This document shows, in pieces, positions 1 through 50,152 of a stretch of 50,152 bases of DNA. The position numbers and the translations under genes were made by a program. Each line of letters opens with the position of its first letter. The stretch's first letter is position 1. The notes under the pieces were generated by a model that was not told the origin of the DNA, searched no databases, and worked only from the letters and a program-made list of their open reading frames with translations. Where the stretch lies: positions 1 through 50,152 of the forward strand of contig JAJRVS010000195.1 in the NCBI GenBank assembly GCA_024277195.1, in the 5' to 3' direction. The stretch comes from Verrucomicrobiota bacterium. GTDB taxonomy: Bacteria > Verrucomicrobiota > Verrucomicrobiia > Verrucomicrobiales > DEV007.

Positions 1-1011
1 GCTTTGTTCTGGCTCGATCAATACCACATCGATGGTCTGCGGGTCGATGCGGTGGCGTCGATGTTGTATCTCGATTATTCACGTGAAGAGGGGCAGTGGT
101 TGCCGAATGAACATGGTGGCCGGGAGAACTTGGAAGCCATTGAATTTTTGAAAGAATTGAATGGAGCGTGTTACGAAGGATTTCCGGGCATCATGACGAT
201 TGCCGAGGAGTCGACTGCTTTTCCCGGGGTTTCACGTCCGGTGGACCAGGGAGGACTGGGTTTTGGTTTCAAATGGAACATGGGCTGGATGCACGACTAT
301 CTGCAGTACATGGAGCGCGAGCCGGTGCATCGCAAACACCATCATGGTGAGGCTACTTTTTCGATGATCTATGCTTATGATGAGAATTTTTTCCTGGTTC
401 TCAGTCATGATGAAGTGGTGCATGGGAAAAAATCCCTGCTGGAGAAAATGCCGGGTGATCGCTGGCAACAGTTTGCCAATCTGCGTTTGTTTTATGCGTG
501 GATGTATGCGCATCCGGGTAAAAAGTTGTTATTCCAGGGGGCAGAGATCGCTCCACCGACAGAGTGGAATTACAACCAGAGCCTGGACTGGCATTTGCTG
601 GAACACAGCGAACACGCCGGGGTGAGAAATCTGGTGGCGGATTTGAACCGGCTTTATAAAGATGAGCGGCCTTTGCATGAAAAAGATCATGATTCGAGCG
701 GCTTTGAATGGATCGATCACGAAGATAGCGAGAACAGTGGTTTCAGTTTTGTTCGTCGCAGTAGTGAAGGAGCTGAGGTGGTGGTGGTGGTGAACGCTAC
801 TCCGGTGCCGCGACCGGATTTTCGTGTGGGGGTGCCGGGAGAAGGCGGGTATTACGAGGAGATTCTCAATACGGATGCAGAACGTTACGGTGGCAGTAAC
901 CTGGGTAATGGCGGCGGGGTGAGCAGTGAAGCCATTGCCTGTCATGGAAAAAATCACTCACTGCTAATTGAATTGCCCCCTTTGGCGGTGGTTTATTTTA
1001 GAAAAAAATAG
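1..1011 (+). CDS. glgB: 1,4-alpha-glucan branching enzyme (GH13), C-terminal part
   Basis: The frame is open from the first base, so the gene starts before the window and only about 336 C-terminal residues are visible. GlgB makes the alpha-1,6 branches of glycogen by cutting an alpha-1,4 chain and transferring it. The GH13 catalytic elements are visible in order: the nucleophile Asp in [10 protein letters not shown] (residues about 12-21 of the visible part), the acid/base Glu in MTIAEES (about 64-70) and the stabilising Asp in [10 protein letters not shown] (about 133-142). The branching-enzyme signature [14 protein letters not shown] follows the nucleophile. The last 100 residues form the usual C-terminal beta domain, ending [12 protein letters not shown] second, different branching-type enzyme (GH57) lies at 18505-20109. 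The identification is secure; only the start is missing. Confidence 0.97.
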
Positions 1012-1049
1012 TATTTTTTTTGCTATTTTCTTGCCTTGCCCAGTCGTTT

Positions 1050-1079
1050 TTGACAAAGTAAACACGAAGTCGTTACATT
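1050..1079 (+). promoter_or_regulatory. Candidate sigma-70 promoter of the prepilin-like gene
   Basis: TTGACA at 1050-1055 is followed, after 18 bases, by TACATT at 1074-1079. The -35 box is a perfect consensus match and the -10 box matches at four of six positions. Transcription would start near 1086 and leave a leader of about 107 bases before the ATG at 1193. This is a prediction from the boxes only. Confidence 0.45.
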
Positions 1080-1081
1080 GA

Positions 1082-1161
1082 ACTGCTTGAGTGAGTAGGG
1101 AAGGTGACGTTTTCAACCTGCAGTCATAGGCCGAGAGGCCACATAATAAACATAATACTGC
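1082..1161 (+). promoter_or_regulatory. Possible structured leader before the prepilin-like gene
   Basis: GCAGT at 1120-1124 can pair with ACTGC on either side, at 1082-1086 or at 1157-1161, so two exclusive helices are possible. Between GCAGT and the second ACTGC sits GGCC-GAGA-GGCC (1129-1140), a 4-bp helix closed by a GNRA tetraloop. Alternative pairing around a fixed hairpin is what a regulatory leader looks like, but the helices are short and no known riboswitch class is recognisable. Part of the first arm may lie upstream of the transcript start. Confidence 0.2.
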
Positions 1162-1192
1162 GTTAATAAAACAAACTAAAACTAAGAAAACA

Positions 1193-1894
1193 ATGAAAGT
1201 AAAAAGAAAGAATCAGGGCTTTACCTTGATCGAACTATTGGTGGTGATCACCATTATTGCGCTCCTGGCGAGTATGGCTATGCCTGCTTTTAAAGGAATT
1301 CAAGTCAGTGCCAAGATCACCAAGGATGTGAATAATGTCAGGCAGATTCTTCTGGCTTGTCGAACATTTGCTTCGGATTGGAATGGACTTTTCCCTTCCT
1401 TTGACCCGAATGCTACTGGTGGTGGAGGGAATACCTCCAATTTCTCGACTTCAACCGAGGCGTTTAATGTGCTGATTCCAGATTATATTGATACAGAAAT
1501 CATTTTCTGGACACCTTCTCAGAATCCGGCCAAATTGCGGCAGCCAAAGGAGGATGGAATTCTTAATCAGATAGAAAACTCCTTCGTTTATGTGGTGGGT
1601 CAGACAGACACCAGTTTCAGTCGTTCGCCCTTAGTGGCTGATGAAATGACTGGGCCAGGTACTTACGGGGAATTCCATCCATGGCTACAAGCGAAGACCG
1701 CAGTAGTGGGTTATGTGGGAGGACACGTCAACAGGGAAAAACTGACAAAGGGAGAACCTGGGGCCACGGTTAGAAATTCTGATAATTCGATACAGGATAT
1801 CTTTCAGAAGCGTACGACTAGCGATAGCGGCGGCGGCGGCGGCGGTAGTGGTGGTTTGCTTGCGGTTCCTCCAGGCAATATATTGCTTCCATAA
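1193..1894 (+). CDS. Prepilin-type N-terminal methylation protein (type II secretion pseudopilin-like)
   Basis: The N-terminus is a type IV prepilin signal: a short basic leader, then the processing site in NQGFTLIELLVVITIIALLA, with Gly before the methylated Phe and Glu at position +5, followed by a hydrophobic helix to about residue 32. The protein would be cut by prepilin peptidase, held in the inner membrane by the helix and show its globular part in the periplasm. The central part (about residues 45-200) resembles the many DUF1559/GspG-like secretion proteins, but no specific pilin is recognisable. The C-terminus has a run of six glycines (GGC repeats, 1829-1846) in SGGGGGGSGG. The gene stands alone, with no secretion ATPase or platform gene nearby, and ends in a terminator at 1922-1962. 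Confidence 0.85.
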   Translation: MKVKRKNQGFTLIELLVVITIIALLASMAMPAFKGIQVSAKITKDVNNVRQILLACRTFASDWNGLFPSFDPNATGGGGNTSNFSTSTEAFNVLIPDYIDTEIIFWTPSQNPAKLRQPKEDGILNQIENSFVYVVGQTDTSFSRSPLVADEMTGPGTYGEFHPWLQAKTAVVGYVGGHVNREKLTKGEPGATVRNSDNSIQDIFQKRTTSDSGGGGGGSGGLLAVPPGNILLP

Positions 1895-1921
1895 ACAAGC
1901 GTATCCACAAAGGATAAACTC

Positions 1922-1962
1922 AAAAAAACTCCGGCAAGGTTCGACCTTGTCGGAGTTTTTTA
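1922..1962. terminator. Bidirectional rho-independent terminator between the prepilin-like gene and xseA
   Basis: A 14-bp stem (AACTCCGGCAAGGT at 1928-1941 region paired with ACCTTGTCGGAGTT, one G-T pair) closes on a 3-4 base loop around TCG. It is preceded by a run of A and followed by a run of T, so it can stop transcripts from both sides. The last bases overlap the xseA stop codon. Confidence 0.9.
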
Positions 1963-3315
1963 TTGAGAGCTGACGGTGGATATGATTTTTCCGTGGGCGA
2001 TCCGGGTTTCGATGGTATCGCCGGTTTGGCTCTGCTCTGGACGAGTGATGATTTCGCCTTCTGGTGTCGTGGTCATGGAAAAACCACGGGCAAAAGTGCT
2101 TTGCGGGCTGAGTTGGCGGATGGCGGATTGCAGTTGGGCCAGGGAGGCTTGGGCGTTTTCTAAGTGGTGGGCAGTGGAGCTATTCAGACGCTGCTTGAGC
2201 GAGCTCAGATGTTCGTTTTCCCTAGTTAGCTTTTGTCCCAATTGTCGAACTTGTAGCCCTTGGCTACTTTGGTGTAGCCGGTTCTGGCATTCTTTCAGCT
2301 GGCGTTGGGCTGCATGGCTTAAGCGCTCATTAAGGTGATCCAGATGTTGGGCGTGGCCCAGTAAGACCCGCGCGGGCTCGCGGGCTTCCAGAGTTTGGCG
2401 AGTCAGGCGCAGTAAGGCGCGACTTTGATCCAATTGGGAGAGCACACGGGTTTCAATGGATTTGAAGAGACTCTGGGAGTGGCGTTTCAACTCGCTTGAA
2501 TCAGGGACGATCAGTTCGGCGGCGGCACTCGGGGTGGGTGCGCGCAAATCGGCGACAAAGTCCGCGATGGTGAAGTCGATTTCATGACCGATTGCGGAAA
2601 CCACTGGAATGGGACAGTCGGTGATGGCTCGCGCGACACACTCTTCGTTGAAATTCCACAAGTCTTCTATGCTGCCACCGCCACGGGTGATCACGATGGT
2701 ATCGATGGGTGGCAGACCAATGTTTTCAGGATGGGAGAGTTCGTTGATGGCTTGAGCGATACCATGCTCGGCGCCTTTGCCTTGCACGGCTACAGGACGA
2801 ATCAATACTCTCACCCATGGAGCCCGGCGCTGGAGGATGTTGAGCATATCTTGAATAGCGGCTCCGGTGGGGGAGGTGACGATGGCGATGGTTTGGGGGA
2901 AAGTGGGGATGTCTTTTTTTAGCTCCTGGTCGAACAGTCCCTCGTCTTTGAGCTTTTGTTTCAAAGCTTCAAAACGGGCTTGCAGTTCTCCGGCGCCTTT
3001 GGGCTGCAGCAGCTTGACCATTAATTGGTATTGTCCGCGGGCTTCGTAAACCGTGATGTCTCCATAAGCCCGCACTTGATCACCATTGTCCAGCGCTGCC
3101 CGGTGATCACGGGCGTGGCCACGAAAAAATACGCAGGAAATTTGTGCGCTTTGATCCTTGAGGTTGAAGTAGCGGTGGCCGGAAGAATGGTGGCGGTAGT
3201 TACTGATTTCCCCTTCGATCCAGACACCGGTTAGTTGACCCTCGAGAAGATCGCGGATTTCGCGAGTGATCTGGGTAACGCTGTAGCTGGTGTCGTTGAG
3301 TGAATGTTGATGCAC
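1960..3315 (-). CDS. xseA: Exodeoxyribonuclease VII large subunit
   Basis: This 451-residue protein has the full length and order of XseA: an N-terminal OB-fold (about 10-105) that binds single-stranded DNA, with GVWIEGEISNYRHHSSGHRY and FNLKD; a catalytic core (about 125-330) with IAIVTSPTGAAIQDML, VITRGGGSIEDLW and PVVSAIGHEIDFTIADFVAD; then a long coiled-coil (about 330-420) that carries XseB subunits; and a C-terminal segment with LARGFS-like RGFSMTT. Exonuclease VII degrades single-stranded DNA from both ends into oligonucleotides. The small subunit gene xseB is not in the window. The start at 3315 places the OB-fold normally. Confidence 0.97.
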   Translation of the reverse strand: MHQHSLNDTSYSVTQITREIRDLLEGQLTGVWIEGEISNYRHHSSGHRYFNLKDQSAQISCVFFRGHARDHRAALDNGDQVRAYGDITVYEARGQYQLMVKLLQPKGAGELQARFEALKQKLKDEGLFDQELKKDIPTFPQTIAIVTSPTGAAIQDMLNILQRRAPWVRVLIRPVAVQGKGAEHGIAQAINELSHPENIGLPPIDTIVITRGGGSIEDLWNFNEECVARAITDCPIPVVSAIGHEIDFTIADFVADLRAPTPSAAAELIVPDSSELKRHSQSLFKSIETRVLSQLDQSRALLRLTRQTLEAREPARVLLGHAQHLDHLNERLSHAAQRQLKECQNRLHQSSQGLQVRQLGQKLTRENEHLSSLKQRLNSSTAHHLENAQASLAQLQSAIRQLSPQSTFARGFSMTTTPEGEIITRPEQSQTGDTIETRIAHGKIISTVSSQ

Positions 3316-3340
3316 GGAGTGGCTAGGTGATGAAATTCAT

Positions 3341-3370
3341 TTAACCACGGATTTCACGGATGGCACGGAT
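3341..3370. repeat. Degenerate CACGGAT decamer repeat, copy 1
   Basis: Three units of about 10 bases, each with CACGGAT (CCACGGATTT, CACGGATGG, CACGGATAAG), lie between xseA and the MDR gene. Related arrays with CACTGAT lie at 4391-4430 and 12749-12785. It has no coding potential. Confidence 0.7.
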
Positions 3371-3375
3371 AAGAA

Positions 3376-4362
3376 TTAGAATTTCAGTAGAATTTTTCCT
3401 TGGCGGCGGTCGCCTTGGGCGGCGAGCAGGGCGGCTTGCACTTCGTCGATAGGGAAAACTTCTGCGACCGGCATGTGGAGTTGATGGTTTTTCATCAGCT
3501 CGGCCAATTCATTGAGCATGGTGGAGACTTCTTCGATCGAGGCTGACTGCAACCAGCGGGTGACCCAGAATCCGGTGAGGGTGATGCGTTTGAAAATGAG
3601 GAATTTGTTAGGTACTTTCAAGCTGCGACGGCTCATGGCTCCGTAGGTCACATGGACGCCTTCATTGGCGAGCAAATCCATCAAACGTAAGGCACTGTCA
3701 CCGCCGACGGCGTTGAGGGCCAGGCGAGGAGGCTTGCCATCGAAGGCTTCGCGAGCTTGGGCGAGGGAGTCGGCGTGATCAAGCAGGACAAGGTCGGCTC
3801 CAAGTTCCTGGAGTTCGGCCATGGCTTCTTCACGGCGGACAAAAGCGAGCGTTTTTAATCCACGCTGTTGCGCCAGTTGGATCAAGGCATAACCAACCGC
3901 TGAGTTGGCAGCATTAAAGACGATCCAATCGCCCGGTGAGAGGGGGGTAAAGAATTCAAGCAGCCCCCAGGCAGTGGCGGGGTTGAGCGCCAACATGGAG
4001 GCTTGTTCGAGATCGATGCCTGATGGCAGAGGATGGATTTCCCGAGGATGCACCAGGAGGTGTTCGCTCCATGTGCCTGCGGTTGGCCGTTGTGGCAAAA
4101 TGACGGGAGTGCCGACAGTGAACTGGGTTTGTAACTCTTCGCCTACGGCATCGATGGTGGCACAGGCTTCGCCACCGGGGCAGGCGGGCAGCTCGGGCAG
4201 TATACCGTAGATGCCCTCGATGAGATTCAGATCGGAGGGGTGGATGGGAGAGAAATGGATGCGTAGTCGCAACTGGTCGGGACCGGGTTCCGGAGTCGGG
4301 ATATTGTGTATTCCGACATTCTCATCGGGTTTGCCAAAATTTTTAAACAGAGCGGTTTTCAT
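3376..4362 (-). CDS. MDR-family oxidoreductase, 2-enoyl thioester reductase (MECR/ETR)-like
   Basis: A 328-residue medium-chain dehydrogenase/reductase. The start is placed at 4362 (MKTALFKNFG) since the longer frame upstream crosses a repeat and adds unlike sequence. Visible features: the GroES-like N-terminal domain with NFSPIHPSDLN-type IHFSPIHPSDLNLIEGIYG, the segment ELPACPGGEACATIDAVG, and a Rossmann domain with GDWIVFNAANSAVGYALIQL. Catalytic zinc ligands of the alcohol dehydrogenases are absent. IHPSDLNLIEGIYG with PACPGGE is the pattern of mitochondrial-type NADPH-dependent trans-2-enoyl-CoA/ACP reductases, so a role in fatty-acid reduction is possible; quinone reductase is the alternative. 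Repeat copy 2 begins 8 bases upstream of the start. Confidence 0.8.
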   Translation of the reverse strand: MKTALFKNFGKPDENVGIHNIPTPEPGPDQLRLRIHFSPIHPSDLNLIEGIYGILPELPACPGGEACATIDAVGEELQTQFTVGTPVILPQRPTAGTWSEHLLVHPREIHPLPSGIDLEQASMLALNPATAWGLLEFFTPLSPGDWIVFNAANSAVGYALIQLAQQRGLKTLAFVRREEAMAELQELGADLVLLDHADSLAQAREAFDGKPPRLALNAVGGDSALRLMDLLANEGVHVTYGAMSRRSLKVPNKFLIFKRITLTGFWVTRWLQSASIEEVSTMLNELAELMKNHQLHMPVAEVFPIDEVQAALLAAQGDRRQGKILLKF

Positions 4363-4369
4363 GGTGAGG

Positions 4370-4430
4370 CACACTACACGAGGAAATTTTTTATAACCAC
4401 CGATTTCACTGATGGGCACTGATGGGAAGG
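4370..4430. repeat. Degenerate CACTGAT repeat, copy 2, with the same 12-base end as copy 3
   Basis: It begins with CACACTACACGA (4370-4381), identical to the left end of the element at 12725, then an A/T tract, then TAACCACCGATTTCACTGAT and GGGCACTGATGGG. The right inverted end found in copy 3 is not recognisable here. It lies just 5 prime of the MDR gene start, so it is probably part of that leader. Confidence 0.65.
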
Positions 4431-4553
4431 AAGAATAAAACAAGCAAAACAATGTGAATCAGTATTCGATGATTTGCAGTTTGTTAATGAGTAGTAGGAG
4501 GGATTTAAGCAGTTTCTTTTAATCACTTAAATAGCTAAAAAAGCTGGTTTTTT

Positions 4554-4582
4554 TTAGTAAGAGTAATACTTTTAGTAATCCT
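4554..4582. promoter_or_regulatory. Possible operator of the toxin-antitoxin pair
   Basis: The 30 bases before the antitoxin gene hold repeated AGTAA units (TAGTAA 4555-4560, GAGTAATACT 4561-4570, TTAGTAATC 4572-4580), and AGTA-A-TACT (4562-4570) is a short palindrome. AbrB-type antitoxins usually bind such sites in front of their own operon. The distance to the ATG at 4596 leaves little room for a Shine-Dalgarno site, so a near-leaderless transcript is possible. Confidence 0.4.
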
Positions 4583-4595
4583 ACCAAATTATTTA

Positions 4596-4820
4596 ATGCT
4601 TATCACATCTAAAGGTCAAATTACCATTCCAAAAAAATACCGGGAAGATTTGGGTTTATTGCCGCACACGGAAGTAGAATTTGTAAAAGTGAATGATGAT
4701 TTGGTATTGAGAAAAGCAGAAAAATCTGTGCGTGGGAACAAAATGATCGAAGCGATGAGAGGGCGGGCTACGATCTCTATGAGCACGGATGAAATCATGA
4801 ATTTAACTCGTGGTGAGTGA
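4596..4820 (+). CDS. AbrB/MazE-type (SpoVT-AbrB) antitoxin
   Basis: A 74-residue protein whose first 45 residues are a swapped-hairpin SpoVT-AbrB DNA-binding domain: LITSKGQITIPKKYREDLGL, then EVEFVKVNDDLVLRK. The C-terminal part (about 46-74, with MSTDEIMNLTRGE) is the short tail that in this family wraps and blocks the partner toxin. The stop overlaps the start of the PIN toxin gene by one base (TGATG), so the two are translated together, antitoxin first. It probably represses its own operon through the AGTAA repeats upstream. Confidence 0.9.
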   Translation: MLITSKGQITIPKKYREDLGLLPHTEVEFVKVNDDLVLRKAEKSVRGNKMIEAMRGRATISMSTDEIMNLTRGE

Positions 4821-5221
4821 TGGCGGTTTTGGTAGACAGTAATGTCATTCTAGACGTATTCACTCAGGATGAAAAGTGGTTCAACTGGTCCTCTGAAATT
4901 TTGGCGGAATATGCTGAGGGTGAATTACTCTACATCAATCCGATTATTTACGCGGAAGTTTCAGTAGGATTTGAGCGTATTGAAGATTTGGAAGCGGCTT
5001 TGCCACTTGATTACATCAAGCGGGCAGCATTGCCGTATGAAGCATCTTTTTTAGCCGGCAAGTGTTTTGCAAGATACCGCAGAGCTGGAGGAAATAAACG
5101 CTCCCCTTTACCCGATTTTCACATTGGTGCTCACGCAGCTGTAAAAGGGTGGAAACTTCTTACCCGTGATAAAGGGCGCTACCGAACCTATTTTCCGGCT
5201 CTCGAAATTATCGCACCTTAG
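4820..5221 (+). CDS. vapC: PIN-domain toxin (VapC-type ribonuclease)
   Basis: A 133-residue PIN-fold protein. The four acidic residues that hold the catalytic magnesium are all present: Asp in MAVLVDSNVILD, Glu in IYAEVSVGFE, Asp in PLPDFHIGAHA and Asp in LLTRDKGRY. The last motif ends in the YRTYFP typical of VapC proteins. Such toxins cut a specific RNA, often initiator tRNA or 23S rRNA, when freed from the antitoxin. I chose the ATG at 4820; a GTG at 4817 would give one extra residue and a 4-base overlap. Together with the gene at 4596 the module looks complete and active. Confidence 0.92.
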   Translation: MAVLVDSNVILDVFTQDEKWFNWSSEILAEYAEGELLYINPIIYAEVSVGFERIEDLEAALPLDYIKRAALPYEASFLAGKCFARYRRAGGNKRSPLPDFHIGAHAAVKGWKLLTRDKGRYRTYFPALEIIAP

Positions 5222-5228
5222 TGGTGTT

Positions 5229-6020
5229 CTACAAAAAAGAGTGGCGGTCCACGGCTTTTTGGAATCGGGGGGAGGCCTTGGCAAACAGTGTATCCAGTCG
5301 ATTTAGGGATTTTTCCGCCAGCGGGCTGGTTTGTTTGCCAAGTCCACATTGGAGATAAACGGCGTTGCGCTGCAATTCTTCAAGATCGGATTGACAGGCT
5401 TTTTGCCAAATTTCTTCGCTGACCCTGTTTTTTTCAACAGCGAGCTCAAAATCGATCAGGAAAACGCCGATGGGAGAAGAGGGCACGATGACGTTATGGA
5501 AAAAAAGGTCGCCATGGGCCAGTCCGGCGGCATGCAGTTTTGAGATTTGTTGGTCGAGGGTTTCGAGCAGATGCCACAATCCCATCAGCGAGGTGGTATT
5601 TTGCTCTTCGGCGAGGGAGATGTTGTGTTCCAGGGGCTCTACACCAAATGGACAGAGCTTATTTAGGGGTATTCCGGGAATCAGGCAGGAGCGGAAGACT
5701 TTTTGGGTGGCTCCGATGGGGGCGGGCACGTCGAGGATTTGTGAAATCTGCAAATGATGATCAAATTCCTGCTGCGGGGGTTTGTGAAATGCCCCTGGAT
5801 AGTAGGTTTTGCGGAAGTGCACCGGGTATTTTTCCGCTAAGGGGAATTCAGCCTTGGTATCCCGCCCGGCATAGACCAAATCGCCTTGGATCAAGGGTTG
5901 GTCGTTGAGCATTTTGCGGGAAATGGTTCGGATCACCTGATCCCGATCCGGTGGATTGTCACGCAGAGCCTCCCAAGCGGGAGCCAACTCAATTTGATGA
6001 TATGGTGATAATTCAATCAT
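5229..6020 (-). CDS. Protein kinase-like fold protein (LPS kinase / RIO / aminoglycoside phosphotransferase type)
   Basis: A 263-residue protein with a small kinase fold. The catalytic loop is HAAGLAHGDLFFHNVIV (about residues 164-180), where HGD and the following Asn match the catalytic Asp and metal-binding Asn. FLIDFELAV (about 187-195) holds the second metal-binding Asp in place of DFG. Upstream, YPVHFRKTYYPG could supply the ATP-contacting Lys. These are the features of Kdo/heptose kinases and related small-molecule or protein kinases, but the substrate cannot be told. Its start at 6020 is only 13 bases from the sigma-54 promoter of divergent glnN, so NtrC-type sites for that promoter would fall inside this gene. 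Confidence 0.7.
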   Translation of the reverse strand: MIELSPYHQIELAPAWEALRDNPPDRDQVIRTISRKMLNDQPLIQGDLVYAGRDTKAEFPLAEKYPVHFRKTYYPGAFHKPPQQEFDHHLQISQILDVPAPIGATQKVFRSCLIPGIPLNKLCPFGVEPLEHNISLAEEQNTTSLMGLWHLLETLDQQISKLHAAGLAHGDLFFHNVIVPSSPIGVFLIDFELAVEKNRVSEEIWQKACQSDLEELQRNAVYLQCGLGKQTSPLAEKSLNRLDTLFAKASPRFQKAVDRHSFL

Positions 6021-6032
6021 TCCTATTTTCCA

Positions 6033-6052
6033 CTTGGCACAATCCGTGCTTT
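6033..6052 (+). promoter_or_regulatory. Sigma-54 promoter of glnN
   Basis: CTTGGCAC-AATCC-GTGCTTT has GG (6036-6037) and GC (6048-6049) exactly 12 bases apart, as sigma-54 needs. It matches TGGCAC and GC-W of the consensus TGGCACN5TTGCW, with G for the first T of the -12 box. Transcription would start near 6061. A sigma-54 promoter in front of a glutamine synthetase fits nitrogen control. Confidence 0.75.
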
Positions 6053-6056
6053 ATAG

Positions 6057-6102
6057 AAGATGTCGACAGCAAAACATTCTATCGTTTTTAGCGCGACATC
6101 TT
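6057..6102 (+). promoter_or_regulatory. Inverted repeat at the 5 prime end of the glnN transcript
   Basis: AAGATGTCG (6057-6065) and CGACATCTT (6094-6102) are perfect 9-base inverted repeats, and GCAAAAC (6069-6075) can pair imperfectly inside with GTTTTTAGC (6084-6092). The left arm spans the predicted sigma-54 start site. It could be an operator over the start site or, in RNA, a hairpin at the transcript 5 prime end. Confidence 0.4.
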
Positions 6103-6125
6103 TTAAATAGCAAGAAACAGAACCA

Positions 6126-8279
6126 ATGAAAACTACAGCCCGCTCGGAAGCCGTGTCAAATATCGCTAATCGATGTGCGACAGAAAATACCGTCAATTTC
6201 TCAGACGAATCTCCAGAAACTATTTTTGGAGCTAATACATTCAGCCTCACGACGATGGAAAAGGTGCTCAGTCCTGAGACTTTTAGCTCGATCAAAAAAA
6301 CGATCAGTGAAGGAGTCAAACTGGATGAATCGATTGCCGATGAAGTCGCGGAAGCGATGAAAAACTGGGCGATGGCCAAAGGCGCGACTCACTTCACTCA
6401 CGTGTTTTATCCGCTGACCGGATTCACTGCAGAAAAACACGACAGTTTTTATGACCCGTCTCCCGACGGCACGGCGGCTATCTCCAACTTCAAAGGCAAG
6501 ACTTTGATCCAGGGCGAGCCGGACGCTTCTTCTTTCCCTAATGGGGGCATTCGCGCGACTCACACAGCTCGTGGATACACGGCTTGGGATGTGACCAGCC
6601 CGGCTTACATCGTCGAGAACCCTAATGGCACCACTTTGAATATCCCAACTTCGTTTGTCTCATGGACGGGTGAGGCTTTGGATAAAAAGACTCCCGTATT
6701 GAAATCGATGCAGGCTTTGGACAAGCAGGCTCGCCGAATCCTTGAATTGTTCGGACACGACAAGATTGCCAACATCACGGCCAGTGCTGGTCCTGAGCAA
6801 GAGTATTTCTTGATCGACAAAGGGCTCGCTTATGGTCGTCCTGATTTATTGGCTGCCGGACGCACGGTTTTTGGTGCGGCCCCTCCAAAAGGGCAGGAGT
6901 TTGACGATCACTACTTTGGTGTGATCCCCGATCGTATCATGGCTTGCATGTATGATGTGGATCGTGAGCTTTTCAAGTTGGGCATCCCTTCAAAAACACG
7001 TCACAACGAAGTGGCTCCCGGGCAGTATGAAATCGCTCCGGTTTTCGAATCGGCCAACGTGGGATCCGATCACCAGCAGTTGATCATGACGACGCTTAAG
7101 AAAGTGGCAGACAAACACGGTCTGATGTGTCTGATGCACGAGAAACCTTTTGCTGGTCTTAATGGATCGGGTAAACATGTCAATTGGTCGATGGGCAACT
7201 CGACGCAGAAAAACTTGATGGATCCCGGCGATACACCACACGAAAATGCTCAGTTCCTGGTTTTTGCGGGTGCGGTGATTCGTGCGGTCAGCATTTACGC
7301 TCCGCTGTTGCGTGCGGTGGTGGCTTCTGCGGGTAATGATCATCGTTTGGGAGCGAATGAAGCACCGCCGGCGATCATTTCTATTTTCCTCGGAGAGCAG
7401 CTCTCGGATGTGTTTGATCAAATCAAAGGTGGCGGAGCTACCAACTCAAAACAAAGAGGCGTGCTCAACATCGGAGTGGATACTTTGCCGGATCTTCCTA
7501 AGGATGCAGGTGACCGTAACCGGACTTCGCCTTTTGCTTTCACAGGTAACCGTTTTGAGTTCCGTGCGGTGGGATCGAACCAATCGATCTCAGGTCCATT
7601 AGTTGCGATGAATACGATCGTGGCGGAGTCGCTCGACTTCATCGCCAGCCAACTCGAAGGAGCTGATGACTTGAATGCAGCGATTCAGAAAGTGTTGCAG
7701 GAGATCATGGTGAAACATGGTGACATCATTTTCAACGGTGACGGTTATTCGACTGAGTGGCATGAAGAAGCGGCCAAACGCGGTTTGCCAAACCTGAAAA
7801 CGACTGCTGACTCTCTGCCGGTTTTGACCAGCAAGGAAGTGGTGGAATTGTTCGAAAAATACGATGTGTTGAGCCAACAGGAGTTGCACAGTCGCCAGGA
7901 AGTTTATTCCGAGCAATATTGCGCGCATGTGAACGTGGAAGCTAATCTGGTGACAGAGATGGCTAAAACCATGATCTACCCAGCAGCGACTCGTTATCTC
8001 AATGAGTTGGTCAGCACGGCTGCCCGAATGAAACAAATTGGCATGGCTGCTGATCTCACCACTGCGTCAGCTTTGGCGGGATTGGTCTCTGATTTGGAAG
8101 ATACGATTGTGGTTTTGGAAAAAGCTCACGCAGCAGCAGGAGAAGATCCACAAGATTGGGTAAAAAATGTCCTGCCTGCAATGCTCAAGGTTCGTTCGGT
8201 GGTCGATAAATTGGAGACCGTCGTCGCTGATGACCTTTGGCCTTTGCCAACCTATCAGGAACTTTTGTTTCTCCGTTAG
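6126..8279 (+). CDS. glnN: Glutamine synthetase type III
   Basis: At 717 residues this is the length of GSIII, far longer than GSI or GSII. It makes glutamine from glutamate, ammonia and ATP in the cytoplasm. Motifs typical of [17 protein letters not shown] and EKHDSFYDP (about 95-118), the GSIII signature [19 protein letters not shown] (about 138-156), [10 protein letters not shown] (metal-binding Glu), [15 protein letters not shown], the ATP-site [12 protein letters not shown], and [15 protein letters not shown] (about 401-415). The C-terminal helical part after residue 550 is also GSIII-specific. It is alone in its transcript, between a sigma-54 promoter and a strong terminator, which suggests induction when nitrogen is short. 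No glnB or ntrBC is in the window. Confidence 0.97.
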
Positions 8280-8312
8280 GCATGGAAATTTTTGCCCGGA
8301 AGAGCAAAAAAG

Positions 8313-8346
8313 AAAACTCCGGATCGAGAGATCCGGAGTTTTTTTA
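8313..8346 (+). terminator. Rho-independent terminator after glnN
   Basis: AAACTCCGGATC (8314-8325), GAGA tetraloop (8326-8329), GATCCGGAGTTT (8330-8341), then further T. The stem is a perfect 12 bp closed by a stable GNRA-type loop. The A-run upstream makes it usable from both sides. Confidence 0.93.
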
Positions 8347-8400
8347 TGTCTATCTGTGGGTCGCGCAAGTGAAGAATTGGGCTTATACTGATATCAGATT

Positions 8401-8916
8401 ATGTTTGCGCGATTGCTCATTTTGTTTATTACCGTTCCTGTTCTTGAGTTGGTTCTTTTTATGACTCTTGGTAAGAGTATTGGTATTTTCCCTACTTTTG
8501 GAATTATTTTGCTGACAGGTTTTTTGGGAGCTTGGTTGACCCGATTGCAAGGCATGCGCGCATTGCTTAGTTACCAGCAGGCGTTGAATGAAGGGCGTTT
8601 GCCGCATGAGGAGATCATGGATGGTTTAATCATCCTGGTGGCTGGTGCGGTTTTGCTGACACCAGGATTTCTCACCGATGCTGTGGGTTTCTCTTTATTG
8701 ATACCTAGTGTTCGGGCGGTAGTAAAAAAATACTTGGGAAAATATCTAAAAGGAAAAATCCAAGTGGTGGGTGGTGACATGAATATGGATATGAATATGA
8801 ACATGGGCGGCGAACAAGGGGAGAGGGATCGGGTTTTTCCAGAAGCCGGGCGTAATCGCTCACAAGAAGATGTGATCATCGAAGCCGAGGTGGTGGAGGA
8901 GAAGGATGTTGAATAA
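8401..8916 (+). CDS. fxsA: FxsA family cytoplasmic membrane protein
   Basis: A 171-residue membrane protein. The FxsA domain covers residues 1-115, with hydrophobic segments at about 4-22, 27-46 and 73-100; LITVPVLELVLF-type start, GAWLTRLQG and LLTPGFLTDAVGFSLLIP are family patterns. FxsA is known in E. coli for relieving F-plasmid exclusion of phage T7; its normal role is unknown. After the domain there is an acidic tail that contains MNMDMNMNM, coded by a run of near-identical ATGAAT hexamers (about 8779-8807), and ends EAEVVEEKDVE. The hexamer run may vary in length between strains. Confidence 0.9.
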   Translation: MFARLLILFITVPVLELVLFMTLGKSIGIFPTFGIILLTGFLGAWLTRLQGMRALLSYQQALNEGRLPHEEIMDGLIILVAGAVLLTPGFLTDAVGFSLLIPSVRAVVKKYLGKYLKGKIQVVGGDMNMDMNMNMGGEQGERDRVFPEAGRNRSQEDVIIEAEVVEEKDVE

Positions 8917-9064
8917 TGGATATTGAACAAGGAGGGGAGAGGGGGGCGCAGGTAACAAAAATGAGAAGGATGTCTTGATTGTTAAGATAGTGAGTGTTGT
9001 TGTGGTTTGAAATTTTCATGAAAAACCCTTGTTTAATTTTTGGTTTTCAAGTTCATTGTTCAAC

Positions 9065-10078
9065 ATGTTTGATAATCCACTCACTCCCGATCATATTTTG
9101 CAAACCGGCACTGCCTTCTGGGCATCCAAAGCACTGTTGAGCGCGGTTGAAATTGAACTGTTCACTGAATTAGCAAAACAAGCAGAAGATTTGCAAGCTT
9201 TGCAAAACCGCCTTGGATTGCATGAGCGAGGTGCTCAGGATTTCCTTGATACCTTGGTGGCCCTCGGTTTTCTTAATCGAGAAAAAGGCATTTATTCCAA
9301 TGCTCCTGAAACGGATTTGTTTTTGGATAAAAACAAAGAGTCTTACATGGGAGGTATTCTGGAAATGGCCAATAACCGGCTTTACCCGACTTGGGCCCAC
9401 CTCACGACCGCCTTGAAAACCGGGCAACCACAGAGTGAGGAGAAGGATGGCGACGATTTATTCCTCGAATTATATGCGGACCCGGCGAAGTTGAAGGAGT
9501 TCCTTGGAGCGATGACCGGGGTGAGTCGTGGAGCTAATATGACGATGGCGCAACAGTTGCCTTGGTCGGATTATTCCACTTTTGCTGATGTCGGCACCGC
9601 ACAAGGGGATTTGGCTGTGCAGATAGCAAAAGCGCAGCCCCACTTAAAGGGTATGGGTTTTGATCTGCCGCAGGTGGAACCTGTTTTTGAAGATTATGTG
9701 GAAGCTAACAGGCTAAGCAAGAATTTGTCTTTTGTTGGAGGAGATTTTTTCACCGATGACTTGCCCAGGGCGGATGTGATTTTGATGGGGCATATCCTCC
9801 ATGATTGGGATCTGGAGCAGAAAAATGTCTTGATTGCCAAGGCCTGGCAAGCTTTGCCTGAAGGAGGAATGTTTGTTGTTTATGATTCCTTGATCGATGA
9901 TGAGCGGCGGGAAAATACCTTTGGTTTACTGATGAGTCTTAATATGCTGGTTGAAACTCTGGGTGGATTTGATTACACCGGAGCTGATTGTATAGGCTGG
10001 ATGAAAGCTGCCGGGTTTAAGGAAGCCAGAGTCGAGCATTTGCTTGGTCCCGACTTCATGGTGGTGGCGGTGAAGTGA
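9065..10078 (+). CDS. SAM-dependent O-methyltransferase, plant-type/CrtF-like family 2
   Basis: A 337-residue protein. The start at 9065 ([13 protein letters not shown]) is chosen because a winged-helix dimerisation domain (about 1-95) begins right after it. The methyltransferase domain follows (about 155-335) with the SAM site [16 protein letters not shown], the acidic loop MGFDLPQV and the family motif [12 protein letters not shown] (about 242-253). The SAM glycine loop reads GTAQG in place of the usual GGGxG, so binding may be altered. Relatives methylate hydroxyls of carotenoids, phenolics or polyketides. No pigment or polyketide genes lie next to it, so the substrate is unknown. Confidence 0.85.
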
Positions 10079-10096
10079 GCTTTGGTGCCAGAATTC

Positions 10097-11449
10097 TTAA
10101 GGTAGCTCTTTCAAGCGAATACGGCGGTATTCCATTTGTCCGCGATCACCCTCAAACCCGATTGGGCCGGTGGCGGGAACTTTGAGCGCGGCTTCGATCA
10201 CTTCACCATTACAGGTGCAGTGGGCCAGGCCGTCTTTGACGGTGATCACCATTTCATTCCAATCCTGGGCTTTGTAATTTTTCAGATCCTTGTAAGGACC
10301 GGCGAGGGGGAAGTCGCGGCATTGCAACTGGGGTTTGCGGATAAAAATACCGCTGTCGGCATTGGGTGTGGCGCGGAATTCGAGTTTGAGGATGAAATTA
10401 TTGGGGAATTCCCGAGTTGTCCACAACTGCTGGATGCGGCGCCCTTCGGCTGGGGTTGTGACGATCAGGCGGCCGTTTTTGGCCACGTAACGTCCATCAT
10501 TGCTGGAAGTTTTTCCATCGAAGGCAATGTCGACTTTAATCAGGGGTCTGACTGGACGCTTGGGGTTGGTTTTTTTAGGTTTGGCAACTTTTGCTGTTGC
10601 GTGAAATCCCCAACCGGTCAGATCCTTGCCGTTGAATAGTGCAGTGAATCCGGGTTCCGGGGTGAAGTCATCGGCTTGTGTTTCGAGAAAGTCATGGGTG
10701 GCGAGGATGGGGCGCAGGGCGGCAGCCCATTTGTGGTAGCCTATTTGATTGGGATGTAGCAGATCGGGAAATTCTTCTTTTTTGGCATTGCCGTTTTCAT
10801 CCGCAAATAGAGCCCAGGTATCGAGGCGCGTGATTTGTGGATCGCCCTTGATGGCGGCTGCATAGAGTTGGTTGATTTTTTTGATTTGATCAGCGGGGCG
10901 TTTTTTGCTTTCCGAGCTGGGGAATACATCGCAGAGAATGATAGGCATGTTTGGGTTGTGCTTTTTGAGAGCGGCAATGATCAGCTTCAGGTTGCCTGTG
11001 ATCACTTCTGCGCTGGCTCCCTCTTCAAGATCGTTGGTGCCGATCAGGATGACCACGCCGGAGGGATTGAGTGAGAGCACGTCTTCTTTTAATCGGATGA
11101 GGACTCCGCGGGTGGTATCACCGCTGATGCCACGGTTGGCGACTTTGACATCACCAAAGCTACCTCCCATATCAGACTTCCACCCCTGGGTAATCGAATC
11201 ACCAAGAAAAACGAGACTTTGCTGATCCTGCTGGATTTCCTGAGACCATGTACCGCGCCTTTTTTGCCACAGTTTTTCGAACCAGGCGTAGCGACGGATT
11301 GGGCCAGCACCGGGTAGCCCTTCGTCACTTGCCGGAATTTGAAATTGATGGGCGGGAACAGCATCTTTTGCTGATCCGGGGAAGGGGGTTCCGAGCAGAT
11401 TTAAAAAAACGACAGAGAGCAGTGACAGGGAGAGGCGGTGAATAGTCAT
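10097..11449 (-). CDS. Secreted SGNH/GDSL esterase fused to a DUF1080 (3-keto-disaccharide hydrolase) domain
   Basis: A 450-residue exported protein. The start at 11449 (MTIHRLSLSLLSVVFLNLLG) gives a clear signal peptide; the longer frame would spoil it. The SGNH domain (about 60-245) shows block I FLGDSITQG, block II NRGISGDTT, block III IGTNDL and block V DLLHPNQIGY, so Ser, Gly, Asn and Asp/His are all present. It resembles platelet-activating-factor acetylhydrolase-like esterases. The C-terminal domain (about 260-450, from FTALFNGKDLTGWGF) is DUF1080, a lectin-like jelly roll found in sugar hydrolases. Esterase plus DUF1080 points to removal of acyl groups from polysaccharides outside the cell. 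The Hint lipoprotein gene lies 56 bases upstream. Confidence 0.93.
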   Translation of the reverse strand: MTIHRLSLSLLSVVFLNLLGTPFPGSAKDAVPAHQFQIPASDEGLPGAGPIRRYAWFEKLWQKRRGTWSQEIQQDQQSLVFLGDSITQGWKSDMGGSFGDVKVANRGISGDTTRGVLIRLKEDVLSLNPSGVVILIGTNDLEEGASAEVITGNLKLIIAALKKHNPNMPIILCDVFPSSESKKRPADQIKKINQLYAAAIKGDPQITRLDTWALFADENGNAKKEEFPDLLHPNQIGYHKWAAALRPILATHDFLETQADDFTPEPGFTALFNGKDLTGWGFHATAKVAKPKKTNPKRPVRPLIKVDIAFDGKTSSNDGRYVAKNGRLIVTTPAEGRRIQQLWTTREFPNNFILKLEFRATPNADSGIFIRKPQLQCRDFPLAGPYKDLKNYKAQDWNEMVITVKDGLAHCTCNGEVIEAALKVPATGPIGFEGDRGQMEYRRIRLKELP

Positions 11450-11505
11450 GGGGGTAGTGTTAAAAATAAAAGAGAAAACCAGGTAGGTCTGCTTGAGAGA
11501 GTATC

Positions 11506-12069
11506 TCAATGACGAGAGGGCTGCTGCCCTTTGCGTGCTGCGTCGAGCATTTCTTCGATCATGCTGTTCACGGGTAGACCGGAAATCCGATAGCCTTCAT
11601 CTTCGGTTAGTAAGTCGTAGGAGCGTATGACTCCATCAAAGCTTTCGATGGATTTGACTTTTTTTTCGTTAATGAGATCGCCAACTTTCACATGCTGGGC
11701 CCGGGTGCCATCGATGCGGTGCATGTCGCAGAGTTGCACCTCGGCGTCGTTTTCAAATTGGATGCGTAGAAAACGCTTGAGCGTGGGGTCTTCGGCATAA
11801 GCGTGGATCTGCAGGACCCGAACGGGTTGTCCGGCAAAACCAATCACCTGATCTCCAGGACGAATCAATTCGATGGCCTTCGGTCCGTTGGGAGTATCGA
11901 TGGGTGTTTTTTCCGGGATGCAGAGGAACATCAATTTGATCGGAGCCAAGCGGAGCGCCAGGGGGATGATGGCCCCGATGGTTTGGCCGATCAGGCTACA
12001 GCCGGTCAGGCCGAGCAGAACCGTAGCTAGCATGAAAAGCTGTAGAGCTAGAATTCTGAAATTACGCAT
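11506..12069 (-). CDS. Hint-domain (intein/hedgehog-like) lipoprotein
   Basis: A 187-residue protein. With the start at 12069 (MRNFRILAL) it has a signal peptide and lipobox GLTGC (lipid Cys24). The rest is one Hint fold: Cys50 in the splice block A MFLCIPEKTPIDTPNG, then RPGDQVIGFAGQPVRVL, block B VQLCDMHRIDG with His117, HVKVGDLI, and the final blocks SYDLLTEDEGYRISG and LPVNSMIEE. The N-terminal Cys and the Asn-Ser of the C-terminal junction (Asn168, Ser169) are kept, but the penultimate His of active inteins is Val here. Only 18 residues follow the junction. It may be an inactive scaffold, or it could cut itself. Its target and role are unknown. Confidence 0.8.
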   Translation of the reverse strand: MRNFRILALQLFMLATVLLGLTGCSLIGQTIGAIIPLALRLAPIKLMFLCIPEKTPIDTPNGPKAIELIRPGDQVIGFAGQPVRVLQIHAYAEDPTLKRFLRIQFENDAEVQLCDMHRIDGTRAQHVKVGDLINEKKVKSIESFDGVIRSYDLLTEDEGYRISGLPVNSMIEEMLDAARKGQQPSRH

Positions 12070-12155
12070 ATGCTTTGTATCTGAATTGATGAAAAAGTTG
12101 TAAGGGCTAGTTGATCTAAAATGCCAAGGGCGACTCTGCCAAGTTTTCTTTTTGC

Positions 12156-12680
12156 TCAGTTGAGACTTTGTTTGGAGATGAGGCTCTCTGCCTGGGCAAA
12201 ATCCAGGTCGAGGTTCCATTCGGCGCGTTGGGTGGCTTGAGTGAGTAATTGACAAAAAGAGTGGAGCAACTGGTCATTCAAATGGAAATCCAACCCAGGG
12301 CCTTTCAACGCATGCATGGAGAGCAGTTGGCCTCCCTGGGGGCCTTTTTTCAGGCTGAGTTTCCCTACTAAGATGGGTTTTTCGCCCAGTGGGTAACTGT
12401 GGCTTTCTTTGAAAGGGGTTTTGAAGTCAGCTTGGGCTACGACTTCATGGTGCTTGAGAGCCATTGAGACGGCCTGGGTGGGTTCACTTTTTTGCTTGTC
12501 TTCGTCGGACAGATTATTTTTCAGAATTTCGAGTAGGGCCTTCCACAGCAAGCGAACGTAGCGGCGGGTCAGCGAGAATCGGTATTCCTGTAAATGTCGC
12601 CCCGAGGATGTGCTCAGGCGGAACAATAGCCGGTCTTGATTCGGATTGTAGGAAAGCTGAAGTTGTTGGATTTGTCCCAT
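12156..12680 (-). CDS. Conserved hypothetical protein (DRLLFRLST / LTRRYVRLLW type)
   Basis: A 174-residue soluble protein with no signal peptide or membrane segment. The N-terminal half has NQDRLLFRLSTSSG and RFSLTRRYVRLLWKAL, a pattern I associate with small uncharacterised proteins in several proteobacterial and verrucomicrobial genomes; I cannot name the family with certainty. The C-terminal half ends in an alternation of helices (QLLTQATQRAEWNLDLDF). It has a good, gap-free frame and sits upstream of the Hint lipoprotein on the same strand (86 bases between). The inverted-repeat element at 12725 lies just before it. No function is proposed. Confidence 0.6.
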   Translation of the reverse strand: MGQIQQLQLSYNPNQDRLLFRLSTSSGRHLQEYRFSLTRRYVRLLWKALLEILKNNLSDEDKQKSEPTQAVSMALKHHEVVAQADFKTPFKESHSYPLGEKPILVGKLSLKKGPQGGQLLSMHALKGPGLDFHLNDQLLHSFCQLLTQATQRAEWNLDLDFAQAESLISKQSLN

Positions 12681-12724
12681 GGGATAAAGAGCTAGGTGCG
12701 GACTAGATGGTTAAGATCTGGAAA

Positions 12725-12821
12725 CACACTACACGACGAAAAAATATTTAACCACTGATTTCACTGATAAACACTGATAAGGAAGAAGGCTTTAAGCTGT
12801 AAAAAAATATCGTGCAGTGTG
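12725..12821. repeat. 97-bp element with 12-base terminal inverted repeats (copy 3)
   Basis: The left end CACACTACACGA (12725-12736) and right end TCGTGCAGTGTG (12810-12821) are inverted repeats matching at 11 of 12 bases. The core holds an A/T tract and AACCACTGATTTCACTGAT with a further CACTGATAAGG unit. It has no open frame. The left end and core recur at 4370-4430. It has the look of a small non-autonomous element or REP-like unit. Confidence 0.6.
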
Positions 12822-12877
12822 ATAGAGAACACACAACCCATTTGAAGGTTGGGGAGCCGAAGCAGTTCTATGTCTGC

Positions 12878-13783
12878 TTAAGGCCAGTATTGGGCGATTT
12901 TTTGGCGTAGAAAAATAGCGCTGCGTTCGAGTTGTTCGATGCCGTCGACGCCGTCCTCGATACTGATCCAGCTTTCCGGGTTGCGTTCGGGACTACCAAA
13001 ACCGGCATCTTTGGCAATTTGAAAAATGGAGTCAAAATCGTTGAGGCCTTGGCCGACTTCACCGTGACACAGGCGTTGGGCGTATCCTTCGGCGCCCATT
13101 TCCTCGGCGCGCAGATCTTCCAAGGAGCCTTCTTTGAGGTAGCGGTCGCTGGCGTGCATGGTGACCACCCTCGGGGCGACGCGGCGCAGCAGCTCGAGCG
13201 GGTCTTCGCCGATGAGGTAGGTATTGGAAGGGTCATAGTTTACTCCGAAGTTAGGGTGGTCAATGCGATTGACGATGTCGCAGAATATGTCCATGGGTTG
13301 GGCAAATTCGGGGAACTTCCAGAAGTCGTCTTTGTAGTGGTTTTCGATAATCAGGGTGACTCCGTTGTCAGCGGCAAAAGGCAGGCATGCCTGGATACAT
13401 TCGATGGTGTAGATGATGCCTTCTTCACGAGTGAGGGAGGGGCGTTTCTGACCGGACAGGACACGGCAATAAGAACCGCCCAGAGTGGAGATCATGCGGA
13501 TCCAGTTTTTTTGTTGCACCACTTGGTCAGCTCGGAACCCACGGTCAGGATGGGTGAAATCAGGGGAGCAACATAACATTGGGATAACCATGCCTTTGTC
13601 TTCGACTTGTTGGCGGAAATCAGGCCAGTTTTGTTCATCCTGCATTTCGAGGAAGCCGGCGTACCATTCGAGGCCGTCGATGTCCAGGCGAGAGGCGATT
13701 TCGATCCACTCGGCGAGTTTCATCGTGCCGTCTTTACAGAGGGCGGTCATGTAGGCTTTGGGGAAAGCGGCAAGTTTGGGCAT
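12878..13783 (-). CDS. Sugar phosphate isomerase/epimerase-like TIM barrel protein (AP endonuclease 2 fold)
   Basis: A 301-residue protein of the xylose-isomerase-like TIM-barrel superfamily. Visible metal-site motifs: IDGLEWYAGF near residue 38, IIENHYKDD (about 146-154) with a metal Glu, NFGVNYDPSNTYL (about 178-190) with the next Asp, VTMHASDR with His, and WISIEDGVDG (about 271-280) with the last Glu. Members convert keto- and aldo-sugars or their phosphates, or open inositol and hydroxypyruvate-type substrates. It is the last gene of the minus-strand sugar cluster headed by the gene at 16260 and lies 75 bases after the SDR gene. The exact substrate cannot be read. Confidence 0.88.
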   Translation of the reverse strand: MPKLAAFPKAYMTALCKDGTMKLAEWIEIASRLDIDGLEWYAGFLEMQDEQNWPDFRQQVEDKGMVIPMLCCSPDFTHPDRGFRADQVVQQKNWIRMISTLGGSYCRVLSGQKRPSLTREEGIIYTIECIQACLPFAADNGVTLIIENHYKDDFWKFPEFAQPMDIFCDIVNRIDHPNFGVNYDPSNTYLIGEDPLELLRRVAPRVVTMHASDRYLKEGSLEDLRAEEMGAEGYAQRLCHGEVGQGLNDFDSIFQIAKDAGFGSPERNPESWISIEDGVDGIEQLERSAIFLRQKIAQYWP

Positions 13784-13858
13784 GGCAAATAAGGAAAAAG
13801 GGGGAGTTTAGAGCAATAGAGCCCGATAAGGCAAGCTTGATCGGGAATAAAATCCCTG

Positions 13859-14641
13859 TCAGCACTTGGCGAGATTACGACCAATGAGCGGGTATTGTTC
13901 GATGTCGAGCACTGATCCGGAGACCGGGCCGGCTTCATCACTGAGAAAATAAACCGCTGCAGAGGCGATCTCATCGGCATCGAAGATGCGTTTGCTGGGT
14001 GCGAAAATGGCGGGCAGGTCAGCTGGCCAGTTTTCGTCCATTCCCTGGTCCTGTTTGCGTTGTTTTTCGTTTTCGGTCAAAATCCAACCGGGGTTGATCT
14101 GGTTGACACGAACTCCGTTTTCGCGGTGCAGGGTATCGCCGAGATTGCGCGTCATCGTCTGCAGGGCTCCTTTTGCCATCGAGTAGGGGAGCAACTCGGG
14201 TTCTCCACAGTAGGCGTTGACCGAGCCAATGTTGACGATGTTGCCCTTGGTTTTTTCGAGGTGCGGTAGTAGAGCTTTGATGAGGAAAAAAGGTGCACGT
14301 GCATTGATGGACATGTAGCGGTCGAATTTTTCTTCATCCGTGTCTTGGATATTTCCGGTGCCAACGATGGCGGCGTTGTTGACCAGCGCATCGATTTTTC
14401 CGAAGGCATCAAGGGTGGCTTGGATGATTTTTTTGGCGGCGTCAGAATCTGCCAGATCCTGGATGAGCGTAGCCGTTCTATTTTTCCCAAGATCAAGTTC
14501 TTGTTGTGTCTGTTCAGCGAGATCGGCTTCGAGTCCGTGGATGAGCACTTGGGCCCCTTCCTTCAGGCAGTATCGAGCGATGGCTTTGCCTATTCCGGTA
14601 GTCGAGCCGGTGACGATGATGGTTTTGTGATTGAGTCTCAT
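13859..14641 (-). CDS. SDR-family NAD(P)-dependent oxidoreductase
   Basis: A 260-residue classical short-chain dehydrogenase. The cofactor loop VTGSTTGIGKAIA (about 10-22), the NNAAI motif in ALVNNAAIVG, the catalytic Ser in IVNIGSVNAY and the YSMAK Tyr-Lys pair (about 153-157) are all present, and INPGWILTEN follows as expected. Such enzymes reduce or oxidise a carbonyl/hydroxyl, here most likely on a sugar or sugar acid given the neighbours: the TIM-barrel isomerase downstream and the dehydrogenase at 15198 upstream. It follows the NlpC-like gene by 15 bases and is thus probably in the same transcript. Confidence 0.93.
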   Translation of the reverse strand: MRLNHKTIIVTGSTTGIGKAIARYCLKEGAQVLIHGLEADLAEQTQQELDLGKNRTATLIQDLADSDAAKKIIQATLDAFGKIDALVNNAAIVGTGNIQDTDEEKFDRYMSINARAPFFLIKALLPHLEKTKGNIVNIGSVNAYCGEPELLPYSMAKGALQTMTRNLGDTLHRENGVRVNQINPGWILTENEKQRKQDQGMDENWPADLPAIFAPSKRIFDADEIASAAVYFLSDEAGPVSGSVLDIEQYPLIGRNLAKC

Positions 14642-14656
14642 AGGAAAAAATGAAGA

Positions 14657-15175
14657 TTAGTGGCTTTTTTTATAAGGGCGGTAGATCTGGTAAGTGCCGG
14701 AAACGATGTGCTTTAAATCGATCACCTCCAGCACCACCTTTTTGACCCCATTGACGTTTTGGTGGGCAAGTTGGATCTGTGAGCCTTTCACGGCGTATAC
14801 GATGGAGGTGTGATTGGGAAAACCAAGTTGTTTCCAGCCGGATTGATTGCCTTTAGTCCATTCAAAACGAGTGGATTGGAATTGGATAATGTCGCCAGCT
14901 AGAACAGCTTCGCCTTTTTTTAAAGGAAAGCCAAATTGGTGGGGGCGTCGCCACAGGCTGTCGGAGAAATCGAGCGCTTGTTGGGCGAGATCCCAACACT
15001 CTCCCCGTCCGACTTTGGTGCCGATGGCCTGTTTGGTGTAAGTGAGAATATCCTTATTGGTGGCGACGTAAGGGGAGGCGGCTTTCTTTTTGATAGAATC
15101 GATAGCAAAGCTGTTTGTTACAAAAAACAAAAACAGTCCGATAAGGGCAGGTGCGGGGATTTTTTTATTAGCCAT
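14657..15175 (-). CDS. Secreted NlpC/P60- or CHAP-like cysteine peptidase-type protein
   Basis: A 172-residue protein with a signal peptide (PALIGLFLFFVTNSFA, cut near residue 24). The mature part has GRGECWDLAQQALD (candidate nucleophile Cys near 59), LAGDIIQFQS, FPNHTSIVYAV (candidate His near 121) and LAHQNVNG (candidate polar third residue near 137). Cys, then a GDI/QF strand, then His-x-x-IV is the order in NlpC/P60 and CHAP amidases, which cut peptidoglycan peptides. The assignment is by pattern only. Its place in the middle of a sugar-metabolism operon is odd, with 15- and 22-base gaps on either side. Confidence 0.6.
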   Translation of the reverse strand: MANKKIPAPALIGLFLFFVTNSFAIDSIKKKAASPYVATNKDILTYTKQAIGTKVGRGECWDLAQQALDFSDSLWRRPHQFGFPLKKGEAVLAGDIIQFQSTRFEWTKGNQSGWKQLGFPNHTSIVYAVKGSQIQLAHQNVNGVKKVVLEVIDLKHIVSGTYQIYRPYKKSH

Positions 15176-15197
15176 GTAATTCTTGGATATGTGTAAT

Positions 15198-16229
15198 CTA
15201 AGGAATTAACACGGATTTGACAACTTCGCCTTGGTGCATTTTTTTAAAAGCGGTGTGCCAGTCTTCTAGTGGCCAGCTGCCACCGATGATCGGTGCAACA
15301 TCGAGTTTTCCAGAGCTTAATAAAGCGAGCGCACGCTCCCAGATAGGCCAGTTGTGCGAGAAGGAGCCTTGCAGGGTGACGTTTTTTTGGATCAGAGGGT
15401 CGAGTGAAAAATCGAGGGGTTTGGGTCCCCATCCGACTTTGGTGATCCAGCCGGCCGGCCGAACGAGGTCGAGGCTGAGTTTCAGGGTAGGCGAAACCCC
15501 GGCGGCATCGATGATCACATCGGCGCCCATGCCATCGCGTTCGTTGGCCCAGTTTTTTGCAGCTTCGTTGCTGGTGAGGGCAGTGCAATTGTAGGATTGT
15601 GCTGCGATGTCGAGGCGGTTGCGATCAGATTCCAAGCCCAAAATGGCCACGTCTGCTCCACGGATGGAGGCGACTGCGGCGCAGAGGATGCCGATGGTTC
15701 CAGGGCCGATGACCAGCACCCGGTCGCCGGGTTCGATACGGCTATTGGTGACAACGGCGCTGTAGGCGACGCAACAGGGTTCGGTGAGGCAGGCCTGTGT
15801 GAGCTGCAGGTTATCTGGCACGCGATGTAGGCAGCGCGCAGGCACGCGTACGTGTTTGGTCATGGCTCCGTTGACTCCATACCCACAACCTTTGCGATCC
15901 GGGTCGAGGTTATAAAGGCCGCGTCGAGTCAGCGGGCTGTCCCCATTGATGATGGCAGCGGTTTCGGAAACCACTCGATCGCCTTCCGACCAAGTGTTTA
16001 CCCGGTCACCGATTTCGACGATGTGGCCGCCGAATTCATGACCGAGCACTACTGGGTAATTCACTGGCCAGGAATGGTTTGAGGTCCACTGATGAAGATC
16101 GGAGCCGCATACTCCGACGGCGGCGACTTCGAGCAAAACATCGTCGTCTCCGATTTTCGGGCGTTTGAGTTCTCTTAGTTCTACACTGCCCGCTTCGGGG
16201 GCAAAATTGATGACAGCTGCTGATGACAT
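15198..16229 (-). CDS. Zinc-type alcohol/polyol dehydrogenase (MDR), structural zinc site lost
   Basis: A 343-residue dehydrogenase similar to sorbitol, threonine or L-gulonate/idonate 5-dehydrogenases. The catalytic zinc residues are present: Cys in VGVCGSDLH, the GHEFGG motif (about 63-68) and Glu in TEPCCVAY. The Rossmann loop VIGPGTIGIL (about 174-183) binds NAD(P). In the lobe that normally carries four structural-zinc cysteines the sequence reads NGDSPLTRRGLYNLDP, with Asn, Ser, Thr and Asp at those places. It would oxidise a secondary alcohol on a sugar or polyol. It sits 30 bases after the synthase/decarboxylase-like gene. Confidence 0.9.
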   Translation of the reverse strand: MSSAAVINFAPEAGSVELRELKRPKIGDDDVLLEVAAVGVCGSDLHQWTSNHSWPVNYPVVLGHEFGGHIVEIGDRVNTWSEGDRVVSETAAIINGDSPLTRRGLYNLDPDRKGCGYGVNGAMTKHVRVPARCLHRVPDNLQLTQACLTEPCCVAYSAVVTNSRIEPGDRVLVIGPGTIGILCAAVASIRGADVAILGLESDRNRLDIAAQSYNCTALTSNEAAKNWANERDGMGADVIIDAAGVSPTLKLSLDLVRPAGWITKVGWGPKPLDFSLDPLIQKNVTLQGSFSHNWPIWERALALLSSGKLDVAPIIGGSWPLEDWHTAFKKMHQGEVVKSVLIP

Positions 16230-16259
16230 GGTCTGTGGTGGTTTTGTGATTTAAAAAAC

Positions 16260-16973
16260 TTACTTGCTAGATCCGTGGATCGCGTCGCAAATCAAACGCA
16301 GGGAACCTTCCAGATCCCCATCGGCTGTTTTGAACGCATCGGCATCGACGGTGAGTGGAGCTCCAAGAACAACCAAGGGAGCACCGTATGCCGGGCACTG
16401 AATGGCTTGTTCCAGACTGAGCCCCCCAACGGCTTGTACTGGAACCGAAACCGCGTCGACAACTTCGCGTAGTTGGTCGAGCGGGTTGGGCATGCGTTCG
16501 CCGCGAGCTGCGATTCCCCGGCGTTCATCATAACCAATGTGATGGATGACAAAGCCGCAACCAAGATCCTCTAGGCGTAGGGCCCCAGCGATCATGTCCT
16601 GCGAAGCCAGATTGTCACCCATGACGCCTACTCCAAAATCGGCGCCAGCCTGAACGACACACTTGATCGTTTCTTCGTGGGCCTGGGACATCACGACTAC
16701 ATGGGAGGCTCCGGCTTCAGCCATCATTTGTGCTTCGAGGTATCCGCCATCCATGGTTTTGAGATCGGCAACAATAGGGGTGTCGGGAAAACGTTCATGC
16801 AAGGCGCGCACGCCATGCAGGCCTTCGGCCAAAATGAGTGGGGTGCCGGCTTCCAGCCAATCGACCCCCGCACGTAGTGCCATCTCGGCGGTTTCGAGAG
16901 CTTCTTTGATGTTGGTGAGGTCGAGAGAGATCTGGACAATGGATTTTTCGGAGGACTTTTGCATGCTTGACAT
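16260..16973 (-). CDS. Hexulose-6-phosphate synthase / 3-keto-L-gulonate-6-phosphate decarboxylase-type protein
   Basis: A 237-residue protein of the orotidine-phosphate decarboxylase superfamily. The start at 16973 (MSSMQKSS) is chosen; an ATG at 16964 is also possible. The active-site residues appear in order: Asp in ISLDLTN, Glu in DWLEAGTPL, the DxKxxD signature in VADLKTMDGG (about 68-77), and His in VIHHIGYDERRG. These fit both the aldol enzyme (formaldehyde + ribulose 5-phosphate) and the decarboxylase of L-ascorbate/gulonate breakdown. No hexulose-phosphate isomerase is beside it, while a dehydrogenase, SDR and isomerase are, so a sugar-acid route seems more likely. It heads the operon and faces the AraC-type gene. 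Confidence 0.85.
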   Translation of the reverse strand: MSSMQKSSEKSIVQISLDLTNIKEALETAEMALRAGVDWLEAGTPLILAEGLHGVRALHERFPDTPIVADLKTMDGGYLEAQMMAEAGASHVVVMSQAHEETIKCVVQAGADFGVGVMGDNLASQDMIAGALRLEDLGCGFVIHHIGYDERRGIAARGERMPNPLDQLREVVDAVSVPVQAVGGLSLEQAIQCPAYGAPLVVLGAPLTVDADAFKTADGDLEGSLRLICDAIHGSSK

Positions 16974-17011
16974 ATGAGGGGGAATTGGTCGATGATGCAA
17001 CGACAAAAAAT
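16974..17011. promoter_or_regulatory. 38-bp divergent gap between the sugar operon and its PAS-AraC regulator
   Basis: The two start codons are only 38 bases apart, so both promoters must overlap each other or the coding ends. I see no clear -35/-10 pair. A regulator so placed usually controls the facing operon and itself. Confidence 0.4.
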
Positions 17012-17827
17012 ATGCGAAATACGACACCTTATCAAACTCGGGTTCGCCGTCAGCGATCAAAGGAGGAAGTGGAGCGCTGGCGGGAGCAACGTGAATCGTG
17101 GATGCAGGGACTGGATCCCTCGGCTTGGTTTCATGGAATGTTTGATCATTTACCAGGTTTGCATTTCTTTGCTAAAAACAAAGAAGGTCATTTGATGTTT
17201 GCTAGCCGGGGTTTACTTGATCGTTATCAGATGCAGGATGATACGGAGATTTTGGGCCGAACTGATTTTGATTTGAATCCTGACATCATGGCCCGTGCGT
17301 ATGTGGATGACGACAAAATAATACTTTTGGGAGAAAAGCAACGGATTGAGCGGATGGAATTGTGGTGGGATCGGCAAGGCTTGCCTGATTGGTTTTTGAT
17401 CACCAAATTGCCCATCTTGAATCGGCAGGGAAAGGTTCAAGGGGTGATGGGGGTGTTGCGCAGTCCGGATGAATCAGATCGAAAATTACCGGTGTACCAA
17501 AGTGTTGCCAAAGCGGTAGAGATTATCCGGCGTGATTTTTCCCGGCCTGTGTCGATAACGGATATTGCCAGGGCAGCGGGGCAATCGTTGCGTCAATTAC
17601 AGCGTCAATTCAAGGCGACTTTTGCGATCAGTCCGCAGGAATTTTTGATCGTCACGCGCATTGTAACTGCTCAGAGGCTGTTGGAGGAAAGTTCACTCAG
17701 TGCCTCCGAGATAGCTTTGCAGTGCGGTTTTGTCGATGCCAGTAGTTTCACTCAGCATTTTCGTAAACGAATAGGGAAAACACCTGCGACTTACCGGCGG
17801 GAGGGGGCAGTCGATGCGGCTTGGTAG
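17012..17827 (+). CDS. PAS-AraC family transcriptional regulator
   Basis: A 271-residue protein; the start at 17012 (MRNTTPYQ) is preferred to the longer TTG frame that would run into the facing gene. An N-terminal PAS-like sensor domain spans about 35-155: PSAWFHGMFDHLPGLHFFAK, GRTDFDLNP and TKLPILNRQGKVQGVMGV. The C-terminal AraC domain (about 165-265) has two helix-turn-helix units, with ITDIARAAGQSLRQLQRQFK and ASEIALQCGFVDASSFTQHF. PAS-linked AraC proteins are common in Verrucomicrobiota and Planctomycetota. It most likely switches the operon starting at 16973 in response to a small ligand bound by the PAS fold. Confidence 0.92.
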   Translation: MRNTTPYQTRVRRQRSKEEVERWREQRESWMQGLDPSAWFHGMFDHLPGLHFFAKNKEGHLMFASRGLLDRYQMQDDTEILGRTDFDLNPDIMARAYVDDDKIILLGEKQRIERMELWWDRQGLPDWFLITKLPILNRQGKVQGVMGVLRSPDESDRKLPVYQSVAKAVEIIRRDFSRPVSITDIARAAGQSLRQLQRQFKATFAISPQEFLIVTRIVTAQRLLEESSLSASEIALQCGFVDASSFTQHFRKRIGKTPATYRREGAVDAAW

Positions 17828-17857
17828 CAGTTGCGTAGGAAATGTGATGAATATGTC

Positions 17858-18400
17858 CTACCAATCGACCTCGCATTCCAACGGTTCGGGGCTGTGGCGG
17901 CCGATGTATTTGACTTTGTTATGCTCGACGCCGTAGGCGTGGACTTTCCATGTGACCTTCACGTCAAAACAGCAATATTCGGCGATTTCTTTCATTTTCC
18001 CCTCACGCCACCATCTGACAGCTTGCAAACCATCGGCGCTTTTGCCCGCTCCGAGTGAAGCGGAAGCCAGGGCATCGAGTTTCATCCGGTGGCCGAGTTT
18101 CTCTTCGAGGTAGAGCAGCATGTCCAGGTTATTGGTTTGGCCGGCAAGGTCCAGCACGGTGTAGCCCATCAAGACTCCGTAGTCGAAAAATATGTGATTG
18201 AAGCCGACCACCAGATCCGCTTTCAGAAGTTGATCGATCAGTTGATCGACATTGCTCTCATCATAGACAATGTATTTGCCCAACGCGGTGCTGTAGGTCA
18301 CGCCCACTGACATGCGCATTTTGTCCAAGTGATTCCACCCGCCGACATCGTTGGCCAGTTTTTGGGTTTCGAGATCAAAATAGACGATATCTTGTGGCAT
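17858..18400 (-). CDS. DEDD-type 3 prime-5 prime exonuclease / RNase H-like protein
   Basis: A 180-residue protein with the exonuclease motifs of the DEDDy group: Exo I DIVYFDLETQ (residues 4-13, Asp and Glu), Exo II VVGFNHIFFDYGVL (about 64-77, Asp) and Exo III IAEYCCFDV (about 140-148, Tyr and Asp). It resembles the stand-alone RNase_H_2/YprB-like domains, often linked to helicases, and would remove nucleotides from 3 prime ends. The substrate (DNA or RNA) cannot be told. The end at 17858 converges on the AraC gene. A heptamer repeat lies immediately before its start. Confidence 0.8.
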   Translation of the reverse strand: MPQDIVYFDLETQKLANDVGGWNHLDKMRMSVGVTYSTALGKYIVYDESNVDQLIDQLLKADLVVGFNHIFFDYGVLMGYTVLDLAGQTNNLDMLLYLEEKLGHRMKLDALASASLGAGKSADGLQAVRWWREGKMKEIAEYCCFDVKVTWKVHAYGVEHNKVKYIGRHSPEPLECEVDW

Positions 18401-18401
18401 G

Positions 18402-18415
18402 GGAATCAGGAGTCA
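18402..18415. repeat. Heptamer tandem repeat (GGAATCA GGAGTCA)
   Basis: Two 7-base units directly upstream of the exonuclease start codon. They belong to the same degenerate family as the four units at 42208-42235 and the AATTCAGGAGTC at 31061. Confidence 0.5.
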
Positions 18416-18504
18416 GAATGTGAGCGTGGATGTGAATAAAGAGTTTGTCGAAAATTGGCAAAAATTCAAAGGTTTTACCAGAGGATTTGTTTTATTTTTT
18501 GCAT

Positions 18505-20109
18505 TTAAAAATTGGCAAAAGCGTCCCATTTTAAATGAGGAAAAATAGGGTTCTGTTCTTCGATGGCAAGTAATCGGTTTGCATTCGATTCGTCATTCGA
18601 GGAATAAAGCGCCGCCACCTGGTCAAAATTCTCCAGATGTTTTTCGAAACGGTGGGTGGCGTAAGCCTGAGTGGTGGGTTGGCGCATGAGGGAGGCCCAG
18701 TCGCTGGATTGAGCGAGTAACAATTCACGGGTCATTTGACTGACGCAACGACTGCGATGATCTGCAAGTGGGTCTGGTAGGCCTTCAATGTTCTGCTGCA
18801 AGGCTGCGATGATGCGTTGCAGTTGTTCTGCCCGGCGCAACAGGTGGGGGTAGATCCAGGCGTTTTCCTGGGATAGCCAGTTCTCGAAGTAGTCGCCTTC
18901 GCCCCAGGAACTAGGCACGGGGCTTATGGTAGCCGCGGTTTCGATTTGGTTGGGTTGGCTGATTTGTGCAACACTGGTGAGTTCTAATTCATCCTGTTTG
19001 GCGAACTGACGGAGAAGCTCTTCGAGAAAAGGGATGCCTTCGAAGCGCCAATGGCCGAACAGCTCGGCTTCATAAATCGTGGCCACTGAAGGATGGAGGA
19101 TACCTTGCGCCTTGAGTTTGGAAAATTGGGTTGTTCGGGATTTAAATAACTGCGTGGCGTGTTGTATCGCGGCTTTTTTTCCTTCTTGAGGATCGTAGAG
19201 CTGGTCAGAATCCATGCGCAAGGTTTTCAGGGTGGCGACCCGGTTGTGTTGCCTGGCATCGAGGTGGATTTTCAAGCCGTTCACCGGGGTGTCGTTTCCG
19301 GACATTTTGTAAGCCTGTCGGTAGCGGGTGTCGTGCAGCAAACCGGCTTCTAGTTTTAAAATCTCGTGGCTACTGGTGACATTGCGGCAGGTCAACCGGG
19401 TTCCGTTTGGACTTTGCGCAGGCTGGTAGGTGCAGTCTTCGGAGGCTTGTCTGCTGTAGGTCAGTGCGTGCTCATCGAGGATGATGTGCCGGATGCCTTC
19501 GGCTGTCAGGAAAGGTTCGAGGGCTGGGGAGTAGGCGCAATCAGGTAGCCAGAAAAGCTCACTTTTTTCGCCAAAACAATCTTGATAAAAGTCGCAACCT
19601 ATTTTGATCTGGCTGCGCAAGACGTCGAGAGACTTTAAGAACAGTGGCAACAAGGCATGGGTGGCGGCACTGGCGGGGATCTCTAAGTGGCCGCTGTTGC
19701 GCAAATCGGCAAGAGCGGCGATCAGATCATGGTTCCAACGTTCGCTGTAATAAGAGTGTAAACGGTGATAGTGATCCGCATACCACTGGGCGAGGGGTCT
19801 TTTTTCAGGATGGGTGCGGCGTTCGATTTCAGTCAGAGCCAGATGGAGATTGCGGTCGAGGTGGGCTTCGGTGCGTTTTTGTAGCAATGGATCCTGCATC
19901 ATTGCTAACACTGTGGGAGTGATCGCCAAGGTGAGCTTGTAAGGCACGCTTTCATCTCGTAGGCGGTGTAGCATTTCCAACAAGGGGAGAATGCTTTCGC
20001 TGATGACATCCAGATACCAGTCCTCTTCGGGGCAGTGCAATGATTCTGCATGCCTGAGCCATGGCAGATGGCAGTGCAAAATCAGGGCATTTTGGCAGGC
20101 TTGGGGCAT
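18505..20109 (-). CDS. GH57 family protein, branching-enzyme type, with exchanged catalytic residues
   Basis: A 534-residue protein; the start at 20109 (MPQACQNALILHCHLPW) is chosen because the family begins at the HCHLPW strand. GH57 branching enzymes and amylases keep a catalytic Glu in WLPECAY and a catalytic Asp in YDAELFGHWW. Here the first reads FWLPDCAYSP (GAT, near 19538) and the second IYEAELFGHWRFEG (GAA, near 19067): Glu became Asp and Asp became Glu. The fold elements around them are intact: HLPWLRH, LEIPASAATHALLP, IYEAELFGHW, and the helical C-terminal domain. It may have altered or lost activity, or bind glucan without cutting it. Its stop-to-start distance to the GYF-RDD gene upstream is 7 bases. 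Confidence 0.88.
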   Translation of the reverse strand: MPQACQNALILHCHLPWLRHAESLHCPEEDWYLDVISESILPLLEMLHRLRDESVPYKLTLAITPTVLAMMQDPLLQKRTEAHLDRNLHLALTEIERRTHPEKRPLAQWYADHYHRLHSYYSERWNHDLIAALADLRNSGHLEIPASAATHALLPLFLKSLDVLRSQIKIGCDFYQDCFGEKSELFWLPDCAYSPALEPFLTAEGIRHIILDEHALTYSRQASEDCTYQPAQSPNGTRLTCRNVTSSHEILKLEAGLLHDTRYRQAYKMSGNDTPVNGLKIHLDARQHNRVATLKTLRMDSDQLYDPQEGKKAAIQHATQLFKSRTTQFSKLKAQGILHPSVATIYEAELFGHWRFEGIPFLEELLRQFAKQDELELTSVAQISQPNQIETAATISPVPSSWGEGDYFENWLSQENAWIYPHLLRRAEQLQRIIAALQQNIEGLPDPLADHRSRCVSQMTRELLLAQSSDWASLMRQPTTQAYATHRFEKHLENFDQVAALYSSNDESNANRLLAIEEQNPIFPHLKWDAFANF

Positions 20110-20116
20110 CGGGTGG

Positions 20117-20962
20117 TCAGGGCAGGGAAAGTGATTGCAGGGAGAATAGAACCAAGTAGGCGCCAATCGCAAAGATGATTTTTTGCGGCCAGAGGGGGCG
20201 GTGGTGCACTTGGGTTTGCAAGTTTCGATCCCAGAGTGTTTCGCCTTTGTTGAGTAGGTAAAAAAGGGAGAAGGCCATCGCTACGATCTGTAGGAAAAAT
20301 ATTCCGAAACCGACACCGATAAACCAGATGAGCAGTGCACGTCCGATGGCTTGTGAATAGCTGAGGAGTTTTCCGTTTTTTTGCGTGACTCTGATATTAA
20401 ACAACATTTTTCCAGGCGTGGTGGCAAATGAAGATATGAGCAGAGCTTCGACAAAATTCCAAACAAAAAATGAGCCGCCCCAGATTAGAAGCAATTGGAA
20501 TTGCTCTTCCTTCGGGATCATACTGTAGAATTCGAGAAGATTGCCCCCTTCTTTGGGCACGGGAGGGCTGCCAAAGACAAAACTGACCAGTAGGTTCAAG
20601 ATAAGAAGATCAAAAAGTCTTGCCCAGAAACGTAATAAAGGGTGGACATTTTTTGCGGGCAGCAAGTTGGCGTTTTTTTGTGGGCTAGGATTGCTGGAAG
20701 GAAGGGGCAGGGAAGTTCGGGGATCGGTTTCATCCTCGGGTGATTGATCCGCTGATAAATCACTTGTCTGTGGACTTTTTTTCCCGAGAGATTTTAGCGT
20801 GGAGGCTACAGTGGGGATGTCTTTCAGCGCTCTCCATTGGTCGAGGCCTTCATGCCAGCCGAGGTCTTCCGGTGACAAGTCGCCGTCATCGATCAATTCT
20901 TTGATTCGGTAGATGGTGAAGGGACCCTGTTTCTGGCCGTCTTTTGTGATGTGAATTTGCAT
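20117..20962 (-). CDS. GYF-RDD family membrane protein
   Basis: A 281-residue protein. The N-terminus (1-58) is a GYF_2 domain, MQIHITKDGQKQGPFTIYRI with DLGWHEGLDQWRAL, a module thought to bind proline-rich peptides. A Ser/Pro-rich linker follows (60-108). The RDD membrane domain (about 112-275) starts with LLRFWARLFDLLIL, holding the Arg and Asp that name it, and has hydrophobic segments near 120-135, 158-185, 210-240 and 262-278. RDD proteins are of uncertain function; some act in ion transport or osmotic stress. The pairing with the GH57 gene 7 bases downstream suggests one transcript. Confidence 0.9.
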   Translation of the reverse strand: MQIHITKDGQKQGPFTIYRIKELIDDGDLSPEDLGWHEGLDQWRALKDIPTVASTLKSLGKKSPQTSDLSADQSPEDETDPRTSLPLPSSNPSPQKNANLLPAKNVHPLLRFWARLFDLLILNLLVSFVFGSPPVPKEGGNLLEFYSMIPKEEQFQLLLIWGGSFFVWNFVEALLISSFATTPGKMLFNIRVTQKNGKLLSYSQAIGRALLIWFIGVGFGIFFLQIVAMAFSLFYLLNKGETLWDRNLQTQVHHRPLWPQKIIFAIGAYLVLFSLQSLSLP

Positions 20963-20990
20963 CCGAAAATGATTATTTTAGTAGCCCCTA

Positions 20991-22292
20991 TCACTCGGAA
21001 CGCAAAGATTTGGCGGGTTCTAATCGAGCGGCCAACCAAGCTGGAGCCAGAGAGGCCACGGCGCAGGAAATGAATGCTCCGAGTGAGATGGCGATCACGT
21101 CATGGAGAGTGACCACGGCGGGGAGTCCGCCTTCAATCATGTAGACTTGGGAAGAAAATATTTCAATACCAAAAAGTTTTCCGATCGTTGAGGTGATGGG
21201 GTTGCGGTAGGCGATGATCAAAAAAGCCAAAGCAAGTCCGACGACGACTCCGATCACGCCTACGACGATTCCTTGGAACAGAAACAAAGAGGCAATTTGT
21301 CGTTCTGATGCGCCGATGGCTTTGAGTAATCCGATTTCGGCTCGTTTTTGATACACCACGGTGATCATGGTGTTCATGATGCAGAAGGCGGCGACGATCA
21401 TGACCATGAACAGGAGGAAATACATCGCTTGTCGTTCGGTGGCGACAGCGTCAAATATTTGCTGATTGCGATCCATCCAGCTGACCACGCGGTAACGGTA
21501 ATCAGTGGCTTCGGCGATCGCGTCACGGGTTTGGTGGGCGAGGAAGCTGTCTTCAGTCTGGATGGCCAGGCCGTGAACGCCGTCGCGCAGGTTATATAAT
21601 GCCTGGCCGGTTTCGAGATGGACAAAGACGATGTTGCTGTCGAAGTCATTGTGGCCGGAGTTAAAGATGCCGGTGATCGTTAATTCCTGGGGCAAGCTGA
21701 TTTGGCGAATGGATTCGATGGCGTTCCTTTTTTCTTTTTCATCGGTGGTGGCGTTGAATGCATCGACCGCATCCAATACGGCGTCGATATTGGGGGAGTA
21801 GATGGTGATCACATCACCCACACGAATGCCGAGGCTGTTGGCCATTTGATCACCGATGATGGCGGTATCGAGATCGAGATCATATTTTCCGTAACCTTTG
21901 GCTACGATTTTTTTCATTCGCTCCGTATTGGGGCCGGGGTCGGGCCTGATGCCTCTTAATTGAGGGGCCAGGCGTTGGCCATTGAAGTCGAGGATCACGG
22001 CCCCCTGCATGAATGGGGTCACCGAGACGACACTGGAAACTTTGCTGATTTGTTCGCTGAGCAGGTCGGAATCATAAATAATCTGGCCGGAGTCGACAAT
22101 CACGTGCGGTTCGAAACCGAGGATGGTTTCCTTGATGCGCTCTCCGTATCCGGTGAAGACCGAAATCACGACAAGCAACAAGGTGACGCCCAGTGCAACT
22201 CCCATGATGGAAATCAGGGTAATGACCGAGACAAAGCTTCTCTTGGGCTTTAAATACCGTAGAGCGAGGAATAGGCTAAATTTTTTAATCAA
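20991..22292 (-). CDS. LolC/LolE-type lipoprotein-releasing ABC transporter permease
   Basis: About 433 residues. The architecture is that of LolC/E: a first membrane helix (FVSVITLISIMGVALGVTLL), a periplasmic MacB-like domain (about 45-300), and three C-terminal helices with the FtsX pattern KRAEIGLLKAIGASERQIAS. The start is uncertain: LFLALRYLKPKRSF is the usual family beginning, which points to a TTG at 22292, while upstream ATG codons at 22361 and 22409 add unlike residues. It moves outer-membrane lipoproteins from the inner membrane to LolA. The ATPase LolD is not adjacent; the ABC ATPase at 44791 belongs to another operon. Confidence 0.88.
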   Translation of the reverse strand: MIKKFSLFLALRYLKPKRSFVSVITLISIMGVALGVTLLLVVISVFTGYGERIKETILGFEPHVIVDSGQIIYDSDLLSEQISKVSSVVSVTPFMQGAVILDFNGQRLAPQLRGIRPDPGPNTERMKKIVAKGYGKYDLDLDTAIIGDQMANSLGIRVGDVITIYSPNIDAVLDAVDAFNATTDEKEKRNAIESIRQISLPQELTITGIFNSGHNDFDSNIVFVHLETGQALYNLRDGVHGLAIQTEDSFLAHQTRDAIAEATDYRYRVVSWMDRNQQIFDAVATERQAMYFLLFMVMIVAAFCIMNTMITVVYQKRAEIGLLKAIGASERQIASLFLFQGIVVGVIGVVVGLALAFLIIAYRNPITSTIGKLFGIEIFSSQVYMIEGGLPAVVTLHDVIAISLGAFISCAVASLAPAWLAARLEPAKSLRSE

Positions 22293-22407
22293 TGGAAAAT
22301 GAGATTCAGGATTGCATGGCAGTTTAACTGTGATTATTAATTCTGACAGTGGAAACTGCATTCGAATTCGGAATGAACGCGATGACTGCCATATTCCTAT
22401 AAAAACC

Positions 22408-23040
22408 ATGAGTTACAAATTTCCAGAAAAATACAATACCTTCCTCATATTTGGGGCGCCCGGTAGTGGTAAAGGGACTCAAGGGGTGACTCTTGGCAGT
22501 ATTCCCCGGATGTTTCATTTTGCCTGCGGCGATGCGTTTCGTTCAATGGATACTAGAACTGAGATCGGGCAGGAATTTCTGAAATATTCCAGTGAGGGGA
22601 AATTGGTGCCGGATGAAGTCACGGTAAGGTTTTGGAAAGCTCAGATTGATAATCAGGTGGAGGCGCATGTTTTTAAGCCTGATATTGATTTTCTGATTCT
22701 CGATGGAATTCCCCGCAATGTGGAGCAGGCCAGAATCATGGAGAAATATCTGAATGTGATCCAGCTGTTTCACCTGTCGGTGCCTGACCGTGAAGAGTTG
22801 ACGCGGCGTTTACGGAAACGAGCGCTCAAGGATAATCGGTTGGATGATGCCAGCGACGAAGTGATCGCCAGACGGGTGAAAACTTACGAAGAGGAGTCCA
22901 AGGAACTGTTAAAGCACTATTCGAAAGATATCATTACAGAAATCGATGCGGCTCGTCCGCCGGTGCAAGTTTTGTCCGATATTTTATCAGGCATTATGAA
23001 ACTCCCGGAATGGGAAAAAAGCATGGAAGTGGTTGTTTGA
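22408..23040 (+). CDS. adk: Adenylate kinase family nucleoside monophosphate kinase
   Basis: A 210-residue protein; start at 22408 (MSYKFPEKYN). The P-loop is GAPGSGKGTQ (about 16-25), HFACGDAFRS matches the AMP-site ISTGDMLR, and ILDGIPRNVEQA stands where most family members have DGFPR. The LID is short, KRALKDNRLDDASDEVIARR, with the catalytic arginines kept but no zinc finger or long beta insert. It balances AMP, ADP and ATP in the cytoplasm. The Ile for Phe in DGFPR and the early HFACGD suggest a divergent branch, and UMP/CMP kinase activity is an alternative. fmt follows 21 bases later on the same strand. Confidence 0.88.
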   Translation: MSYKFPEKYNTFLIFGAPGSGKGTQGVTLGSIPRMFHFACGDAFRSMDTRTEIGQEFLKYSSEGKLVPDEVTVRFWKAQIDNQVEAHVFKPDIDFLILDGIPRNVEQARIMEKYLNVIQLFHLSVPDREELTRRLRKRALKDNRLDDASDEVIARRVKTYEEESKELLKHYSKDIITEIDAARPPVQVLSDILSGIMKLPEWEKSMEVVV

Positions 23041-23061
23041 TTTTTTACGGTAAATAAATAT

Positions 23062-24075
23062 ATGCGCGTTGTATGGATGGGAGCAGGGGAGATTGGTCTT
23101 CCTAGTCTGAAGTGGCTGATTGATGAGCCGGAGCATGAAGTGCTTGCAGTTTTCACTCAACCGGATCGTCCGGTGGGGCGTAAGCAGGTGTTGACGGCAA
23201 CGGTGACCAAGATGCTCGCTCTCGAACGAGATGTGCCGGTTTTTCAGCCGGAAAGCTTGAGGCGGAACCCTGCAATTTTGCAGCAGCTTCAAGATATGGA
23301 GCCAGATTTGATCGTGGTGATGGCTTATGGCTGCTTGCTGCCGCAAGTTGTGATTGAGGTGCCTTCGGTTGCCTGTATCAATTTGCATGCATCCTTGTTG
23401 CCGAAACACCGTGGAGCAGCTCCGATTCAAGCTGCGATCCTAGCGGGTGATGAAAAAAGCGGTATCACCGTGATGCACATTGCGCGTAAATTGGATGCGG
23501 GCGATATGATTTGGAAAGAAACGATAGAGCTTGCTGCGGATGAAACTGGGGGGATTTTGCATGATCGTTTGGCGCAATTGGGTCCCCGGGCTTTGGCCTC
23601 GGCGTTGCCGTTACTGCAAAGCGGAGAAGCTGATCGTGAAGTGCAAAATGAGGAGAAGGTGAGTCACACCGGCAAACTGAGCCGGGAAGATGGAGTAATC
23701 GACTGGTCGCGCTCCGCAGTTGAAATTGAGCGGAAAATACGCGCTTTTGACCCATGGCCGGGAACCGGAACTGTATTTTTTCAAGAAGAGGGCAAGGGTA
23801 AAAGTAAGGGGAGAGCTAAGCGCTTGAAAATTTTCCCTCCCGTGACGGTAGGGGGTTTCAGTGATGGGCAGAGTAACAAGCTCGTCGATTTTGAACCCGG
23901 ATCAATATTGCCGTGTGAAGAAGGCTCGGGATCTCAATTGCGGGTGATGACAGGTGACGGTTATTTGGAACTGTCAGAAGTTCAGCTGGAAGGACGCTCC
24001 CGTATGGATGTGGGGCTTTTTCAAAGAGGCCAATCCATGCCTGAAGGCAGCTGTTTTGGTGGACTGACAGGTTAA
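23062..24075 (+). CDS. fmt: Methionyl-tRNA formyltransferase
   Basis: A 337-residue enzyme that formylates initiator Met-tRNA with 10-formyl-tetrahydrofolate. The N-terminal formyltransferase domain (1-205) has WMGAGEIGLPSLKWL, FTQPDRPVGR, and the catalytic signature NLHASLLPKHRGAAPIQAAI (about 112-131, Asn and His). MHIARKLDAGDM supplies the catalytic Asp. The C-terminal OB-like domain (about 220-330), with IRAFDPWPGTGTVFF, binds the tRNA. Length and order are normal. It follows adk closely and probably shares its transcript. Confidence 0.96.
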   Translation: MRVVWMGAGEIGLPSLKWLIDEPEHEVLAVFTQPDRPVGRKQVLTATVTKMLALERDVPVFQPESLRRNPAILQQLQDMEPDLIVVMAYGCLLPQVVIEVPSVACINLHASLLPKHRGAAPIQAAILAGDEKSGITVMHIARKLDAGDMIWKETIELAADETGGILHDRLAQLGPRALASALPLLQSGEADREVQNEEKVSHTGKLSREDGVIDWSRSAVEIERKIRAFDPWPGTGTVFFQEEGKGKSKGRAKRLKIFPPVTVGGFSDGQSNKLVDFEPGSILPCEEGSGSQLRVMTGDGYLELSEVQLEGRSRMDVGLFQRGQSMPEGSCFGGLTG

Positions 24076-24181
24076 GAATACGTAAAAAATAAGGCTATTT
24101 AAATGTTCATGCAATAATATATGTTATAGGTCAGGCCTCATTCATGTTTTGTGCTTGTGTTGTGGGGAGGGGGTTGATAGG

Positions 24182-25234
24182 ATGATTTTTATGAGAAAGA
24201 CGCGGGGATTTTTGTTGGGTGAGGCGGGGCAGACGAATTATTATCATGTGGTGAGCCGGACGGCGGGGAAATACAAGCTGTTCGGGGATGATGAGAAGGA
24301 GGCTTTTCGTTATATTTTGATGCGGCAGTTGAAGTTCAGTGGACTGCGGGCGCTGGCGTGGTGTTTTATGGACAATCACTTTCATTTGCTGTTGGAGGTG
24401 CCGGATAAGGAGATGGCGACGGTGGGGTGGTCGGAGGAGGACTATCTTGGGAGGCTGGGGGTGTTGCGGAAGGAGTGGAGTACGCATCAGGTGCTGGGTC
24501 AGGTGGCGATGTATCGGGAGAATGGGTGTAATCAGGAGATCAGCAGGATTGCGCTGGGGGTGAAGGAGAGGTTGTTTGATCTGTCGATGTTTATGAAGGA
24601 GCTGAAGATGAAGATGACTCTGGCTTATAATAAGATGAATGATAGGGAAGGGGCCTTGTGGAATGGGCGTTTTAGGAGTGTGCTGCTGGAAAGTGGGGAT
24701 GCGGTGAGGACGGTGGCGGCGTACATTGATTTGAATCCGATTCGGGCAGGGATTGTGAAGGCTCCGGAGGATTACCGTTGGTGTTCGTATGCGGCGGCGG
24801 TGGCTGGGGTGAAGGGGGCGCGTCAGGCGCTGACTTTTGCGGTGATGGGGAGGCAGCGGGTGGCTTGGCGGAAGGTGGAGGCGGAGTATCGGTGTTTGCT
24901 GTATGGGACGGGGGAGGAACGGATAGGCGGGGCGACGCCCGATGGAGTGGATCGGCGTAAGGGAGGGTTTACTCGGGAGGAGATTGAGGAGGTGCTGCGG
25001 GCGGGGGGGAAGTTGCCTTTGGCGGCGGCTTTGCGCTGTCGGGTGAGATATTTTACTGATGGGGCGGTGTTGGGGAGCCAGGGATTTGTGGATGAGTTTT
25101 TTGCGGGGCGCCGGGAATGTTTTGGGCAGCGACGCAAGGATGGTGGTAGAAAGATGCGTGGGGCGCAGTGGGGGGAATTGCGAGTGCTGCGGGATTTGGG
25201 AGCAGGGGGGCTTCGTAAGGTTGAGAAAAATTAA
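24182..25234 (+). CDS. REP-associated tyrosine transposase (RAYT, IS200/Y1-type HUH nuclease)
   Basis: A 350-residue protein; start at 24182 (MIFMRKTRGF). The Y1-transposase domain is at residues 10-200: NYYHVVSRTAGKYKLF, the HUH motif in CFMDNHFHLLLEVP, the fold helix LAYNKMNDREGALWNGRFRS, and the nucleophile Tyr in AAYIDLNPIRAGIV. These single-tyrosine enzymes nick single-stranded DNA at hairpins and, in RAYT form, are linked to dispersed REP palindromes, not to mobile IS copies. The long C-terminal extension (200-350) is common in this group. The codon use is extreme in its G-ending bias, unlike its neighbours, and leaves the opposite strand open too. A short palindrome lies 19 bases after it (25253-25267). 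Confidence 0.9.
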   Translation: MIFMRKTRGFLLGEAGQTNYYHVVSRTAGKYKLFGDDEKEAFRYILMRQLKFSGLRALAWCFMDNHFHLLLEVPDKEMATVGWSEEDYLGRLGVLRKEWSTHQVLGQVAMYRENGCNQEISRIALGVKERLFDLSMFMKELKMKMTLAYNKMNDREGALWNGRFRSVLLESGDAVRTVAAYIDLNPIRAGIVKAPEDYRWCSYAAAVAGVKGARQALTFAVMGRQRVAWRKVEAEYRCLLYGTGEERIGGATPDGVDRRKGGFTREEIEEVLRAGGKLPLAAALRCRVRYFTDGAVLGSQGFVDEFFAGRRECFGQRRKDGGRKMRGAQWGELRVLRDLGAGGLRKVEKN

Positions 25235-25252
25235 CGATTGAGATAATGGGGG

Positions 25253-25267
25253 CGAGGTATTACCTCG
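25253..25267. repeat. Short palindrome downstream of the RAYT gene
   Basis: CGAGGTA-T-TACCTCG is a 7-base inverted repeat around one T, preceded by GGGGG. It is a possible recognition hairpin of the transposase, or a weak terminator between it and the convergent gluQ gene. No second copy was seen in the window. Confidence 0.35.
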
Positions 25268-25272
25268 AGTTT

Positions 25273-26139
25273 TCAACCATCGAACTTAAAGCTGGGTAGA
25301 CTTTTCAGGAAACCTTTTGCGTTGAGGCCGGAGGTTCTCAGGTCTTTTAAGGCGGGTGATTTTTTTCGTTTGGCCAGGCGGGTGCCTGCGGCATCTTTGA
25401 TCAGGGGGTGGTGGGCGTATTCGGGCACGGGCAAGTTGAGCAGGGCTTGTAGCAGGCGGTGGAGGTGGGTGGATTCGAAAAGGTCTTGCCCCCTGATTAC
25501 AAGGCTGATTTGTTGTAGGGAATCATCCAGCACAACTGCTAAGTGATAGCTGCAGTGGATATCTTTGCGAGCTAAAATCGCATCACCAAGTAATTCTGGA
25601 CGGGCTGTTTGCGGGCCGTGTATTCGATCGTGCCAAGTGAGTTTTTTGCCGTTAAGCGAGGCGCGGGCTTTTTTGAGATCCAAGCGTAAGGCAAACTCTT
25701 CTCCGTTGCCTATGCGGGTTTCTTGTTCGTCTGCTGACAGTTTGCGACAGATACCAGGGTAGAGCAGTTCGCTTGAATGGGGATGGGCGGTGTTCGATTG
25801 TTCAATTTTTGTTAGGATGTCTTTACGGGTACAAAAACAGGGATAGATCCATTGCTGCTGCCGAAGTTTGTCCAAAGCGAGTTGGTATTCTGTAAGGTGC
25901 TCGGATTGGCGGCGCACTGGAGTTTCCCATTGCAACCCGAGCCATGCCAAGTCTTGGTAGATGGCCGTTTCGTATTTGGCACGACAGCGAGTGTGGTCGA
26001 TGTCTTCTATCCTCAGCAAAAATTTTCCACCGACAACTTGGGCTGCTTGTTGTGAAAATAGTGCGGAGTAAGCGTGGCCTGCGTGCAGGTATCCCGTAGG
26101 GCTCGGGGCAAAACGGGTGATGCAGGCATTGGAGGTCAC
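25273..26139 (-). CDS. gluQ: Glutamyl-Q tRNA(Asp) synthetase
   Basis: A 288-residue protein, the length of a truncated glutamyl-tRNA synthetase lacking the anticodon-binding part. It attaches glutamate to the queuosine base of tRNA(Asp). The HIGH-type motif is FAPSPTGYLHAGHAYSAL (about 10-27), LRIEDIDHTRC follows, the zinc-binding cysteines are in YPCFCTRK and YPGICR, and the KMSK-type motif is AGTRLAKRKKS (about 258-268). LGDAILARKDIHCSYHLAVV and LVIRGQDLFESTHLH are usual for the family. The gene converges on the transposase gene; galU lies 47 bases upstream. Confidence 0.95.
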   Translation of the reverse strand: MTSNACITRFAPSPTGYLHAGHAYSALFSQQAAQVVGGKFLLRIEDIDHTRCRAKYETAIYQDLAWLGLQWETPVRRQSEHLTEYQLALDKLRQQQWIYPCFCTRKDILTKIEQSNTAHPHSSELLYPGICRKLSADEQETRIGNGEEFALRLDLKKARASLNGKKLTWHDRIHGPQTARPELLGDAILARKDIHCSYHLAVVLDDSLQQISLVIRGQDLFESTHLHRLLQALLNLPVPEYAHHPLIKDAAGTRLAKRKKSPALKDLRTSGLNAKGFLKSLPSFKFDG

Positions 26140-26186
26140 AGGGGGTGTTATTGAAATTTTCCCAACATCAGGTTTTGCGGAAATGG

Positions 26187-27080
26187 TTATAAGTCTTCAG
26201 CAAGTTTTTTGATGTAATCACGTAGTTCGGGGCCGATGTCATCACGGCGTAGGGCGAATTCGATATTGGTTTTAATGAAATCCAATTTATTGCCAATATC
26301 GTAGCGCTTTTCTGTCAGCTTGAGTCCGTACATGGCATGATCGGCCATCATGCTCACCATGGCGTCGGTGAGTTGCACTTCATTATTTTTGCCACGGGGA
26401 GTATTGGCGAGGTATTCAAATATCTCCGGGCGGAAGACATAACGGCTGGCAATAGCAAGTCGGGAAGGGGCTTCATCAGGTGAGGGTTTTTCGATCAAGG
26501 TATCGATTTTTAAAACGGCGTTATTTTCGCTCAGCCAATCACCGCCGGCGATGCCGTAGCGGTTGACTTTTTCTTCAGGCACTTCTTCCAGGGCGACAAC
26601 GTTTTGGCCATGTTGGCAGAATACTTCGATCAGCTGCCCTGTGACCGCGGCGCCTTCCCCAGGAACTCCAAGCAGGGTGTCACCGAGCAAGAGGGCAAAA
26701 GCTTGGTTGCCGACAAAACTGCGAGCGTAGGATACCGCGTCACCGAGACCTTTGAGCTCTTGTTGCCAGATGAAGTGAATATTGGCCAGACCTGAGATCT
26801 TTTGAATTTTTTCAAGTTCTTCTATTTTGCCTTTGTCAGACAATTCTTTTTCCAGGTCAAGGTTAGGGTAAAAGTGTTCTTCGATTGCACGCTTGCTTTT
26901 CCCGATGATCATGAGGATGTCGGTGATACCGGATTCGACCGCCTCTTCGACCACGTGTTGAATGGTCGGGGTGTCGATGATGGGCAACATCTCTTTGGGG
27001 AGGGATTTTGCGCTGGGCAAAAAACGTGTGCCAAAACCAGCGGCTGGGATCACTGCTTTGCGTACTGACGTGGGATTCAT
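26187..27080 (-). CDS. galU: UTP-glucose-1-phosphate uridylyltransferase
   Basis: A 297-residue nucleotidyltransferase. The pyrophosphorylase loop is VIPAAGFGTRFLPSAKSLPK (about 11-30), followed by PIIDTPTIQHVVEEAVESG. FALLLGDTLLG holds the metal-binding Asp, and YGIAGG, LIEKPSPDEAPS and ASRYVF complete the sugar site. It makes UDP-glucose and diphosphate from UTP and glucose 1-phosphate in the cytoplasm. It lies 13 bases after the glucuronokinase-like gene, so the pair is one operon that turns a sugar into sugar 1-phosphate and then into a UDP-sugar. Confidence 0.95.
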   Translation of the reverse strand: MNPTSVRKAVIPAAGFGTRFLPSAKSLPKEMLPIIDTPTIQHVVEEAVESGITDILMIIGKSKRAIEEHFYPNLDLEKELSDKGKIEELEKIQKISGLANIHFIWQQELKGLGDAVSYARSFVGNQAFALLLGDTLLGVPGEGAAVTGQLIEVFCQHGQNVVALEEVPEEKVNRYGIAGGDWLSENNAVLKIDTLIEKPSPDEAPSRLAIASRYVFRPEIFEYLANTPRGKNNEVQLTDAMVSMMADHAMYGLKLTEKRYDIGNKLDFIKTNIEFALRRDDIGPELRDYIKKLAEDL

Positions 27081-27093
27081 ATTAAGTTCAGGA

Positions 27094-28155
27094 TTATTGA
27101 GTCAAGGGGGCGATTGGACTTGGCTGTTCCTTGTTTTGCTTGGCAGGCGGGGCATCCGCAGCAGTGATGATGGGTTTGATCACTTGTAGGCCGAGCGGTG
27201 TGAGTTTCGAAACCAGTGTTTGGTACATTTTTTCATCTTCGTAAGTGCCGACAATGGCGCCTCCCGAGCCAGTGAATTTGGCCGATGCTCCACAGGCTCT
27301 TGCGGCTTGAACCATGCGGGTATTGCCTTTGCTCATTTGGTAGTTTTTTGTGCGCAGATCAAAGTTGGCGTCGATGAGAGTGCCGATTTTATCTCCTTGC
27401 CCATTCATCAGTAAATCGCGTGATTGTTCGGCTAGATCAGCCCATTGGTTCATAGCGTCAATGATCTCAGTTTCTCCACGTTCGAAGCGCCCACGGATGT
27501 CATTGTGGAAAATTTCAGTGCCTTCGGAGAGTCCGCTGGAATAGGCGATGTAGAGAGGAGGTAAAAGGTTGGGGTCGAGCTCTTCGTATTCCCCGTAACC
27601 GCGGATGTTCATCAAATCTTTGTCGAAGTCCATAAAAACCACGCCTTCATAAGCTTGAATTACTCGATCTTGCAGCCCGGCGGGGATTTGAAGTTCATTG
27701 TTTTCTACCGCGAGAATAAGCCCAGCTTGAATTGCTTTGGGAATGGAGATGTCATAAAAGCTCATCAGCGCGCGTAGGCAGGCCGTGATAATGGCACTGG
27801 AGCCGGCCATGCCCACTTGGGAGGGAATATTGCTGTGGTATTGAATGGTGAAATTACGCTGGGCAAGCGAAAGGTCGTTTTCCAAGCAGTAATCATAGAA
27901 GCGTTTGATGGTGGCTTTGAGCAAGCGCACTCCGCCATAATAGCCAAAAGAGCTGACATCATCTTTAAGCCCTTGGATGCTATTGAATACCGAATGGTCG
28001 CGGGCGGCGGGCAGAATTTCCAGTTGAGGGCTTTGCCACAGGACCACTTCGGCTTGAAAATTTCTAACAATGAAGGAGATGGTTTTGCCAAAATATCCGT
28101 CGGATGGATTGCCTATCAATCCGGCGCGGGCGTAAGACTGTTGTTTGATGATCAT
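27094..28155 (-). CDS. GHMP-family sugar kinase, glucuronokinase-like
   Basis: A 353-residue GHMP kinase. Motif 1 is ARAGLIGNPSDGYFGKTIS (about 9-27), motif 2 the ATP loop SNIPSQVGMAGSSAIITA (about 107-124), and motif 3 AKFTGSGGAIVGTY near residue 290. GLIGNPSDGYFGKTIS closely recalls plant glucuronokinase, which phosphorylates D-glucuronate at C1. The pairing with galU 13 bases downstream fits a salvage route to UDP-glucuronate, or another UDP-sugar. Galactokinase, L-fucokinase and heptose kinase belong to the same superfamily and remain possible. The last 20 residues are a Pro/Gln-rich tail (PPAKQNKEQPSP). Confidence 0.85.
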   Translation of the reverse strand: MIIKQQSYARAGLIGNPSDGYFGKTISFIVRNFQAEVVLWQSPQLEILPAARDHSVFNSIQGLKDDVSSFGYYGGVRLLKATIKRFYDYCLENDLSLAQRNFTIQYHSNIPSQVGMAGSSAIITACLRALMSFYDISIPKAIQAGLILAVENNELQIPAGLQDRVIQAYEGVVFMDFDKDLMNIRGYGEYEELDPNLLPPLYIAYSSGLSEGTEIFHNDIRGRFERGETEIIDAMNQWADLAEQSRDLLMNGQGDKIGTLIDANFDLRTKNYQMSKGNTRMVQAARACGASAKFTGSGGAIVGTYEDEKMYQTLVSKLTPLGLQVIKPIITAADAPPAKQNKEQPSPIAPLTQ

Positions 28156-28335
28156 TTTAAATCGAGCAAGCGCTCACTTTAACTGATATTGCTTTGTCTG
28201 ACAAGTGTTGCAAAAGGGTTGCCTTTGTAGCCGTTGCGTTTGATCTGGAAGCGCTGGATAGATATGACCAGCGGCATTTTGAAGATTCCTGTTGCCTCTG
28301 CAGGGGCAGGGTGTTTCTTATCTGATTCAAAAATT

Positions 28336-29604
28336 ATGAAAATGAACATCTACTTCCGTCCTTTGCCGAGCTTGCTGTTAGCTGGATTAATGATTTTATT
28401 AGGATCAAGTGTTTTGAATCTTAGGGCGGAGGACAACTGGGCGCGATTCCGCGGACCAAATGGTACCGGTCATTCAAATGCCAAGAATATTCCGACAAAA
28501 TGGGATTCGGGATCGATTGTTTGGAAAACCAAATTGAAAGGGGTGGGGCAATCGTCACCAGTGAATTGGGGTGATAAGTTGTTTCTCACCAGCTCGTCTG
28601 ATGATGGCAGGGAGCGATATGTGTATTGTGTGAATGCCAAGGACGGCAAAATCCTTTGGCAAAAAACGATCCCCTGTGAAAACCCTGAGAAAAACCATAA
28701 AATGAATTCATGGGCGACGCCATCCTGTGTCACTGATGGCGAACGAGTCATTGCTTTTTTCGGGCCAGCGGGCCTGCATTGTTTTGATTTGGACGGCAAA
28801 GAGATGTGGTCTCAGGACATGGGGGATTTCCCTGGCAATTGGGGAGTGGCGGCTTCACCGGTGATTTTTGAAAACCTGGTGATTCAGAATACGGATTGTA
28901 CCGGACCGTCGGACTTGGTCGCGTTGGATAAAAATACTGGCAAACAAGTTTGGAAGGTTAAGCGTGAGGACAAACCTCGTGGCGGGTGGAGCACTCCAAT
29001 TTTGATCGATTCGGGGAAGAGGGCGGAATTGGTATTGAATGGTGAGTTCGGCGTTCGAGCTTATGATCCTAAGACGGGAAAAGAACTGTGGTTTTGTAAA
29101 TCTTTTAATGGTCGAGGGGCTCCTGTTCCCGATTTTGCCAACGGACTGGTGTATACGGTTAACGGCAAACCGGGCGACACCTACGCGGTTGAGCCTGGTG
29201 GTTCGGGGGATGTGACTGATAGCAAAATGAAGTGGCATGCCAAACGCCCTAGAGGGAGGGATCTTCCTTCGCCATCTGTGGTAGGTGATTATCTAGTGGT
29301 TGTTAATATGTTGGGCGAAGTCACCTGTTATGATGCTAAAACAGGTGAGACGGTGTCGTCGCAAAAGCTGATCGAAAAAGGAGGGCATTTTGCTGCAGCG
29401 CCGTTGGAAGTGAACGGCTTGCTCTATATTCAGAGTGAAGATGGCGGTGAAACCTTTGTGATCAAACCTGGTAAAAAAATAGAAATCGTGTCCACGAACT
29501 CCCTGGGCACGGATAAAAAAGAGATCTTCCGAGCCACCTTGGCCCCGATTGGAGGCCGTCTTTATGCCAGGTCGCATACGACCCTGTATAGTATCGGGAA
29601 CTAG
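28336..29604 (+). CDS. Secreted PQQ-binding-like beta-propeller repeat protein
   Basis: A 422-residue exported protein. The start at 28336 (MKMNIYFRPL) gives a signal peptide (LLLAGLMILLGSSVLNLRA). The mature part is a beta-propeller of the PQQ/quinoprotein dehydrogenase type: NWARFRGPNGTGHS opens it, then repeated blades such as VYCVNAKDGKILWQ, LHCFDLDGKEMWS, LVALDKNTGKQVWKVK and VRAYDPKTGKELWFC. No catalytic alcohol-dehydrogenase residues are evident, so a scaffold or sugar-binding role is as likely as an enzyme. The start WARFRGPNGTG is common in Planctomycetota and Verrucomicrobiota. The stop codon TAG overlaps the purB stop on the other strand in a shared CTAG. Confidence 0.93.
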   Translation: MKMNIYFRPLPSLLLAGLMILLGSSVLNLRAEDNWARFRGPNGTGHSNAKNIPTKWDSGSIVWKTKLKGVGQSSPVNWGDKLFLTSSSDDGRERYVYCVNAKDGKILWQKTIPCENPEKNHKMNSWATPSCVTDGERVIAFFGPAGLHCFDLDGKEMWSQDMGDFPGNWGVAASPVIFENLVIQNTDCTGPSDLVALDKNTGKQVWKVKREDKPRGGWSTPILIDSGKRAELVLNGEFGVRAYDPKTGKELWFCKSFNGRGAPVPDFANGLVYTVNGKPGDTYAVEPGGSGDVTDSKMKWHAKRPRGRDLPSPSVVGDYLVVVNMLGEVTCYDAKTGETVSSQKLIEKGGHFAAAPLEVNGLLYIQSEDGGETFVIKPGKKIEIVSTNSLGTDKKEIFRATLAPIGGRLYARSHTTLYSIGN

Positions 29605-31025
29605 AGGATGTCTCCTGCTTGATACGCGGCAGCTTCGGGAAACTGTTTAGCGAGTTTCTCAACTGAGGCGGCAAAGTAGTCGATCTGGCTGGCAGCCGCA
29701 CCGGTAGCGTTGCGGCCGAATTTGAGGATTTGCGCGATTTTTTCTTCGGAAAAACCAATGCGATCATCTCCAGCCAGACGTTCGAGTAGGTCGTTTTTGT
29801 TACTTTCTCCACTGCGGTAAGCCTGGGCTGCGGCGACGGCGTGTTCCTTGATGACTTCGTGAGCGGTTTCGCGACCCACACCGGCTTTGGTGGCTTCCAT
29901 TAGGAAGGTGGTGGATAATAGAAAGGGGAGGTAGTGTTCATTTTCTCTTTCGATCACCGCTGGGTAAGCGGCCATTTGATCCAGCACGGTGATGAAAGTT
30001 TCGAGCAGGCCGTCAGCGGAGAAAAAACTGTCAGGCAACAAAACACGGCGCACCACAGAGCAGGAGACATCGCCTTCGTTCCATTGGTCGCCGGCGAGGG
30101 AGGAAGCCATTGTCAAATAACCTCCTAGCAAGGTGGTGAAACCATTGATGCGTTCACAGGAGCGGCTGTTCATTTTGTGCGGCATGGCAGAGGAGCCGAC
30201 CTGACCTTTGGCAAAACCTTCGGAGGCGAGTTCGTGGCCTGCCATCAGGCGTAGGGTCTTGGCAAAACTGGAAGGCCCCGAGGCAATTTCATTGAGGTTG
30301 GAGACCACACGCAAGTCGAGGCTGCGAGGATAAACCTGGCCGGGGTTGACCAACTTAGCCGGCAATCCCAGATGAGCGACTACCTTGTTTTCCAGTTCGG
30401 CGACTTTCTGGGCGTCGCCATCAAACAGACTGAGCTGGTCGAGTTGGGTTCCGACGGCTCCTTTGAGTCCACGCACAGGGTAGCTGTCGAGGATGTGTTG
30501 CAGTTGCTGGGTTGCTCCCAATAATTCTTCGCCAAATTCAGCCAGACGTCGGCCGAAGGTAGTGACTTGGGCGGCGACGTTGTGGGTGCGGGCAGTGATC
30601 ACCAAATCCGAGAATTCCTGGCTGCGGGCGGATATCCGAACGAGAGCTGCAATCGATTTTTTGTGGATCTCCTGCAAACCCTGATAAACCTGGAGTTGCT
30701 CGACATTCTCGGTGAGATCCCGACTGGTCATGCCTTTGTGAATGTGTTCGTGGCCGGCCAGATCGCAAAATTCTTCGATGCGGGATTTCACATCATGTCG
30801 GGTGATGCGTTCGCGTTCGTTGATGGAGTCCAGATCGATTTGGTCGACTACCTTTTTGTAGGCATCGATGGCTTCTGCGGGAATATCGAGACCAAGCTCA
30901 CGCTGACCTTCCATCACTGCGATCCAGAACTGTCTTTCCAATCGGATTTTGCCTTCGGTCGACCAGATCGACTTCATGGAGGGAGATGCGTAGCGTTCAG
31001 CTAGGATATTAGTTATTTGTGACAT
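29601..31025 (-). CDS. purB: Adenylosuccinate lyase
   Basis: A 474-residue member of the fumarase/aspartase superfamily. It splits fumarate from adenylosuccinate and from SAICAR in purine synthesis. Diagnostic sites: TRHDVKSRIEEF and HKGMTSRDLTENVE (His and Thr-Ser region), ITARTHNVAAQVTTFGRR (catalytic His), and the family signature GSSAMPHKMNSRSCERI (about 267-283, catalytic Ser loop). The long central helix bundle is intact. It converges on the PQQ-propeller gene with a 4-base overlap of the two stops. A heptamer repeat (AAGTTTG twice) lies just upstream of its start. Confidence 0.96.
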   Translation of the reverse strand: MSQITNILAERYASPSMKSIWSTEGKIRLERQFWIAVMEGQRELGLDIPAEAIDAYKKVVDQIDLDSINERERITRHDVKSRIEEFCDLAGHEHIHKGMTSRDLTENVEQLQVYQGLQEIHKKSIAALVRISARSQEFSDLVITARTHNVAAQVTTFGRRLAEFGEELLGATQQLQHILDSYPVRGLKGAVGTQLDQLSLFDGDAQKVAELENKVVAHLGLPAKLVNPGQVYPRSLDLRVVSNLNEIASGPSSFAKTLRLMAGHELASEGFAKGQVGSSAMPHKMNSRSCERINGFTTLLGGYLTMASSLAGDQWNEGDVSCSVVRRVLLPDSFFSADGLLETFITVLDQMAAYPAVIERENEHYLPFLLSTTFLMEATKAGVGRETAHEVIKEHAVAAAQAYRSGESNKNDLLERLAGDDRIGFSEEKIAQILKFGRNATGAAASQIDYFAASVEKLAKQFPEAAAYQAGDIL

Positions 31026-31034
31026 GGAAATTTA

Positions 31035-31048
31035 AAGTTTGAAGTTTG
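31035..31048. repeat. Heptamer tandem repeat (AAGTTTG twice)
   Basis: Two perfect 7-base units in the 38 bases between purB and the small unknown gene, followed by AATTCAGGAGTC at 31061-31072, which resembles the GGATTCAGGAGTTA family at 42208. Confidence 0.45.
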
Positions 31049-31063
31049 AAATGGTTTTTAAAT

Positions 31064-31369
31064 TCAGGAGTCGATGTATTTGCTGCGGCATTCGACGATG
31101 GCATCGAGCATGGTTTCAGCTTCGTTACGCAATTCTTTGTTCAGGCTGGAAGCGGCTTCGTTGTGGCGTTTATAGAGTATTTTGAGGTGGGCTGAAATGG
31201 CCTTCTTGTCCATTGTTTCAGGATCAATCTCACACAGTTTTTCCGGACTGGGCAGTGGGGTGACGGCCTTAAAAGAAAGTTCTTCGTTTTTCTCTTCTGG
31301 ATTCGGAGAAGCTGCACTTGGCTGTGCTGTGCTTTTGTTTTTTTTACGTTTGAAAAGATTGCGGATCAT
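31064..31369 (-). CDS. Small hypothetical protein downstream of the lidless Hsp70
   Basis: A 101-residue protein if it starts at 31369 (MIRNLFKRKKN); the frame is open further but those codons overlap the Hsp70 gene. It has a basic N-terminus (residues 1-14), a Ser/Pro/Glu-rich middle with KAVTPLPSPEKLCEI, and a helical C-terminus (about 52-101, KAISAHLKILYKRHNEAASS and ELRNEAETMLDAIVECR) that could form a coiled coil. No signal peptide. It starts 25 bases after the Hsp70 stop and so is probably co-transcribed. I do not recognise the family; a cofactor for the Hsp70 or the coiled-coil protein is a guess from position only. Confidence 0.6.
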   Translation of the reverse strand: MIRNLFKRKKNKSTAQPSAASPNPEEKNEELSFKAVTPLPSPEKLCEIDPETMDKKAISAHLKILYKRHNEAASSLNKELRNEAETMLDAIVECRSKYIDS

Positions 31370-31394
31370 GTCAGGGCGGAGGTTAGGTTGGGGG

Positions 31395-32888
31395 TCAAAC
31401 GATGGTGATCTGTTTGAGATAGGCGGACTTACGTTCGATGTCTTTTTCAGAAAGCACCCCTTCACCTTCGTATTCGATGTCGATGTTTTGGCTCTGGCCG
31501 GATTCTTCATCCAGAATCATGGCTTTGACCCGTTGGTTTTCATCGTAACTGTAGGTGACCACCACTTCGCAACCAGCAGGTCGACCGGGTGGGACTTTGA
31601 GAGAGATTTTGCCAACAATATCGACATAACGTGGATCAGGGTCTTCTCCCTGGGTGATTTCGACTTCGATCAGTTCCTCGTTGTCTTCCGAGGTGATGTA
31701 GGTCTGCGACATCGAGCAGGGGATGGGGGTGTTTTTAGGGATGACGATGGAATTGCGTAATTCGGATTTGCCGGTGGAGGCGTCCTCGATGATGGCGATG
31801 GTGCCGTAGCTTTGGTTGCAGACTTCGGAAACCTGGCGCGCTTGTTTGGCGAACAGTGCGGCTCCGAGGGGGACACATTCGTCGACGTTGCCGCAGGAAA
31901 TGGGATCGAAGCCAAATTGATCGCGTAAGGTCTGTGGCACAATAGGCATGCGGGTGCTGCCGCCGACGAGAACGACGTGGTCGATGTCAGAAGGTTTGAG
32001 CTCAAGAGCGTCCAAGGCTTGCTCGACCAGCATCACGGTGCGGGTCAGCAGGCGGGAGATGGCTTCTTCGAAAGAATCGCGGGTTAGGTTGATGCGCGCG
32101 GAGCCGTCGGTGTCGTTGCCGACGGTTTCAGTGATTCGCTGCAGTTTGGAGAGCATTTTTTTTGCGTCCTCGCTGGTGATCATGGCGCGCCGACGTTGGC
32201 GTTCATCGTTAAAAAGATCGGCGCCGTTTTGTTTGTGGTATTCCTGGGCCAGGATTTCGATCAGAATTTCGTCAAAATTCGAGCCGCCGAGGTGGCGTGC
32301 TCCTTCGGATAGCAGGATATCTATTTTTTCGCCCTCGATATTCAGTATGGTGATGTCGAGAGTGCCTCCGCCCAGATCATAAACCATGACTTTGCCTGAG
32401 ATGTCACGGGTATGGGCGTAATAGAGAGCCGCGGCAGTGGGTTCGTTGACCAGGCGGGAGACTTTCATGCCCGCCAGTCGGCAGGCCGTGGTGGTGGCGT
32501 TGCGGGCCAGCTCGTTGAAATTGGCTGGCACGGTGACCACCACTTCATTGATCTCGCCGATAATATTGGAGCAATCTTGTTTGAGTTTGGTGAGGATCAG
32601 GGCGGAAATTTCGGTAGGTGTCCACTTTTGGCCATCCATCTCGATGAAGAAGGAGGGGTCATCCATGTGTTTTTTGATGTTGTGAACGGTGCGGTCGGGG
32701 TCGCCTCCATCACGGGCGGCGGAGCCGATCAATTTGACGCCGTCAAAACGATCAAAAAAGACAATCGAAGGAGTGAGCCTTTCGCCGTCACAATTGGGCA
32801 CAATTTCCGGAGTGCCGTCCGCTTTGACATGTGCCAGGCCGGAGGTCGAGGTGCCTAGATCGATGCCAATATATTTTTCCTGAGCCAT
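31395..32888 (-). CDS. DnaK-like Hsp70 without helical lid
   Basis: A 497-residue Hsp70; start at 32888 (MAQEKYIGID). The ATPase domain (1 to about 375) has all three Hsp70 signatures: IGIDLGTSTSGLAHV, VYDLGGGTLDITIL and VVLVGGSTRMPIV, with VNEPTAAALYY between. A beta substrate-binding-like domain follows (about 385-475, with NTPIPCSMSQTYIT and KVPPGRPAGCEVVV), but the conserved hydrophobic linker (DVLLLDV) reads QVSEVCNQSYG, and there is no helical lid; the protein ends near residue 497 where DnaK continues to about 640. It is therefore not the housekeeping DnaK. No dnaJ or grpE is nearby. It lies between the FHA coiled-coil gene and a small unknown gene. Confidence 0.92.
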   Translation of the reverse strand: MAQEKYIGIDLGTSTSGLAHVKADGTPEIVPNCDGERLTPSIVFFDRFDGVKLIGSAARDGGDPDRTVHNIKKHMDDPSFFIEMDGQKWTPTEISALILTKLKQDCSNIIGEINEVVVTVPANFNELARNATTTACRLAGMKVSRLVNEPTAAALYYAHTRDISGKVMVYDLGGGTLDITILNIEGEKIDILLSEGARHLGGSNFDEILIEILAQEYHKQNGADLFNDERQRRRAMITSEDAKKMLSKLQRITETVGNDTDGSARINLTRDSFEEAISRLLTRTVMLVEQALDALELKPSDIDHVVLVGGSTRMPIVPQTLRDQFGFDPISCGNVDECVPLGAALFAKQARQVSEVCNQSYGTIAIIEDASTGKSELRNSIVIPKNTPIPCSMSQTYITSEDNEELIEVEITQGEDPDPRYVDIVGKISLKVPPGRPAGCEVVVTYSYDENQRVKAMILDEESGQSQNIDIEYEGEGVLSEKDIERKSAYLKQITIV

Positions 32889-33129
32889 GACAATGAGTGA
32901 AACCTTTTTCTGCAAAGGTGACTGCCTTTTAATAATGCAAATCCGGCAAACAGAAAGTCAGATTTGCCTTCTTTGAGATAATTTTCAAGAAGGTGGGCTG
33001 GAACTTGCGCTAAGTCGCACAATATCCGCATCAGTAAGCCCCTTGGAATGCATAATGACGAGCATCAAAAGCGGATCCGTTAGTGGGGCTGCCGATTGAT
33101 ACTTGGGATATCAGAGAATGCTTTCGCTA
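32889..33129. other. 241-bp gap between the FHA gene and the Hsp70 gene with several inverted repeats
   Basis: Three pairings are visible: GCAAATC 32937-32943 with GATTTGC 32961-32967; ATCCGC 33024-33029 with GCGGAT 33071-33076; and AGCCCC 33037-33042 with GGGGCT 33085-33090. The last two interleave, as in a pseudoknot. A 26-codon frame on the minus strand (32985-33065, MLVIMHSKGLTDADIV) is too short to call a gene. This gap is the leader of the Hsp70 gene and the 3 prime end of the FHA transcript. Confidence 0.35.
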
Positions 33130-36100
33130 TCAATGGCTAGCGGTTTCCACTTTTGGGGAGGAATTAGCGTCACTTTCAGCAATTTTACGTTGCATATCCG
33201 CCATTCGGCCGCTCACAGCAGCGATTTCCTTGCCTTTGTTGGTCAGGCTGCTGCGCAACTTGTTTTCAAGGGATGTGGCTTTCGCTAGTTTTTCCTCGAG
33301 TTCTGCAATTCGGGATTCTTTTTCGTTTTTATCCTCAAAAGCTTTACTGAGTTCAGCTTGGGCGTCGCCGCCTTCGGCTCCGGCCATCATTGAGGCTGCT
33401 TCCAGCTGCTTGTGCAGGGCATCGATCTCAGCTTGCTTTTCAGCGGCCAAATGTTGAGCTTCATTTTTTATGCTTTTGGCGGATTTTTCCGACTGCATGA
33501 CTCTGATTTTCATGGTTTCGAGTCGAGCGAAAGCCGCGGATTTTTCAGCAGCGATTGCTTTCAATCGATCGCCGGAATCACCGCTCCCGCTGAGTTTTTC
33601 CTTGAGCTCTTCCTCTTTGCCGGCAGCTTCGTTTAGGGCGGCAGCACGTTCTTCCAAGGTTTTTTGCTGGTCGCGAAGTTTCTGCTCAGCTTCGGCTTGT
33701 TGAAGCTGTTGTTTTTTCAATGAGTCCTGCAACTCTGAAATCTTGGATTCTTTCTCGCTGGTAGCTTGATTCGCTTTGTTGATTTCGACTTCAGCTTTCT
33801 CCCGAGCTTCCTGATTGGCTCTTTCGATCTCTGCTTTGGCTTTTTCCTTGGCTTCTTGATTGGCTTTTTCGATTTCGACCTTGGCGTCCTGTGCGGCTTG
33901 TTCGAGTTTTTCCTGCATTGCCTCGACTTCAGCTTCTTTGCGAGCGACGGCATCGTCGGCTTTGCTCTGTAACTCACTGACGGAGCTTTGGGATGCGCTG
34001 ACCTGATCCTTCAGCTTTTGCATCTCTTCTTCGGACGCAGATTTGTCGCCACTCAGTTCTTTAAGTTTGGATTCGGCGTCAGCCTGTTGCTGCTCTTGAC
34101 GGTTGATTTGTTCCTGCAGTTTCTCCTGCAGGGATTCGATTTCCGATTCTTTGGCTTCAGCGGCTTTTTGTGCACGTCGCACTTCGATCTTGGCCTCTTC
34201 ACGTGCGGTTTGCGCGGCTTCCTCCAGTTCCAAGCGCAGGGCTTCTTTTTCCGCTTCTTTCTGTTTGACCGCTTCGTTCGCTTTTTGCTGAAGCTCGGCT
34301 ACAGAACCCTGGGATGAAGCCACTTCATCTTTAAGCTTCTGGATTTCCTCTTCGGAAGCGGATTGGTCTCCACTGAGGGCAAGCAGGCGCTCTTCGGCTT
34401 CGGCTTGTTGTTGCTCTTGTCGTTTGAGTTGGTCGTCGAGTTTTTCCTGTAGGGTAGCCATTTCAGCCTCTTTGGCGGCAGCAGCTTGTTGCGCTCGTGC
34501 CACTTCCGCTTTGGCTTCTTCGCGGGCGTCCTGTGCCGCGGCTTCCAATTTGGCTCGTAGTTTATCCATTTCGGCCTCTTTACGAGCAACGGCGTCATCA
34601 GCCTTTTGCTGCAGCTCGTCAACCGAGCTCTGCGAGGAGGCAACTTCGTCACGTAATTTCTGAACCTCTTCTTCGGAAGCGGATTTATCTCCACTGAGCG
34701 TTTTTAAACGCTGCTCGGCTTCTGCCTGCTGTTGTTCTTGCCGTTTGAGCTGCTCGTCGAGCTTTTCTTGCAAAGCAGCCATTTCGGCTTCTTTGGCGGC
34801 AGCGGCTTTTTGAGCTCTCTCCACTTCAGCTTTGGCTTCATCCCGTGTGGCTTGAGCAGCGGCTTCAAGTTTGCTGCGTAAGGAATCCATCTCAGCTTCT
34901 TTTTCAGCAACGGTATCGTGGGCACTTTGTTGTAAGTTGGAAACTTTGCCTTGGGATGCGCGGATTTCGTCACGCAATTTATCCAACTGATCCTCGGATG
35001 CCGATTTATCGCCACTGAGCTCTTGCAGTTGTTTTTCTGCGTCGGCTTGTTCTTGTTCTTGCTTGCCGATTTGAGCTTCTAGTTTTGCTCTCAGATTGGC
35101 AATTTCAGATTCTTTTTCGTTGGTTGCTTTGCGAGCTTTGTCGAGTTCCTCTTTGGCTTCCGAACGAACGGTGTCGACGGCTTCTTCAAGTTTGTCTCGA
35201 AGGGCATTTACTTCGTTTTCCTTTTCGGCTACACGGTCGTCAGCGCTTTTTTGCAATTTGCTGACCTTTCCCTGTGATGAGCGAATTTCATCGCGGAGCT
35301 TTTCCAGTTGTTCACCATCATTGGACTTATCGCTGATAAGTGCGCGCAGTTTGTCTTCCGCATCACTTTGTTGTTGAGCTTGTTTGTCGATTTGCCCTTG
35401 CAGTTCATCCCGTAAGGCTACAATTTCAGCCTCTTTTTTCTCGGTATCTTGTTGGGCTTTGTCTGCTTTTTCCCGGGCCGCTTTGCTGACTTTTTCCAAT
35501 TCCGCGCGAGCAGCCGCTTTAGCTTCGGCGCGTGCTTTGGCGACTTTTTCCAGTGCCTCTTGTTCGGCTTCTTCTTCGAGTTTGTTGAGAGATTCTTTGG
35601 AGGCCGCAATTTCACCTCGCATTTTTTCGACTTCATCTTCGGAAGAAGATTTGTCACCACTCAATTCTTTGATGCGGGTGGCTGCTTCAGCTTGTTTCAG
35701 CTGTTGTTTGCGTAATTTGGCCTGAAGCTCTGCAATTTCGGCATCTTTTTCAGTGGTTTCCGGCGCTTTGTTAAGCCCGCTGGAAAGGTTGCCTTGAACG
35801 CGGGATTTGCGGATCGTAGGTTTTTTGATGATTGAGCTTTTTGGCTCAGATGACTTTGCTTTGGGGCTCTCGGATTTTTCCTTGTTTTTAGCGACTGCTG
35901 CCAGTTGGATTTTTTGCGATCCGGTGCGGTTTTTCAGTGGTGTGACATTAACCGTGGATGCTTTTTTAGAGGGCCCGGCATCGAGGAAGCGCCCGCGCAA
36001 AACGCCAAATTTGATCTCATCTCCGGCTTTAATGATGCATCGCTGGATTCTCTCGCCATTGATGAAAGTTCCATTAAAGGAATCTTTGTCGATGATTTCG

Positions 36101-36264
36101 TAGTTCCCACTGTCGGAGCAGTTGATTTCCGCGTGAAAAGCAGACATAAAGCGATTCTTGATCCGAACGTCGCAATCGTGATGTCTGCCGATAGTGGTTT
36201 TGTCGTCGGAAATCAGAAAGGTCTCGAGATCCGCTTCGCCTGTATCAATCGTTAATTTCAGCAT
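33130..36264 (-). CDS. Giant FHA-domain coiled-coil protein with six 107-residue repeats
   Basis: A 1044-residue protein. Residues 1-95 are an FHA domain that should bind phosphothreonine: TTIGRHHDCDV, SAFHAEI and DSFNGTFINGERI carry the conserved Gly-Arg, Ser-x-x-His and Asn-Gly. A Lys/Ser/Pro-rich linker (about 98-172, KSSEPKSSIIKKPTIRKSR) follows. From about 173 to 1030 the protein is an unbroken alpha-helical coiled coil, very rich in Glu, Lys, Ala and Gln. Six modules begin with LSGDKSxSE or close variants near residues 201, 309, 416, 523, 630 and 737. No signal peptide or membrane helix is present, so it is a cytoplasmic rod, perhaps a scaffold read by a Ser/Thr kinase. It lies upstream of the lidless Hsp70. 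Confidence 0.9.
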   Translation of the reverse strand: MLKLTIDTGEADLETFLISDDKTTIGRHHDCDVRIKNRFMSAFHAEINCSDSGNYEIIDKDSFNGTFINGERIQRCIIKAGDEIKFGVLRGRFLDAGPSKKASTVNVTPLKNRTGSQKIQLAAVAKNKEKSESPKAKSSEPKSSIIKKPTIRKSRVQGNLSSGLNKAPETTEKDAEIAELQAKLRKQQLKQAEAATRIKELSGDKSSSEDEVEKMRGEIAASKESLNKLEEEAEQEALEKVAKARAEAKAAARAELEKVSKAAREKADKAQQDTEKKEAEIVALRDELQGQIDKQAQQQSDAEDKLRALISDKSNDGEQLEKLRDEIRSSQGKVSKLQKSADDRVAEKENEVNALRDKLEEAVDTVRSEAKEELDKARKATNEKESEIANLRAKLEAQIGKQEQEQADAEKQLQELSGDKSASEDQLDKLRDEIRASQGKVSNLQQSAHDTVAEKEAEMDSLRSKLEAAAQATRDEAKAEVERAQKAAAAKEAEMAALQEKLDEQLKRQEQQQAEAEQRLKTLSGDKSASEEEVQKLRDEVASSQSSVDELQQKADDAVARKEAEMDKLRAKLEAAAQDAREEAKAEVARAQQAAAAKEAEMATLQEKLDDQLKRQEQQQAEAEERLLALSGDQSASEEEIQKLKDEVASSQGSVAELQQKANEAVKQKEAEKEALRLELEEAAQTAREEAKIEVRRAQKAAEAKESEIESLQEKLQEQINRQEQQQADAESKLKELSGDKSASEEEMQKLKDQVSASQSSVSELQSKADDAVARKEAEVEAMQEKLEQAAQDAKVEIEKANQEAKEKAKAEIERANQEAREKAEVEINKANQATSEKESKISELQDSLKKQQLQQAEAEQKLRDQQKTLEERAAALNEAAGKEEELKEKLSGSGDSGDRLKAIAAEKSAAFARLETMKIRVMQSEKSAKSIKNEAQHLAAEKQAEIDALHKQLEAASMMAGAEGGDAQAELSKAFEDKNEKESRIAELEEKLAKATSLENKLRSSLTNKGKEIAAVSGRMADMQRKIAESDANSSPKVETASH
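33672..35664 (-). repeat. Tandem 321-bp repeats inside the FHA coiled-coil gene
   Basis: Six tandem modules of about 321 bases (107 codons). The three starting near residues 416, 523 and 630 are exactly 107 residues long and differ at few sites; the first is 108 and degenerate, the last about 130. Each runs LSGDKSASEE, KLRDEVASSQ, EKEAEM, LEAAAQ, EEAKAEV, KEAEM, LQEKLDEQLKRQEQQQAEAE. They look like recent duplications that could change number by recombination. Confidence 0.85.
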
Positions 36265-36530
36265 AAATCAAAGAAAATTTATTTGTTATGGTCTTTATAG
36301 TCCCTACGGGGCTCTGGTGAAAGTAGTTTTCGCCGGAGTGAATAATTAGGTGAGACGTTTTTGGATAGTATAAATTTTTACGATTAAAATCGAGTAAAAA
36401 CTGTTGCTTCTCCCAAATTTTTTTAAAAAATCAATCAAATTTAAGAGTGAACGGGTCGTTAAGCTCTTCGTTTCCTTGCAAATCAAAGCGGTTCACGCGA
36501 GTAATAGGCTTTAGGATTCTTATATTTGCG
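36265..36530. other. 266-bp divergent promoter region between the FHA gene and cysS
   Basis: It holds a hairpin read on the + strand at 36312-36338 (CTCTGGTGAAA, loop GTAGT, TTTCGCCGGAG; eleven pairs, two of them G-T) and an inverted repeat TTTTTAC 36375-36381 / GTAAAAA 36394-36400 with inner GAT/ATC. TAGTATAAAT at 36367-36376 could be a -10 region toward cysS. No gene is seen. Confidence 0.4.
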
Positions 36531-37949
36531 ATGAAGCTTTACGATACCATGGCGCGCGAAATGCGTGAATTGACTGCAGAAGACGGTGAAAACTTTCGTT
36601 TTTACTGCTGTGGTCCGACAGTTTACGGGCCGGCTCATATTGGAAATTTCCGGACTTTTGTGCTGCAGGACGTGTTTCGGCGGGTATTGCAATTGTCAGG
36701 CCAATCGACGCAGCATGTGCGCAACATCACGGATGTGGATGACAAGACGATCAGGGATTCCCAGGCAGCCGGTAAAAGCCTGGGTGAATTCACCGAGGCG
36801 TGGACGGCCAAATTCCGGGTGGATTGTGATGCGCTGAATTTATTGGCTCCACATGACGAACCGAGTGCGGTGGAGCACATTCCGCAACAGATCGCTTTGA
36901 TCGAGCAGTTGATGGCAAAAGGTCACGCTTACAAGAGCGATGATGGATCGGTTTACTTTAAAGTGACTTCTTTTGATCAATATGGCTGTCTTTCCCATTT
37001 GGATCAGCGTGAGTTGCGTGACGGCGCCGGTGGCGCGGCGGTGGCTGATGATGAATATGAAAAAGACGCGGTGGCTGATTTTGCCTTGTGGAAAGGTCGT
37101 AAGCAAGAGGACGGCGATAATTTTTGGTTGAGCCCATGGGGGGAGGGGCGTCCGGGCTGGCATTTGGAATGTTCGGCGATGTGTAAGGAATACCTGGGCG
37201 ATACTTTTGATTTGCACTCAGGGGGAGTGGACTTGGTTTTTCCTCATCACGAAAACGAGATCGCGCAGAGTGAAGCCGCTTCGGGGGAAACTTTTGCGCG
37301 GCACTGGTTCCATATCACTCATTTGATGGTCGACGGGGGCAAGATGAGTAAGAGCCTGGGCAATATGTATACGCTGGCTGATCTGGAAGAGCGGGGGTTC
37401 ACGGCGAATGAATTACGTTATGTGCTGATTTCCGGGCACTACCGTCACCCTTTGAATTTCACTTTGCAGTCGATGGAGGACGCCAAGAAGGCCTTGTTGC
37501 GGATTGGCAAAGCGGGAGGGGCTTTGCGTGAGCGGGCGGGAGGCGATGCGGATGAACCTGATCAGCAGATCCCACGCGGCCACGACTTTATTTATTTCAA
37601 AGCGGCCTTTGAGTCGTTGTTGCAGGATTTGAACTCACCGGAAGCTCTGGGGCGGATATTCTCTGAACTGCGGGAGTTGAAAGCGGATAAGATGTCGGCA
37701 GAGGACGCGCAGGCAGCGTTGAATGACCTGGAATATATTTTGCTGGCTCTGGGTTTGTCTTTACCGGAAGTGGAGGAGGACAAACAAGTTGAAGTGCCGG
37801 AAGATATCCGCGATCTCGCTGAGAAACGTTGGCAGGCCAAGCAGGCTAAAGCGTGGGCGCAGTCGGATGCGCTGCGGGATGAACTGTTGGGGAAAGGATG
37901 GGAAATCAAAGATGATAAGGAAGGGTATCAATTATGTCCAAGAAGTTAG
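36531..37949 (+). CDS. cysS: Cysteinyl-tRNA synthetase
   Basis: A 472-residue class I synthetase; start at 36531 (MKLYDTMAREM), as in other CysS, since the longer frame adds 28 unlike residues. The zinc site and HIGH motif are in FYCCGPTVYGPAHIGNFRTF (about 23-42), FPHHENEIAQSEA and WHLECSAMC supply further zinc ligands, and the KMSK motif is DGGKMSKSLGNM (about 272-283). The C-terminal DALR-like domain follows residue 330. It charges tRNA(Cys). hemB overlaps its end by 16 bases, an unusual pairing that ties the two in one transcript. Confidence 0.97.
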   Translation: MKLYDTMAREMRELTAEDGENFRFYCCGPTVYGPAHIGNFRTFVLQDVFRRVLQLSGQSTQHVRNITDVDDKTIRDSQAAGKSLGEFTEAWTAKFRVDCDALNLLAPHDEPSAVEHIPQQIALIEQLMAKGHAYKSDDGSVYFKVTSFDQYGCLSHLDQRELRDGAGGAAVADDEYEKDAVADFALWKGRKQEDGDNFWLSPWGEGRPGWHLECSAMCKEYLGDTFDLHSGGVDLVFPHHENEIAQSEAASGETFARHWFHITHLMVDGGKMSKSLGNMYTLADLEERGFTANELRYVLISGHYRHPLNFTLQSMEDAKKALLRIGKAGGALRERAGGDADEPDQQIPRGHDFIYFKAAFESLLQDLNSPEALGRIFSELRELKADKMSAEDAQAALNDLEYILLALGLSLPEVEEDKQVEVPEDIRDLAEKRWQAKQAKAWAQSDALRDELLGKGWEIKDDKEGYQLCPRS

Positions 37950-38947
37950 ATTTACCAATCAGGCCCAGGCGCAATCGCCAGAATGAAGCGATCAGAAGTT
38001 TGGTCAGGGAGACGGCTCTGTTACCAGCTGATCTGATTTATCCGCTGTTTGTTCATGACAAGTTGGAGGACGAGCCGATTGAGTCGATGCCTGGCTGCAA
38101 ACGGTGGAGCCTTGAGGGCTTGTTGGTTGAGGTAGGGGAAGCTCGTGACGCGGGGGTGAAGGCGGTGGTATTATTTCCGGCGATTGAGGATGTTTTAAAA
38201 ACACCGGGTGCCGAAGAATGTTTTAATGCCGAAGGCTTGGTGCCGAAGGTGGTGGCGGCTATCAAAGCAGCTTACCCGGATGTAGCAGTGATCACCGATG
38301 TGGCTCTGGATCCTTATAACTCGGATGGGCACGACGGACTGGTGGTGAAAGATGCTGCGGGGCAAGCGGGAGTATTGAATGATGAAACCGTGCATGTGCT
38401 GTGCCAGCAAGCTCTGTGTCATGCTCGCGCCGGGGCCGATGTGATATCTCCCAGTGATATGATGGATGGACGGGTGGGCGAGATTCGCGCGGCGTTGGAT
38501 GAAGCCGGTTTTGAAAATATTCTCATTATGAGTTATACCGCAAAATATGCTTCGGCCTATTACGGTCCTTTTCGCGGTGCTTTGGAATCAGCACCCAAAT
38601 CGGGAGATAAAAAAACCTACCAGATGGATCCGGCTAATTGGAGGGAGGCGCTTCGAGAAGCTGAGTTGGATGTGATGGAGGGCGCGGATATCATTATGGT
38701 TAAACCGGCAGGGCCATATTTGGATGTGATCCGGGCTTTGCGCGAGGCTTTGGAGTTGCCGATGGCGGCCTATCAAGTCAGTGGTGAGTATTTGATGATC
38801 AAATCGGCGGCGGCGGACGGCTGGATTGATGAAGAGGCGGTGATGATGGAGAGCCTGTTGGGAATAAAGCGTGCGGGTGCGGATATGATTTTGACCTATT
38901 TTGCTAAAGCGGCAGCCAAGTGTTTGACGGCTAAAGGAGAGAGTTGA
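37934..38947 (+). CDS. hemB: Delta-aminolevulinic acid dehydratase (porphobilinogen synthase)
   Basis: A 337-residue enzyme that joins two 5-aminolevulinate molecules into porphobilinogen for haem. Both Schiff-base lysines are visible: in LIMSYTAKYASAYYGPFR (about 198-215) and IIMVKPAGPYLD (about 254-265). The metal loop reads VALDPYNSDGHDGLVV (about 119-134), Asp-rich and without the cysteines of the zinc type, so the enzyme should belong to the magnesium/potassium-dependent class. The start lies within the last codons of cysS, in another frame. Confidence 0.97.
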   Translation: MSKKLDLPIRPRRNRQNEAIRSLVRETALLPADLIYPLFVHDKLEDEPIESMPGCKRWSLEGLLVEVGEARDAGVKAVVLFPAIEDVLKTPGAEECFNAEGLVPKVVAAIKAAYPDVAVITDVALDPYNSDGHDGLVVKDAAGQAGVLNDETVHVLCQQALCHARAGADVISPSDMMDGRVGEIRAALDEAGFENILIMSYTAKYASAYYGPFRGALESAPKSGDKKTYQMDPANWREALREAELDVMEGADIIMVKPAGPYLDVIRALREALELPMAAYQVSGEYLMIKSAAADGWIDEEAVMMESLLGIKRAGADMILTYFAKAAAKCLTAKGES

Positions 38948-39031
38948 AAAATCCACCATTTGCCGAAGTGAAATCTTGCAGATGTGGGTGGTGTCGCGCA
39001 CAGTCGAGCAGAGCGAATTGATAAATCTCAA

Positions 39032-39715
39032 ATGTCAGCTTCCCACACCAGTCACCAGAAACCTTTGTTGATCTTTGATTTCGACGGCACCTTGGCGGAC
39101 ACCCTCGCCGTGGGGGTTGAGATTTTTAATGATGTTGCTGGGGATTACGGATTGAAAACGGTGAGTGCCGAGGAGGTGGAGGAATTGCGTAAATTGAATA
39201 CCCGGGCCTTGTTGGATCGGTTGGGCATATCCCGGCTGATGGCGGTCAAGATGGCTGCTCGGATTCGGCATTTACTGAGCAAACGCATCGACGAGGTTCC
39301 CTTGATGCCGGGAGCTGAAAAAATGATTCGTGATCTGTCTGATGCGGGTTTTGGGATGGGAATATTGAGCTCAAACGCGGTGGACAATGTGCGTCGCTTT
39401 TTGGCGCATTATGATTTGGAGAATTGTTTTCACTTTGTCGAAGCGGGCGCGAGTTTATTTGGCAAAGGATCACGCTTACGCAGCATTCTCAAACGCGAGC
39501 GACGTGAGGCCCCGGCGGTGATGTATGTCGGGGATGAAACCCGTGACATGGAAGCGGCTCGCGATGCCGGCATCCATGGTGTGGCGGTCTGTTGGGGAGC
39601 CAACGGCAGGGAAGCAATGTTGACCGAGGATCCGGATTTTTGCGTGGATGCTCCCGAAGAGCTGGTTAAGGCCGCGCTGGCTTTTGTAAAGGCTGGCAAT
39701 AAAGCTCCTGAGTGA
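39032..39715 (+). CDS. HAD-superfamily hydrolase, phosphoglycolate phosphatase-like
   Basis: A 227-residue HAD phosphatase; the start at 39032 (MSASHTSHQK) removes a dubious extension from within the hemB spacer. Motif I is LIFDFDGTLADT (about 12-23, nucleophile and acid Asp), motif II GILSSN (about 110-115), motif III Lys in LFGKGSRLRSIL, and motif IV YVGDETRDMEAARDAG (about 167-182). An alpha-helical cap follows motif I. It resembles Gph-type phosphatases that act on 2-phosphoglycolate or other small phosphate esters. It follows hemB by 84 bases. Confidence 0.9.
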   Translation: MSASHTSHQKPLLIFDFDGTLADTLAVGVEIFNDVAGDYGLKTVSAEEVEELRKLNTRALLDRLGISRLMAVKMAARIRHLLSKRIDEVPLMPGAEKMIRDLSDAGFGMGILSSNAVDNVRRFLAHYDLENCFHFVEAGASLFGKGSRLRSILKRERREAPAVMYVGDETRDMEAARDAGIHGVAVCWGANGREAMLTEDPDFCVDAPEELVKAALAFVKAGNKAPE

Positions 39716-39763
39716 TCAGCCGATTGGCGGTATAGCCGTCGGAGTCACGCCGTGGGTATGAGC

Positions 39764-40339
39764 TCACTTCTTAGGGAAAGAGCGGAACATTTTGGCAATG
39801 GCGGTTTCGATTCTGGATTGGCGGCGGCGTTTGCTGTCATCCAGACCGATTTCGGCTTCGGCGGATCCGCGCCAGAGTAATTGGCGGGTTCTGGCATCAC
39901 CGACTCCGACAATAAGGTCGCCTTTTTCAAAACGATCCACCAGGGTGGTGGTGGTGGACATCATGTATTCGGGGCGCACATAGTGTGGGAGGCCGGAATT
40001 AAAGCCCATCGAGGTGTCGACTTGGGTCACCCGGGCTTGGCTGACGACCGAGGCGAAGTAGGCGACCAATAAATCACTCGAGCCTTGCTCGACTAGGCGG
40101 AAGCCTCGTTGCTGCATTTCAGCATCTACCAAAAGGTGCATCTGTTTTCTCAACAGTGGGCTATCAAAGCGAGCTTTACCGGCCCCAGCACCGGCGGGAG
40201 CTGGGATCCAGCGGTAAGTAGAGTATTTTGAGAAGTCGCTGCTACTAGCCAAATCGGAATTCACTTTGAGGCTTGAGCATGATTGGATCGTCAGGGTGAC
40301 GAGAATTAAGCTCAGAAGGCGTAAACTTGGGAGTTTCAT
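39764..40339 (-). CDS. DUF4136 lipoprotein, copy A
   Basis: A 191-residue protein with a lipoprotein signal (LLSLILVTLTIQSCSS, lipid Cys near residue 21). The mature part is one DUF4136 domain: DFSKYSTYRWIP at its start, HLLVDAEMQQRGFRLVEQGS, DLLVAYFASV, and the end TRQLLWRGSAEAEIG with RIETAIAKMFRSFPKK. DUF4136 proteins are envelope proteins of unknown role. It is the second of a tandem pair with the gene at 40384, 44 bases apart. It converges on the HAD gene. Confidence 0.9.
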   Translation of the reverse strand: MKLPSLRLLSLILVTLTIQSCSSLKVNSDLASSSDFSKYSTYRWIPAPAGAGAGKARFDSPLLRKQMHLLVDAEMQQRGFRLVEQGSSDLLVAYFASVVSQARVTQVDTSMGFNSGLPHYVRPEYMMSTTTTLVDRFEKGDLIVGVGDARTRQLLWRGSAEAEIGLDDSKRRRQSRIETAIAKMFRSFPKK

Positions 40340-40383
40340 GCGGTGAGGTATTTGGAGGTTTGATATTTACTGCCCGCTTGGTT

Positions 40384-40953
40384 TTATTTGGGAGGAAAGT
40401 CCTTGAGCATTCGAGCGACGGCTTTGTTGATGCGTTTTTTACGCACTTCGGCGCTGTCGCCGGCATGGATTTCAGCTTGGGCGGAGCTCCACCACACCAG
40501 TTCTTTGCTTTTGGCGTCGGCCACATTGAGCACCAAGGTGCCTTGCTCGTATGAGCGGATGTAGCTGAAGGTGTCGGCGGAAGAGATTCCTTCCTCTGAT
40601 CCGATCAATTCAGGGTCGGTTGCATTGAGGTTGAAGTCGTAGTTGGTGGCGACATCATTGGCAGAAAGATGGGTGTCTGCGGCGACTTGGTAGCCGATCA
40701 GGAAGTCGGCCTCAGCGGCGTCTGTTTTGCGGAAACCTTTGAAGTGAAGCTGCTCTTCCACGCTTCTTTTAACTCTACGGTCTACGGTGGGTTCATCAAT
40801 GGCAATATTGCCGGATACGGTGGATTTAGGCATCCAGGCGTAGGTGAGAAAGCGGGAGAAGTCTTCAGTTTCGTCATGGCGATAGCTGACCGTCATGGTC
40901 GAACAGCTAACGGTGAAGAGAGTGAGAGCGAGAACGGGAATAAGAAGTTTCAT
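40384..40953 (-). CDS. DUF4136 lipoprotein, copy B
   Basis: A 189-residue lipoprotein (LLIPVLALTLFTVSCST, lipid Cys near 17) with the same DUF4136 layout as its neighbour: DFSRFLTYAWMP, VEEQLHFKGFRKTDAAEADF, LIGYQVAAD and the end SKELVWWSSAQAEIHAG with RINKAVARMLKDFPPK. The two copies share length, order and the FPKK/FPPK tail but differ at most residues, so the duplication is old. Both would sit in the inner leaflet of the outer membrane. Their start is 183 bases from ndpA on the other strand. Confidence 0.9.
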   Translation of the reverse strand: MKLLIPVLALTLFTVSCSTMTVSYRHDETEDFSRFLTYAWMPKSTVSGNIAIDEPTVDRRVKRSVEEQLHFKGFRKTDAAEADFLIGYQVAADTHLSANDVATNYDFNLNATDPELIGSEEGISSADTFSYIRSYEQGTLVLNVADAKSKELVWWSSAQAEIHAGDSAEVRKKRINKAVARMLKDFPPK

Positions 40954-41097
40954 TAGGTAGAGATTAAAGGTTCAACTGGCCGTGGTGTGTGCCGCAACGG
41001 GTTACTGTCATTGTATCGCAGGACAAAGCGACAAACGCAAGCATCGAGTTGGAATTAAGCTTGGCTAGAAAAAAACGCGTATGCAATCGCTCTACCG

Positions 41098-41136
41098 GTT
41101 GCCGACTTAGAGAGTAGCGTGTAGGGACTCGGCAAC
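41098..41136 (+). promoter_or_regulatory. Inverted repeat ending at the ndpA start codon
   Basis: GTTGCCGA (41098-41105) and TCGGCAAC (41129-41136) are perfect 8-base arms 23 bases apart, the second touching the ATG at 41137. As RNA this would hide the translation start; as DNA it could be an operator. Confidence 0.4.
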
Positions 41137-42201
41137 ATGGCCTTGTTTACAAATTTCAAAGAAGCGGTTCTGTCGGCAATGACGCTGGCTAAGGTGGGCA
41201 ATGCCCAAAAAGGGGAGGTTTTGCAGACTTCAAAAACGCTCTGTCGTTTTGCCGAGGAGGATACGGACTGGTTGACGGCCTGTTTTTTAAAATCGTTCAG
41301 AGCCTTGGATGTGCATAGTTTGCATCATCATTCGGATATCACCAAGAACGAGGTTTATTCTTATGTGAGTGATATTTTTGAAGCGGAGGAGAAAGGGCAG
41401 GCTTTGTTGGAAAAGGGAGCGTTGATCGCGAAACATCTGCACAGCTCTTCGAATCACCCCAATATCAAGAGTGGTGATCTTTGCATTGGTTTGCTCAAGG
41501 GAGTCAAAGTGGCGGGGCAGGTGACCGACGCGATCAGCATCATCAAGTCAGAGAGTAAGGTGCCTTTCATGCAGGTCACTGAGCAGGATGGGGATTTGAC
41601 TCTTTCGACCCAGCAGGGCATTTATCCTGATAAAATTGACAAGGGGTGTTTGATATTAAACCACAATCGCGAGGGCGGTTATGCTGTCTATGTTTTTGAC
41701 AAATCCGGAGGCAACACCTATTTCTGGAACCGCGATTTTCTTGGAGCGACTCCGGTGAAGGATGACGATTATTTGACCAAGCGTTATACCGAATTGTGCG
41801 TGGAGTTTGCGGACGAGGGTTTGCCTGAGGGGGTTATGCAAGAGGAGCGGTTGGAGTTGGCTAAAAAGGCGGTTAGCCATATTTCTGCCACTGAGGAGTT
41901 TAATCGGGAGGAGTTCGAAAAAGAGGTGTTGGTGGAACCGGAGATGATTGAGCAATTTGCCCAGTTCAAAGAGGAATTTGAGAAGGAGAATGATGTGCCG
42001 CTGGATGATCAGTTCAAGGTGTCCAAGAAGATCGCCAAACGCGAAGAGAAAAAACTCAAAAGCCGGATGAAACTGGATACCGGGGCGGTGATCCGTTTGT
42101 CATCGGCTTTGATCGAAACCCCCGGAGGGATGGTGGAGCAGGGTTTTGATGAAGGAAAAAAGATGAAGTTTGTGAAGCTGTTTTATAACGAGGAGCTTTA
42201 G
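41137..42201 (+). CDS. ndpA: 37-kDa nucleoid-associated protein (NdpA/YejK type)
   Basis: A 354-residue protein of the nucleoid-associated family (pfam04245). It is soluble, without a signal peptide. Recognised parts: DWLTACFLKSFRALDVHSLH early on, the strand-rich middle GIYPDKIDKGCLILNHNREG and YAVYVFDKSGGNTYFWNRDF, and the helical C-terminal half with FNREEFEKEVLVEPEMIEQF and DQFKVSKKIAKREEKKLKSR. The family binds the nucleoid in E. coli; in phage- and stress-related settings its function is still unclear. It is 38 bases upstream of engB, with a heptamer repeat between. Confidence 0.85.
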   Translation: MALFTNFKEAVLSAMTLAKVGNAQKGEVLQTSKTLCRFAEEDTDWLTACFLKSFRALDVHSLHHHSDITKNEVYSYVSDIFEAEEKGQALLEKGALIAKHLHSSSNHPNIKSGDLCIGLLKGVKVAGQVTDAISIIKSESKVPFMQVTEQDGDLTLSTQQGIYPDKIDKGCLILNHNREGGYAVYVFDKSGGNTYFWNRDFLGATPVKDDDYLTKRYTELCVEFADEGLPEGVMQEERLELAKKAVSHISATEEFNREEFEKEVLVEPEMIEQFAQFKEEFEKENDVPLDDQFKVSKKIAKREEKKLKSRMKLDTGAVIRLSSALIETPGGMVEQGFDEGKKMKFVKLFYNEEL

Positions 42202-42207
42202 GGGGAA

Positions 42208-42235
42208 GGATTCAGGATTCAGGAGTTAGGAGTTA
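42208..42235 (+). repeat. Four-unit heptamer repeat before engB (GGATTCA x2, GGAGTTA x2)
   Basis: Four 7-base units fill the gap between ndpA and engB. The last GGAG at 42229-42232, 8 bases from the ATG, could serve as the Shine-Dalgarno site of engB, so the repeat may set its translation level. Similar units lie at 18402 and 31061. Confidence 0.65.
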
Positions 42236-42239
42236 GAAA

Positions 42240-42833
42240 ATGAAAATTACTTCAGCTAGATTTGTCACCAGTGCCGTGGGCCTCGATGACTGCCCGCAAT
42301 CCGACTTGCCGGAATTTGCCTTCATCGGTCGGTCTAATGTGGGCAAATCGTCGCTTTTGAATCTGCTCTGCAATCAGAAGCTGTTGGCGAAGGTTTCCAG
42401 CAAACCGGGGCACACACGCTTGATCAATTTTTTTGTGGTTAACGAAAACCGGTGCTTTGTCGATCTGCCCGGATATGGCTACGCAAAAGCGGCCAAGTCT
42501 GAGCGCCAGCGTTTCAACGATTTTGTGGCGGATTACATTGAGTTCAGGGAGGGGCTCAAGCACGTGTTTGTATTGATTGATTCCCGTCATGAGCCGATGA
42601 CGATCGACGTTGATCATGTGACTTGGCTGGTTGAGCGCAAGGTTGCTTTTTCTCTCGTATTTACAAAATCGGACAAGGTGAAACCTGGTCGAATGAAAAC
42701 TAACCAGAAGCTGTTTCTCGAAGCGCTGAGTGAATACACTGACGGTGAACCACAGATTTTTACCACCTCTGCTAAATCCGAAGACGGACGTTTGGATTTG
42801 CTGCAGTTTATCGACGGGTTGGCGAGGAATTAA
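42240..42833 (+). CDS. engB: Ribosome biogenesis GTP-binding protein
   Basis: A 197-residue TRAFAC-class GTPase (YihA/YsxC). All G motifs are present: G1 GRSNVGKSSLLN (about 30-41), G2 Thr in KPGHTRLINFF, G3 VDLPGYGYAK (about 76-85), G4 FTKSDKVKPG (about 141-150) and G5 FTTSAKSEDG. EngB is essential in most bacteria for late assembly of the large ribosomal subunit. The length is normal. The start lies directly after the heptamer repeat and its GGAG. Confidence 0.97.
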   Translation: MKITSARFVTSAVGLDDCPQSDLPEFAFIGRSNVGKSSLLNLLCNQKLLAKVSSKPGHTRLINFFVVNENRCFVDLPGYGYAKAAKSERQRFNDFVADYIEFREGLKHVFVLIDSRHEPMTIDVDHVTWLVERKVAFSLVFTKSDKVKPGRMKTNQKLFLEALSEYTDGEPQIFTTSAKSEDGRLDLLQFIDGLARN

Positions 42834-42842
42834 GCAAGAGGA

Positions 42843-43109
42843 TCAACGTCGGCGATACACTTCATTCAGTTGCTGTGCTTGTTTTTTTTGATCAGGGGAG
42901 TCGTCGATGATAGCAGAGTGATATAAAGGGCTGTCTTCACTTAGCCGGATGGGGGGCTTGGTCAATCGAGGGCGTTTGATCGCGGGGGATAGGGCTAGTT
43001 CTTTTTCCAAGCCGCTTGCAATTAGTGCTTTGAGCGTGGTTTTACGCTCTAGTGCGGCAAGTTTAGCTTGCCTGAATAAGGCGTCTGGCAAATCTAAGGT
43101 TGTTCGCAT
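42843..43109 (-). CDS. Orphan ribbon-helix-helix (VapB-type) antitoxin
   Basis: An 88-residue protein; start at 43109 (MRTTLDLPDALFRQAK). The N-terminal 40 residues are a ribbon-helix-helix DNA-binding domain: TTLDLPDALFRQAKLAALE and TTLKALIASGLEKEL, as in VapB antitoxins. The C-terminal half (PRLTKPPIRLSEDSPLYHSA) is the type that binds a PIN toxin. No toxin gene follows; engB converges on its end 9 bases away. Its start codon lies within a perfect 26-bp dyad (43101-43126), the likely binding site for its own repression. It may be a relic of a toxin-antitoxin pair, or a free regulator. Confidence 0.8.
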   Translation of the reverse strand: MRTTLDLPDALFRQAKLAALERKTTLKALIASGLEKELALSPAIKRPRLTKPPIRLSEDSPLYHSAIIDDSPDQKKQAQQLNEVYRRR

Positions 43110-43126
43110 ATTGCAATATGCGAACA
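43101..43126. promoter_or_regulatory. Perfect 26-bp dyad over the start of the orphan antitoxin (candidate operator)
   Basis: The arm TGTTCGCATATTG (43101-43113) is followed directly by its exact reverse complement (43114-43126), a 26-bp perfect palindrome. The antitoxin start codon (43107-43109) lies in it. RHH proteins bind short inverted repeats, so this is a strong autoregulation candidate. Confidence 0.75.
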
Positions 43127-43154
43127 TTTCTAACTTTGTGCAAGAGGATTACAT

Positions 43155-43192
43155 TAGGTTTAACTTATTTTGATTTTGTTAAATCAAACCTA
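43155..43192. promoter_or_regulatory. Second inverted repeat upstream of the orphan antitoxin
   Basis: TAGGTTTAACTTA (43155-43167) and TTAAATCAAACCTA (43179-43192) are imperfect inverted repeats, with 7 perfect outer pairs. It lies 46 bases upstream of the antitoxin start, where its promoter would be. Confidence 0.35.
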
Positions 43193-43250
43193 TTATGCTA
43201 AATTTCCGTAGTTGCTGAGACGGATTTAAATGGTAATATTATCAGTTTGA

Positions 43251-43514
43251 TTGCTTGGCCTAATCTCTCTGGTTACAAGGAATACCTGGAAAATCGCTTT
43301 GATATCAGCCTTGTTTTGGTCAATGATGCACGCATTATTTATTCCTACCTGGGGAGTTGTGATTTTTTGGTCTTTTCTAGTTTTTTCTATTAGTTTTGTA
43401 GAATGGCAAAAATTTTCGAATAAAGAAGCCTTTTTTGTCACACTAACCATACACATGACGCAAAATTTAATTGGATATGGAATGTATTTGTTGACGGCCG
43501 AGCTTTCATTGTAA
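43251..43514 (+). pseudogene. Remnant of a CPBP (CAAX/ABI-type) intramembrane protease
   Basis: An open stretch of 87 codons with no good start (TTG at 43251, a stop TGA just before it). It codes for about three membrane helices and holds two of the three CPBP motifs: F-x-x-x-H in ALFWSMMHALF (motif 2) and H-x-x-x-N in LTIHMTQNLIG (motif 3). Motif 1 (EExxxR), with the catalytic Glu pair, and the N-terminal half are missing. It is thus most likely a truncated and dead gene. The region 43128-43588 holds no other gene. Relatives protect against self-made bacteriocins or process prenyl proteins. Confidence 0.55.
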
Positions 43515-43538
43515 TTGGTAAGCGTCACGCGCTGTTGC

Positions 43539-43582
43539 GAACCGAATTTCGGTTCTGGTTATCCCTCGGCATGCACACCGAG
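43539..43582. repeat. Two adjacent hairpins after the CPBP remnant
   Basis: GAACCGAA-T-TTCGGTTC (43539-43555) is a perfect 8-base inverted repeat; CTCGG (43565-43569) and CCGAG (43578-43582) form a second hairpin. Two hairpins in tandem recall a REP/BIME unit, and a RAYT gene exists at 24182. They could also act as a weak terminator. Confidence 0.35.
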
Positions 43583-43588
43583 CTACAC

Positions 43589-44794
43589 CTAACGCTCCTG
43601 CAGCATTTGAATCAGTAGGGTATGGCCCCAGTGGTTGGTGAGGGTGATCAGCAGGGCGGCGAGGATTAGGCTGGCGGCGGCGATCAGGAAAAGTTCGGCG
43701 ATGACAAAGCCGGCGGTGGTGAGGCGTCCGCAGCCGAGGCGGAAGATGGTGGTGAGTTCCCGTGCGCGCAGGCGCAGGCTGAGGATGAAAACTAACAGGA
43801 TGGTGAGGGCGGTGGAGATCGCGACGACAATAACGACGACGTCGAGCACGGTTTTGATGCGGAAGATGGCGTCGATCAGCTCCTGCATGATGAGAGGGGG
43901 GCGGATGAGTTGTCGTGTTTGACTCTGTGACGGGTTTTGATAGCGTCCGAGCAACAGGGCTTTGGATTTTTCATCCTTGGGAACGAGGATCGCCGAGCTG
44001 ATGGGGAATCCACTATCGTCACCATGAAAGTGGAAACTGGCTAGATTTTTGGCAGTGATTTCAATGTAGGTGATCAACTTGGCATTGGCGGTGACTGTGT
44101 TTTTATCATCGGATTTCAAAGTAATGCTGGGATCTTTGTTTTTGCTGAGATCCTGATGCCCGTGACCGAGTCCGGCGATGACCCAAGAGGTGCGCAGATC
44201 GACAAACACAGCTTCGTCGTCAGCGGTGCCGGTGGCAGCGAGCACGCCGGTGACTTTCATTTTCAGTGGGTACTGCCCGGCGATGTCGATGAAGTTCTCG
44301 GGGGTGGAGACCAGAGAATCTCCGGCGCTGCAGTTGAGTCTACGCGCGGCGCTTGCTCCGACGACGGCTTCGCCGAGCATCGCCATCAAGCGCCCGTCTT
44401 TGATGTTCAGCTGGCGGTGTTCGAAATAATCGAGAGTGGTTCCTACGATGCGGAAGTCGCCGACTCGAAAGCCGGTGTGCAAGGGGATGGCGGTGGCGAG
44501 GCCGCTTTGTTCGATGTCGATGGCGTCTTGATAGGTGATGGAGGCGGGTTGTTTGGCGACAAAGTAGAGGTTGCTCATTGCTAGGTCGAGCGAGCTGCCG
44601 GGTGCGCCGAGGATCAGCGGGGTGTCGTCGGCGCGTGAACTGAGTTGTTTACGGCTTTGGCTGACGATGATATTAAGAAATACCGGGACAAAGAGGATGA
44701 TGGCGAGAGCGATGATCAGGATCAGGCTGCGCCCTTTGTGATACAAAAGGTAGCGACCGGCGATGAAAAAGCTGTTACCGATGGCTTTGATCAT
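43589..44794 (-). CDS. FtsX/MacB-like ABC transporter permease of the metal-linked operon
   Basis: A 401-residue permease with one N-terminal helix (SLILIIALAIILFVPVFLN), a large periplasmic domain (about 40-305) and three C-terminal helices (about 315-395) with the FtsX-type segment RLRARELTTIFRLGCGRLTT. The periplasmic part has LGHGHQDL and ASFHFHGDDSGFP, histidine motifs I associate with the permease of the Zur-linked PA4063-PA4066-type operons of Pseudomonas. It works with the ATPase gene upstream (4-base overlap at 44791) and the metal-binding lipoprotein before that. Such permeases act as mechanical transducers or exporters, not as importers. Confidence 0.85.
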   Translation of the reverse strand: MIKAIGNSFFIAGRYLLYHKGRSLILIIALAIILFVPVFLNIIVSQSRKQLSSRADDTPLILGAPGSSLDLAMSNLYFVAKQPASITYQDAIDIEQSGLATAIPLHTGFRVGDFRIVGTTLDYFEHRQLNIKDGRLMAMLGEAVVGASAARRLNCSAGDSLVSTPENFIDIAGQYPLKMKVTGVLAATGTADDEAVFVDLRTSWVIAGLGHGHQDLSKNKDPSITLKSDDKNTVTANAKLITYIEITAKNLASFHFHGDDSGFPISSAILVPKDEKSKALLLGRYQNPSQSQTRQLIRPPLIMQELIDAIFRIKTVLDVVVIVVAISTALTILLVFILSLRLRARELTTIFRLGCGRLTTAGFVIAELFLIAAASLILAALLITLTNHWGHTLLIQMLQER

Positions 44795-45459
44795 GAGGTG
44801 ATGAGTTTAGGGAAATCGACGACTTGGTCGAATGAGGGCAACAGGTCGTGATCGTGGGTGGCAACGATGAGCGATGCTTGGTTTTGTTTGGCTTGGTCGA
44901 GCAGGATATCGAGGATGGCGGACTTGTTGGAGGGGTCGAGGTTGCCAGTGGGCTCGTCAGCAAGAATGATCGAAGGTTGGGTGATCAAAGCGCGGCAGAT
45001 AGCGGCGCGTTGTTGCTCGCCTTGTGAGGTTTGTGCGGGATGGCGGTAAAGTTTTTCGCCGATCCCCATTTGCTCTGCGAGGCTGCGCGCCCGGTCTTTC
45101 ACTTCGCGGGTGAGGCTGAGACTGGCGTTGATGCGGTAGGGGTGGAGGATGTTGTCGAAGAGGTTGAGGTAGTCGAGCAGGGCGAAGTCCTGGAAGACAA
45201 AGCCGATTTTACTGATGCGGAAGAGACGTCGTTGGCGGTCGTTGAGTTGGTCGATGCGGGTGTCGTCGATTAGGATCTGGCCATTCCGGGCGGGCAGGAT
45301 GCCGGCGATGAGGTGGAGCAGGGTGGTCTTGCCGCAGCCACTGGGGCCGATCAGTGCGGTGCTCTGTGTGGAGGGGATTTCGAGGTCTGCGGAAGCAATT
45401 TTAAAATCACCTGCGTGACCTTCTCCGTATTGAAATTCGACTGATGAGAGCTGGATCAC
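44791..45459 (-). CDS. ABC transporter ATP-binding protein (LolD/MacB type)
   Basis: A 222-residue ATPase. Walker A is IGPSGCGKTTLLH (about 34-46), the Q-loop is in FVFQDFALLDY, the signature region reads TSQGEQQRAAICRAL where LSGGQQQR is usual, and Walker B is IILADEPTGNLD (about 158-169); the switch His is in ATHDHD. The LolD/MacB/FtsE group is indicated by the close spacing and FQDFALLDYLNLFDN. The Thr-Ser-Gln-Gly in the signature is a notable change. It overlaps the permease gene by 4 bases at one end and the lipoprotein gene by 4 at the other. Confidence 0.93.
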   Translation of the reverse strand: MIQLSSVEFQYGEGHAGDFKIASADLEIPSTQSTALIGPSGCGKTTLLHLIAGILPARNGQILIDDTRIDQLNDRQRRLFRISKIGFVFQDFALLDYLNLFDNILHPYRINASLSLTREVKDRARSLAEQMGIGEKLYRHPAQTSQGEQQRAAICRALITQPSIILADEPTGNLDPSNKSAILDILLDQAKQNQASLIVATHDHDLLPSFDQVVDFPKLITS

Positions 45460-46373
45460 TGGGCAAATACAGGGCGCAGGTTTTTGATGTTCTGCTGCAT
45501 GATGCTGAGGAAATCACCTGAGTCAGGTTGATTGGCACAGGGATCGAAGACCACGCTGCCAAGGCCCATTTTTTTTAAACGCTGCACGCTTTTTTCCAGT
45601 GGAGGGCCTTCCCAGATCATCCATTGGGCGGGGTGGGTGGTGAGAATCTTTTCAAGCTCGGTCCATTGTTGCTCTTCTGGGTAAACATCGGGTTCCCATA
45701 ACACGGCTTGAATGTCGAGATTATAGGCGCGGGCAAAATATTGATAAACAGGGTGTGAAGCGACGAGTTGCAGTTGGGGTTTGTTATTGGTGAGTTTTTT
45801 GAGAGCTGCATTCAAGCCGTCTAGGTCGCTGATCAGGTTTTTGAGTTGATTGGGTAGATCCGAGTTGGTTAGCGGATTTTTTTCACCGAGGGCATCTGCT
45901 AATGATTGGGCTTGGCGGGCAGCTTGTGAAAGGTCGAGCCAGGTGGTGAAGACAATGCCGTTGTGGCTGTGCGGGCCTTTGGGGCCATGTTGGTGGGTGA
46001 CTTCATTTTCAATATTGATCCATTGATCCTGAAATGACGATGAGGTGTCTACGATGCGGCGGCGTGGCACGGTGACGGTATTGAGCCACTTCTCATAGGT
46101 TGCGCCGTTGAGGATCAGGGGATTGCATTGCTGGACGGTGGAGATGTCTTCAGCGGTCGGTTGCCAGAATGCGGGATCGCCGTTGATTTCCGGTAAGTAG
46201 ATTTGCCCGGGGTCGGCGCTGAGGCGGCGGGCGAAATAAGCGAGCGGGTAGTTGGAAACGAAGACTTTTGATTCGGCAGCAGGGGGGCTTGCCGGTTTTT
46301 CTGATTCCGAATCACAGGATATCAGTAGGCTGAGGGCGGCGATTGCCCAGCAGATGGAATGCAGTCGTTTCAT
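45456..46373 (-). CDS. Zinc/manganese-binding lipoprotein (ZnuA/TroA fold)
   Basis: A 305-residue cluster A-I solute-binding protein with a lipobox (AALSLLISC, Cys near 20). VFVSNYPLAYFARRL opens the TroA fold. In place of the NPHxxEPT loop it has NGDPAFWQPTAED, changing the first metal histidine to Phe. A histidine-rich loop follows, HQHGPKGPHSHNG (about 128-140), then ASHPVYQYFARAYNLD with the third His, and FDPCANQ at the end with the Asp. PAFWQP marks the subgroup seen beside MacB-like transporters. It probably traps zinc outside the inner membrane for the overlapping ABC genes. Confidence 0.88.
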   Translation of the reverse strand: MKRLHSICWAIAALSLLISCDSESEKPASPPAAESKVFVSNYPLAYFARRLSADPGQIYLPEINGDPAFWQPTAEDISTVQQCNPLILNGATYEKWLNTVTVPRRRIVDTSSSFQDQWINIENEVTHQHGPKGPHSHNGIVFTTWLDLSQAARQAQSLADALGEKNPLTNSDLPNQLKNLISDLDGLNAALKKLTNNKPQLQLVASHPVYQYFARAYNLDIQAVLWEPDVYPEEQQWTELEKILTTHPAQWMIWEGPPLEKSVQRLKKMGLGSVVFDPCANQPDSGDFLSIMQQNIKNLRPVFAQ

Positions 46374-46984
46374 TCTTCTATGTTTTCACTTTTGTCGGCC
46401 AGAGTAGAGATGGCACCACGAACAACAGTGCCGGTGAAGATCATCGCCCAGCCGTCGAAGATCAGGTTGATGCCGAACAGAACGCCGATTGCCCAGGCTC
46501 CGGAGAGTGGCCAGTCTCTCCATAACATCAGGCCGAGCAGCAGGGTGATGATACCGCTGAAAAGAACCCAGCCCCAGCCGGATTCGGGTTTGTGTTTAAA
46601 AGCATACATGATTTTAACCAGCCCGTCGGCGACGAAGTAGCCGATCAGGATGAGGGTGAGCAGGCTGAGACCAAGAAGGGGTTTGGCAAACATCAGGCCA
46701 CCGCAGATGATCGCCAGCAGGCCACTGAGGAAGGCAAAAACGGGTTTGTTCTGCCCGCTACCCTGAAAGGCGTGCAGGGTTTGGAAAATACCGCCGAATA
46801 AAATGGCTGCTCCGACAAAATATTGGATCGCCACTCCGGCGAAGAGGGGGGAGCTGATGGCAAACATGCCTAGCAGGATAGTGATGATGCCGAGAGCGAC
46901 GACCCAGCCAGCGCTTTTTTTAACAACTTTGGATAGCTCTTGCTCGGGATCACTCGGCGCTGATTCGGTCTGGATAGGATTCAT
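46370..46984 (-). CDS. HdeD family (DUF308) membrane protein
   Basis: A 204-residue membrane protein; start at 46984 (MNPIQTESAPSDPEQ). After a charged tail of about 24 residues come six hydrophobic helices, roughly at 27-45, 48-68, 80-100, 103-122, 135-150 and 158-180, with the HdeD repeat GIITILLGMFAI and GIITLLLGLML, the paired-loop pattern of the family. HdeD helps E. coli resist acid at high density; the mechanism is unknown. It is first in the operon and overlaps the metal-binding lipoprotein gene by 4 bases, so this family member may serve metal or envelope stress here. Confidence 0.88.
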   Translation of the reverse strand: MNPIQTESAPSDPEQELSKVVKKSAGWVVALGIITILLGMFAISSPLFAGVAIQYFVGAAILFGGIFQTLHAFQGSGQNKPVFAFLSGLLAIICGGLMFAKPLLGLSLLTLILIGYFVADGLVKIMYAFKHKPESGWGWVLFSGIITLLLGLMLWRDWPLSGAWAIGVLFGINLIFDGWAMIFTGTVVRGAISTLADKSENIEE

Positions 46985-47051
46985 GGAGACAGTGTCTTGG
47001 TTGGTGGTAAATTGTCCAGCAGTGTTTAATGAAAAAAATACGGACTGGTCG

Positions 47052-47065
47052 CATGAAATTTCATG
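47052..47065. promoter_or_regulatory. Perfect 14-bp palindrome in the hdeD / cyclase divergent promoter
   Basis: CATGAAATTTCATG is its own reverse complement. It lies 68 bases before the hdeD start and 15 bases before the cyclase start, directly followed by TATATATT, a possible -10 box for the cyclase gene. It is a likely binding site for a dimeric repressor; it does not match a Zur box that I know. Confidence 0.5.
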
Positions 47066-47080
47066 TATATATTCACAACG

Positions 47081-48163
47081 ATGGCAGATGATCACAGCGT
47101 GAATAAAGAGGGAGCGGGAGAAGCGGAGATGCTGAATCTGAACCGGGTGCTGTTGGTGGATGATAATCCGACCAACTTGCAGGTCTTGTATCAGGCGTTG
47201 GAGGAGCAGGGGTATGAATTGCTGATTGCGCAGAGTGGCGAGGAGGCTTTGGAGATTGCAGGCGCTGCGAAACCTGCACTCATTTTGCTCGATATCAATA
47301 TGCCGGGCATGGATGGTTTTGAAACTTGTGAGCGGCTGAAAGCTGATGAGGTGACAAAGGAAATTGCGATCATTTTTCTATCGGCAAGAGATCAGGTGCA
47401 GGATAAGGTGAAGGGGCTGCAACTGGGGGCGGTTGATTATGTCAGCAAGCCGTTTCAATTCGAAGAAGTGGTGGCGCGGGTGAATACCCAGCTTGAGCTG
47501 AGGCGGGCGAAGGAGGAGCTGCGCATGATGCATCAGCAAGCGGATTCGTTGTTGCTGAATATTTTGCCACGTTCGATTGCCGAGCGATTGAAAGAGAGTG
47601 AGCGTAACATTGTGGATAGTTTTCCCGAGGCGACTATTTTGTTTTGTGATCTGGTGGGATTCACGCCTATGGCTGCGCAGACTTCACCTGGGGAGTTGGT
47701 GAAGTTTTTAAACGGTATTTTTTCTGAAATGGATCAGCTGGCGGGCAAATACGGTTTGGAAAAAATCAAAACGATTGGTGATGCCTACATGGTGGCAGGC
47801 GGGGTGCCGGATCCCCGTGCGGATCATGCGGCGGCGGTGGCGGATTTTGCGCTGGAGTTGCTGCAGCGTTTGCCCTCTTTAGCTGAGCGAATGCAGCTGC
47901 CGGTAAAGTTGAGGATAGGCATTCACAGTGGGCCGGTGGTGGCCGGGGTGATCGGAGAGAAGAAGTTTGCGTATGATTTATGGGGCGACACGGTGAATAC
48001 GGCGAGCCGGATGGAATCGAGCGGTGGAGAGGATCGTATTCATATCAGCCAGGTGACCCACGATCTGTTGGCCGAGGGTTATGAATTTGAACAGCGCGGC
48101 AATATGATGATTAAAGGCAAGGGGGAAATGGAGACCTATTATTTGCTGAATAAAAAAGTGTGA
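47081..48163 (+). CDS. Response regulator with class III adenylate cyclase output domain
   Basis: A 360-residue protein; start at 47081 (MADDHSVNKEG). The receiver domain is at 20-140: VLLVDDNPTNLQ, phospho-acceptor Asp71 in LILLDINMPGMDGF, FLSARD and the Lys of DYVSKPFQ. A linker helix with LLLNILPRSIAERL (about 156-170), the usual cyclase-coupling helix, joins it to the catalytic domain (about 182-355). Metal-binding Asp190 (ILFCDLVGFT) and Asp234 (GDAYM) are present. Adenine-specific Lys230 (EKIKTIG) and the Asp of YDLWGD, and the transition-state Asn and Arg of DTVNTASRM, show adenylate and not guanylate cyclase. It makes cAMP when phosphorylated, probably by the kinase 16 bases downstream. 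Confidence 0.94.
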   Translation: MADDHSVNKEGAGEAEMLNLNRVLLVDDNPTNLQVLYQALEEQGYELLIAQSGEEALEIAGAAKPALILLDINMPGMDGFETCERLKADEVTKEIAIIFLSARDQVQDKVKGLQLGAVDYVSKPFQFEEVVARVNTQLELRRAKEELRMMHQQADSLLLNILPRSIAERLKESERNIVDSFPEATILFCDLVGFTPMAAQTSPGELVKFLNGIFSEMDQLAGKYGLEKIKTIGDAYMVAGGVPDPRADHAAAVADFALELLQRLPSLAERMQLPVKLRIGIHSGPVVAGVIGEKKFAYDLWGDTVNTASRMESSGGEDRIHISQVTHDLLAEGYEFEQRGNMMIKGKGEMETYYLLNKKV

Positions 48164-48179
48164 GCGACGGGATCTAAAA

Positions 48180-50152
48180 ATGATACAATCTATTCGTAAT
48201 AAAATGATGCTGTTCATCGCGGTCCCTACCGTCGCGATATATATTGGGGTGATGGTGTGGATCATGGTGTTTTCGAAAGGGCAGGCCCATCGTTTTCATC
48301 ATCAGGAAATGAAAGACCGGGCGGAAACGGCGGCATCGAGGTTTGATGATTATATCTCAAAAGTTGCGAGAGTGAGCGAAATCACCGCAGGTTTTGTCTC
48401 CCGAGTGCCGGATCTTTCAGATGAGCAGGTGTTTGGCATGGTCGAAGATCTGGTGTCGGAGAGTAGTCGGATTTACGGGTCAGGGCTGGCTTTTGAACCG
48501 GGGACTTTGAAGCCCGATGGTGTTTTGTTCAGCCCTTATGCTTACCGAGTGGACGGCAAGGTGGTGAGTAAGAACATCAGCAGGGAGGTGTATGACTGGT
48601 ACGGAGATGAAAAATGGCAGTGGTGGCATTTGCCCAAAAAGTTAGGCAAAGGGGTGTGGACCGAGCCTTATTTTGACAAGGGCGCAGGAGATGTGTTGAT
48701 GATAACTTATTCAACTCCTTTTTATAAGGGCGGTAAATTTTATGGAGTGGCCACAGCGGATATTGATTTGGAAACGCTGTATGAAAATGTAGGGCATGAA
48801 ATTGCCGGTAAGCGTACGTTTTACATATTATCCAAGGATGGGCGTTTTGTGTTTTCGCCGCATACAGAAGAGATCATGAGTAAGAGTGCGTTTGAAGTGC
48901 TGGAGAGTGAAGGTCATCCTGAGCTTGCTGACGAACTTCAGCAAATGCTGCTTGGGAAAAGTGGAGTGGTGACGGTGGGGGCTTTGTTTGAGCGTGAGCG
49001 CCACATGTATGCTTATGCCCCGATCCCTTCGACGGATTGGACCTTTGTTGCTTATATGCCCGAGTCCGAGGCTTTGGCGGGTTTTCGTCAGAATATGGTG
49101 TATGTGGTGAGTGCCTTTGTGGCCGCTTTGTTGTTGATTCTTACCACGATATGGATTGTTTCAAAACGCCTCACCCAGCCGATTGAAAAACTTCGAGATA
49201 CGGTGTTGCAGGTGGCGGACGGGGACTTGGATGCTCAAGTGGACGGTAATTTTGCCAATGATGAAATTGGTGATTTGGAGAAAAATTTCAATCGTATGAC
49301 TGCTGAGCTGAAGGGGCAGGTGTTGCGCCTCGCTCGTGAGGAAGCCGGGCGTGAGGAAGCCGAGGAGGAGAGTCGGGCTAATAGTGATTTTTTATCTCAC
49401 ATGAGCCACGAGTTGCGCACCCCGCTGAATGGGATACTTGGTTATGCGCAGATTTTGCAAAGGGATAAAGATCTGCCAAAGAGGCAACGTGGCAGTGTGG
49501 ATTCGATTATCAATTGTGGGGATCACTTGTTGTCTCTGATCAATGATGTTCTGGATTTATCAAAAAGCAAAGCGGGTCATCTTGAATTGGATTTGGCTCC
49601 CTGCGATTTAAAAAAGCTCACCACAGAGGTGGGCGATATTGTGGGGCAGCGAGCTCGCAGCAAGCGGGTAGAGTTCTCCGTGGAGCTTTCAGCAGAAGTT
49701 CCACGCACGATTATTTCTGATGCGGCCAAGATTCGCCAGATACTGGTGAATTTGTTGGGCAATGCAGTTAAGTTCACTGCAAGGGGTAGTGTGAAATTAC
49801 GTGTATTTAAGTCTGCGCAGGGTTTGCTGCAATTCGATGTTACGGATACTGGGGTGGGGATGAGCAAGCAGGAGATCGGACAGATCTTTGACCCTTTCAA
49901 ACAGGTGAAAGCGGGCAAGGCTGCCGGGGGCACAGGATTGGGCTTGGCAATCACTGAAAGATTGGTGACACTGTTGGGAGGAAAGGTCAGTGTGGTGAGC
50001 CAAGTAGGCGAGGGCAGCACCTTTAGTGTGGTGATCCCCTTGCAGCTTGCGCCCGAAGAAGAGTTGGCTCGACTAGAAGCGGAGAGTGACAGGAATCGCC
50101 AAGTGTCGAGATTGGCGCCGGGGCAAAAAGCGACTATTCTGGTCGCGGATGA
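48180..50152 (+). CDS. Hybrid sensor histidine kinase with periplasmic Cache domain (3 prime end cut)
   Basis: Open from the ATG at 48180 to the window end, 657 codons. Residues 10-33 form the first membrane helix; the periplasmic part (about 40-300) looks like a dCACHE sensor, with RFDDYISKVARVSEIT, FSPYAYRVDGK, MITYSTPFYKGGKFYGVATA and IPSTDWTFVAYMP. The second helix is at about 306-328, then HAMP (330-382, LTQPIEKLRDTVLQVADGDL). HisKA has the phospho-acceptor His410 in SHMSHELRTPLNG; the ATPase domain has NLLGNAVKFT, DTGVGMSKQE and GGTGLGLAI. The last residues, KATILVAD, look like the start of a receiver domain, hence hybrid. It probably controls the cyclase gene 16 bases upstream. Confidence 0.93.
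   Translation, partial: MIQSIRNKMMLFIAVPTVAIYIGVMVWIMVFSKGQAHRFHHQEMKDRAETAASRFDDYISKVARVSEITAGFVSRVPDLSDEQVFGMVEDLVSESSRIYGSGLAFEPGTLKPDGVLFSPYAYRVDGKVVSKNISREVYDWYGDEKWQWWHLPKKLGKGVWTEPYFDKGAGDVLMITYSTPFYKGGKFYGVATADIDLETLYENVGHEIAGKRTFYILSKDGRFVFSPHTEEIMSKSAFEVLESEGHPELADELQQMLLGKSGVVTVGALFERERHMYAYAPIPSTDWTFVAYMPESEALAGFRQNMVYVVSAFVAALLLILTTIWIVSKRLTQPIEKLRDTVLQVADGDLDAQVDGNFANDEIGDLEKNFNRMTAELKGQVLRLAREEAGREEAEEESRANSDFLSHMSHELRTPLNGILGYAQILQRDKDLPKRQRGSVDSIINCGDHLLSLINDVLDLSKSKAGHLELDLAPCDLKKLTTEVGDIVGQRARSKRVEFSVELSAEVPRTIISDAAKIRQILVNLLGNAVKFTARGSVKLRVFKSAQGLLQFDVTDTGVGMSKQEIGQIFDPFKQVKAGKAAGGTGLGLAITERLVTLLGGKVSVVSQVGEGSTFSVVIPLQLAPEEELARLEAESDRNRQVSRLAPGQKATILVAD

Follow-up and report, generated by a model that had tools for sequence, protein, structure and literature searches.

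One locus in a Verrucomicrobiota genome raises the question of why a ZnuA-fold lipoprotein should be encoded not with ZnuBC but with an ATPase and a permease of the MacB/LolD type, and whether the HdeD-family gene in front of them belongs to the same system. The locus lies in a window of 50,152 nucleotides, by which we mean the whole stretch of DNA that was analyzed. Four minus-strand open reading frames were found at 43589-46984, where a preliminary description had placed them, and Pfam matches agreed with the families that it had named. The features are as follows:

46985..47062, no strand assigned: short divergent stretch from the HdeD gene to a cyclase gene
46370..46984, minus strand: HdeD-family (DUF308) membrane protein, 204 amino acids, six predicted helices, ATG start (Pfam DUF308, 2.7e-21)
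45456..46373, minus strand: ZnuA-fold lipoprotein, 305 amino acids (Pfam ZnuA, 1.7e-32)
44791..45459, minus strand: ABC ATPase of the FtsE/LolD/YbbA type, 222 amino acids, GTG start (Pfam ABC_tran, 1.7e-30)
43589..44794, minus strand: MacB-fold permease, 401 amino acids (Pfam MacB_PCD, 2.1e-10)

All three junctions were proposed earlier to be 4-bp overlaps through which translation is coupled, and all three overlaps were present: ATGA at 46370-46373 between the HdeD and ZnuA-like genes; GTGA at 45456-45459, where the GTG start of the ATPase gene overlaps the stop of the ZnuA-like gene; and ATGA at 44791-44794 between the ATPase and permease genes. The sister genome G001 (locus L032) retained the GTGA and ATGA overlaps of the ZnuA-like, ATPase, and permease genes, but 69 bp separated HdeD from the ZnuA-like gene as its start was called, and thus coupling to HdeD is not conserved. 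We note that the HdeD reading frame is open further upstream, to a GTG at 47095. Scanning of positions 42500-48500 returned 8 promoter-like sites versus 5.1 (SD, 1.9) in shuffled sequences and 1 terminator-like site versus 6.2 (SD, 2.3). No Zur-type operator was found, the one sequence examined being the palindrome CATGAAATTTCATG at 47052-47065; because the genome has no second copy of it and G001 does not retain it, it provides no evidence of a regulon and was set aside as a candidate operator.

To determine how widely the arrangement occurs, permease relatives were collected from genome_contigs (tblastn, E <= 1e-3); 497 were found, 80 loci were kept, and more than 10 phyla were represented by record title. 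On the same strand and within 4.5 kb of the permease, an ATPase was encoded in 76 of the 80 kept loci, a ZnuA-like protein in 66, a recurrent fourth component that we call c4 in 47, and HdeD in 3. Among 57 related genomes, the ZnuA-like gene (E < 1e-40) was present in 31, the permease in 33, and both in 30, unlinked cases included, and the permease was present in 7 of 288 genomes of a phylum sample; the system is therefore dispensable. When 11 permease-carrying genomes were searched, no ZnuA-like protein was matched at 1e-10 in 2 of them, and in 3 others the match was weak (1e-28 to 1e-30). The window permease grouped with that of locus L076 in a quick tree of 78 of the 119 available rows, which was assessed by SH-aLRT only and in which 25 of 75 inner branches were open. 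For regulators, 128 of 236 neighbors of 100 to 899 amino acids were scanned (two from the L066 annotation), and nothing dominant appeared within the 25 most frequent Pfam families of either set (67 and 61 neighbors). We conclude that the ZnuA-like lipoprotein, the ATPase, and the permease belong to a family of energy-driven machines that is widespread, has as yet no name, and appears to handle metals in the periplasm.

The lipoprotein is a ZnuA-family protein with a changed metal site. A lipobox-like LISC sequence was read by eye (Cys20), and the Pfam match together with PDB sequence matches that include AdcA, YcdH, and PsaA gave it the cluster A-I solute-binding protein fold. An altered metal loop had been noticed in the preliminary description, and indeed DPAFWQP and TTW replace the DPHHWMP and HTW of L064, the genome's other ZnuA homologue. 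By alignment with L064, A68 and T143 replace two of the four classical His/Asp ligands while H207 and D277 are retained, and the three-His-plus-Asp/Glu site of ZnuA-type proteins is incomplete. The protein also carries an HQHG....HSH loop with histidines at 127, 129, 135, and 137 (H-x-H...H-x-H). In an alignment of ZnuA-like relatives, the loop histidines were present in all 105 noncanonical rows and the first classical His in none of them; neither the fourth ligand (Asp in 49 of 106 rows) nor an added Cys (70 of 106 rows) was universal. Thus, the window protein shares its family with ZnuABC and cluster A-I importers but differs from them in two of four ligands. Moreover, its partners are of another class, as the permease matched MacB_PCD only and not the ABC-3 family of ZnuB, and the earlier view that a MacB/LolD-type ATPase and permease stand in place of ZnuBC was supported.

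The HGH and HFHGD motifs previously pointed out in the permease were both present; the histidines are H211 and H213 in HGH and H255 and H257 in the FHFHG motif. HGH was found in 120 of 121 permeases and FHxH in all 121, and both were missing from 3 more distant ones. One of the two peptide patterns used to pick permeases shares residues with HGH, so that conservation among the 80 is partly selected, and a separate count was therefore made in the 39 permeases not picked by the HG-containing pattern; HGH was found in 38 and FHxH in 39. The structure model had three transmembrane helices (residues 20-57, 299-342, and 357-399), and no hydrophobic segment followed the third helix in 117 full-length relatives, the longest tail being 28 residues when full reading frames were considered. 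Four transmembrane helices are the norm for the MacB/LolCDE mechanotransmission class, and in this respect the window permease departs from it. PDB sequence search gave no match up to an E value of 1, and the model matched MacB, HrtB, LolE, and 5xu1 with Z scores of 12.5 to 17.9. Like MacB, LolCDE, and HrtBA, the permease has the MacB fold, with a large MacB-like periplasmic domain separating its first two helices (Pfam and structure model), but it differs from them in lacking the fourth helix, in bearing a His-containing stretch, and in having a ZnuA-like partner. Residues ~211 to 240, adjoining HGH, were the least confident inner stretch of the model (block means, 58 to 71), and thus any joint metal site is putative.

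The closest described systems are ZrgABCDE of Vibrio and PA4063-PA4066 of Pseudomonas aeruginosa, the latter having been suggested earlier as similar in content. Distant homology did hold: both kinds of system have a separate LolD/MacB-type ATPase and an FtsX/MacB-fold permease homologous to those of the window, and both share a metal context. The window permease matched the permease of a DUF2796-ABC-permease-DUF3299 operon by tblastn (4e-8, 26% identity over half of the query), and permeases were 26 to 29% identical when the Pseudooceanicola and Aeromonas plasmid-record copies, rather than PA4065 itself, were compared. Moreover, c4 carries a ZrgA/PA4063-like middle domain (residues 223-376 of the L083 protein model matched ZrgA with a Z score of 9.9) and a VirB8/NTF2-like domain with H-x-G-H-x-H. 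Similar content did not hold. Excerpts of the literature describe a ferredoxin-like fold for PA4063 and an OB-like fold for PA4066, neither of them a ZnuA fold (PMC8561739, PMC11481552), and the excerpted part of PMC11247825 names no ZnuA. No Pfam match to DUF2796 or DUF3299 was found in the four window genes, where a ZnuA-derived lipoprotein is encoded instead. Further differences are the three helices, HGH, and FHxH of the window-type permease, the VirB8/NTF2-like domain of c4, and, as far as the one palindrome examined shows, the lack of a Zur site at the window locus. Based on sequence comparison and structure models, we conclude that the window trio putatively forms one ABC machine of the MacB/LolCDE/FtsX fold class, on a branch that is sister to, but well diverged from, the Zrg/PA4064-PA4065 transporters.

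The function that we favor, at about even chances, is one in which ATP drives the handling of a metal (probably zinc) within the periplasm through mechanotransmission, as opposed to import of the ZnuBC type. The lipoprotein would hold the metal through the His loop and the remnant of the old site, ATP hydrolysis would move the periplasmic domain of the permease, and that motion would strip the metal or transfer it between the lipoprotein, the permease His pairs, and c4, such that no ion would pass through a ZnuB-type channel. An unlikely but more specific form is a periplasmic metal relay in which the three-helix permease would pull metal from the lipoprotein, with its exposed His loop instead of a buried site, and pass it to the ZrgA-like c4 for loading of exported metalloenzymes without import. 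Candidate recipients would be the exported metallo-beta-lactamase-fold proteins encoded near 14 of 89 loci.

Alternatively, the permease could expel a metal chelate, either a metallophore or a metal complex, with the lipoprotein capturing the metal or presenting the complex. Export of pyochelin-cobalt was proposed for PA4063-PA4066, and, according to excerpts of PMC11481552, loss of PA4065 raised the cobalt content of cells and also reduced growth under zinc limitation when the background was znuA zrmB. The distant relationship to Zrg-type permeases and the MacB fold are consistent with export, but a MacA/HlyD-type adaptor was missing from the Pfam families that ranked in the top 25 for the 67 and the 61 neighbors, an outer membrane efflux protein occurred once in 61 and an AcrB-type pump once in 67, and the permease has no fourth helix. 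We consider export unlikely.

True import, in which the lipoprotein feeds zinc (or nickel or cobalt) to the permease for passage to the cytoplasm, is unlikely. Import has been argued for Vibrio ZrgABC, of which ZrgA supports growth under zinc limitation, as stated in excerpts of PMC9820375 and PMC9817125. A partner of the solute-binding type also fits import, as does a TonB-receptor-family gene that runs into the lipoprotein gene in loci L036 to L038. Against it, the classical ligands of the lipoprotein are eroded, and the same genome encodes a second ZnuA homologue with classical ligands beside an ATPase (G000:C32). Moreover, MacB-fold permeases are not known to have an ion path, and the window permease has three helices only.

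HdeD could be a functional subunit that stands in for c4 as membrane partner and links acid stress to metal stress. The upstream HdeD gene was found in the window-genus sister genome, in Rokubacteria locus L086, whose HdeD is 40% identical to that of the window, and in locus L120 of Gemmatimonadota, and c4 was absent nearby in all three; moreover, in the nearest relative, L076, c4 occupies the place held by HdeD in the window. Nevertheless, these were 3 of 80 loci, one of them in a sister genome, and the Rokubacteria phylum comprised two genomes in the collection. The L120 HdeD was 26 to 28% identical, ten further Gemmatimonadota loci (several partial) yielded one 25-bit match only, the overlap is not conserved, and the window genus retains c4, encoded elsewhere and unlinked to the operon. 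HdeD matches in L135 and L236 reached 25 bits and, being weak, were left out of the count. The protein has the DUF308 repeats and six predicted helices of the HdeD acid resistance family, but it scored 63.6 bits versus an NCBIfam HdeD equivalog cutoff of 189, and it adjoins such an operon in few genomes only. In the titles and opening lines of abstracts that searches of an open-access library listed, neither an hdeD-led operon of this kind nor such a ZnuA-MacB pairing appeared. A subunit role is thus very unlikely, and the counts ruled out HdeD as a conserved member; hdeD being largely unlinked in relatives, the membership assumed in the preliminary description found no support. We conclude that HdeD is a lineage-specific neighbor, a local addition probably dispensable for the core activity. 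Finally, a LolCDE-type lipoprotein-sorting or envelope stress device with the ZnuA fold as client rather than metal handler is highly improbable. In its favor, LolE was among the best fold matches (Z score, 16.1) and the ATPase is LolD/FtsE-like; against it, His pairs or loops are conserved in the permease, c4, and the lipoprotein.

Excerpts of the literature differ as to whether Zrg/PA4063-PA4066-type systems import or export. The present branch, under record titles of more than 10 phyla, pairs this class of motor with a protein derived from ZnuA, and because it has no fourth helix and has conserved histidines on three partners, the question can be tested by point mutations. It also explains proteins annotated as "zinc ABC transporter substrate-binding protein" that adjoin a MacB-fold permease in two plasmid records. 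NikR adjoins the Methylomagnum copy (seen once) and DUF4198 adjoins other copies, neighbors that could mean that the metal is nickel or cobalt.

The window belongs to a 5.49-Mb draft genome as contig C126, and the four genes of the preliminary description were confirmed as described, with the overlaps ATGA, GTGA and ATGA read at the junctions. Pfam domains across the four were DUF308, ZnuA, ABC_tran and MacB_PCD, and the flanking genes are listed with them.

46370-46984, minus strand, HdeD (DUF308)
45456-46373, minus strand, ZnuA-like lipoprotein
44791-45459, minus strand, ABC ATPase; top-scoring models FtsE and LolD, both scores under the model cut-offs
43589-44794, minus strand, MacB-fold permease
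47063-50150, divergent response-regulator/adenylate-guanylate cyclase gene, followed by a long ORF; genes related to these occupy the same place in the sister genome G001 (L032)
42843-43127, minus strand, small ORF of 94 amino acids with no Pfam match, presumably resembling a ribbon-helix-helix antitoxin

The permease was predicted to have three long helices (pLDDT 85), and its model matched 5xu1 (Z 17.9), LolE (16.1), HrtB (15.0) and MacB (12.5), with Foldseek matches from 5.7e-10. The alignments stopped short of the ends of the matched structures, a pattern that would be expected of a missing last helix. No hydrophobic segment followed the third helix in 117 full-length permease relatives, whereas two DUF2796-type permeases had four such segments (the DUF2796 neighbor of L068 being read by eye). 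HGH was present in 120 of 121 permeases and FHxH in all 121, and neither was found in the three more distant permeases L068, L069 and L070. Among 39 permeases retrieved by profile and not by the HG-holding pattern, the counts were 38 and 39, respectively, the sole HGH exception being the long-branched L203.

The lipoprotein was aligned in 106 rows, one of which was the window genome's other ZnuA homolog (L064), with classical ligands; the remaining 105 were counted. The first classical histidine was missing from all 105 (Ala in 89, Ile in 13, Val in 3), the second was replaced by Thr in 85 and kept as His in 15, and the third histidine was retained in 101. The fourth ligand position was Asp in 48, Cys stood two places on in 70, and all four loop histidines were present in 105/105. 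The corresponding window residues are A68, T143, H207, D277 and C279. The window protein also has a lipobox-like LISC ending at Cys20 and followed by Asp; in E. coli, Asp directly after the lipoprotein Cys signals retention in the inner membrane.

The permease alignment (A1) was searched against 84,980 species genomes, which gave 537 pattern matches, 497 of them confirmed by tblastn (E<=1e-3). The best 80 of the 497, nearly all MAGs, carried record titles from Gammaproteobacteria, several deltaproteobacterial groups, Planctomycetota, Gemmatimonadota, Acidobacteriota, Cyanobacteria, Trueperaceae (Deinococcota), Rokubacteria, Nitrospinota, Entotheonella, Methylomirabilis, Bacteroidota and others. 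On the same strand and within 4.5 kb of these best 80 permeases, on contigs that were often cut, we found the ATPase in 76, the lipoprotein in 66, a recurrent fourth component, here called c4, in 47 (fragments counted) and HdeD in 3. None of the four lay within that range in L101, L113 and L119. The permeases of these three loci are near identical in the tree under three different planctomycetal record names, perhaps through contamination between MAGs. Methylomagnum and Paracoccus plasmids also bear the system, with the lipoprotein annotated as "zinc ABC transporter substrate-binding protein" and, in Paracoccus, a short protein as the c4 match. We conclude that permease, ATPase and ZnuA-like lipoprotein form the core of a conserved system.

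Co-occurrence was examined in 57 related genomes at E<1e-40. The lipoprotein was found in 31 and the permease in 33, both together in 30 and neither in 23 (Fisher p 1e-11, in a test ignoring kinship); G030 had only the lipoprotein, and G027, G033 and G039 only the permease. Of 33 stretches fetched around the lipoprotein, 10 had a permease match next to it, one of these being a 30-bit edge fragment, and 20 stretches around the permease held the ATPase in 20, c4 in 11 and the lipoprotein in 2. When 11 permease genomes (10 lacking a nearby lipoprotein, plus that of the Gemmatimonadota locus L120) were searched for the lipoprotein, 6 had a match at 1e-50 or better and 3 (L101, L113 and L119) had one at 1e-28 to 1e-30; in the L105 and L148 genomes, none was found at 1e-10. 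The permease occurred in 7 of 288 genomes of a phylum sample and in 11 of 346 Gemmatimonadota genomes.

Most c4 members tried had no Pfam family above cut-off, one exception being that of L139 (HupE_UreJ_2, 9.8e-6), and H-x-G-H-x-H-x-R-x-N was invariant in the C-terminal domain. The predicted model of L083 c4 (pLDDT 88) gave Foldseek matches to a copper-binding HupE/UreJ-2 domain (7.7e-6), ZrgA (6.6e-5) and PA4063 (9e-4). Residues 223-376 aligned with ZrgA (Z 9.9 over 123 residues, with an rmsd of 4.1) and residues 462-603 with VirB8/NTF2-like folds (Z up to 12.6), matches of a level that indicates likeness, not function. The window genome's own c4 lies at a separate site with other genes on both flanks (G000:C225:2598-3833), and there is a 72% identical copy in G001 and a contig-end fragment in G002; thus, trio and c4 stand apart in the genus. 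In other lineages, the component that usually changes place is the lipoprotein.

In the window and in the sister genome G001 (L032/L073), HdeD stands ahead of the trio. Two other loci have HdeD upstream of the ATPase. In Rokubacteria L086 (40% identical to window HdeD), the order is HdeD, a 251-amino-acid protein that matches no Pfam family, a gene that by eye looks nucleotidyltransferase-like, ATPase and permease; in L120 (26-28% identical), it is HdeD, a His-rich protein weakly matching a barrel, ATPase, permease and lipoprotein. Ten other Gemmatimonadota loci, several cut short, yielded a single 25-bit HdeD match. Nearby c4 was absent from all three HdeD loci among the best 80 of 497, which is suggestive, but the cases are few. 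Proteins of a family about 250 amino acids long, for which Pfam gave no match, are found repeatedly in the operon's vicinity (L086:728-1483, L074, L099, L123 and L239).

The commonest gene order was c4-ATPase-permease-lipoprotein. The window order, lipoprotein-ATPase-permease, recurs in Trueperaceae L076 behind its c4, and a 78-row tree paired the two permeases (SH-aLRT 91) and placed the window permease outside both clades of its own family. The GC content is 54.9% in the operon versus 50.2% in the rest of the window. The simplest reading, held with moderate confidence, is that the genus acquired the operon horizontally.

In MacB-class machines, ATP hydrolysis moves a periplasmic domain. Given a lipoprotein of metal type, histidines conserved on three partners and an acceptor resembling ZrgA, the trio's branch would, by the best inference, carry out ATP-driven transfer of metal within the periplasm. 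For related systems, pyochelin-cobalt export by the P. aeruginosa operon (PMC11481552) and zinc import in Vibrio (PMC9820375; PMC9817125) have been proposed, and PA4063 binds zinc at micromolar affinity (PMC8561739).

The commonest additional neighbor was a metallo-beta-lactamase-fold family, represented by 18 genes across 14 of the 89 loci (L077, L080, L082, L084, L087, L091, L095, L099, L100, L107, L124, L142, L148 and L150), named from Pfam tallies of 5/67 and 2/61 neighbors that match the five and two members included. In 10 of the 14 loci these genes shared the operon's strand and lay upstream of it, and in L077, L087 and L100 they adjoined c4. The proteins appear by eye to be exported and are possible metal clients. 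DUF4198 was found among the neighbors in L089 and L067. In L036-L038, a TonB-receptor gene (Pfam check on that of L036 only) enters the unlinked lipoprotein gene, with an overlap of a few bases by called starts (L036:3505-6407; L038:3575-6546). On the Methylomagnum plasmid (L066:8843-11535), a TonB-dependent receptor and NikR come after the four-gene system, on the other strand, which points to nickel as the metal in that host.
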